This document shows, in pieces, positions 1 through 64,000 of a DNA stretch of 64,000 nt. A program made the translations under genes and the position numbers. Origin of the DNA: Nilaparvata lugens (lineage: Eukaryota > Arthropoda > Insecta > Hemiptera > Delphacidae); NCBI RefSeq assembly GCF_014356525.2, contig NC_052518.1:28274655-28338654 (forward strand), given 5' to 3'. The notes beneath the pieces were generated by a model. That model was not told the DNA's origin. It was given only the letters and a program-made list of their open reading frames with translations, and ran no database searches. Position 1 is the first letter of the stretch. Each line of letters opens with the position of its first letter.

Positions 1-299
1 CACCACTGAACCGGCATCCATTTTGCATTCAATGATAATAAATGTTAGCATCTTGTATAAGTCGTGATATACTGCTCTTGGAATACAATTTTGATGCAAT
101 TAATGTCACAAATGTTGGTGGCTGCCAAGATAAAAGAAAATTATATTAAATTTCTGGTACTGATATTATTTTTTACCAGAGACCACTACCAGCCGAGACC
201 ACTACCGAGACCAGGAGCAGAGCAGCGAGCAGGCCAATGAGGGAACCACGGCGAGACTAACCGCAACCTGAGGTGTCTTCCTTGTCTACTACCCAGCCG
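1..299. other. Left edge, no gene recognised
   Basis: AT-rich up to about 178, then abruptly GC-rich with two near-repeats of a 'gaccactacc' phrase (181-212). The switch in composition marks the start of the GC-rich unit that carries the ORF at 300-764. I see no other coding signal here. Confidence 0.5.
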
Positions 300-764
300 A
301 TGCCTAGGAGGAACCGAGCCGGCCGCCGAATCCAGAAGAGGAGGGCCCTACGTCGGCTTCGCCAGGTGGAGGAGAGGCTGAGGCTGTACACCGCCGCGCC
401 AGCTGCGCCCCAAGACTTAGCGCCCCAGCCTAACAACTGGCGCGCGGTTCTGGATGCGCGGGTTGGGTGCCGAACCGACATCGGAGTGTGTGCAGCGGAA
501 GCCTACGACCCTGCCTGCCCGGGGTTTGACCGAAGGCCCCTTCTAAACGAGGAAGTGGTCGAGGAGGTCCTCCCGGCGGAGATTCGGCACGGCCTCTGGC
601 TAGTAGATCACCCGGTCAGCCCTCTCCGTAGCCCGGGTAAACCAGAGTGGAGACTGCGAACTATTGACTTGAGCCCCTGCCGGCCTGCTCTCGCACCAGA
701 CGGACCTGCCCGGGACCCTCGCGCGGCGTGGTATCGCGCCAGTCGACGACTACTAAACATCTAG
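300..764 (+). CDS. GC-rich ORF of unknown function
   Basis: An open frame of 154 codons starting at the first ATG (300); it can be read further upstream only from a GTG. The first 30 or so residues are very basic (runs of R and K such as RRNRAGRR), and the middle and end are rich in proline and alanine. I recognise no domain. Its GC content is far above that of everything nearby, including the Dyb exons, which suggests either horizontal or element-derived origin or a composition artefact that keeps stops away. What supports a real transcription unit is the series of three histone-type stem-loops 9-90 bases after the stop. The opposite strand also has a 74-codon open frame, as expected of GC-rich DNA. 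It could be a decayed element protein; I do not assign a function. Confidence 0.35.
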   Translation: MPRRNRAGRRIQKRRALRRLRQVEERLRLYTAAPAAPQDLAPQPNNWRAVLDARVGCRTDIGVCAAEAYDPACPGFDRRPLLNEEVVEEVLPAEIRHGLWLVDHPVSPLRSPGKPEWRLRTIDLSPCRPALAPDGPARDPRAAWYRASRRLLNI

Positions 765-772
765 CCTGCCTT

Positions 773-851
773 GGCCCCTTTTAGGGCCACCAGCAACAAT
801 CTTGGTCCCCTTTCAGGGCCACCAGCAACAAACTTGGCCCTTTTCAGGGCC
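773..851 (+). promoter_or_regulatory. Three tandem histone-type 3' stem-loops
   Basis: Three copies spaced about 31 nt apart (773-788, 804-820, 836-851), each with a GGCCC-type stem around a T-rich loop and followed by CACCA. The third copy (836-851) matches the metazoan histone pre-mRNA stem-loop design exactly: a six-base-pair stem GGCCCT/AGGGCC, a four-base loop TTTC and a 3' flank ACCA, followed by a purine-rich AAAAG. The first two copies have imperfect closing pairs. No histone gene lies upstream; only the unknown ORF at 300-764 does. Confidence 0.5.
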
Positions 852-861
852 ACCAAAAGCC

Positions 862-1184
862 ATTTTTTTCAGACAGTGGTAACAAACCCCTCGCTCAACC
901 CGACTGACTAGCCCAATTGATGAACGAGCCACACCTTCCGCCATATCAACCTCCTGTGTGAATTTATAATTTACAAAAGTAATATATTCTGATTTTTGTA
1001 AACAATACCTTGACAGAAATGAAAATACATTTGAAAGCTTAAAAAATATATTGGAAATTTGAATTTTCAAAATGTGTTCTGAGTTTTCTAAAAGAAAGTT
1101 TAAAAGTTAATTATACTCTGAATCTCTCTTTTTGTATCTCTCATATTTCTATGATGAGACAGAAATTTTTTGTTGCAATAAGAC
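862..1184. other. Non-coding stretch
   Basis: AT-rich sequence without motifs or ORFs I can support. Confidence 0.5.
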
Positions 1185-1425
1185 GTTTCATAAAAATTTA
1201 GAAGTCCTGTAATACAGGAACAGCTGATTTTATCGGCTATATTGAACATGTAATTGGAATGGTGACTCTCCTGTATTACAGGACTTGTAAGTCACTGTCC
1301 CCTGTTTCATAAAAACTTGGAAGTCCTGTAATACAGGAACGGCTGATTTTATCAGCTGTATAGAGCATGTAATTGGAATGGTGATCCTCCTGTATTTCGT
1401 GACTTATAAGTTTTATGAAACAGGG
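1185..1425. repeat. Two tandem copies of a ~120-bp palindromic unit
   Basis: Copy 1 (1185-1303) and copy 2 (1304-1425) both run from GTTTCATAAAAA to a bottom-strand match of the same phrase. Each holds an internal AAGTCCTGTAATACAGGA palindrome and a shared CATGTAATTGGAATGGTGA core. Each unit can fold on itself, so this looks like a tandemly duplicated foldback or MITE-like element. The second copy's right half is less well conserved. Confidence 0.6.
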
Positions 1426-1650
1426 CCCAGGTTTCACTGAGTAATAAAATAAATAAACAATTGCAATGATTTATTGAACGAGCGTTAGCGAGTTCTCACC
1501 TTTGACTTACTGAAGGCCAAAGTCGTTGTCCATCTGTTTGTATGTTCTACAATAACATTAGAGAGAATTGATCAATCAGCTTCAAATGTTGAACACGTAT
1601 TCTTTGAACCTTATTACAGGTCAAGTTCGTTGGACAGCAGAGTTCACTAA

Positions 1651-1875
1651 GGCCCGCCGCAAAGTAGACCCACGCTAATCCACGAAAAGCAACCCACGCC
1701 GTGGGATGTTTTGTAAACCATTGCTAGGCTTCTCTAGACATCTGTGTAATACATGCAATGAATAATCACTTGTCAGCTGATTGATTATGAATAATTTTAT
1801 AGCAATGGTTTAAAAAACATTCCACAGCGTGGGTTGCTTTTCGTGGATTAACGTGGGTCTACTTTGCGGCGGGCC
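1651..1875. mobile_element. Hairpin MITE with TAA target duplication (PIF/Harbinger-like)
   Basis: A 225-bp element whose first ~75 bases are nearly the reverse complement of its last ~75. The left end begins GGCCCGCCGCAAAGTAG and the right end closes with CTTTGCGGCGGGCC. A TAA trinucleotide stands on both sides (1648-1650 and 1876-1878), which is the 3-bp target duplication typical of PIF/Harbinger elements. It has no coding capacity. Confidence 0.85.
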
Positions 1876-2184
1876 TAACTCCATCGTCCTTTTTCAAAAT
1901 ATACAAATAACATTGAAAGTGCTAAAGAAGAAAAATTTGTTTCGATTTTTTTATCATTTAGCCAGCTGGAATTAATTAGATGCTATTAATGTAATTTTTC
2001 ATTTCATTTAAAAAAGCTGATGCTATTTGGCAGGCTGGTATCACACTGACTGTCCTTTATGCGCCGACACATGATTTCAGCTGAATAATACTCAACATAA
2101 TAATTCATTTATAAGTTCTATATTAATGTTAACGTCTGTCTGCCTGTCTATTGACTGTAACATACGCGTAATTGATAATACTAA

Positions 2185-4806
2185 TTGTGATAGCTTCTAA
2201 AACTATCCCCAGTAAGACAGTAACTAGAATTAATTTTGATAAACTAAAATTAGATCTTGAAACTCAGGGTTGGGATGAGATTTATGACAATTTTACCGAT
2301 GATATTGACACCTTAGTTGATAAATTTACCATCAAGATGAATGAAATTATTAATAAATGCACAGAAACTGTTAATTATTCACACAAAAACAGACCCTTGA
2401 AAAAATGGATTACTCCTAGTTTGATTTCAGCCATTCGTAAAAGGGATAAAATTCATATTAAACTGAATAAACAACCGTTCAATATTAAACTTAAACAAGA
2501 CTACATAAATTATAGGAATATTTTGAACTCATTAATAAGGAAAGCAAAGAATGATTATTACAACAACAAATTTGCAGAGTATAAAAACAATTCCAAGAAA
2601 AGATGGGAGTGTATTTCTGAATTGATGGGAAAAGAGAGAGTATATCAAGAGCCTAAAATTGATCCAAAAATTTTAAATAATTATTTTGTGAATGTAGGAG
2701 TTGAACATGCAAAAAAATTATTGGACTCTGTAAACAATATTGAAATACCACAATCATTAAATGCACCTCCAGTAGATAGCATGTTCCTGAGCCCAACTTG
2801 TGTAAACGAAATTTTAGAAGTAATCGGAGAACTGAATAATGGTGCTTCTCCATGGGTAGATGGTATCAGTACTCATTGTGTCAAACTAATAAGTGAACAT
2901 ATTGTTCTCCCATTAGAACATATTATAAATAGATGTTTTTCAGTGGGTTATTTTCCGAGGGCGTTTAAATCTGCAAAAATTATTGCATTGTACAAGAGTG
3001 GTGATAAGGCAAATCCAGAAAATTATCGACCCATTAGTATTTTGAATAGCTTCTCTAAAATTATGGAAAAGATTATTAAAAAAAGAATGTTAAATTACCT
3101 AGACATCAATAATTTCCTAGAAAAAAATCAATTTGGTTTTCAGCATGGAAAGTCTACAACTGATGCAGTTATCCTCCTAACTAAATTGATAGATGAAAAC
3201 TTCAACTCTAAACAAAAAACATTGGCTGTATTCTTAGATCTAGCAAAAGCGTTTGATACCGTCCCTCATAGCATTTTATTGAAGAAATTAAATAATTGTG
3301 GGATAAGAGGCTTATGTAATGAACTTCTGAAAAGCTACCTTCAGGACAGAAAACAAACATTAAACTTGAATGGTACATCAGTTACAGATCAATCATCTAG
3401 TTTTGGTCTACCGCAGGGTACAGTTCTGTCCCCGGTATTATTTTTGATCTACTTGAACGATGCTCTAAAATTAAAAATACCACATTGTACCCAAATTTCA
3501 TTTGCTGATGATACAGCCTTAGTTTTTTCGGGTGAATCCTGGCACCAAGTATACCAATCTGCTAATGAGGGTTTAAAAATTATGAAGAATTGGATGGATA
3601 ATCATATTCTAACTGTTAACTTGAAAAAAAACAAAGTATATCACCTTTTCTCCGACACTAGCAGGTCAACCTGAGGACTCATTGCATTTGAAAATGCACT
3701 CTGATCCTCACTGCTTGAATGATGGGTTGAACTGTTTGTGCCAACAAATTGAAAAAGTTAATTCTATAAAATATTTGGGAGTGATGGTGGATAGATATTT
3801 GAAATGGGATACTCATATGAATTACCTATCTTCTAAACTTAAATTTCTTATTTATAGTTTCTACAAAGTAAATCAATTGAAAGACCTGGATGTAAAAAGA
3901 TCAATTTATTTTGCGTATGCCCACTCGCTGTTTCAATATGCGATTGAAGCTTGGGGTGGTGCATATGATTGTCACTTTAATAAAGTCTTCACACTACAAA
4001 AGCATCTTATAAGGGCAGCACTGGGTAAACCAAGACGATACCCAAGTAAGAAACTTTTTGAAGAATTGAGTGTTCCCACACTAAGACAGATGTATGTAAC
4101 TAGGTTTGCACTTAAATAAGAATAGAAGTAATCTAGAAATTAGAAATATACCGTACCAAACTCGTTCATTAGCATTAAATAATTTCAATATCAACTTAAT
4201 AAAACTAGTAGTTTGTCGACATCAATTCACCTATCTTTGCAATATATTTTCAAACAAAATTCCGATAAAACTAATTAATTCAAAAATTACTAAAGCACTT
4301 ATCAAGGAAATAAATGTATGGGTTAAGCAGAATATATATTTTACAATGCCTAAATGTTAATAAATCTATTCATGATTCTTTTGAGTTTTGAATGTCTTTC
4401 TATCTTTTGTATTATTTATGAAAATTGATTAAGCACTGGGATGTGCTCACAACTGAAAATTTCATTTTTTATTGTATTCTTCTTCATTAGTTTGCATTTA
4501 GAAGATTTAAATGTAGGCTGTATGACTTGTTTTTGGTTATCATCTGTATAATTGGTTTTAACACGAAATTATTCAATTCTTATCATTGTATTATTTATAA
4601 GAAGTATTACTATAATATTTATTACATAGGTATATATTTTTTTCCTTTTTTCAGTATTGCTATAGGCTACTTCGTACTGTTTGCTTTATGAACTCACAGC
4701 TAGCGCACAAGTTTAACTTTGCTGGCTGTGCCAAATCATTCATGTTTTGTAACTATTATGTAAAAATTTGGCGAAATAAACATTCTTATTAATAAACATT
4801 CTTATT
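2185..4806 (+). pseudogene. 5'-truncated CR1/Jockey-like LINE, reverse transcriptase
   Basis: Reads from the endonuclease-RT linker into a full reverse transcriptase: NYRPIS, the QFGF motif, the AKAFDTV box (motif A), GLPQGTVLSP (motif B) and the catalytic FADD (motif C, about 3500). The first frame closes with TGA at 3672-3674. The thumb and C-terminal region (YLGVMVD, later WGGAYD) continues in another frame from about 3682 to 4119, so a frameshift separates them. The end continues in a third frame (4106-4360). The 3' end carries a direct duplication of an AATAAACATTCTTATT phrase (about 4777-4806), as CR1-group tails often do. The endonuclease domain is missing. Dead copy. Confidence 0.85.
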
Positions 4807-6292
4807 ATAGCAGTTGCTATGACATTGACAAATTTTCTATGACAATTTTTTTTGTTCAGTGTTAAAATTGTGAGTAGAGCTACTATTAGTGTTTACTAAC
4901 ACTCGATTATTCAATGTAGGTACCCATATATTTCATTTTTGTATCACTAGTAGTTCTGTGAACAGTAGACCTCGCGCAGTTATAACGACGTCCCAAACCA
5001 TAAGCACATCCACACTGATACACTAACTATTTATTTGATCAGATCATGCTTACACAAGATTCAATTAACATATAACGCTTTCCAGAATTTAGCGCGAGAA
5101 AACCAGAAGACATCTAGGCGCCCAGACGAGCTGTTATAAGTTCTTTGCATCCTATTTAATAGTGCATAAAAATTGCATTCAATCAGGCATGCAATTTATA
5201 GTCTACACAGGTGCTAATTTTTTACCAAGTTACATAGAGATATTGAATTGCATGCATCATGGCATGCAATTTATAGTCAACTCGACAGCTGATTTATGAT
5301 GAATAATTCTATAGTCTGATTTTCACTCTAATATTGACGTATGAAGGAGGCTCCTTTTTCCTTTTATATTATCCTTGAAATGTAAAATTTCCAAAAACCT
5401 TGTATATAAGTCGACGCGCAATTTAAAAAGGAACATAAATATACCTGTCAAATTTCATGAAAATCCATTACCGCGTTTCGCCGTAAATGCGCAATATATA
5501 AACATTTAAACATTAAGAGAAATGCCAAACCGTCGACTTGAATCTTAGACCTCACTTCGGTCAATTAATTATTAGTATTATCTTTAATGTTGAGATCATT
5601 GAAACGTTTTCAGATATATGTGCAGGTTTTGTCATTAATTTTCTTTTTAAATTCTGTATCGAAATCATGTATCATATGACCACGTTCCTATTTGAAAAAA
5701 GAAGTTGTATTAAAAATGAAGTTGGATCCAAGATGGCGGAATATAGTTTTGAAGCGATAGAAAGTAGTTTTTTTTTCAATTGGAATAGGATCCCCATGGA
5801 ACCTAATGTCATCATACTACTTGTAAAAGAGATATTTAACTGTTTCCATAATAATTCTCATCAACTCAGGGTATAATTACAAATTGCGGATTTCAGAGAT
5901 CAATACAACAGTTCATGAGCGAGTTCTATAACCCAGGGGTCACTAGTTATTCTATTAAAAAACAAATCAACTGTCAGCTGGATTATAAATTACATTCAAT
6001 ATGTTTTTATATAAATACGAGTAGCCCTTACAAAGAAAGCAAGTAATATTGGAGTATGGAGAAAATTCCTCCTACTCTCATAATATTATTATCCTGAAGG
6101 AAACACAAATTGAGTCAGCTGTATTTCGTCTATTTTTGCAAATTGGTTTTTAATGCCTAAGGACATTATGGACCGGTTTCCGAGCTCGGGATTTAGTTAA
6201 GTTCTATACTTTAAACAGCTGGAGTTGGAAAATTTGCTTTCCAAAATGGGGCATAGTCCACGTTTAAATTAAATTTTCGAAAAACTAGAAAG

Positions 6293-6410
6293 CCGGTTAA
6301 GTTTTAATTGTGATTAATTCCACGAGAACCAATCAGAGAAGCCGTTCCATCAAAAAGGTCTTCTCTGATTGGTTTTCGTGAAATTAACCACGGTTAAAAT
6401 TTAACCGGAT
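6293..6410. mobile_element. Short foldback MITE
   Basis: The arms CCGGTTAAGTTTTAA (left) and TTAAAATTTAACCGG (right) enclose further pairing (CCAATCAGAGAAG against CTTCTCTGATTGG). The whole 118-bp unit is one hairpin, with the phrase TTTTGTGCAACCAGGC just to its right. Families with this design are common in insect genomes. Confidence 0.65.
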
Positions 6411-7312
6411 TTTGTGCAACCAGGCTGTATAAATACAGTGTTTCGCTGTAAATGCGGAACACCCATCAAGAGAAAAGCAAAACCGTCAACTTGAATCTTG
6501 GACCTCGCTTCGCTCGGTCAATGAATAATATTTTATAGTCTCATTATTTCTTTGATCAGAAGTAGATGATGTATATATAGCGATATTGGAGTATGAAGGG
6601 TTTCACTAAAATTACTATTGCCCAGGTCAGTAAAATAATTGAAAACGTGAATCTTTTGCTTTGATTGTTTTCTATTATAGATATGGCAACAGGAATTTAT
6701 TTTGGTTGTTTCTCCATAAAAGTTTTTTATTGATACTACTAGTCTATATATCAATAATAATTTTTATTGATTTAAATACTATTTATATATCATTAAATAT
6801 TATTTATTACCCCGTCACATTATATTATGATGAAGTGGGGTATCATTTTTTTAAAAATGTGCAAAAACAGTACGGTAGGCCTAAAACTTTTCTGATTATT
6901 AATTTTGTGAGATAATGGAATAAGTAGGTAATCAATAATATTAAATATAAATAAAAATACTGAAATGGAGTTTTTTTAACGAATAAGTTTTTCAAAAATT
7001 AATATTCTTTTGAGAAAAATTCTCTATTCAAAAATACCATGAAGAAAATATCCATGTACATTTACTGAATCAAAGCTCGTACTGTATATGTCCAACTACA
7101 TTTTCTATTTCACTTGTGGCTTCAGTTCCATTGTGCATTATGATCACTTGACCTAAGTTTGCAGGTTGAATAATGAAAAAAATGAATTCTTTATCTGACA
7201 TTGCAATTGGATTATAATAATGTTGTTTATCCAAGTTGATAAGCATTTGAAAAATATTTTGAAAAGATATTAGGGAAATATTTTGGGACTGTGACATGAT
7301 ACACACCACACA

Positions 7313-7800
7313 CCTGAAAATAAACTATTCATTTTTTGAATTTTCTAAATATTATTATTACTGTATTTCTGTTTTATTGTTTTTATTCATTTTTATAATG
7401 AAACTTCTTCTGAATGTTTATTTCAAATTTTGATGATTGTAATTTCACACTACTTTGCATGAATTCATTAGAAGTAAAATGATGACATGCTGAACTTCTG
7501 AAAGCAAACTATTTCTTTTTTTTTTAATTCTTTATATCATTATTGTATACAATTTTTGTTTTGTCGTTTATATTATGAGAATCTCACTACATGTTTCTCA
7601 CAAATTTTGATGATTGTAATTTTACATACTGCATTGACTTATTGATTTAATAAAAAAATATGAACATCTGTAAACAAACTACCGTATTTCCTTCTTTGAT
7701 TTTTTATATTATTGCATATAATTTTTGTTCTGTCGTTTCTATTATGAGACTCTTCATAAATTTGTTTCTTACAAATGTTGATGATTGTAATTTTATGCCT
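7313..7800. repeat. Three degenerate tandem copies, ~160-190 bp each
   Basis: The phrase TTTTGATGATTGTAATTT recurs near 7425, 7605 and 7780 (with one G in the last copy), each preceded by a similar AT-rich block with TTTTTGTT...TCGTT...ATTATGAGA. The copies have diverged substantially, so the array is old. Confidence 0.55.
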
Positions 7801-8499
7801 TGGTATTTGAATATTACTCAAGAGAATATACAAAATCTATCTGATTGTTTTTTTCATACTACATTTTTACTTATTTTTGGAGAAAAAAATAAATATCTAT
7901 TATTCTGATTTTAATTTTATATATCATTGACTTATTCCTGAAAATAAAATAAAAAATGTATTAAGTTATGCTGAATTTATATTTTCCAGCTCATGATATT
8001 GGTACCTGATCTGATTTCCCAATAGTAAACCGTTCCTAAACTCGTTATGTCCAAATTACATTTCCAAAATCCATCAATCCAAACTATTTTTCTATTTTCT
8101 CACAAAACTCGTGTCACTTGATTTTCTATAGAAGTGTGGAAATTTATGTCATGAATAAACTCCTATGGATGTGTTGTCCAACGTTCAGAGAAATTATAAT
8201 TCAGAGGACAAGTATAAACTATATCCATAGATTCATATCATTTCACATCTTTTCCGAAAAATAAAATTATTACGCATCTGAAACAAACTTTTAAAATTCG
8301 TAATCTTAAAATCTTTAAATTCGTATTTGCGCGCCTTTTTTGGAGAACGAAGCTTGGAACAAGGGATTCATAGAGCTACATATTTTGAAAGCAAATTATT
8401 CCTCCTGGAGCGCTGAGAGCTGCCTACGTCATGGATTAGCTATATATAGCTTGTTTACAACGTCGACAGAGTGGTGAATGGTTTGTTTACAAAGTCGTC

Positions 8500-8649
8500 C
8501 GAGTGGCTGTCTCCCGTACGTATATATTTATATCACGATCACGATCACGGACTCACGGTTAGTCTTAGTACCGTATTGGAATTGAAATGTGTTTGACTTT
8601 TTGAACTAGTTCCAAATGTATTCGATGGCAATTTTCTCGACAATTAAAG
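8500..8649 (+). other. Dyb: Probable 5' non-coding exon of dystrobrevin
   Basis: The sequence ends at a strong donor (AAAG followed by GTGAGT, 8650-8655). Its natural partner is the acceptor CTTCCAG ending at 8870. A short upstream ORF beginning near 8617 would run through the junction and stop immediately in the next exon. The transcription start is not resolved; a CACGATCACGATCACGG repeat lies just upstream of the exon body. Confidence 0.45.
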
Positions 8650-8870
8650 GTGAGTTAGGATGAAAAGAATGTTCATGTAACCGAATCAATGCATCTATTC
8701 CCATAAATTATATTGTATCAATTTTTTATATTGTATGTAGGTATTGTGATATGATTGTATTGATTTGCCCTAGACTGCAGTTACAAACACGCCCAGGTTA
8801 TTGTTTCATGATATATTGTTATCTATAATATGGTTGAGATTCTAATTGATTTTAATTTCTAAACTTCCAG

Positions 8871-9067
8871 ATTGAAACTAGTTTTGAAGATTAACAAGTT
8901 TGATAGCACATTCACAATGAGTGAGGAAATACCGAATCAAGGCTCGAGATTTGCCGAGCAAAGAATGCAATTGATGCAAGAGATGCGGTGCCAGAACTTT
9001 GACATGATTCGATTTGCTTCTTATAGAACTGCTTGTAAACTGAGATTCGTTCAGAAAAAGACAAATC
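8871..9067 (+). CDS. Dyb: Dyb coding exon 1 (start codon 8917)
   Basis: The acceptor CTTCCAG ends at 8870 and the donor GTAAGT starts at 9068. Coding begins at 8917 (MSEEIPNQ) and gives residues 1-50 plus one base. It contains the family signature [13 protein letters not shown]. Confidence 0.9.
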
Positions 9068-12000
9068 GTAAGTATAATATTATTTTGGTTGTGAGCTGTG
9101 TTTACCGTTGTATTATCCTTGCATATAGGCTAACCGAAATTGATGTGTTAAACCTAAGCTCTACTTACATTACATTTATAGAAAAACACCCTTGTACTTG
9201 GTATTATCCAGTGGCAAGTAGTTGAGTTTTTTGTTCTTCCATTTATATGAAGTGAATAAGCCGACATTAATTAGCCTGCCGGTATATATTTGATCCGTAG
9301 GCTAAACCATTTACCACTAGAAACAGTTGTTTAAGTTCATTGGCCGCATTTAATCCGTAGGCTATACCATTTACCACTAGAAACTGTTGTCTAAGTTCAT
9401 TGGGCGCATTTGAGATTTAAGAAATATAAATAGAATAGAATGAAATCAAAATAAAATACAGGTACTTGAATTACTCAACGACGATAATTAGTGATGCACT
9501 GGAATCATTTTGAATCTTCAAATCCCAAGTTTTTTATAGGCTAGGTTAAAGTAACCTAGGTACAACAGCTAAACAATAATGAAATAATTTATTTATTTTT
9601 TTATTATAACAAATATTGTTTATTGTTAGTTTTAATATCTCAGTAGTCATCCTTTTACATGATTCATAATATGTAACCCTCTTTCAATGTTTTCTTTAAA
9701 GTAGGAAATTTTGAGATTTCTTTCTTTATCGGTATTGTGGGATGATTGCCAACTTTTCAAATGCCGTAGGCCTAATCATAATAAATTACTAAGATAATAT
9801 AATGAGAATTATACTTGCGAAGATTAAATTCATTAAGTTTGATTTAAGTTACATCCTTTTGAAATGGATTGTGAATGGAATGTGTTTTAATCTGACTGTT
9901 GGGTTGATTTCTTTGTTTTCAGTGAACTCTATAGACATTTGGAATGTGATCGAAGCATTTCGCGAGAATGGGCTGAATACACTGGAGCCTCAAACTGAGG
10001 TTAATGTTTCTAGGTTGGAAACTCTTGTTTCTAGTCTGTACCAGAACCTCAACAAGCGACTGCCACTCGCCCAGCAAGTGCATGTCGAGAGTCACTCTAG
10101 TCTCCTTCTCAACTGGTTGCTTTCCATTTACACATTAGAAACGATGGGAAGGATAAGGGTATTCTCTATAAAGGTGGCATTGGCCACTATGTGTGCCGGA
10201 AAACTGATGGACAAGCTCAGATGTAAGTCAACCAAAATCATCATCCTTATTAGCAAAGGAAAAGTTCAGCAAGTCCTGCATTCCAAAGAATTTCTGCTCT
10301 GCTGGGTTGAAAAAGAATACCATCGCTTTTATGGCAATGTTTATTATTTCTCTGCCCAGCAGATATTCATTGCAAATCTAGTCGAAAATTGACTATAGTA
10401 AGGTCCACGTTATAATGGCAGTGGATAAAGATAGAAGAACAGCGTTGCCGATTCTCTGTCTTAATTATATTTCTACACTGTCAAAAACAGATTTGGCATC
10501 GTTGCGGAGTCAGAAAAGGATAGTACTACCTGCTTTGTCGAATGATAGACAAGGATAGCAACATCAAAGTTTATGAAATACTGTCATTATAACGTGGACC
10601 TCACTTAGCTATTTCATTCATTATCAGAGCTATTGACAGTGAAGATTCTTGATACTGTGTGTTACTGAATTGATTAGGTTGTGCTCAAAATTGTTGGTCA
10701 AATTTGCCAATTCTCTACATGATCATTAAAATAATCATTCAAGTTTCAATGTTGATCGTCAACGAGCGGCATTATATTTTCTTCAATCGATTGAATAACA
10801 AAACTTAGGGCCAGTTGCACGTACGTCTGTTGAATATTGACATTTAACTGTGTCGCTAGTGTCAAGTGCTACCTGCAGACGAACCAGATCGAAAACTAAC
10901 CTCAAAAATCAGAATCTAATTTTGAATGCTAATATCAGCTAGATACACTTCTCTATCTTATTAACGGATGAAATTCATTCATATATTTAGCTCATACTTT
11001 GAATTTTGTAGTTTTTTGCCAAAAACTAATTGTAAGACAGCTATCAGTAGGTACCTAATCGGCGTTAGTTGGATTTAATCCCCCGTGAATGGACTGTTGA
11101 AAGTATTTTACGTCGATTAGTTCAACCGGCGTTATTTTTCGATTTTTACCTTAGTGCAACCAAATTTTCTTCATTTCAGCCGTTTCTCCGTTAAAATGGT
11201 GCCAACTAATCAGAATTAAAAATTTTTTACGCCGGTTAGTTTAATCGGCGTTATCGCTTGAAATTTCTGTTTTGTACAACCAAAATGCTAATCTCGATTA
11301 AAGTATAGCATTTTATCGTGATTAACGTTAACCGACGTACGTGCAACTGGGGGTTAATGATTTATGCGTAATGAATTCATAAAATCTATTTTTTGCCATA
11401 CAATAAATACTTATTCAAAACATAATAAAAGAAAATACATAATTTTATAATCAAAAGTATAAAATAAAATGAAAATCAGGCATGAATAATAATTTTTTTA
11501 CTTCAACTTAGTCAACAAATAATATCATAGATATCTATAATTAGACCTACCGCAACCGTATTATTCATTGAAAGAACGAGAAACTTGGTTAGTCTCCATT
11601 TGTCACAACCAAATTAATAAGGGAATCATTCATAGATAGCAGAAATGCAGCTAATAACATTTTAAGGCTTCCTAAATCATAAGCAACCTTTCTTCAATAA
11701 TTATCTGTTTTCCTTAGCCCCAAATTATTTAACAATGTGCCTGATCTGATTTAAAGAACTATTCAATAATTAAATTTTAAATTATATATTTTTTAATTAA
11801 AAAAAACTGATTTACAAACGGCTTATTAGTGTTCCACCTGAGATTATTGAGAGTTTATTCATTGTCATTGGTTGACATTATTTTCAATAGTAATAGCATA
11901 GAGATGCAATATCATAAGTAAATATCTCATGGTTAAGGGCGTCTATATCGCAATTTTCAATGTTAACTCAAGCCTATAGTCCATGTAGTTCTTTCCCGTG

Positions 12001-15000
12001 AAGCTGTGTGACGTTGGTAGTCTCTCATATTGTGCTGTTCATACACTCTCACCCCAACAAAACAGTAAAAATCGACAATAATCAGCTTGATAACAGTAAA
12101 CGTTGCGACATAAACGCCCTATACCCTTTACCATGGGATGTCTACTTATGCTATTGCTTCTCTATGGTAATATTTATTTATGTACAAATGAAATTTCTAT
12201 TGTTTTATTGTGTGAATGTAGCATCAAACATTCTTCACAATTACATACCTTATGCTAGTACTTGAATTAATATCTAGTGAATGGGCAGTATTTCTATTTT
12301 GACTAATTATTACACATTATGATTCTGTTTGATTGTTGAAGATATTTATTTTGTCTGAATTTGACTAATCTAAGCTTCAATTACTGTTTACAATCGCAAA
12401 AAATTGCATGATGCTAAGTGTACGGTAATTATTGTATTGTATGCGTTCTCTAGCTGCCCAATTCGTAAAAAAGCTGAGAAGGATGCAAGGAGTCTGGTGA
12501 GAGAGATGCGGGAGGAGTGATGGATGAGACTGGAAAATCTGGCCAGAGCGGGCGCTGTAAGGCTCTTAACATTGATTTGGGGAAAACAGTAACATGGAGA
12601 AACGGACAGACAACTAGGTCATTTTGAAATTGGCTAACTTAATAAAATTGTAAATAGTGAGGCTCCTTAGATTGATTAGTAGAAGAACAGCAAAAATCTT
12701 AGCTCATCAGTTGGTTTAAAGGGCATATCACCGAGCAGTAAGAAACCAAGAAAATCGGACCAGAAACAAATTTATATGGATCTTGATCACTTGATAATTG
12801 GTGACTGGTTGTTGAGAGATACTGGTAAGGTTATGGGTGGAATGATGAACGATAATAATTTTGAAACGAAAATCATACCATAAGGCAGAATTCAAGATGT
12901 TAGCCGTTCTCTCCAAGCAAAAAATCTGCTAAAAAAGTAATCATGAATGTGGGATCAAATAATGGATCATTAGCAAGGACACCAAATCGTGTTATGAGGC
13001 CACTCTGGTTGACACTAGCATATACAAAGAGATTTCCAAAGGCAGACTGGTATGTCGGCTCCATTCTCTATCGGGAGGACTGTGGGATCAGATTTATTGA
13101 CGAAAAAAATAATAATATCTAGTGACTTGGCTGGCAGGCTCAGGTCTGGTGTCAGAATTTTCAGGTCGCAACTTCAGGGCCTCTGACGTGACCCAACGAC
13201 TGCTTTTTAGACAGCCGGGACCGACGGTTTAACGTGTTCATTGATGAAACAAATAAGGCACTATATTCATGTGTGATCAGCTGAAAATAAATTTCATTGA
13301 TAATGAAACGAAGCCACTTGAACTGGGGTAGATGAAATTTGAACAATGAAGGAACACACGTTTTGGCTAAATTATAAATGTTCTACAACTAAAGAAGAAG
13401 TCTCAAGGTGCAACTCCTTGAATGCGTGTCGACACGTGCCGTTTGAGACGCGCAGCTATAAGCAAGCTTGTTGAGACGAGCGCGGCTATAAGCAGGAAGC
13501 TCGCGTCGCATAGTTACAGCCGTGACGGCTGGACCACATAACCTATAAATTCATTAGATTCGATGATTCATTAGATATTTGCACCTTCAGGCAAAAGAAT
13601 GGCAGTTTAGTCAATGCTAGAACAGCAGTCCTACAGCACTTATAAGAAAAACTACAAATTAGTGCAATACTGAGTTTTAAAATCTTGAAAGAAGCAAAAA
13701 TAAATTAAATTTATAATAGAAAATGATTATCAAATATGAAAATTATGTTTATAAATGCACGATCCATAAAAAATAAGATAGAAATATTGGAATCCATACT
13801 ACATTATGGGAGTTATGATATTGTCTGCATTGCGGAAACCTGGCTAAGTGATGAAAAAAAATTAAGATTGAACATTATGTTTATGTTTTTGAAGGGACGG
13901 ATTCAAAGATCCAAAGGTTCAAAGAACCTCAGACGCCAACTGAAGCTTATTGTGTGTCCTAAAGTATGTTAGGCAAACCAACTTATGTATACTTTACAAA
14001 GTCCATAAGTTTCTTCTCTTTACTAACATCCTATTCCTCGCCTGGTTGCTTGCAGCCAAACAGAGCCCTTCTTCTAGCTCCAAGTCTTTCGCAATCCAGT
14101 ATGATATGCTTGGCAGTCTCTACAGACTGATTACAAAGCCTACACATCTGGCTTTCATTTCTGAGTCCAATTGTGTGGAGATGTTTCCTGAAGTGGCCAT
14201 GTCCAGTTATCAGGGCAATCAACTGCTTGACCTGGCCTCTACCCAGACTCACCAGCCAGCTGGTGAAGCGAGGGCTCGCGTCTGCCAGCAGCCTTTTGCC
14301 AAGTGCTTGACGAGAGTGACCTTGCCATTTCTGGTGATGTAAGTCCCTGGACCATCTACCTATTGTGTGGAAAGCAGTTGTTTTACTTATGCCACAGCCT
14401 GGCTCTGGGCCAAAGATTGAACATTACAGTATGTCAGCTAAATTTCACAGAAGGGAAAAAATCGGCGGTGGTGTCGCAATATTAAGCTCTGTTTTCAGCA
14501 TAAATAAGTTGAGCTCTATAACCAGACAGAATAAGATTCCAATATGAATGTTGCGGAGTTTTAGTGTAGCGCATTGGGTTCAAGTTCATAGTAATGTGTA
14601 TATATATGAGGTGTGTAAAACATAGTAATGTGTGTCTATAGGCTGCTTCATCGTGCATACTTCGATCACTTCATGGAATTACTGGAAGTTGCTGTTGACA
14701 CAATAAAGAATACCTGAATTGTGATTTGCAGATTTTGATTTGCGGTGACCTGAACATTGACAATTTGGTGGATGATCTGGACAGGGAAAACTTGAATGAT
14801 TAGTTGATGTTAAAAATCGTATTATTGCATTTAAGCATCATAAAAGAGTTGATACAAGAACCGATCGTCGTAGCCAATTCGATTACTTCATAACAGATAT
14901 TCGGAAACAGTTTTACATTCTAAATATTTGTCACCACTCATTTCAGATCATTACATTATTGTTCTTAATCTTAATTAAGCAGTGTACATAGTGACAAATA

Positions 15001-18000
15001 AGACTGAACAGAGGAAATTTTCAAAGCCACACCAGGATTTGTTCAAGTTCTTGTTGTCAATTGAAAAATTAAATGCTGGTATTCATGTTGAGGATAGTTA
15101 AATTTTTATCAATTTTGACAACTGCTTTCCAAAAGCAATATACAGGAAAGATAATGAAAATTCACATGTTAAACGGGTCAAACATGAAATTCTTGATTCT
15201 CAGGAAGCACTAAAGGAACATACTTACTGGCATGCTAGAAATATGGGAACACTAGACTATAGAAAAGTATAGAAATGTCAAACAAAAATACTCTGTGCTA
15301 CTAAATGACACAAAAGGACACTCCTATAAAATGAATATTGATAATGCAAAAAATAATTGCAAGGTATCCTGGTTAATTATCCAAAATTTAACATGTGGTG
15401 AAAACGTAAACAGTTGTATCATGAGCTTGAAAAGAAATGACGTACTCTTTACAAATCATTGATTGGGTAAACTTCAAGTATCAAGTAAGTTCTCTCAAAC
15501 TAATCAACCAATGATCATTAATCAAATTAATTATCAACAACCGATCCTAGTCTTCTTCGTCTTAATAATGTGGTTTTAACAACACTTAGTACTAGTTGAA
15601 TATTATTGTGACCACCGTTGAATGATGTCATCTTAAGTAATTGTTGAAAAACTGACGTCATTTTAGTGGTTGAATTTGTTTTGATTTTCGTGTAACAGAC
15701 CGCCTGCCTTCTTACATTACCTATTGTGTTCTCTAGCAGAATTGAGTAGATTGGTTAGTGAATAGTTGGGTCCATTACTTTCAGATATGTTCTCACAACT
15801 GTGCGATGGGAATGGACATATGATAGCATGGAAGTTCTCTGAATATTTGAGAGAAGTCTTATGTTTACCAGCAGCTGTTTATGAATCGCCATCATTCAGT
15901 TACAGTGATCAACTTGCTACTGATATTTTCTCGGGGGTGAGTACATTACATTACATACATTATAATTCTTAACTTTATGAAGCACTTCTTCCACATTATA
16001 ATATATCATTTCTTTGCTAGCATATTGCGTCAGCTAATAACTTTATGTAGAATAACTCAATTTATTCATTTTCTGAGTAGTTGTGGAGGTGATAGTTGCG
16101 GTAGTTATCCATATTGAATAAAAATACCAGATATTGTCAAATCAGAGATTTATTAAAAATCGAGATACAGGTCTGGGCTTTCGATTTTTACTCCATTATC
16201 AATCTGGTAAACTGTAAGAGATTGAGTTTATAGTTTATCAGAGTTTGATAATGGTGTAACAGTTGAAACCTGTATCTCGATTTTTAATAAATCTGTAGTT
16301 TGGCAATATCTAGTCTTTTTATTCAATATCAATTTTTTAGAATAATGTAATTGCTGTCCTGTATTATAAACTCTACATTGCCCATTTAAGGGTGCTTGCA
16401 AACAGAGTTCACAGTGTTAAGAGTTCACTGGCATAATTTGTACCTGCAAACGCTGTCTCACTAGAATTGCTGTCTTACTATTACCATGCATCTACTATCT
16501 GTTTTTTCCTTTAATCTGTAATATTATGTAAACCAACAGAACTCATTCCCCACACCCAGACTGTGTTTTTGTGGAAAATATTCACAATATTTTAATTGCA
16601 ACTACAGATGTATTTTTTGTGAATAATAGATTTATCATTGTAAAAAAATTCACTGTTCACATTCATAACATTTTTTTTGTTAGACTTGATTGCAAAAATA
16701 CTGACCTTTGTTGGCTGTATAATAATTCAAAGCACAGCTATTATGAAGGTATGTTTCGTAATAAACTTGATAATGTTTTTCAACATCAATCAGGATTTAA
16801 ATCGGCAAGTTAGATTCAGGATATTACTGTTAAGGTCAATGAAAATTTGTTAGTTCGAAACTGTCCTATTGAGTTTTCAAAATGTGTTTATATCAAATGA
16901 AGTATTCGATTTGAATCTTGAAATAGGTATTTTTGTTTCAATCTTTTATTTTTATATAATATAACGTTTTGCTATTTTGAAGTAAATTTATATTTTCTCC
17001 AGTGATTTTATAGTCGCAGCTTTGTGTTATTCGTTTGGAATCAGTGGTATTTATTGATATTATGTTTATGTGATTATTTGATTTACAGAATGGGCGTGTT
17101 ACTGTTAATGATTTCATGGATGTTATGATGTCCGATCCGGGACCTCATTGTCTAGTCTGGCTTCCACTACTCCATAGGCTCGCAAGTGTTGAAAACGGTA
17201 ACTATTTGTTGTACAATTATTCTGTATCTACAATTTACAATTCAAATTAAACATTGTTGTTCTATAGTGAGGTCAACGTTATAATGACAGTGAAGCAAAA
17301 TAGAACAGGGTTGCCGATTCTCTATAATTTGACTCCATTTTTCTTTAGACTGTACTAAAACACAGCCATCTATATTGGATAGCTGTAACTCAAACTATCC
17401 CATTAAATTTTTGATCTAATATTAGTTTCAATTTTCTTTGGTAAGCTAATAATCAATTCCAAATCAATTCCATTACAATTGCATTACGTTAAAAGAGAAC
17501 AATTAATATGTATCACCATTTGTAACCAAGTTATAATTTTTTGTAAACATTGGGGGCTCCACCACTTCCCAGATGGGAAGGAGAGTTACAAAGGAGATAC
17601 ATAGCTGAAGATGGTAGAGCAGATATTTTAAAGAAATAAAAAGAAGAAATCATTCTAAGAAATACAAAATTTATTGGTTTACAATATTTTAAAAAGAAAT
17701 AATTTGAAATGTATAAGTTTGAAGTTATATAATTTAGGCTATGAAGAAAAGGAAAACAGATTATTATCGAACAAGTCTCAATTATCTTATTTAAGAATGA
17801 GTTTCTATTTATTTCAATTTGATTAATTTTTGAAAACTATTTAGGTACAGTATTTAATATTTTGAGGATTCTCCTCTTGGTTTGAAATATCTACATTTTA
17901 TTTATTTTTAAATTCCTATAAAAAGAAAAACAACATGACATTATAACTAATAAAATTATGAATAATTTTAATTGAGTACGATACCAATCCCCTTTATGAT

Positions 18001-21000
18001 GACCATCTCGTCAGCTTGGCTGGAAGGTGAGGTCTAGAGGAAGGTCCAGGTCCTGGCCAGTCAGAGTCTTTGAGTGTTCGGAGGAGCGGCAGAAAAAAGA
18101 CTGTCTCGAAAAAGTGGGAAAATCTAATATGAAAATGCCGGCTGGTGGGGAGACTGGAAAGTCCCACCACTCTGAAGCTCTGCGATTTTTCATTCAGTCA
18201 GCGCAATTTGGCTTTCTAGTGATCCTGATTTTACTATTGAAAATTAAAAAGGGAAATAAATTAAAAATTTGATGTGCTTGAGGAGCTGTCAAAACCCATG
18301 GTTTATGACACAACAATCTGAACTTCAAATCAACAGAAATTAAGTTTTACGGTAGGTATTCTACTTCAATTTCTCTTAAATGTAATAGCAAAATAGAATT
18401 CCTATTTATAATAAAATAATTTCAATTTCTAATTATAATAATTTCAATGGAAATAATTCTAAAATAACCTTTAAATATGTTATACTTACCGGTAACTGAA
18501 GCCTGTATGTGAGAACAGAGTTATCAACTTATAAAATGTCATTTCAGAAAATAATAATATTCTTGTTTTCCATACGGTAAAATCTAAATAAATTCAAAAA
18601 GACATTTTGAAAATGAAATGCGACTTTATGTCTACTCTAGAATTTTTTTATCAAAATAAAACATGGTGGATGACCTGGAGATTGCTTGTTTACGTCTGTA
18701 AAGTCACTGACATAAGTAAAAATAATATATTTCTGGCAAACTGACAACATTGCAAAGATAGAAAGGGATAGCGATATCTGCTTTATCAAAAAAATAGTAA
18801 TAACATCATTATCAATCTTATAATGCAATTATAACGTGGACCTCACTATATAGTCTTGCTTCAAAAAGGGAATTCAATTTATTGAAAAGAATAACTATCT
18901 TGTAGAGAGTGGCTGCCTGTACATTAATCTTCTTGTTCACGATCATTTATAACCTTGAAAATCAAAAATTGATAGTGTAGACAGTTATTGTGAGAAGCGG
19001 AATCTTTGAAGAAATTTTGATAGTTACATAACTTCCTTTTGAAAATTTATCAAATGAACACTACACTTGTTTCATGGAGATATTCATAATACTTTTTTGC
19101 CCAGATGCAAAATTGTGATGCATGCAATTCTGTGGATATCAATGTTTGTGGCATAAGTTTGTGGAGAATTACAGTGACAGCACTTTCAATTCACCTGTTG
19201 TCCAGCACACTTTGAAAAGATGAAATCGTTTGAGCCTGCAATAGGTGCTCACTCAGACACTCAAACAAAATATATTGGAGTATAAAGCAATTATTATTAT
19301 TATTGTAGGACTGATATTTGGGATTATTCTAATTTGTCAAGTAGAAATTTTATATATGTAGTCAAGAAAAACAGTTTATAAGTTCATTTGGAATGGTCCC
19401 CTGTAGCCTCACAAGCAGAAATTAGTAAGTAATAACTGATAGTATGTCTCAATTATTGGTAACATACAAATCATACTGTAATCAACGTTTTATTTTGTAA
19501 CGAAAAAGGTTTCTATGGTTAGGAAGCATTGTTATAAGTGTTCGATCTTTCATTGCTGAACTGTCAAATCAATTTATGATAAACTTCCCATTTAATTTTC
19601 AAATAATTTGATGATTTTCAGTGACTCACGCAACTGTTTGCGATGCGTGTCTCAGAGAGAATTTTCAAGGATTCAGATATCGTTGTCAAAAGTGTCATAG
19701 CTTTCAAATGTGCCAGGACTGTTTTTGGCGAGGCAGAATAGCTGGAGGACATGCTGTAGACCATGACGTCAAGGAGTACACTAGTTATGTAAGTTCACTA
19801 TAGTCACATTCACTTTGAAACTGTCAGCATGGGTTGAATGGGATGCATTTATGTTGACAAGGAATGCTGACAGTATAAAATGAATCATTATTTTCAATTA
19901 ATTCTCAATCCTTTGTTTCCCTAAAGTACTAGGAATACCAAAATACTTATAAAATAGTTAGAACTAGTCTTGATTTGTATAATTCAAATTGATTCTGTTC
20001 TCAAGCACATATACAGAGTGTTTCAGAAGTAGTGTCGAACATTTCAGGGTATTGTTCCTGGATGATAGGAGACTACAAATGTCGTATTTCAAATTTTTGA
20101 TGGAGAATTTCACGAAAACCGTTCACTTTACAGAAAATTCACAACAGACACAAAATAGCAAATTTTTTCAAGATTTCAAGCATACCTTATTCATCAAGAC
20201 TGGTCAGAGAATACCAGAGAAATTAATTCTTTTTGTACTGCATGCATAACCACTTTTCACCATTTAAACATCAATATTAATTTTTTAATTCCAATTTGTA
20301 AGATGAAGCTTTGAAACTCGGTATGGCTCCATATGGCCATCCAGCTGATTTTACAATGTGTTTCAGATGATCTTGTTTGTTCATGGTCATGCATGCAGTA
20401 CATGAATTAATTTCTCTGTTATTCTGTGAGCAGCTCAATGTATAAGGTATCCTTGAAATCTTGATATAATTTGCTTACTTTTTTGTCTCTTGTGAATTTT
20501 CTGTTAAGTGAACGGTTTTCGTGAAATTTGCTTTCAAAAATTTAAAATAGCCGCCATTTTAAAAAATCAATCGACATTTTTTTATTTTTTTTTCAAGTTG
20601 AGTCTTTATAGCATAAATATTCATGCCAAATTTCAGATCAATACAACATTACGTTCTTTAGATAAAAATTCCAAAGTGAAAGAAACAAAATGGCAGCTAT
20701 AAGGATAACCGCTGAGTTTTGGACACTTGAAATACGACATTTGTAGTCTCCTATCATCCAGGAACAATACCATGAAATGTTCGACACTACTTCTGAAACA
20801 CCCAATATATTAAATTTAGCCATCAAGTACTTGAACTCAGGAAAATAAATAGGAAGATGACTTAACCCAATCCAAACTATGATGTTATATCAAACCGATT
20901 TGTCACAAAAAGGGTTTTAGGTGGTAAATTGGAATAAGGAATATGAATGAAACATATAGGTAAAAACAAATCGGTATTATACTGCGATAGTATGTGATCC

Positions 21001-24000
21001 TCTGCTGGTCCCGTAGTCCTCACACTGTTGTCTTTCGATTAAATTATTTATAAGATGTAGGGCGTTGGCTTCACTTTCAATATATTTCAACTAGCACAAG
21101 TTATAGCGAAGTCAAATCATATACGAACGAATATATATGTACTATGTGTTGAGACGAATTTCCCTCGATTTATTATTCAAAACTTGAAGAAATTTAACGA
21201 ACAGGAGTTGCTAATTATGGATCAAACCATCCAACGAAAAACAATGACCTTTCGACAATTAGGTCTGTTTTGCAACTGAGCTAAAACCTGGAGAGCAGCA
21301 CTCTCATCGAGTGGTGGGAAGGCTTAAAAAAGGAGACGTGAGGAGAGTGAAAACGAAGCTACTATAATTATAAAAAGGATAACAGATAACAAAATCAAAA
21401 TTCACCGCGGCAGCCTGCCGGCACTATGTAGCAGGAGGAGGAAAAACTACAACGAAACTGGCCTGAACACGGATATTAAGCTATCCTTTTCACTTGGGTC
21501 GCTCAGTCAGCGGTTAGACACCGAAGCGGTAACATGTAGAGAGTGTTTAATAGTATTTCAGCAATAGTATACATAGTTATAGTAGTGTCGTTTAGTGTAG
21601 TTTAGTGTCGTTCTATATATTCAATAGAACAATAGATTTGCTTACGCTAGAAAAATAGAGCCGGCGGTGAGTGGAAGTAGTACGCGTGTGCGCGCTCGCG
21701 TCCGTGCGTTCGCGTCGCCTGCCGCGGTCGGTCACCTCGCGAAAAACGAACTGGCGAAAAAGAACTGCTGAGCCGTCGTAATAATTATAATATCAACCAG
21801 AATGAATGGAAAGGAAAGGAAACTAGTTAAGCCTTTGACTTTCTTAGTTCCAGAATTTGAAGAAGTTGAAGATAGCTGCAATTCATCACCACCACCAACA
21901 ATCACCATGAATGAAGGAGATTCATCTCCAGTAAAATTCATTCAACCAGACCAGCTTAAAACTCCTGTAGAGCAAATACTGTATAATGCATGGAAAGAAG
22001 CTGATAATAGGATGCGGGCAGCAGAAAGAAAAAACAAAATGATTGAGAAGAAACTAGAAGAACTTCAAATTAAGCTGTGTCAGTTGGAGAGCTGTAACGT
22101 CAACTCTGTCCCTGCATCTTCCAACAATTTGAAAGTTGTTAAGAGTAGTAATTCTGATCAACATCAATCAACTCCAATGAGGAAAAATCAACTCAAGAGT
22201 GAAAAATCTGCTTCAGCTAAAAATACATCGCCTAGTACAGATTACTGCACAGATGAGGAGGAATTCGCCAAGGAGACGGAATGGGTGGGAGTGAAAAATG
22301 GGAGATCTAAGAAGAGGAAGCTGAATACTTCGCTTCCCCCTCCATCAGAAGGAAAAACAACCAATAAGGGTGAGTCATTACAGCAACACAAAGTCAAAAA
22401 GAGTCCTCCATTACCACCAGTAATAGTGGATGGCATTAAATCATACAATAACTTCCATGAAAAGTTAGTTAAGCTACTGCCAAGTCGTAATTTCAGTGTG
22501 AAACTACTTGGAGTAGACAGTTTCAAAATTAACTTAGTAAATGAGGAGGATTATAGATTGCTCACAAAGGAGTTGAATAAAGAGAAGTTTACTTGGCATT
22601 CTTATGAGAACAAGCAATCAAGGCCAATCAGAGTTATGGCTAAGAAGCTACGTCACTCATGTGAAGCAGAGAATATTGTGGAGGACCTCAAAGATAAAGA
22701 GTTCAAAATTCTGAACGCAAGCATAAAGCTTAAATGTAGAACTAAAGAGCCCCTAGATATGTTCATGCTTGAGTTTGAAGCAGGAGAAGATGTAAATAAA
22801 ATTTACAAAATCACCAACATGATGGGATGCAAGGTAGAAATAGAGGCAATGAAGAAATCAAAGCTCATTGCTCAATGCAAAAGATGCCAAGCTTATGGAC
22901 ACACCCAAAAATATTGCTTTAAAGAGTTTCGTTGTGTCAAATGTGCTGGTAAACACAGCTCGAAGGATTGCACAAAGGCAGCTGGAGAAAAGCCGAAATG
23001 TATTCATTGTGGTGAAAATCATCCAGCAAGCTATCGTGGGTGCAGTGTTGCTGTCGAACTGCAGAAGATGCGAAGCAAAAGTATGAAGCCCCATTCAGGA
23101 CCAATCAAGCAAGTGGATTCGCGCAAGGAGCTTTCAACTCAACGCATAACTGTTTCTTCCACCGAAATAGAAACTACGAGATTGTCAGCATTCGATAAAC
23201 CCTTATCATATGCTGATACTACAAAAAAAGGTCTCTATAAGAAGATGAACAAAAATAATCAAGAGGACGGAGTGCTACAAACTTTACAGCTGATACTAAC
23301 CAAGCTGGAAAAGCAAGAAGCACTATTATCCTCATTTGAAAAAAGGTTACAGAAACAGAAGCAGCACCAACCCGGCTGGGAGCAGAAGGAAGCAATGAAC
23401 CACACACTGAAAATTATGGCATGGAATGCCAATAGCATTCTCCAGAAGAAGCAAGAACTAGAATTAGTACTCCATAACGACAAAATAGACATCTGCCTTA
23501 TTTCAGAAACACACATGACAAACCAATCCTATCTCAAACTCAGAGGCTATAGAACATACCATACTACACATCCAAATAATTCAGCAAGGTGAGGTAGTGC
23601 AGTGATCGTGAGAGAAACAATAAAACACACTGAAGAAAAGGAATACCAAACAGATGAAATTCAAGCTCACTGGAGCTCAAAGGATGCAAAGTGTCATTAG
23701 CAGCAATATATAGCCCTCCAAGACATGCACTAAAACATCGAGACTACGTAGAATTCTTCAAACATCTTGGAAGAAGGTTCATCGTAGGAGGAGACTTCAA
23801 TGCTAAAAATACCCATTGGGGCTCCAGGATAACCACTACAAAGGGTCGAGAACTGTTTAGTGCAATTCAGCAATTCAAATGTGAAGCAATATCAACTGGA
23901 AACCCAACATACTGGCCAACAGACATAGGAAAAATCCCAGATCTCATAGACTTTTTCATCATCAAGGACTTCTCCACAAACTACATCAAAATTGAAGACA

Positions 24001-27000
24001 GCTGTGACTTGACATCAGATCACTCACCAATTATACTCACACTATGCGAGAGTGTAATAGAACGAGAACCATCTCTTTTTCTCTGCAATAGATACACAAA
24101 CTGGGAACAATTCAGACTCATACTGGAGGAAAGCATAGATCTCAATGTACAGCTTAGAAGTAAAGATCAGCTTGAAGCAGAAATTGAGAAACTTGTGACC
24201 TCCATTCAGCAAGCAGCCTGGGCAAGTACACCAGAAATAAAAAGGAGGACTCAAGGCAACAACTATCCTTCTGAAATAAAAATCTTCTATTACAGAAGAG
24301 AAGAGCAAGAAGAAAATGGCAAAACACTAGGGATCCAAGAGACAAGACTGTGCTGAACAATTTATCCCAGCAGCTCAGAAGAGAAATAAAAAATCTAAAA
24401 AATGAAAAATTTTCCAAGTATCTCACTGAGCTGACTAATGAAAAAAGTACTGACTACTCCCTATGGAAAGCTACAAAGTGCATTAAAAAGACTTCAAGCC
24501 AAAATGCACCCATTAAAAATGTGGATGGTACGTGGGCTAGAGACAATAAACAAAAATCAGCTAGGTTTGCAAATCATCTGGAGAACATCTTTAAAACTGA
24601 TGACAGCTATGATGATGATGAACATCTGCCACATACTGTTCAAGAATCAGCGAGGATCACACCAGTCACTGTAATTGAAGTGGAAAATATGATCAAGAGT
24701 AGCATCAAAACCAGGAAGGCACCAGGGTTTGATCTCATAACTGGAGATGTATTGAAACAACTTCCAAGGAAGGCTCTCTTGAAGCTTACATTCCTCATAA
24801 ATACATCTTTTAGGCTGAGATATGTCCCAGATTACTGGAAAGTTGCAGAAGTCATCATGATTTTAAAGCCTGGAAAAGCACCACATGATGTTACATCTTA
24901 CAGGCCAATCTCTCTCTTACCTGTAATGTCAAAACTATTTGAAAAACTGATCTTGAAAAGATTAAAGCCAATTATAGAGAGTAAGAAGTTGATACCAAAA
25001 CATCAATTTGGATTTAGAGAGAAACACACCACCATAGAGCAAATCCACAGAATCACCAATTTAATTGAGAGGGCTCTTGAAGAGAAGAAAATTTGTAGTA
25101 CAGTATTCCTGGATGTTGCCCAAGCATTTGATAAGGTGTGGCATAGAGGCCTATTAGCAAAATTGAGAACTATGCTTCCAGTTGAATACACTGAAATATT
25201 GGAGTCATATTTAGTGGGAAGATATTTTAGAGTCAAGCAGGAAGACGCCTATTCAGAGCTAAAAGAAATTGGAGCAGGAGTACCTCAAGGTAGTGTTCTT
25301 GGGCCAATTCTATATCTACTGTTTACTAGCGATCTACCTGAGTTGGAAAATGATACAGTGGCAACATTTGCTGATGACACGGCTGTACTAAGTCTGGGTG
25401 ACAACAGTCAGGAATCTATGAGGAAACTTCAAGATGCTGCTGATAAAATCTCCAGTTGGGCTAAACTGTGGAAAATCAAAGTGAATGAGACCAAGTCTGT
25501 CCAAGTCAACTTCACAAACAGAAAATGTGAGCAAATTCCCCTAGCCATCAATGGGAAACCTGTTCCATTTGCTAACGAGGCCAAATACCTAGGCATGACT
25601 CTGGATGCAAGGTTGCGTTGGAAAGCACATGTGAAGAAGAAGAGAGAAGAACTAGGTATCAGATATAGAAAAATATACTGGTTAATAGGCCGAAATTCTG
25701 CTCTTTCAACTTATAACAAGATCCTCATCTACAAGCAAATCCTGAAACCAATATGGATGTATGGAATCCAACTCTGGGGCTTCAGCCGAAACGCCGATAT
25801 TCACAGAGACCTGGAGGTGGAGTTCGTTGCAACAGAGATTGGGCGCTTCGCACGCAAGCATGCAGACAGGATCCAACGGCATAAAAATGAAGAAGTCGCT
25901 CAGCTACTTGACAACACACATATGCTGCGCAGATTGAAGCGGACCAAACCCTTCGAGTTGTGTGGTGTTGTGGAGTGAAAATGTCAAAAGCAGAGCAGTG
26001 TTGATAGTGTGAATGTGTATATTATAATACATGATACTTTATTTATATATTACTATTATTATCTATTGTTAATTCCAAGTTAGTTGCTAGAAGTAGTAGT
26101 CCTGGTGAGAACTACCTATCTTATTAATATTTAACCCATTATTATATTAGGAAAAAATTGCTCATTAATCTTTTTAGACTAGATTGCAATGGGATTTGAA
26201 AAAAAACTTGGGTCGCTAATGAAACAAATTAAATTTACAATGAAATCTGAGCCTATTGTGAAATATAGAGATACGTTTTGAAAATAAAATAATTGCTTAT
26301 ATTTTCAGTTCCTATGTGAAGGGATCCTTTCTTTTGCTGAGTATGATGCTCACATGATCTCTAGGCTTGTGCATGAGTAATGAGACGGATGATGATGATG
26401 AGAGATGAGAGGACCTACAGCTTATTTAGATAGGTTCCGAAGCACCGGGAAGCGATTTTTAAACTCATAAATGGTATTTAGAGGAGTTGGGCTCTTGAAA
26501 TTATCACTGTTACAACGGGAATAGCAGGCGCATGTAGCATATGTGAGCATATCTTATCGATAGATTATATCAGTGCGACTACTACACTAATCGCTTCTAC
26601 CTACTTGAATTTTTTAAGGCAATTATTGAAGGAGTATTTATTTTGTTTCAAATGTAATAATTGTATTTTGTATTCACGTTGTATTGAATGAAATGATATG
26701 TGTTTCTTACATTAAAGTGATTATATTAATTTATATTTCTTGTGCATTGTGATAATTATCTATTTTTTTCTTATTATTTGATGAACAGAATAAATCGAAT
26801 AATGATATTCAGCTGTTCTGGGTTTTTCAATTTCAGTGAATAGAAATTTCAAAATAGAAGTTGTTGTCCAAGCACTCAAGACGTCTTATCATATGGAAGC
26901 CCCGTGATATCGGTTCTCTTTTTGTAACGGTGTCTAATTGAGGCTAGCTCTGCTAATAGACTATTATGAGCAACAAATTCACTTCCGGATGGTTCAGATC

Positions 27001-30000
27001 CCACCTAAAACTCACGGTTCACTCATCTCTCATCATAATGCCAATAATCACCCACACACAAGCCCAGGATTGTTGTGGGCATCAACCTCACAGAAACAAA
27101 AAGAAACAAAAGATTTCTGTTTTCAATGGACTCTAAATCTAACAATCCCATAAAATTCATTATCTAACACCAACTATTCTGGAGTGTTCATTTCTATTAG
27201 ATTTGATTAATTTTGCATAATTTAACAAATAAATTCAATATTTCCTCAATTATTTATATTTCAGAAATCACCCAGCAAGCAGATTGGACATTCGCTGAGA
27301 AAATCATTCCGGTGCGTTCCGGAAAAAGGAAAAGCTAGTATACCGAGGTTTCCTGAGGAGCCAGAGAAACCTTTGAACCTCTCGCATATTGTGTAAGTAC
27401 TATTAGTAAAAATAAAAACCTTCAATACTGTACTAGTAGTTTCTAAGTTTATTGAAAGTGCAGGGTATTTCTAATTGAAAGACCCATTTTCAAATAGATT
27501 TATCTATTAAAAAGGGTTTGACAACAATAAATCACATGTATACAGTAGTACTAAGAAATAAATCACAAAGTTACTAGATGTTGCCCAAAGTTACCCATGC
27601 ATGTAATGGAGATCATATTGGGCATTTAAGAACAATTGCGAAAAATGTATCATTTGGTTAATAAATTGATTTGGTATGTGATTTCCCTTTTAATTATTAT
27701 TACTCTGATTAGTAATACGCTATATTAATCAAGAAATAAAAATTAAATTTATTGCCACAAATTCATACAAATAATTATCACACGAAATCACCAGACTCAA
27801 TCCGAGAGAAATCAAATATTAAGTCTTAAAATACAGAGATTGCAAATAAATTATATTAGGTGCAGCAGTGAAGTAAACGATTTTGAAACCCTGCAAATAA
27901 ATAAATTATTGTTCTTGTCTAAATCTTGTAGCTTCTACATTACCATTTACATATTGGGCACCCGATAAATCCACAAATAATAAATAAAAAGTCTTTCTCT
28001 TTACAGTGTCAAACAAGTTCCTTAATAGTGTCATACAAATCTCTTTACAGTGTCAGTCACAGTCTCATTAATGGTTATTTTAGAATCATATTCTATTGAG
28101 AGCGAAAAGGAATGTTCAGTTACAGTGAATATGCTAACAGGAAACTTTCTTATCCTCTGTTTCCTTGATAAGATTGCATACCACACTGTCTGTAACTTTG
28201 ACACTGGAAAGAGACTTATCGTGTATTCTCTGTGGATTTTCTGGTGCAGGAGCTACAAGATGGCAGAATTCGCGCTCCCTTACCACGACAACAGACTTGC
28301 ATTGTTTCCTTGTCTGCTGGTGATGAGCTGCAGAATCAACTTCTACACCTATTTCTTTCTATTACAAAATTAACCAAATAATTTCGTTATTGGTGTTTTA
28401 TTATCTGTCACTGTTCTATCTTTTGATTATTGTATCTGAAGAAATAGTGAACTTGAATTTTACGATTCTTGCATTTGCAGACCTCCATCTCCCCTACCAT
28501 CTCATAATGGTTTTCCTGAAAGTGTGTACATGGCGATGGCGTCCCCCTTCGATATGGGCTCCATTGACAGTCGTTCAACTGCTAGGAGGTAAGCTATTTT
28601 ATTGAAAAAAGTAAAACAATAAGAGAATTTATTTAAAATTAGAATAATAGAATGAAAGCAAACATGATTTGTATTGACAAGGTTCGTCGTTTCAGGGTTG
28701 GTATTGTTATAAATAGACCGTTCAGGAAAGCTTTTGTTTTCAAGTAACCACATAGAATAAGGTTGCAGGTTGTCAAAGGGGGGAGGCATGAGGGGGGCCA
28801 CGGATTTAACCCTGTTTCGGGAAATGACGCCGCCTGGAAGCAAAGCAATTACAGCGTTAATGGCAACTCTTGTATTGTAATATTGTTTAGGGAGCAACAA
28901 GCCACACTCGATTCCCAACTCTGGAATAAGAACTATCCCAGCCCAAAAACGAGTTCGCTATAAATACTAGTCAATATTGCAAAATTTCATGAGAAACTTG
29001 AGAGTTATTTGGATTCCAATGGAGAACATTTTCAATAAATATTTTTTCACTTATTGTACAGTATATGACAACTTTTTACTCCACATTTATGACCATTGAA
29101 TTGAAAAAAAAAATAATTTTCTCAAAGAATTAGTCACCTATTGAAATCATCCCGTTACACTGAAACACCCTATATTTTCAATTCAAATTGTTTGAAACTT
29201 TTAGGACGAATCAAATTTGTATTGAGGGGATGAAGCAAAGAAATTTCAATTATTTAATTGCTATGAAGCTCTTGTTATAATGAATTGAAGAAAATCAAAA
29301 TGAATAATTCTATAAAATCCGTAAAGATTTCTACAACTTCAATTTATTTGTTTATTTCAAAGGATTCAGTTAATTTGAAGTTTAAAAAGAACAGTGAAAA
29401 TTCGATGAACGTTTCTCCACGAAAAATGGCTAACCCTCACACGATAACCCTTACTATTTAGTAGCGTTCGTCGAAATTCCTTCAGCTATCATCTCTGTTG
29501 TCAATACTGGCAGTTACACATGTCTTTGGGTTAGGCAATTTGATAGCATTATCGATTTGGATTTTCTATATTAATTATTATACGGATTTTTTAGAATCGC
29601 TTATCGAGATCTGTTAGTTTTTTTACAAGAAGTGCTTTTTGAAAGATCCATGGTTGTGTAACCGCCCCCAGATGGGAGGGGGGGGGGGTAGAAGAGAGAT
29701 CTCTAAATTCTAAAGGGTGAGTCATGGGACTTTATTAACCACAAACTTTTGCTTTTTATTGAACTTCTAGATTTTATTGAATTAATTAATTTAATTTAAA
29801 TTTGGACCACAAATAATCTGTTTCGTTTCATTGCTCATTCTACATAACTGCCTGTAAGATTTTGCTAACTGTTCGCCTGGAATTCTAACTGTTTACAAAG
29901 GAAGCGTGATCTTTATTTATTCAACTACTACAATGAGTAATTGAGGACTCGGTCAATTTGGGTTTCTAAAGCATGAGATAAACAGTATAATGGCACTCGC

Positions 30001-33000
30001 TATCTTTAGAACTATTAATCTCATCGCGACTGAAACTTTGCTCTTCTCTACGTTGTTGATGTTTATTTCACTAACAAACAAATATTTATGTAATAGTGTG
30101 AAATTGAGTGGGTATATTGTAGTTGTTTTTTGTGTGTCTTATTTTTCAGGTTTTTGAACTGGAATGAACTTTGATTCGTACTTTCAGATTTTAGTGTGAG
30201 AATATTTGACCATGCTTATTGAATTTGCTAACTTGTTGCTCAGTTGTCGAAATTAAAGCAATTTTCGTGCATTTTTCAAAATCAGTTTCAATTTCTTGTC
30301 GAAAAAGCTACTGTATTTGGGGTACGACCATTGACCTTTTTGCAGCTTTGGCTTTTCCACTGGAAGTTATGCTCAGCGCTCGTGGAGGGGGAATAATTTT
30401 CAGTGAATAGGCCGCAGTTCGTATTGAGACGTAACCTGAAAAACATCATGTAACGGTGTGCGAGCCTCGGTCCTCTGAATGGGTCTGTTACCCATCCAGA
30501 GGGACAAATTAAAACGTTTTTCGGTAATCAGTAATTTTGATTTAGTAAAAGTCCAAATTAGATAGAATCAGTAGATGTAAAAAGTTAATTGTGTGCGTGA
30601 ATTTAAGTAGAGTGTAGTAAGTTTCATAACGTCTGAGTTCATTGAGTTTTGGATTATGTGTTCTCAAAAGTAAAGTTTAGATATTTTAAAAATGGTGAGT
30701 GCCAAACTCTTGTTTTTTTCGTATTATAGCTCAAAATTTAGTACATAGAATGACCGAGGCCCTAATTTAGTTGCAGCAAGTTAGCAGATTCCCAAAATGT
30801 ATAGATTGAAATTTAATATACCTTCTTTTTCTGAATCAGTTACTGAGTAACTCTGTTTGAAAATTTGACATGATTTATATTGATTCGTAAACGAATTCAA
30901 TAAACCTGACGTTAAAGTTTGAAAGTATTTTTTCAATCAAGTTCCTGACTCGTAGTTGCTAGTTGCTAATAGGTGACAATCAAATAGTTATGATAATCTG
31001 TGCATTTGGATGAACGAATTCACTATAAGCTCCCAACCAATCAAGGATTCAAATACCGGTAGATGATAGCAGTAAACTTTAGCAAATAGTATAGAAGAGA
31101 AGAAATACCCTCCTCCGTTTACATTGATAAACCATAAAATACATACACAATTCAAACTACTTTAAATAAGTTCACGATATCGGTCGAATCAAACATTTTG
31201 AAAATTTATACACAACTTATATTTCACCACATGTAATACGTTCAATTAGAGCCTTCTTGGCCCGAGGCTACCTCTAGATTTTAATCTGATTACGGCCGCG
31301 GCTTGATTAGAACAGAACTTTTCCACGCAAATTATGTTCACCTTCCACCAACGAGACGACGGTCCACGTGGAGACAGAGCACAATTCCATGGGAAAGGAA
31401 AATGCAAGTTTGAAATATTCCCAAATACTCGTGTATTTTTCATCGCTAATGGAAATTCAGTTGCGTGAGAATACTTCAACCCTGCATAAAATTTGAGTCT
31501 TCCCGGTTGCAAGTTAGCAAAATCTTAATATGAGAAAATTATTTTTCAACAGAAAAATAAATTTCTCACGACAAGGAAAGTCACACTGAAAATTAAACTA
31601 AATGAACAGGGAATAGGAAAGGAAAACGGAAAACTTAGGGTGTGGGTTAAACTAATAGGGAAGTATGGGGGCAAGTTTCCTAACTGGCCTAACATACTCA
31701 CCAGAGTTAGTTTTCTAGATTGATAAAGTCATAATTCTACACCTGTTTAAATGAACCCAATCAATGATTTCAATAATCATCACCATTACAGTAGTATATT
31801 CGTTCTAAGTTTCTCGTGAACGATTAAATTGTGAATATGATACTATTTTCAGTCCTGGTAAATATACAATGGGTGTGGAATCTTCAAGGCATGACGATGA
31901 ACATAAACTGATTGCCAGATATGCAGCTAGATTAGCAGCCGAAGCTAGATCAGTTGTAAGTTTATATAATAAATTCATCTATTCTTACTTTACGTTATTT
32001 ATACTCTGCTACAATCAGAATTGATGAAATTTATTTTCATCTAGCGTATGGTCGATTCTGAAATAAACATGGTACTTATATGAATACTCATCCACATCCC
32101 CGGTATTCAAGCAGCTGTGTAGTAGCTAGATAACAGAGTCGTACTGAGTTGAGTTTTAGTCTGAGCGTCGTTTATAAATACGGGGCTGAATCGTTTTTCA
32201 ATACGATTTAATACTTAATAATAATAATATTTAATACTTCAATACTTTCAATTATATCGTTAATTCCAAACAATGTTTAGAGTCAAGATTCTAATCAATT
32301 TGTAGATTTTGTGAAACTCAAAAATAGATTAATATGACATTACTGCTTTAGCTATTGAAAATATTTCTGAAAAAACATGTGAAGTCTTGGAAACAGTTCA
32401 GGTCCCTGAAAAAGAAGAATTGACTATATCAAACTTGTATTATTTTTTATTTCTTCCATACTCGTCCATAATTATTCAAGATTTCGTTGAATTTTTATGA
32501 TTGTAATGTTATTATATACGAGAATAAAATTGTACTTGAATAAAATCTTTAATGCCCTCGTTATCCATAGTCTTGTTTGATGAAGCTTTATTCACGATTA
32601 TTTTATGATTTCCATTGTCATTCTCATTAATGGTTATAATCATAAATTAAACTTTGATCTAAAATCAGATATTATCATCCTGTAATGTCGTTTGTGCAAC
32701 TGATATATTTTCTGAGTGGTTATGTGTTTCTTCAGTTTCAATGAACTGCTTGATTCAAAATTGTTTTTCCAGTTGTGAGTTTAATTCATTTTACGTTTTA
32801 TTGCAGGGTAGAACTCCTTCCGAAAGTTCTTTGAGTCTTGATACATCCAGGGCTCAAAGGGAACTTATTTCACAGCTTGAAGCAAAAAATCGTGAAATAA
32901 TTAAAGAAATAGCAAGGCTGAGGTAAGAAAAAAAAATTAGTAGTATTTTGTACTTCAATATGACAGTATGACGGCTTTCTTGTCAGTTCATCATTGAAGC

Positions 33001-36000
33001 TTGCTAAGTGTACTATAGTGTATAGTACCTATTTCAAGATGTAGGTTATGAAATCCAATAAATATTATTATTGTATTGAATTATCCAATTTATTTACTGT
33101 AATAAAAATATAATTTTATAGGTTCATTTGGGATCCAGTTTATCGAAAGGTATACAGTTGTCAGCTTGACTACAAAAACAACAACTACAAACTAGTTGTG
33201 ATATAATAAAATGAAAATCTTAGTTGTGATTTAATAAAATGAAAATCTTACTTGATATCTTTTGTTGTATTTCAATAATTTCAGTAGCCCTATAGAGAAA
33301 AGTGAGTAGATTATAGTAGTTGTAATGATGGGTTATGTTCTCATTATTAGTGTGTTTGTATATTGTGCTTAACTAATGTCTCTGCCAGTTCAGGTTATGT
33401 TTAAAAATGCAAAAAATGTTCATCATTTAAATTAGGGTGGATTATTAAATTTAAATAGACCTATAATATGACAATTCTCGTTAAATTTGAAATATTAGTG
33501 AGAAAGTTCATATTAATACATGGTGTAGTTATGGCGAGATTATGCGTAAAACCTATCAGCAACCTTATCTTTATTTATATAGAGAGGAGGATAGGAGAGA
33601 AGAAGAAATATCTCACTGTACTGCTCCATTTCCAATTCTTTATTGATTCTTCATTACAAATTATATTGTATTGCCAGGTCTTTCAAGACCATTGCATACT
33701 AACACTACATTTTTTATTAAAACAAATTAAAAAATTAACTTAATCAGAATAGATAATACAATTTTTTTAGATGAGTAGAAAACTTTTAGAAACGAAGTGT
33801 AGAACTTGTTTTTATATACAGACTAGTAGGTAACCCGTGCTCTGTAAGGGAATATAACAAACTTGACAGACTGAATACTTGACCTACTGAAATCTTGAAT
33901 TTAAATATATATATCCAACCTCGGTAAATCAAGAATCAAAATGCCAAATTTCAAGTTAATCAGTCCAGTAGTTCAGATGTGATTATGTCATTCGTGAATT
34001 TCCCATCCCGTACGTGTATAAGCCGATTCTTTTTTTATCTTCTATCTATCTATATATATAAAAGCGAAATGACACTGACTCACTGACTGACTCACTAACT
34101 CACTCACTCCCAGAACTAAAAATCTACCGGACCAAAAACGTTCAAATTTGGTAGGTATGTTAAGTTGGCCCTTTAGAGGCGTAATAAGAACGGATTTGGA
34201 AAAAAAATCAAAGATACGCCCAAAATCTGCGTTTTCCAGCGTTTTCTCAGCTTTATCGAGAACAAATGAACAGAAAATGTTCAAATTTAGTGCAGAAGCT
34301 CAGCTAGGGTGTAATAATGTTGTGTTAGAAGGAATTTGCAATAACGTCAAAGATACGCCCAAAATTAGCGGTTTTTTTTTTTTTGCTTTTTCTCAGATTT
34401 ATCGAGAACAAATGAACAGAAATTGTTCAAATTTAGTACAGAGGCTAAGCTAGGGTGTGATAATGATGTGTTAGAAGGAATTTAAAATAACGCCAAAGAT
34501 ACGCCCATATTTAACGGTTTTTTGCGTTTTCTCAGTTCTTTCATCAAGTAATATACAGAAAATGTTCAAATTTGGTACAGAGGTTTAGTTAGCTAGGGTC
34601 TAAAAATTTTGTGATGAGGTGACTTTGATATTTCCATGTATGGTATCTCTACAGCTTTCATTGTAATATAATATAAAATTTTCAATAAACTTCCTGTTGT
34701 TTTCTTTGGCAAATAAATGTATAGATTCGACTATTGTGTAAAATAATGTTAATTTTATAACGGTTACTGAAATACATTTACCTTGTTCCAGAAGACAACA
34801 GGAAATGGAATGCGGTTTTGAAGAGAACCCAGCCTTGATGTCAGAGTTAAGAGCACTGAGACAAAGAAAGGATGAGCTGGAGAGTCATCTAAACTCACTG
34901 CAAGACTCGCGTCGTCACCTCATGGTTCAACTAGAGGGACTCATGAAGCTGCTAAAGGTTAGCACATAATAGTTAAATCGTTAAATGTGATCCTTATGTA
35001 CTTCTATACATATTTTTCACGTACACCTTACATACGTTTCCCATCAACTGATTGCAAAGATATCAATTGCTTAATTACTGAAAAGATTTTGACCTCGCAT
35101 TTCATTTACTCTGCACTCTGGTCCAATCTCGATAATGATATAGAATATTTATTTTCGATACTCTCGAATAGCAATTTGTTATTAAAGTTAAATAGGTTTC
35201 TCAATAATCGAAATTTTGTATTTGCAGTTAAACAATAGATTCAAACTTCTATGTACTGTTTGTTGAGCTCCAGATCAACAAACTCTAAGATGTACGCAAT
35301 ATATGGTTGTTGAACTTCTTAGTTGCTTTATTAGTACATAAAATTGCTCTATTAGACATTTTTATTATTATTCAATAATAGGTGGAGTGGTGGGAAAAAG
35401 TTGTGTTTGCATCATGAGTTCAAAAATGTGGCCAAATTTGACAAATTAAATCAAATTTATCGCTAAATTCTTATAAATAATTCACAAATATATGGACAAA
35501 AAATTCAGTTTCATAGATTGGAAATTTACTAACAAAATTACAAAAGCTTTCATTGAAACTAAATAATCTAATACATGTGTATAATATTGGTGTTGCCAGC
35601 AAAACAAAGTTTGTGCGCTAGCAACGACCTTTCAGTAAGCATTCCAATGAGAAAAAAGTAACTGTATGAAACAAAAAAATTAGCAAACTTTTTAACAAAA
35701 AATTAGCATACACTTTCAAAAAAGAAAAAGAAAAAAAACATGATAGGGGAGTAGTTCATAGTATAAACATAAACGTTAACAAAATATAATCGTTAAACAA
35801 ATATTCATTTTGATATATCAAGAATTTGAAATACAGTACAGGACACAATTATATAAATTGAATTCAGTTTGCGAGACAACTTTCAGGTAGTAAAGGGGAA
35901 ATAAAACATGAAAATAAAGAATTTATAAATGCCTAGGATTAAAATATTTTGGCTACTACATTTACGGTCTTGGTCCAGTTCTCAATTTTCATTTTAAGTG

Positions 36001-39000
36001 CTTTTGAGGGTTTTATTTTTATAAAATGTTCTGGAATAATATTTATTAGTTTATTTACTGTGTAGTTTATTGTCTTCTGCATAATAGTTGAGTCAGTTCG
36101 AGGAACAATATATCTATTTGCAGATCTGAAAATATAATTATTTTGATGCAGTGTGAAGAGATATATATGATTACTGATATATATAATGAGATTTCCAATA
36201 AATAGCTGTCTGACTGTCATGACTCCAAATTCTAGAAAAAGTTGGTGACTAGGGTATCGTCTGTGCATTCCCAAGGCTGCCTTGAGAATACCCTTTGAAT
36301 AACATTCAATTTTTTAAAATGTGCATTGAATGCATCACATCACACCCTAATTCCATACTGGAAGACCGACTCTACGTATACCAGTCTACTTAGACCTTCG
36401 TCTTCGAGTAAGCTCAAATTATAAAATTTAAGGATCATAAATTTCATTTTGCTAAACATACTATTCATATGCTCATTCCATCTTAAATGAGGGTCCAGAG
36501 TATATACTTTGTTTTGGTCACGTTTTCCAAAATGGGACAAGAGCAAGCCAGTTGATTACGATTGCTACCGTTCAAGCAATTTATATTGTGTACTCTCACT
36601 ACATTCAATTGAAGTCTGATATCATCGGGTTGAGTACTTGAGCTTAGTGAAAAAGTCATATAAACGCTCTTCGAGTAATTCAGTGTGAACGCAATTCTCA
36701 CAAGCCACATTCTCACACCAGAGAGTCCGATGTTGGTTAAGGATATCACATTGTCCCATGAAGTCCCCGTAAAAACCAATGCAGTATCATCAGCATAAGA
36801 CAAAACTCTACATCCCTTGATAGGAAGACTTAATAGATCATCTATATAAACTAAAAATAAAATTGGAGATAGAACTGTACCCTAGGGTAAGCCAAATTCT
36901 GTTGAAGTTATTTTGCTCTATTTTCCATTCAGAACATTTGTGTTCTGTTCCCCAAATAACCAGCAAGCTGATATGTGGGACAGTATCAAAAATGCTCTGG
37001 CTAAGTCCAGAAACACAGCCAAAGATTTTTTGTGTTGAAATTAGATGTTATTTCTTTTACAAGTTCAGTCATGGCATCCTCAGTACTCTTATTTTCTTGG
37101 AAGACATATTGATACTGGTTTATTAAATTGAACTTTTTTAAATATGAGACAATCTGTTCTTTTATTATTTTTTTCAAAAACTTTGGATAAATTACTTATG
37201 AGACTTATTGGACGATAATTACCTGGATTCGTTTTGTCCCCAGATTTATGCAATGGGATTATGTTTGCAATTTTAAAATGTCTTGGAAAATGTCCAGTTT
37301 CCATACATCTATTGAAAATTAATGTTAGGGGCTGAACTATTAAAGTTGCTATTATGGATAATAATAAACAATTTATTTGTTCAAAGTAATCATACATATA
37401 GAGTTGAGCCAACAATCATGCTGTTTTCTAATACAATCAGACTACTAACATTAAGGAAACATAGATGAATTTAATCAGCTTGCTGATATATCATCTGTTG
37501 AGTTGCTCAGCTTCATCTTATCAACTGGTCATTTGAAATATATATTCTTTCATGGAGGCACTGGTAGTATGAATTTTCTTGATATTCCCGAAGCAGAACG
37601 ACCGGATGAGAACGAATGTCCAAGAGGCTATCTACCAGAAGATGATATGAACAATAGATTTGTCAATTGCATGATAGAACTTAGAAATCTTTTACAGCAA
37701 TACGATAGAGTCAATGGAACAATTTTCAAAGAAGTTTTGCTGACACTCCAAAGCACAAATATACATGATTCTTCGGCTGTTTTCAGAGATATTCATTTGA
37801 GGGGTATGAATGTGTATAACAACGAACTGAAAATGTTTTTAAAACCATTAAGTTCAAAATACAGAATGGGGTTTAGTCTTGAGGGAGGCGGAATTTATGT
37901 ACCCTTCGATAAACACGATAAACACAGGTTCAAAACTAACGAAAAATATATTATTGTTAGTAGAGATGTTAAATGAGGAACTGATGTATTCTATCAACAA
38001 AGTTAATATAGCAAAATGTGTATTACCAAAGGTCAGATGGATAGATGGTGTACCTGGTAGTGGAAAAACACAACTAATTATAGAAAAGCATGAGCCATTG
38101 AAAGATCTCATATTAACTCAAACAAGGGCAGCAGTTAGAGAAATAATAGTAGCCATACAAAAAAATACGAGAATAAATATAGTTCTATAACCAATTCCAA
38201 CTATAGAACCGTGTCGTCATTTCTGATGAATGGACCGCACAACAAGAAATATAATCGTGTGTTTATCGATGAGGCCGTACTAATGCACGCAGGCTTCGTA
38301 GGATTCGTCTCTGCGCTGACGGACGCTGATGAAATAATTCTGTTTGGTGATTCGAGACAAATTTCGTACATTGAGAGAAGTGATTTACCGGCAATATGGA
38401 AACATATTTCTGTGTTTTCGGAGCCAAATCATTACCAATCAGTCTCTAACAGATGCACAGCTGCCTACTGTCGAATTACTACAATACATGTACTATATGC
38501 ACGAGGAACAAGATTATATGCTCAATCATGCCAACAATCAGTAACGGAGGCTATCATCAACTAGGACCAGAGACATTAATCCTTACATTTACACAGGCTG
38601 AGAAGCAAATGGTGATGGAAGCAGTGAATGATAAGATAAGGCTCCTGTCGGTTCACTCACAATACATGAAGCTCAGGGTCTAACATTCAAAGATGTTGTA
38701 TTGGTGAGGAAAAATATAAAGCCGTTAACTATTTACAACAGTATCCAACATGTGATCGTTGCACTGAGTAGGCATACCCGGTCTTTCAGATACTTATCAG
38801 TAGAGGGAAACTGGGATTGAAGACAGACTTTTTCGCTCGAAATCCCCTCCCCCCTCTCCCCCCTCGTCCATCCCGCCTCCCCTTCCCCCCGCCCGCAGGG
38901 TGGGGGGGTGTTCTAAAAATAGATTTCCCCTTCCCCTTGTCCAGTGGAGGTGAGGGGGTTGAAAAGAGAGGAAGATATCTTTCTCTCTCTCTCTTTCTAA

Positions 39001-42000
39001 AAATAGATTTCCCCTTCCCCTTGTCCAGTGGAGGTGAGGGGGTTGAAAAGAGAGGAAGATATCTTTCTCTCTCTCTCTTTCTCTCTCCCCTTCCCCTTGC
39101 CCTGTGGGGATGAGGGGGATGAAAAGAGATATCTCTCTCTCTCTCTCCCCTTGCCCAGGTGAGGGGAAAAAATTTCCCTTTTTGGAGGAAAAATTCCCTC
39201 TCTACAGATTGAATTGAGAAATTCTCTCCCAGTATAGATGAGGGGGAATAATTTCCCTTTGAGGGGGAAAAATTCCCTTGCTGACAGATTAAAGTGAATC
39301 CATATTACTCTATACTAGCGAATCCAGAGTGAGGTCAATGACTCTCTCTCTACATCTAATTGAATTGAGAAATTCTCTCTCTCTCGCATCTAATGCTATA
39401 AATCTCTACAATGATCTAAGTTCTTTTACATTTTTTATCTGCAATATCATACAAGCATTTCCAAAGTTCATCGGAATTTTTAACAACAGATAATGGCGAA
39501 TCATTTGTACAATCATAATGTAGATGTCCGCTGTCTAGAATATTGAGCAGTTCGAAAATCTCAGATAAAATCGAAAAGTGTACATTTTCTGTTTTTGTTA
39601 ACGGTAAATCAACATCTTGACATCCTGTTGAAAATTTAATATTCTTCGCAATTGAATCAAATTCATTAAATGAAATTGACATCAAGAGACAAGTTAATTT
39701 TTTGAATTTTGAAAAACCATAACACTGCATCTCGCAGATGTTTGACGTGTCTCGAATGAGGGGGAAAGATATATCTCTCTTTCTAAATTGATGAGATGCA
39801 CGTGTTATAGGGACTCGTGTCTGTATAAAAAAGATCACCCCACACGTGTTGTCTGGTCTAGCTCTAAGCAGCAACTAAACTAAAAAACGTGAATGGGATA
39901 TTGGAATGAAAAATCATTTGAAGGCAGAAAACGTTTATTTACACATTTCGGCACAACTATTCATAATTTCATCTTCAATTCTAATTAGCTTATCTATACA
40001 CAAATTATGAGGACGATAATAACATAGATAGTCTCTTATATCATTTAAATTAACCGTGCTTAGAAAAATGTCTTTCAATTGCTTCACCAAACTATAATTT
40101 TCAGGAGTTGATTTCCTAATTGCACTTTCACACTCATCGTACCAATCAATACAGTTTTTTAACCTCACTTCCAATTCGTTGTCAGCAGCCAACCACTTTC
40201 TCGGATCCATGTTGTTGAGCGAATGAAGAAAACTAAGTATAGGCAGGAACTATTATAGAGTAATTAAGTGGTCTTTCTTCATTAATTGACGACAGACAAC
40301 ATGTAGTGCTTTATGCAGTCTCAATGCATGCAGGCAATAAACACATTGTAGATCCTTTCCGTTGTAGAAGAATCCATAACGAGCAAAGTTTCTTTTCTGT
40401 GAAATTGTGTACATCGGAGCCATTTTCATACTTTGCATTCGATTGTTTTCGCACAAGAAATTATTTGTTTGATACATATTTTTAAACAACAAAGAATTAT
40501 AATGTTGGGCAGAGAATAAAGCACAGCGAGAATGTGGTCTATTTTTATGAATGTTGCACGCAGCATAACACCATGAACTAGTGAAAAAGCTGAAATCAGG
40601 TTTTGGAAAATCCTCTGGTATACATTGAACGTTGCTATGCAATCTTCTTAAAAACTTTGCTTTCTCAGTTCCTTTTGTGAAAATTTTCTCATAAGCTGCA
40701 AGGTAATCACGTATTAATGACTCACTGTATTCTAAATCTCCATCTTCCCATTTTATTTTATGATAGTGACGTTCTAACCATGTTACATCGTTATACAATT
40801 TTGCACTCAATTCTGTCTTTGCAAATGGTGATTTGAAATGTAACACAATATAATTATTAAACTGATCAATTATGGCAAGTTCTTTCACAATAATTTGATT
40901 ACAATCTTGTTTAAACCAGTGAAGATCAACCGTAGCAATTTTCGCACTCGCTTCCTTGTGCACTTCTTTCTCTTCGGTGGGGTCAATGAATCCTTTGTCT
41001 TTCTCCCTCCCCTCAGCGGCGGCGGACTCCTCGAATCCTTCGTCTTTCTCTTCTCGTGTCTCCTCCACCTCCAGCGGCTTCGGTGTACTTGCTTCATAAT
41101 AGAAACTATCAAGATCGCACTGAATACCAATAGAGCGAGTTTGTGGCTTGTCCAAAATATCAGAACACAAAGAATAGGACATGTTGCCTGTTCAAAGGTG
41201 AAACTGATAATGAACTAAATTGAGCAGAATGCACACCTTATATAGGCGGCGCGCTCTATCAATAAAATTACTGAACTTCTTTCACCATGCTAGTGAGAGG
41301 TGTGTACTCCATCACACGATCGCTAATTAAGACGCAATACACGGAAGTATTTGCAGGTACTGCACTATTAAATTCCATTTCAATACAAACATCTGTCGAT
41401 GATTTCAAATGACTTGGTTGGTGTGAACAATCTACAACAATCAGCGGTGTTGATTCACAAAACGTTTTAAAGTCAATTTCTGTTCCGAGTTCGCTATTGA
41501 TTGAATGATTATAATACGAGGGCGCGAAATCCAGGAACATCCGGTATAAAACTTCCTTCTTACCTAGCAGATTTTCATATGGATAATACTCACTGTTCAA
41601 ATATACTTTAACATTGTAAATACCGCAGCTATCGAAATTAGATATTGATTTTTTAATTTTATTCTTACGATCAGTTTGAAATGCAATTATAACGTATTTT
41701 GGACTATCAAAACTCGATGTGGTACGAACTGCCCAAGAATGGTTAAGTGAATTTTGCAAATTTGGTAATTCACAAATTTCCCAATGGCGGAAACCTAATT
41801 TCAGTGGAGTGTCAGCATCGAGCAGTCTCAAAAATTTCAGTCTTACATGATCTTCTAAAGTTATGTAGGGCATTCTCCATTGCAGTTTTGTAATTTTCAC
41901 ACTAACGCTTGTTCCACTTGCAGACACAACACAATTTAGATCTGTCGGTGACCTCAATAAGACGAGTTCCTGTTTCAAATTTAAAATTATTCTTTGAAAA

Positions 42001-44703
42001 TCTTCAAAAAACGGGAGGATTAATTTCAGCGGTACACAGAAAGTGAATGTATTATCCGTTAGCTCATATCCTGCTCTGTCAAAACCAGCCAAGTGATATG
42101 TGTTTTTATCGAGAGTATTTTTCACCAATATAGCTTTAATTGTGGATGTTAATCCAATCAATCTTGATTTAGAAATTTGCTGACCTGCTAATTCATATCG
42201 TATTTTGTCAAAAAGGTTGCCGATTACATTACTGCTTAATTTATAGTCTGCTGCAACTGGTGCATCGGCTGGGTCTGTTCCCGGTTTTGTACAGTTAACT
42301 GTTCCCTCAATCAATATGAATGATTTACAAGGTAAAGAATAGACATCTAAAGAATTTATGCCAATACGTGCCTCGTCAGAGTTTTTTATTTCCTGTCCTG
42401 AATAAACTGTATGAGTGTGAAATTGGAATTTAGTAATATCATTATAAAACTGAAGGTCTGTCTCCACATCCAGAATTTCACCAATTGCTGCGCCTGACAT
42501 TTCGCCAATCAACTATAAAACCCAACTTTTCTAATATTCTCGCGCTTTTAGCCGACAAAGCACGTTTGTTTTTAGGTGTTGACGCTATCGCGTTCCTTTC
42601 TCTAATGACTTGATTGGTCTTATTCGAACGTGGGTTGAAAATAAGATAACCCATTACTTTTCACGTATGTGCAACCTAATTGTAATTGTATCTCCGCGGA
42701 AATCAATAAACGATCCGTTCTGGTCCGTTACCTTTACATTAATAGTTTGAATTCGATGCGTATTCAAAGGTACATAAATAATCGGTGATGGTACTTCGTT
42801 TATTAAATAACCGCTAGGAACCTTTGGTAAAAATTCATAGATTATATGTTTTTGTTTTCCCTCAGAGTAACTGCCGCAAGCTAAATTACACTCAACTACA
42901 ATACTGTCAACGCTTGTTATGTTAACCAAATGTTTGGAATAATGCCATTTATTTGGCTGCAAAACAACATTATCAAAACCAAGTATCTTAGCAATCGAAT
43001 CAGAACGTGTTAAATCAATGGGTTTATCAGAATGAATTTCAATCTTCATAGTATTTACGTTTGCACGTATAATAAGTTTATTCTTCTTGCCATCAATATT
43101 CAATTTATTCTTTAAAGATTTTATAATATCCTCAACTTCATATGCACCAGTATCCAACTCGATTAATCTATCACCATATTTGAAGCTGGAATTTGTTCCT
43201 TTGTTAATGTTTGCAATACTATTGTAACTGGAAAAATTAATCAATCCAATTTCCCATTCACGATTTTTATCCAATTCTATAATTTCTTGTAAATGTTCAT
43301 AGAGGTTACTCGTGTTAGATCGTAATGTAATAACTACCATCTTGTGTGTTCACCACAAACACTTAATTACAACTGATTTGCAAGAAACAATAATGTAAGA
43401 TGACCACAAAAATCACTATTTAATGGTTGCATATGCTCCACATTATAAAATATATTTACTCCATTTTCTTTTTTCCAATATTTGTCCAATTCGTATGGAG
43501 GTTGTAAATTTCCAATTGGATCAAAATACCAAACATTAGAGCCAACTTTCTTATATGCTACCCAATGTGTGCCATCCTCGCTTTCCCTTGCTAAATTCAC
43601 AATGGCATTCTCGTTTTTTAGAATTTTTTTGGGTAATGCATCTAGCATATATATGCCTCTTAGCTGAATCTGTAATAATTTCGACCAATCAATAAAATCA
43701 TAATTACTCAATTCTCCTTCAATATTCATGCCTTCTTCTTCTTCTTCTTCCTACTCTTCTTTGTTGTTCTACGTTTCTTAACTTGAGGGAATAAACTCAC
43801 TCCATATGATGATGGGGGTAGGGGTGGAACTCTCCCCCCACTAGTTATTTGAGGAAAAGGCTTCAAAAAATATCCTTTTCCTGCAATATGCTTTTTCAAC
43901 TGAGCTATAGCTTTGCGTCTAATATCGTTACTATAACTTCTCCTCTCATTCTTCTTCTTCTTCTTCTTCTTTCTCAAAGACCCACCAAACGCCGCTTTAG
44001 CTTTCATAACGTTTGTAACAAGATAGCTAAGTGCTTTCTCGGCAAGGGGTGTTTGAGGATTTTTGAAAATGTCCCATGCAGCATTTGCTAGAGCTCTGTC
44101 AGCTACCGCTCGAGTTTTATTATCGCTATTTTGAGTATAGGCTATATCATGTATCTTGCAAGCTCTATCTAATGAATTTATACCTTGATCACCTCTCTTT
44201 AACCTTTCATTAACCTTGGTCCCCGGTCCGCAAAACTCATATCCCGGAATATGATATTCTTCCCCCAGGTTATCAATTACCTTATTTAAAATAGTTGATG
44301 TCACATTACCTGCCAAACCTGACACACCTTTAAAAACTCTTGCCACTGAACTCAAGATTCCTCTACCCCGTTTCCTCGAACTCTGCTTTTTTCTCCTACA
44401 TACCATTTTTCATTACCTTTCAACTCAATGGTTGAACATTAACTGAGGTTAATTAATCAATACACCAACTTGAATTGGTTTAATTTTCAATCGAGTTGGA
44501 AATGAATTCATACCATGATTGCTATGATACATTGCTTGAATGATAAGAATATTATTTCAAATCTGAAAGGTGAATGCGATTTGAAAAGGGGAGAAATGAT
44601 GCTGGCATTGCAGGCCCACCCACATCTGTAGGAGCACGTGCTAATGTAGGAACACGTGCTAATGTAGGAGGGAGCGAGAAGCCAGCAGTGCTTGCCTGCA
44701 CTG

Positions 44704-44747
<44 letters not shown>

Positions 44748-47700
44748 CGGAAAAGACTAGTGAGCATGCTCGCAACAAACTATAAAAGACGCAGTCACCT
44801 TATTTAAATATCATTCACAACAGAGCAGGTGAAGCAGCATTTCTTCTTCTGCGTGTTTCTACTATTCATTACGAACTTATCAACAACGGCAACAACAGGT
44901 AAGAATTGAAAACAATTTTTATAGACACAATATTTCAATTTATTTTATCTATTTGCACATACATCTATACAATTCGTAACACATAGGTCAACGAATTGTA
45001 TACAGATATAAAAATTGTTAAGCATTAACAATTTTTATATCTGTCCAATTTGGAGACTTATGTGTTACTACTAACACATAATGTTTACAATTTTTGTTAA
45101 AATGTTCAATCTTCGGCGTATCAATGCAGGAAGCAAATCTTTGAGGTAGATACACCTCACATTTGCTTCCTGCATTGATTATTTTTAAAATTACACGCCG
45201 ACCGTGCTGGTTTGTGTCCTCCCTCTCGGCAACTATGGGGTAGGGAGTGCGCTCCTTCAACTCCCTCAGCGGCACCCACGGTTTCGGCTGCGATTTGTTG
45301 ATGGTGAGGATCCACCTCCTTCATTAACGGCACGAGTGAGGAGTCCTCGTCCATTACAGCTCGTTTCTGTTGAAAAATATTTGATTAGTGTCTTATTTGT
45401 TTCAGATCAAGATCTCTACATCAGATTATCATCGAATTGTCATCATCGAATTCTCTGCATAAAGTGAGTAATATCAGTTATTGAAATAACATTGGATTGA
45501 CTACTTTAAACAATAATTTCTATTCGGCTCAAATAATATTTCCTTTGCATTCCAAGCAGTTCAAATAATATTTCCTTAGCATCAATTTCTATTCGGTTCA
45601 AATAATATTTCCTTTGCATTCAAAGCAGTTCAAATAATATTGGTAACAATGTTGCATGATCGGTTACTTTAAACAATAATATCTCATAATACCATTTCTA
45701 ATCAGTTCAAGGAAATATTGCTAACATTGATACATGATCGATTAGTTTAAACAATAATTTCTAATCAGTTCAAATAATATTCCCTTTGCATTCTAATCAT
45801 TTCAAATAATATTTCCTTAGCATCAATTTCTATTCGGCTCAAATAATATTCCTTTGCATTCCAAGCAGTTCAAATAATATTGGTAACAATGTTGCATGAT
45901 CGTTACTTTAAACAATAATATCTCATATACCATTTCTAATTAGTTCAAGGAAATATTGCTAACATTGATACATGATCGATTAGTTTAAACAATAATTTCT
46001 AATCAGTTCAAATAATATTCCCTTTGCATTCTAATCATTTCAAATAATATTTCCTTAGCATCAATTTCTATTCGGCTCAAATAATATTTCCTTTGCATTC
46101 TAATCATTTCAAATAATATTTCCTTAGCATCAATTTCTATTCGGCTCAAATAATATTTCCTTTGCATTCCAAGCAGTTCAAATAATATTGGTAACAATGT
46201 TGCATGATCGGCTACTTTAAACAATAATTTCTAATCACTTCAAGGAAATAACATTGTTGCATAATCGATTAGTTTAAACAATAATTTCTAAGCAGTTCAA
46301 ATAATATTTCCTTTGCATTCTAATCACTTCAAGGAAATATTGCTAACATTTATGCATGATTGAATACTTTAAACAATAATATCTCATAATACCATTTCTA
46401 ATCAGTTCAAGGAAATATTGCTTGCATTCTAATCAGTTCAAATAATATTCATATCAAATAATATTCGTATCAAATAATCAAAGACTCATATGTGCAAAGA
46501 TTTTTTAACAATCAATCAGAGAAAAAAAATCTGTGCATACACAAGTTAATAATATTTGTTGAAACTAACCTTTGATTGAGTGAGCACCTCCTCCTCCTCT
46601 TCCCCGCTAACCTCAGGCTCCTCGAACGTTAACTTCCTCTTCCCCTGCTTCTGCCTGATGCTGTTTGAGAGGGTTGTCAGCACCGCACGCCTCGGCGCCC
46701 AGGTAGGTGCTGGAGCCAAGCGCTGAATAGGGTTGTCCCCGATCACGATCTCGCCCCCTGGTGATGCTGGATCCAGTGGAGCGGGTGCGGGAGCAGCAGC
46801 AGCGGCAGTGGCAGCAGCAGAAGAAGCAGCACATGACTCGGCAGCTTTGCGCTGCCAATAGTTGAGCACACGCTGCGGGGGTGGGCTATCCGGCAGGATG
46901 TAAGATGGAGAATGTGAAGTCATCATGAAGGTGGTTCAGATGTAAATGATAATTTTCCTCTCATCGCTTGTGTTTATATAGCATATGTTTCTCTCTCTGT
47001 TCCAGGCTTGTGCGAGCGAGAGCGTGCTACAAGGCGAAAAAAATTCGAATTTCTCCCCAACAACACGTGCTCCCAGATCGTTATCAGATTGTAAGTATTC
47101 TCTCTCCGACACACGATCATTTTTCAAATAGCATCCATGTGTTAGAAGACGAAAAAAAAAATCTCGTCTAGAACTCAGCATGAGACTTCACCTGCTAGAA
47201 GCTGAAATCCCCCATGTCAACTCACTCAAACATATTTCTATTAAATATTTCACGCCATAGAGGAATAGCATTCTCGATTCAGTTATTAAATATTTCACGG
47301 CATTTCAACATAGAGGAATAGCATTCTCGATTCAGTTATTAAATATTTCATTGTTTTCACAGCATTTTCTCACCTCTCAACTCGAGTTCCGAACCTCATA
47401 ACCAGTTGAGCTCTCGTCGAGAGAAGACAGCTGAGAGGAATCAATCATACCATAGGGCGCTATCTACACCTCTAGCATAGACCGCTATCTACACCTGTAC
47501 CATAGCCCGCTATCTACACCTGTACCATAGGCTTGCTATCTACACTCGAGGAGATTCACGCAGCATCAACCACTACATGTAAGTACATTTTTACTTTGAT
47601 TTTATCCTCTGAGGAGGAAAATAGTCCTCCGAGGACAGTTTTTGTCCTCCGAGGAGAGGACTTTTGTCCTCAGAGGATAAAAAACCTTCTACAATATACT

Positions 47701-50700
47701 GCATGCATGCGATTTTACTTCATCTTTACAATATGGTATATCTGGAACATCCAAGCCCCGCTCTTCTTTCTCACACTCTTCATATAAACAAAACGGTAAA
47801 TGTATTACTTTTTCAAATGGATTTTCCATAATATATTTGCAATAGACACATTGCAGATAGAATGGATTTTTATGTAAGAAATAACCATTTCTCGCAAAAT
47901 ACTCTGCTTTATTGCATAATGATTTACAAAAGTCACAATGATGATGCTTTTCAAAATACTCTCCTTGAACGGATGAATCTTCTACACAATTAAAAGTTGA
48001 ATATCTTTCTTCATATTCTCGTAGAATATTATTATCGAAATTCTCCTCTTCAATTGTTATATTATCTTTCCTTCTACAGTTCGGACTGTACCTTGCATGT
48101 TCTATTGCTGGTATGTCACTTTCTTCCCATTTTCCCAAATAAATTGAACAAAATACACATCGCACAATGTCTGGTGGAGATGAGAATATAAATCCCTCTT
48201 TCGCCATGTTTTCCGTGGACAAATGCGGAGAAGATTTCAACCATCTTTTATCAAAAGATAATAATCTTAATCTTTCATACAACATTATGTGATCTTGAGA
48301 TATCATTTTCACACACCCTTCTTCTACCAATGTCAATTCACAACTAAACATGTTGTTGTACTCTATCTCATCCTGATTGTTATTCTTTTGTTATAATTAG
48401 GGAACATGCGGCACGCCATGATGGGAATGTTAAATGGTTTATAGTCTTAAATGTTTTGCTGTATAAATTAGTGGTGATGGATGACAAGCAGGTTGGTGAG
48501 ACTGTCTCATCTCTAATAAATCTACATAGTTACTCCAACATAGCGCTAAACGTGCTTGAGAACTATGAAGATTTTAATGAGCATTTTTTCTTGGCTGTGA
48601 AAAAAATCCTCTCATCTTTCGAAAATTTCGTAAGACATGGGAGTGGATGGGTGCTAAAGAAAATTGAATCACTGGATGTGAACGTGATTAAATTTAATCC
48701 TATATACACATCCAGTTTCATTCAAACACCCCAGTTTTTGAAAAACAAACATTGCATTATAAATGTCAAAAATCTCTCTGACGAAAAATGCTTTTTATGG
48801 TCAGTGCTCGCGTATTTCCATCAGAAGCCAAGGAACTCCGACTTGAGTGTAAAGTATTTGAGCAAGTTTGCTCACACACTTAATACGCAAGGTGTAAATT
48901 TCCCGGTGACGACACGCGATATTAAGAAATTTGAAATACTCAATCCAGACATTGCAATTCATGTCATCGCGTACGAGAACAAAAAGTTTTTCCCCTTCCG
49001 TACAAGCATTTTCCGCACGTGTAAACACCAAATTAATCTTTTAATGCTAAAAGGCGATGCAGGAAAAACTCATTTCTGTTTAGTAAATACTGCAAACGGG
49101 AAAAACGGGCTATCGCGTCTTCTCTCGCACCTTTCAAAACATCATGGTCAAGTACACATTTGTAATTTTTGTTTTCACCGGTTCACATCGGACAAATCTA
49201 AAAATTATGATGGTAAAGCAAATTTAATGAAACATGTGGAACTTTGTTCCAAGTTTGAATCTCAGCGCGTTTCATATCCTAAACGTGGAGAGACAATTAA
49301 ATTCAAGAAACTAGGCACCACGTTGAAGAAAAAGTACACCATTTACGCGGATTTAGAAACTTATGTTGTTAATATCACAGATGATTCCGATTCTGATGAA
49401 ATTACTCGTAGTTACACAAAGAAAACGGCGCGTCATATTCCCTGCGGCTATTGTTTCGTTGTTATAGATGTTAATGGGGAAATCGCCTACGGACCTGTAC
49501 TCCATAGATCGAGTAGTTTAGACGAAAAAATCATGGAGAAATTTCTTCAGGAAATTACAGATCTCGGGGACATTTTGTATGAGGATATGAAACGAGAAAT
49601 TCCGATGCAAGCTTTATCCGAAAGTCAAGAGCGTGAATTTCAAAATTCAGTAAACTGTGGGCTTTGTGCTGAACCGTTTTTAGACAGCGATATTAAATGT
49701 GGTCACCACGCGCATGAAACCGGTAATTACTTGTGTGCGACACATGTTTCTTGTAATTTAACAGCTCGTACTCCGGAGTACATATCATGTTATTTTCATA
49801 ATTCCTCCGGTTTTGATTCGCATTTTATTCTGAAATCGCTCGGTAAATGTAAAAAAGAAATTTCCTGCATCGCAAATACGTCAGAGAGATTTTTGACACT
49901 TTCAGTAGGCAAAATTAAATTTTTAGATTCCTACAAGTTTATGTCTGAATCCTTGGAAGTATTGGTGCGTAATTTGGTAGAAAGTACAGACATGGAAAAG
50001 AAGTTCGAACGATTATTTTCGGTGTTTCATGATCCACCTCGCGAACACAGACAGCTCTTGTTGAAAAAAGGAGTATATCCCTACTCGTACATGAGCTGTC
50101 CCGAAAAATTCGCGGAAACATCGCTTCCTCCCATCGAATGTTTTCATACGATTTAACTGATACACCTCTGTCTCGTGAAGAATATGAGCATGCGCAAAGA
50201 GTGTTTTCAACATTCAAGCTGAAAAATCTGGGTGAATATCACGATTTTTATTTATGTTTGGACGTAATGCTATTAGCGGTAGTTTTTGAATCCATGAGGT
50301 CTACGCTTTTTAGCTCATATGGCCTTGATGTGACCCATTTTGTTTCTCTCGCACACTTCACCTGGAATTGCATGCTGAAACACACTAAAGTCGAACTAGA
50401 ATTGATTACTCATCCTGACATGCATCTTATGTTTGAGGCAAGGATGAGGGGTGGGGTGTCATTTATCGGTAAACGTTATTGCGAAGCAAATAACAAACAT
50501 CTACCCGAAACATACGATCCTTCAAAACCGTCTAATTATCTGCTTTATATCGATGCAAACAGTTTATACTCGGAAGCTATGAGCCGAAGCTTACCTGTTG
50601 GAAATTTCAAATTCCTCTCAGAGGAAGAAATTTCCAGCCTTGATTTCGCGAATTTGGACAGCAATTCAGAAACCGGATATATAATAGAATGTGATCTCAA

Positions 50701-53700
50701 GTACCCTCAAGAGTTACATGATAAGCACGCCAGCTTCCCACTCGCACCTCTCCACCAAACGCCGCCGCCTCGCGAATTGCTGTCGAACTACCAAACAAAT
50801 GAGAACGGTCAAACTGGAACCAAAAAGCTCATGAACACACTTTTCGACCGTGAATAGTACATTGTTCACTATGTCAATTTAAAGCTCTACCTTCAGCTCG
50901 GTTTGAAATTATTGAAAGTGCATCGCGTCATTAGCTTTTCCCAATCTCCCTGGCTGAAAAGCTACATCGACTTCAATATCCGGAATAGACAGAACGCGAA
51001 AAATAAATTTGAAATATCCTTCTCTAAGGCCTGTTGTAACCTAATATTTGGCAAGACGATACAGAGTAGTCGTAAGCAAATGAATGTTAAAATTATCACG
51101 GATGAAAAACGGTTAGATAAGTACATTTCAAATCCACTATGTAAACGCTGGCAAATAATTAGTCCGAACATGATTGCAGTTTTCTCTCGCAAGTTGGAAC
51201 TTAAAATGAACAAGCCTGTCTATTCCGGCTTTTCCGTACTGGAGTTGAGTAAATTCCATATGTACGATTTTTTCTATTGCAAATTACAAAAAATTATACC
51301 GTGGGATCGTATAGAACTGTGTATGACTGACACCGACAGTTTTCTTCTAAACCTAAAAGTCGAAGATGTGTATCAGTTGATTAGAGAAAATTTTACCCTT
51401 TTCGATACTTCTAACTATCCACCTTCCCACCCTTGCTTTTCCATGGAGAGAAATAAAGTTGTAGGAAAGTTCAAGGATGAGACCGCCTCAAAACCTGTGC
51501 ATAGATTTCTAGGCCTTAGATCGAAACTTTACTCATTTTTAGTATGTAACAAGAATGAAGAACCTGTAAATAAATGTATAGCATAGGGTGTACAGAGCGG
51601 AGTGAAATGTAGAAAACTTAATTTTAATTTATATAAGAAATCATTGTTTGAACGTAGTGAACATGTAGAAAAATTTAATATGTTAAGATCCTATAATCAC
51701 ACCATGTATCAGGTTGAATGTGCAAAAATCTGTTTGAGCCCTTATGATGATAAGAGGTACATTGCTGAGAATGGTGTTGATACTCTCCCATTTGGACATT
51801 ATAGAGTGCCCACAACACTCTAACTGATTGCTCAGTATGTCCCGTGACAATCATCCAACACCACTGATTTGACTATATCATGAATATTATTAGATCTAAG
51901 CTAGCTTTAGAGCTTCATAGCGTGCCGCTTGTGAACTATCCCACTCGCAAATATGAGTTGAAAAGTGAAAAAGACTTGCTTCAAGCCGATCTCATTGAGA
52001 TGACGAGTTTATCGCGTTTTAATAAGGGTTACAAATATATCTTAGCTGTTATTAATTGTTTTTCAAAATTTGCATATTGTGTACCATTAAAAGACAAGGC
52101 AAGCCAATCTGTATTTAACGCTCTCAAGCCAATTATTTCTAAAAATAAGGGAGTTAAGCTGTTCCAAACAGATCAGGGAACAGAATTCTTTAATTCAAAA
52201 GTTAAAGCGTTATTAGATAGATATAGTATTAAACATTATCATGTTTTTACCGATAAGAAAGCCTCCATAGTTGAAAGGTTTAATAGAACACTTGAAGCAA
52301 AAATTTATAGATATTTAACTGAACATGGAACCAAAAACTGGATATCGCAACAAGACAGTTTAGTTCGTGATTATAATGCAACAATGCATTCATCCATTAG
52401 AATGAAACCTAAAGATGTGGGGAAAAAAGATCGTAATCATGTTTTAATGTCTTTGAATTCTGCATTCAATAGATGATATAAATTGAAAAATTCAAAACCG
52501 AAATTTAAGCTAGGAGATGTTGTACGAATCTCAAAGAAAAGGGTTCTTTTCGATAAATCTTATAACATAAACTGGAGCGCAGAGTATTTTGTAATTCATT
52601 CTATATTTCCTTCTCAACCTGTAATGTATAGCCTGCGAGATCTAAACGGAGAAGTAATTAGTGGTAGGTTTTATGCAGAAGAAATTAAAAAAACACAATT
52701 AAACGAATCGGAGAGACAAGTGTATTTGATTGAAAAAATATTAAAACGTGATAAAAAAGGATTGCTAGTGAAATGGATTGGGTTTTCAACGCCTAGTTAT
52801 ATTAGTAAAGATCAACTATTAGATGAAAAATATTCTTTTGTAATCTATTGTAAATATCATGTACATTTATTGTAAATAATCTATTGTAAATATCATGTAC
52901 ATTTATTGTAAATAATCTATTGTAAATACATTCCATTCAGTGTAAATATCATGATGTACATTTGTTGAAAATATAATAGCTCCTCATCAAACATTGCTTT
53001 TCATTTCAATCTGAAGTTTTGTAATTTGCTAAGGCTCAACCAACAGATGCATTCTCGTGAAGAGGGTGCGGGAAAGAGAGTGCCAGTTGAAGTGAGAAAC
53101 TTCTATCAGTGGGAGGGAGCCTCTGTCTAGCCATGTGGTGTGATCCTCTCCGATAACTTATCAGTTCCTTATCAGATCACATGCTGTACACGTGACTAAC
53201 ATGATTTCGATAGTAAATTTCGACAATGTTATAAGAGAGAAAGAAATGCCAACATGGTGTACAAATGGTAAGTTGTTACCACATAATGCAAGGATCCTTA
53301 TAATAGGCTCTTCAGGGTGTGGCAAGACCAATTTACTATTTAATTTAATTTTTTCAAAGAATGGGTTGAGATTTAAAACTATATACTTGCACACGAAGAG
53401 CGAGTATCAAGATAAGTACTTGTTTTTGAGAAAAGTCTTTTCAAAAATGAAGGGTATTGAATTTCATATAAACAGCAATTCGGAATCTATACCTCACCCC
53501 AACAAAATTCAACAATTTTCTCTTGTCATATTCGACGACTTCCAACTTAATCACGTACCTCAAATAAGAGAATATTTTACCATGGGACGACATCGTAATA
53601 TTGACACTGCATATTTAATTCAGAGTTATGGAGCTACACAGAAACATTTCACTAGGGACAATGCGAATATGATTATAATCTTCAAGGTAGATTTATTGAG

Positions 53701-56700
53701 TCTGAAATTAATTCACAGAGATCATGTTGGAGCAGATATTTCTTATAAAGATTTCGTTAAACTTTGTCATAAAGTTTGGAATCGTAAACCTCATAATTTT
53801 CTAACTATTATGAGCGAGTGTGGAATTAATAGCGGCAAGTACCGAGATTCGCTCGATACGTTTCTTACCGTTCAGTAGAGATTAATTCTTTGTGCAGTCA
53901 TGTTGTCATACAACAGCAAAAAACTGAATAGAAAGAACGTTGGTTTAATCGAAAAGATTAAGAAATTGAGAAAAGTAATTAGAGACAAGCATAAAAGCTT
54001 AGTCAATTTTGAAAGGCGATCGGAGGAATACAATAGGAAAACGCTCTCCCCGTTGATAGAGCCCATAATTGAACTGGGAAAAAACAAATTCTCACACTCT
54101 GGTGTAAAACCAAAAAAGGAAGAAGTAAAAGAGGAGAGTATGCAAATTGATGATAATGGAGAGGGGGATGAACAGAGTTATGAGAGTTCAACAGACAATT
54201 TTTTAAGCTCGACTAAATTTGAAAACAGTTTACTTGGTTCTAGCAGAAACGATGATGTGCTGTCACAATATCTAAAAACGTTTCATGCGGAAAAATTGAA
54301 TAATTCAATCAGTTATGGAATTTCATATAATTCTAAAGATGACGTGTATTATATTGGAAATCAGCAAGTAATATTCGATAACGGTTATATAGATATTAAT
54401 AATGAAAGATTCCGTTTAACACATGGTCTACTTGAGTTATTATTCAGTGGGAGACCAAACTCAAATCTTTATAATCAGAGAGATCTGGATAAGTATAAAA
54501 AAATCTTAACACTTACAGGCATACATTTAGATCGAAGAGGCTATGTTAAACGAAATCAGGGAATTAAATCGCAAATGATTCAAAAGTTATTTCCCAGTAA
54601 AAAAATTAGTAAAAAGAAGGGTTGGGGTTTATTGAAATTTGCAAAAAATAATTCTCATGATAGAATTTATCAATACTTTGATAATTTTGACGAATTAGTG
54701 GAAAGATTAAATTTACTCTATTCCTCAAAAGCTAGTGGCAACACCGGGCATGATGTGGAGATCGCATCTATAATTGAAGAGCTAAAAGAAGCAAAATTAA
54801 TTGTTTAGTGTCACAATGACTCTACATCGATTCGGATGAATTGATACGGCTAGCGGAGCTCTTGCTAATCTTACGTGTGATATTGACTCGATAACACAGA
54901 AGATAATCGAATCGATAAATCAACAAGGAATCAGCGAAGCTGTGAAATTTTATTTAGATTCGCAAATAACCAAACTCGTTTCGGAAAATACAAAGAATAT
55001 TGGAGTGAGCATAATTGAAAGAGAACATATTCTAAGTACATTACAAAATTTCAGTGCTAATATCGATAAAGCTATTGCAGAGAGAACACTAAATTTAGAA
55101 TCTGCTCTAGGAGAAGTGAAAACTTTAACAGACAGCTTTTCATCTCAGTTGCTCAGTATTAACAACGATAAAGTTGATAAAGCTTATTTAGATGAGAAAT
55201 TAAAAGCCGTATCAGATAAAATTAAGAATTTGGAGGTGCTGGACAGAAACTATCTCAATACTAAATTGAAACAACTTAGTACAGAAATTTTTACTAAAGT
55301 AAATGAAACACAGCCATCGGGAATTGATAAGCAATATTTAGAATCTGCTTTGCAGAAATTGATTAGTTCTTCATTAACAAAGGAAGAGTTTGAAAAACGA
55401 TTATCTGAAATGGCGAGTGCAATAAAAGCTAATATTATGGAAGGTATTGAACAGTTCATTACAAAAGATGCTATTGCTATTCTAATTAAGCAAATTGCAG
55501 AAAAGTATGCAACTAAAAATGATATAGGAGATTTTATTAAGAAAAACGAGATGGGAGTCGCTGTGAAAAGCGTTCGTGATGAAATAGCTGAGGCAATTAA
55601 AAATTCGGAAGAGGGTACTGTCATGAGACTGCAATGTTCGGCTCCATTCATTGAGTATCTAAATTTATACATTCACAGAGTGGCCCTGGACATCGTATCC
55701 AAATACGCCCAGGTTTCTTTTCACATGAACTGGATTGAGGCAAAAGAACATAACCTTTCCGAAAATCAGGTAGTGCAAATTATTACAGAAAAAATGGATT
55801 TAGTGAAATATAAAGACTTTATATTGGGGCCGAAAACATAAAATCTTGTAAACAGTTGTGTGAGAGAGAGTGAATGATATGTTGTTTCAGCCTAGACGAC
55901 CGTGATTGATTGTATAAACACTTGTGTGTGAGAGAGAGAAGTATTTAAACACCTGCAGTTTCAAATTACACCCTAGACATTTTTGACTATATCGATAAAT
56001 CTTGTAAAAGGATGTGTGAGAGAGAGTGAACTTTAACACCTACAGTTTCAAATTTCACCCTAGACATTTTTGACTATATCGATAAATCTTGTAAAAGGAT
56101 GTGTGAGAGAGAGTGAACTTTAACACCTACAGTTTCAAATTTCAGTCTACACGTCCGTGATTGATTGTATAAACACTTGTGTGAGAGAGAGTGAAGTACA
56201 CACCTGCAGTTTCAAATTTCACCCTAGACATTTTTGACTATATTGATAAATCTTGTAAAAGGATGTGTGAGAGAGAGTGAACTTTAACACCTACAGTTTC
56301 AAATTTCAGTCTACACGTCCGTGATTGATTGTATAAACACTTGTGTGAGAGAGAGTGAAGTACACACCTGCAGTTTCAAATTTCACCCTAGACATTTTTG
56401 ACTATATCGGTTTTCTACATAAATCTTGTAAAAGGATGCGTGAGAGAGAGTGAAGTAACTTTAATGACTAAACACATGTCACAGATGATAAATCGATTTA
56501 GACATTTTTTCATGTAACGAAATGTAACGGTTTTCGCTGCAGGAGAGGGAACCTAGCAGAGAGCAGTGCGCACGTGTCTAGATGAGGCACACGCTCACGA
56601 GCAAGTGCACGCGTCACTTTACTCTAAACAGGTGAACTGACAACATGATGTCTAACTATTTTGACTGCACAAGTTTCAACGAGTTGTCTGTAGAAGCAAA

Positions 56701-59700
56701 TCCACTAGTTGATTGGGGTTTTGAATTTTATGCCTATGATTGGTTTGTGGTAACAAAGGTAACATTTGCCGATAATGGTGAAATTCACCTTAAAATTATC
56801 GATATTGATAGTGAAGGCGACTTTAAACATACTATCAAGTTGCCGAAAGAATATTCAGTGGTTTTGAATGAGAATAACATCAGAAGTTTTAATTCTCGTT
56901 CATGGGAATTAAATGTGAGCGGAAATCGTATCTTCTTAAGGCAGTTTCATGGTAACTATAGACGTTGAGTTCCGTCCCGAGTGAAATAGGTCTGAGAATG
57001 TGTAAGTATTTTTAGATATGCTAGCTCATTCCAATTATACTTACATATTGTCGGAGAAAACACTTGAAAAAAAAAACGACTGCCATGTTTGTACAGCAAA
57101 AGAGCTCAATTTTTTACACATTCATAAACAGTTTGATTGAACTCTTGACTGTCAGTTGGAAAGCAAGCATAATATGACCCATTATAGAACTTAGATTATT
57201 GTAGAGATTCACTAGTACAGTATATCATTAGATGTAGAGAGAAGGATTCGCTAGTATAGAGTAATATGGATTCACTTTAATCTGTCAGCAAGGGAATTTT
57301 TCCCCCTCAAAGGGAAATTATTCCCCCTCATCTATACTGGGAGAGAATTTCTCACTTCAATCTGTCAGTATAGCAATATGGATTCACTTCAATCTGTCAG
57401 TGAGAGAGAGAGAATTTCTCAATTCACTTTAATTTGACAGTATAGCAATATGGATTCACTTCAATCTGTCAGTATAGCAATATGGATTCACTGTCACCAA
57501 GGGAATTTTTCCCTCTCAAAGAGATTTTTTCCCTCATCTAGCATTCACTTCAATCTGTCAGTATAGCATTAGATGTAGAAATATGGATTCACTTTAATCT
57601 GTCAGTATAGAGAGGGAATTTTTCCTCCAAAAAGGGAAATTTTTTTTTCCCTCACCTGGGCAAGGGGAGAGAGAGAGAGATATCTCTTTTCATCCCCACT
57701 GGGCAAGGGGAAGGGGAGAGAGAAAGAGAGAGAGAGAAAGATATCTTCCTCTCTTTTCAACCCCCTCACCTCCACTGGGCAAGGGGAAGGGGAAATCTAT
57801 TTTTAGAAAGAGAGAGAGAAAGATATCTTCCTCTCTTTTCAACCCCCTCACCTCCACTGGACAAGGGGAAGGGGAAATCTATTTTTAGAAAGAGAGAGAG
57901 AGAGAGAGAAAGATATCTTCCTCTCTTTTCAACCCCCTCACCTCCACTGGACAAGGGGAAGGGGAAATCTATTTTTAGAACACCCCCCACCCTGCGGGCG
58001 GGGGGAAGGGGTGGCGGGATGGACGAGAGGGGGGAGGGGATTTCGAGCAAAAAAGTCCGTCTTCAATCCCAGTTTCCCTCTACTCTTATCAATTGGGGAA
58101 GAAGATTTGATGTTGTCATTAACGAGAAAAATTGTTGGAGATATGAATATAAACACACAGCTCCGTCACCCACATCAACAACTATAGGATTATCTGAATT
58201 TTTGTTGTGAATATGGTCTTAAACATTGTATCAAAAAAGCTACAAGGACTACTGGAGAGACAGCTTCCTGTATAGACCATATTATGATCAATTTCGAAAA
58301 GCAAGTATTACCTATAATTTATGAAACCAGCATCACAGACCACTTCAGCATAATCCTGGGATTGAAAGAAAGTACTTCTACTGATGTCAGCAGCAACGAC
58401 AGCAATACACTTCGAAAATCCTTAGATTTGATTAGACTGAAACAGCAACTTTCTACAGAGAACTGGGAAGGCGTCATCAACGCTCAAGACACCAACATTT
58501 CCTACGAAAATTTCATCACTATACTCAAGAAACTCATAGGAGATAATAACCAACTACTACCACCAACGTAAACGTCTCAAACCTATCAAAGCATGGATCA
58601 CAAGAGGACTAGTCTCAGCTATGAGGAGAAGGGATCTGCTCAACAGAAGGAGGAAGATGAATGACTTTGAATTAGCACAACACTACAGACAATATCGCAA
58701 CACTCCAGCAACATTAATTAAAAATACAAAGGAAGAATATTATAGAACAAAACTAAATGGAGTACAGGACAATCTAAGAAAAACCTGGCAACTGATAAGG
58801 GAGGCAACAGATGCAGTGAAAAGGAATGAGGATACATTAAGTAAGATCATTATTAACAACAACATCCTGTCAATCGAAAACAATCACGAAATCATTCTTG
58901 AGAAGACTAATGAGCATTTTGCTAACATTGGAGCGAATCTAGCCAATAATGTTGCAATCACACTTGAAAAGTCACTCCACGTTATAGAAAACTAATATAG
59001 ACCAATACTATAAACTCGCCATCTTCGATGTATTTTCAACCAGTTACAGAACAGGAAGTACTGGACACTATCAATACTCTTCGAAAAGCTAGTGCCCCAG
59101 GGCTTGACGAAATTGACAACAGAACTCTGAAAGCAGTAAAAGAGCACATTGCAATACCACTAGCAGATGTTTTCAATAAGAGTCTCTTTCAAAATTCAAT
59201 GAAAAAGATTTGTAAAAGACCCTGAAGTCAACAACTATAGGCCAATAGCATTAGTCAGTAATATTTCAAAGATCCTTGAAAAACTTGTAAAAAAGTTGAG
59301 TTAATTATCTTGAATCAAAAAACCTGTTGTAACCCAATCAGTATGGCTTTCGACAAAACAGATGTACAGATGATGCTATATTTGAGTTGACAAGGTCCAT
59401 AATAAACGATTTGGATAATGGTAGGAAATGCCTTGCAGTATTTCTGGATCTAGCAAAGGCGTTTGATACAGTATCTCATGGCATCTTACTGAAAAAGCTT
59501 CAGGCTATGGGTGTAAGAGGTGTTGTCTCAGAATGGTTCAAGTCATATCTGGAAAATCGTAGGCAGAGAGTCAGGATTGGGAGAAACCTAAGTGCAGGAG
59601 ATGGCCTTCCAGTTAGCTTCAGAGTACCACAAGGAACCGTTCTTGGACCAATACTCTATCTCATCTTTGCCATCGAGCTGTGCTCTATGGATGTCGGTGG

Positions 59701-62700
59701 CAAGATTATCGCCTTCGCCGATGACACAGCAGTATTATTCCGGGGAACCAGCTGGGATAACGTCTTCAGGTCAGCTGAACTTGGAATGGGAAAAGTTACC
59801 TCCTGGCTCTTCAATAACATTCTGACAATTAATGCCTCAAAAACAAAAATTTATTGCTTTCTCACTAACAGATTCCAAGAAGCCTTTTAAGCAGACAATC
59901 AAACTACATCATTGCAAATTGGAAAGTATGAATTGTAATTGTCCTTCAATAGAGCGCACAAACAATATAAAATATTTAGGAGTCATAATAGATGAATTAC
60001 TTCGCTGGGATAAACACATTTTACATCAAACGGCTAAAATCAGAAAATTAATTTACAAATTCATCCAACTCAGGCAGCTACTATCAATAGACATGATGAA
60101 AAATTTTGTTTAAGTATATTATTTTTGTATAAATAAGTCGAGTCCATAGCAAGATATGGCATTTTGGCCTGGGGAGCTACAAATTTCTGCCACATCGATC
60201 CTATCTTCAAGGTTCAGAAGCTAATTTTGAGGATAATAGGACGCAAACATCCACTCTTCCCTTCAGTACTACTATACTCGGAGCTCAGCATCCTCAGCAT
60301 CAGACAGATTTACATTCACAGACTTCTAACATTCACCAGAAAGAACCCACAACTCTTCATCAATTTGAATCACCCGCAAGGAACACGCAGAAGGAACATG
60401 GACTTGGCAATTCCCAGGATGACAACATTAGCTGCTCAGAGGTCAGCCACATATTTAGGACCAAAAATTTTCAATAAACTGCCAATAGCTATTAAAGAAA
60501 CAGTTCCAACTTCCAATCAATTCATTCAAATCGAAAACAAAAAACTGGCTCCTGTCCAATAGAATCAATCATGGAGAACAATTAGTTCTATGAAAAATTT
60601 TCCATACTGTTTCATTCTCATTTTCTTCATTATAATGATTTTTCCCATGAGTATTATAAATGTTTTTATGTTAAATTTTTATAAAATTTCTACATCTTAG
60701 GTTATCAATTTTCTTTTTTAAATTTGTGTATAGAAATGTGGTTTTTATGAACTTCTAATGACTCGCAAAATGTATCTTTATTAGAATTTTTAACTTTTGG
60801 CATAAAATCTTAAACAATAGCAAAATGAGTGGCATCCCGACCCATATTCATATATAGTGGGGGCCATATTTTATTAGATCAGCAAGTAATCAACCAATTG
60901 TATTAATACTTTGTAAATGATTGTACCTATATGCTTTTTGTAATCATGTGTATATTTTGAATAAACTCCTCTGGTCGTGTTGTACCCTCGACCAGAGACA
61001 TTATTATTATTATTAAACTTTAAAGTCAGAGAAGAAGAACTTGAAAAATTATGTGAAGACTTCAATGAACACTTTAAAAATAAAATAGAAGAAATGAATA
61101 AAAACATATCAACAGATATCCTTGATGTATCAATTTCAGAAACTGATGAAAACCATACAACTGAACCATACACAGCAATAGTCAAAACAATAAAACATGG
61201 ATAAATTACAAAGAATAGTAAAAAAAACTGAATACAACAGCATCACCCGGCATAGACAATATTAAACCAAAACATCACTTTGAAAACTTGAAAGAAATCC
61301 TATTACACTTATACAACACCATAATAAAAACAGGAAAAATTCCATCAAAAATGAAGACAACGATCCTCAAACCTATCTATAAAAATGGACAGAGAAAAGA
61401 TATACAAAACTATAGACCCATAGGTGCGATCTCCATTATAATGAAAATACTGGAGTTTATTATGCACAAAGACCTACTCAACTTTTCAACACAAAACAAT
61501 CTGCTGAATGAAAACCAATATGGCTTTGTACCCGGCAAATATACAACACAACTGCTAGAGAAAGTATCATACAAAATAAATAAGAATATAGATAAAAGAG
61601 TAACAACCCTCGCAGTACTACTGGATCTGAGCAAGGCATTCGATACTATCCAGCATGAAATACTGATGGAGAAGTAGAGCAAGATGGGAGTATTGGGAAT
61701 GGATCTAGAGTTATTGAAGAATTATTTCAGTGACAGAGAAACAATGGTGAAAATTGGAAACAATATTAGTAAACCAAAATCCCAAACATTTGGAGTCATT
61801 CAGGGTTCCCCTCTATCACCACTACTCTTCAACTTATATATAAGTGATCTTAAAAACTGCAACTTCAAGGGAGAAGTATACAACTATGCGGATGATACCA
61901 TCATGCTATTTGCAAGTAAAAGATTAACAACTGCAGCTGAAAATTTACAAAAAGATTTGAACACAATAACAAAATACTTCCACAACAACTATATACATAT
62001 CAACAGTACAAAGACAAAAACAATAGTATTTAAAAACCCAAAAATGAGTATAAACATCCTTGACCCAAAAAATAGAGTTAAAAGTCATAACTATAAATGC
62101 TTCACCACTTTCAATCCATGTAACTGTAAGAAAATTAAACACTCAGATACACTAAAATATCTTGGACTGAATTTTGACTCAAACATGAAGTGGCACACCC
62201 ATTCCCAGATGCTGGCAAAAAAACTGAGGTACATAGTGGACATAGGTTTTACCAAATGAGAGAATTACTGCCTCTGAAAGCAAAACGAACCGTCTACTTC
62301 AGCTTGGTTGAATCTCAAATACGATATGGTATAACTGTCTATGGACATGCACCCAATTATATATTGAACCCAGTATGTCAGCTAATCAACAGAATCAAAA
62401 GAATATTTTTCCAAGGAGTGGATACAAACACTTTAAAATTGCTCTCATTCAGAAACCTGTACAATTATATAATACTGCTGAAATACTATTTTGAAAATGC
62501 CTATCGACGTACCAATGAAAACAGATACAACACCAGACACACACAATATAGAACACCAGAATACTTCACTGAAATAGGAAAAGCTGTACCAGAATATTTT
62601 GTACCATGCATTCTCAATAGTCCACCGAATCATCTACAACATCTAGACACTTACAGACAAGTAAAAATATAAATTAAAAATTACTACTCCACAATTCAAT

Positions 62701-63832: not shown

Positions 63833-64000
63833 GTAAGCCGTCCATATAAAATATCTAAGAAATCAATTACTGCTACAAAATATGTACTTGCAATCTTATC
63901 AACTTTCGATTTCGAGAGATGAGTCTAAGAAATTATTGAATTCTGTAAGACATGCACTTGGAAACTTGTCTATATTTCATATACAGAGATGGGAGAACTT
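63833..64000. other. Right edge, Dyb intron
   Basis: Intron sequence; nothing further supported. The remaining Dyb exons are outside the window. Confidence 0.6.

Follow-up and report, generated by a model that had tools for sequence, protein, structure and literature searches.

A putative spliced, ATG-free leader ahead of the polymerase gene in Polintons of the planthopper Nilaparvata lugens

Polintons of Nilaparvata lugens very probably express their polymerase by way of a spliced, ATG-free leader that begins at a distant promoter, the start codon being the one inside the polymerase exon. The leader was predicted in a Polinton lying within a stretch of 64,000 nucleotides (the window; positions are counted from its first letter), and there is good support for a layout in which an ATG-free leader would jump over opposite-strand genes and which recurs in 20 sister copies. 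Polintons are regarded as ancestors of many eukaryotic DNA viruses in the abstract of PMC7805220, and a spliced leader conserved in insect Polintons, if true, would show concretely how such an element is transcribed.

The Polinton extends over positions 38799–58084 (19.3 kb, no strand assigned), has inverted repeats at its ends and is flanked by a 6-bp duplication, CTTATC (38793–38798 and 58085–58090). Its capsid genes are on the minus strand, and the polymerase, integrase and ATPase genes are on the plus strand. The capsid module (39419–44409, minus) includes ORFs for a DJR capsid protein (PF21738, 1.9e-86), a protease-like protein of adenovirus type (PF00770, 21.6 bits, barely over the cut-off of 21.3) and a phospholipase A2-like protein. 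The retroviral-type integrase (PF00665, 1.1e-12) and the A32-type ATPase (PF04665, 7.4e-10) are encoded at 51868–53875 (plus), and each of these two ORFs is succeeded by further open stretches in the same frame. The polymerase is of the protein-primed family B and is recognized in two pieces (PF03175, 23.1 and 23.7 bits, slightly below the curated cut-off of 25.8), the first of which is matched over its length by insect relatives. Its 5′ part is located at 48401–50153 (plus), with the first in-frame ATG not before 48477, and the remainder, in a different frame, at 50033–51583 (plus). The frame of the window copy shifts at about 50.0–50.2 kb and is then interrupted by an in-frame stop at 50855–50857. 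Between the capsid module and the polymerase, further ORFs are found on the minus strand: two that overlap each other (45018–45384) within predicted leader intron 1, one (46546–46926) within intron 2 that has its own TATA/initiator (46978/46948), and a BIR (inhibitor-of-apoptosis-like) gene (47689–48351) within the last intron.

The predicted leader, on the plus strand, begins at a TATA box and initiator (44781–44816; TATAAAAG at 44781 and TCATTC at 44811, 32 nt from T to A) and has four putative exons: exon 1 at 44811–44898 (donor GTAAGA), exon 2, of the sequence type here called A, at 45406–45463 (acceptor CAG, donor GTGAGT), exon 3 at 47006–47090 (acceptor CAG, donor GTAAGT), and exon 4 at 47363–47578 (acceptor CAG, donor GTAAGT), which contains a 25-nt tandem repeat at 47448–47545. 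The candidate last acceptor in this copy is a TAG at 48400. The four exons, the near-consensus donors, the TATA/initiator pair and the 447 nt with 0 ATGs, which the initial annotation had described, are all present in the window sequence. The number of ATGs expected by chance, put there at about seven, becomes 5.7 when recomputed from composition or 4.5 by dinucleotide shuffling, and 1 of 2000 shuffles was ATG-free.

Scored with generic matrices, the splice sites are uneven in strength. Donor 1 and the exon 3 acceptor rank in about the top 0.1% of GTs and AGs in the window, and donor 3 (6.2 bits) and acceptor 48400 (6.1 bits, with 2.9 equally good sites per kb) are ordinary. If the chain has to begin at 44811, the one described above is the top-scoring ATG-free four-exon chain, and with the first exon left freer the same donors and inner exons come top with 65.9 bits. 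None of 400 block shuffles (maximum 55.0) attained that score, nor did any of 451 other (overlapping) segments (maximum 55.3). A different chain scores higher (71.2) when the ATG condition is dropped, and a five-exon ATG-free chain with an extra exon at 46703–46760 reaches 77.4, so that the score alone does not fix the exons or their number. TATA/initiator pairs also arise by chance (7 rows at 6 places, against 3.5 expected), and the position of the leader exons between antisense ORFs is weak evidence (chance 0.11). Scans for bacterial-type promoters (16 against 17.4 expected, chance level) and terminators (4 against 2.3 expected) are of no relevance here, and searches for RNA families and tRNAs gave 0 matches.

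Twenty of 39 further copies in the Nilaparvata lugens genome were read for the leader, a comparison with related Polintons that had been proposed at the outset, and among these sister copies both the splice sites and the scarcity of ATG are kept. Donors 3 and 4 are GTAAGT in 20/20 copies and donor 1 is GTAAGA in 12/12 where it was located; acceptor 4 has its AG in 20/20 copies and acceptor 3 in all 18 found. The promoter elements TATAAAAG and TCATTC are each intact in 10 of the 11 copies where they were located. For exons 3 and 4 together, 40 donor hexamers (240 bases) show 0 changes, against a divergence from the window of about 4% at the beginning of intron 4; this comparison is a guide and not a test, the copies being related. 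They are 89–98% alike over the query, and the intact sites are therefore in part due to plain descent. Exons 1, 3 and 4 (measured in 10, 18 and 20 copies, respectively) have 10 ATGs in 6670 nt; for introns 3 and 4 the figure is 622 in 29744 nt.

Exon 2 exists in different versions. Type A (70 nt) is present in seven sister copies and an unrelated type B (61–68 nt) in eight, and neither was found in five. The two types resemble each other only as much as shuffled sequence would (145 of 500 shuffles equal or exceed their score), yet both are preceded by TTATTTGTTTCAG, end in AAA/GTRAGT (exon/donor) and have a similar length, and 15/15 copies where the exon was found have 0 ATGs in it. Better conservation of letters in the exons than in the intron was sought in the sister copies and not found (exon 3, 95.6%; exon 4, 96.4%; start of intron 4, 96.2%), which is expected of a leader in which the splice sites matter. 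From this comparison, what is kept seems to be the splice sites and the absence of ATG, and not the exon sequence as such.

The start codon of the polymerase differs between the window copy and its sisters. In the window copy, junction 47578/48401 yields an ATG in frame with 584 codons, and the unspliced DNA also has an ATG at 47577 (ATGTAAG). Over 30 residues beginning at 48387, identity with a Nilaparvata model is 83%, and the conserved polymerase codons begin right at the junction. Related models have 45 (Nilaparvata) or 44 (Lycorma) residues upstream of the junction residue, from which a loss in the window copy was suspected. An N-terminal polymerase exon was sought elsewhere within the window and not found, and residues 1–75 of the Nilaparvata protein P0004, used as a query, had no match up to E = 1 other than the two Nilaparvata models. 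When the genome was queried with 47300–48600, it gave 39 further full or near-full matches (40 candidates were scored). At 38 of these 39 places the match is split at window position 48386–48393 by an extra stretch, and at the remaining one it ends before that point. The stretch missing there from the plus strand of the window, about 135 nt, is present in sister copies and contains the native last acceptor, the polymerase ATG and about 43 codons; sister-copy sizes put the loss at about 133–138 nt. Judged from these matches, the loss is private to the window copy.

A strong acceptor, TTTTTCAG (9.7–11.4 bits), closes the last intron in all 20 sister copies, and the polymerase exon begins AATCATG (ATTCATG in copy L020), with the ATG from the fifth base. 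The residues opened by this ATG are those missing from the window copy, and the letters YTTYTTYTTNARDATCAT, implied at this place by P0014, a metagenomic BIR relative, fit the native acceptor. Comparison with the sisters shows that acceptor 48400 lies in what was once coding sequence; the ATG at the window junction is an accident. As the native last acceptor and the polymerase start are missing and its frame is disrupted downstream, the window copy is, judged from its sequence, dead or crippled, and the native polymerase protein cannot be made from it.

Another Polinton family of the same genome, represented by the Nilaparvata models LOC120353558 and LOC120354407, has a counterpart of the last intron. 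A protein of this second family (P0005) has a 100% match in the Nilaparvata lugens genome, and the families are 74–75% alike as proteins, with 73–77% identity in the polymerase. A lower tier of places matched by the second-family query protein stands at 72–75%, which is the level of the window's family, and the window itself at 76–77%. In 30/30 second-family loci read, a strong acceptor, TTTGTTTTCAG (10.5–11.2 bits), is found 19 bases before the polymerase ATG. Upstream of it, inside the intron, 29/30 loci have an antisense BIR gene, 54–56% identical in the four rows shown, and 27/30 have, 784–820 nt upstream, the unusual donor CAT/GTAAGT (CAT being the exon end), which resembles donor 4 of the window's family. 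Among the matches shown, which cover four loci, BIR is the only part where the DNA of the window and that of the second family are similar. The ATG-free stretch before the second-family donor measures 57–148 nt only, which falls short of demonstrating, in that family, an ATG-free exon 4 as long as the window's. The leader design would be shared with the second family in part.

It had been suggested in the initial annotation that the last junction makes the native start codon. The in-frame ATG does exist in the window copy, but for the family that reading is refuted: the sisters carry theirs within the polymerase exon, preceded by a stronger acceptor, and the ATG of the window junction results from a deletion and not from a family design. 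The stretch absent from the window is present at nearly all other places, and the only remaining match stops short. The M-E-H start of the Nilaparvata models was considered as an inherited split start codon and dropped; it is ATG GAG CAT inside an exon of the other family, which makes the agreement a matter of chance. The other half of the initial interpretation, an ATG-free spliced leader, is supported by the sister copies and partly by the second family. An absence of any splicing, with fortuitous sites preserved by the common descent of the copies, is improbable. Exon letters kept no better than intron letters would agree with it, but the existence of two unrelated versions of exon 2, both ATG-free and with equivalent sites, would not, and neither would the depletion of ATG in the exons, the counterpart in the second family or the chain score unmatched in shuffles and other segments.

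It is possible, but rather doubtful, that the leader is spliced within a longer or alternative unit, in which acceptors 48025, 48080 and 53176 are also used or several genes are served as in adenoviruses. Acceptors of 9.4 and 11.3 bits are found within the last intron. In the ATPase ORF, the first in-frame ATG comes 25 nt after acceptor 53176 (7.9 bits), which could serve this gene, and one ATG in another frame lies in the interval. Against this, 48025 and 48080 fall within the antisense BIR gene and nothing links 53176 with the leader. Acceptors of at least 6 bits number 16 in 48300–56500, and the region around the integrase start, from 50897 to 53176, has none.

For a distant promoter and an ATG-free leader joined to the polymerase's own exon, the following mechanism is proposed. 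The polymerase gene would be transcribed from the TATA/initiator promoter at about 44800, some 3.6 kb upstream. Host splicing would then join four short, untranslated, ATG-free exons to the polymerase exon, and the introns removed would contain opposite-strand genes, BIR among them. The polymerase exon would open a few bases ahead of its own ATG. Since this exon begins just before its ATG and the leader is ATG-free, ribosomes would scan the leader and start at the first ATG. The leader is testable in existing planthopper RNA data. The case also illustrates that a single defective copy can suggest a mechanism, here a splice-made start codon, that is absent from its sisters.

The planthopper element is similar to animal Polintons/Mavericks in having inverted repeats, a 6-bp duplication, polymerase, integrase, ATPase, protease and DJR capsid protein. 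Intact vertebrate Mavericks are reported to be intronless, consistent with earlier work, in passages of PMC8097293, in contrast to the introns predicted in the planthopper Polintons. Group I self-splicing introns are described for cryptophyte Polinton-like viruses in the part of PMC12220804 consulted, and are of a different kind from the predicted ones. A Polinton with a spliced leader was not found in the literature searched, most subscription papers being outside the search, and term searches of the available text of PMC11071296 and PMC4028283 gave nothing on Polinton spliced leaders. Viral contigs scanned with the polymerase, a polymerase alignment, the capsid protein and BIR yielded no relative. 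Another close system is the second Nilaparvata family, which shares the acceptor shortly before the polymerase ATG, the antisense BIR in the last intron and the CAT/GTAAGT donor, and differs in that the leader letters are not alignable outside BIR in the loci shown.

Adenoviruses are a virus group related to Polintons. Their likeness to the planthopper element is in spliced leaders, a polymerase reached by splicing, and genes on both strands, the splicing in the planthopper being predicted. According to the passages available, adenovirus late RNAs carry a spliced tripartite leader (PMC9499273), and the polymerase is expressed through the spliced E2 unit (PMC9499273, PMC7851563). The planthopper leader would have opposite-strand genes inside its introns (BIR and other ORFs; BIR in the second-family loci as well), as in an adenovirus-like leader. 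In HAdV-A31, pol is given as c4866-8042 plus c13193-13201, and pTP shares the 9-base piece (PMC2794291, in the part consulted); the remote exon of E2B is coding and, by these coordinates, would bring the start codon, whereas the planthopper ATG is in the main exon in every sister copy and second-family locus read. More tentatively, and with somewhat less than an even chance of being right, insect Polintons may in general have a modular, multi-exon, ATG-free leader between opposite-strand genes, which predates the split of the two planthopper families, has exons that can be swapped as long as the splice sites stay and no ATG comes in, couples early expression to host splicing in the nucleus, in the manner of adenoviruses, and may share descent with theirs. 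By analogy, we infer that the planthopper element resembles the adenovirus leader in its way of working, with the start codon supplied by the polymerase exon and not by a remote one.

Polintons are present in dozens of copies across the Nilaparvata lugens genome. A DNA query from the family of the Polinton in the window scored at least 40 places genome-wide, and a protein query from the second Nilaparvata Polinton family, which reaches both families, found at least 116. Among the genome-wide matches, many polymerase copies carry stops and others are open.

Predicted intron 3 of the leader measures 272 nt in the window and 1147–1183 nt in seven sister copies of the same family (L009, L015, L016, L018, L020, L021, and L023), the surplus in these longer introns being 0.9 kb. 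Predicted leader intron 2 contains a 0.9-kb array of diverged tandem repeats (45505–46422), and predicted intron 1 has two perfect hairpins (45002–45044 and 45120–45179, with arms of 20 and 19 nt, respectively), both close to the antisense ORFs' 3′ end. Palindromic TCCTCNGAGGA units occupy 47600–47690, in the stretch that separates the donor of exon 4 from the end of the antisense inhibitor-of-apoptosis-like (BIR) gene. A relative of this planthopper gene, the BIR fragment P0017, comes from a 464-nt contig filed as Klebsiella pneumoniae, a label that probably reflects contamination.

A short way to the left of the Polinton lies an ORF (38139–38561) that encodes a viral RNA helicase domain of superfamily 1. 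This ORF is probably a piece of an RNA-virus replicase lodged in the insect genome; it matches PF01443 in the domain profile search (1.9e-15) and the solved replicase structure 3vkw (3.6e-10).
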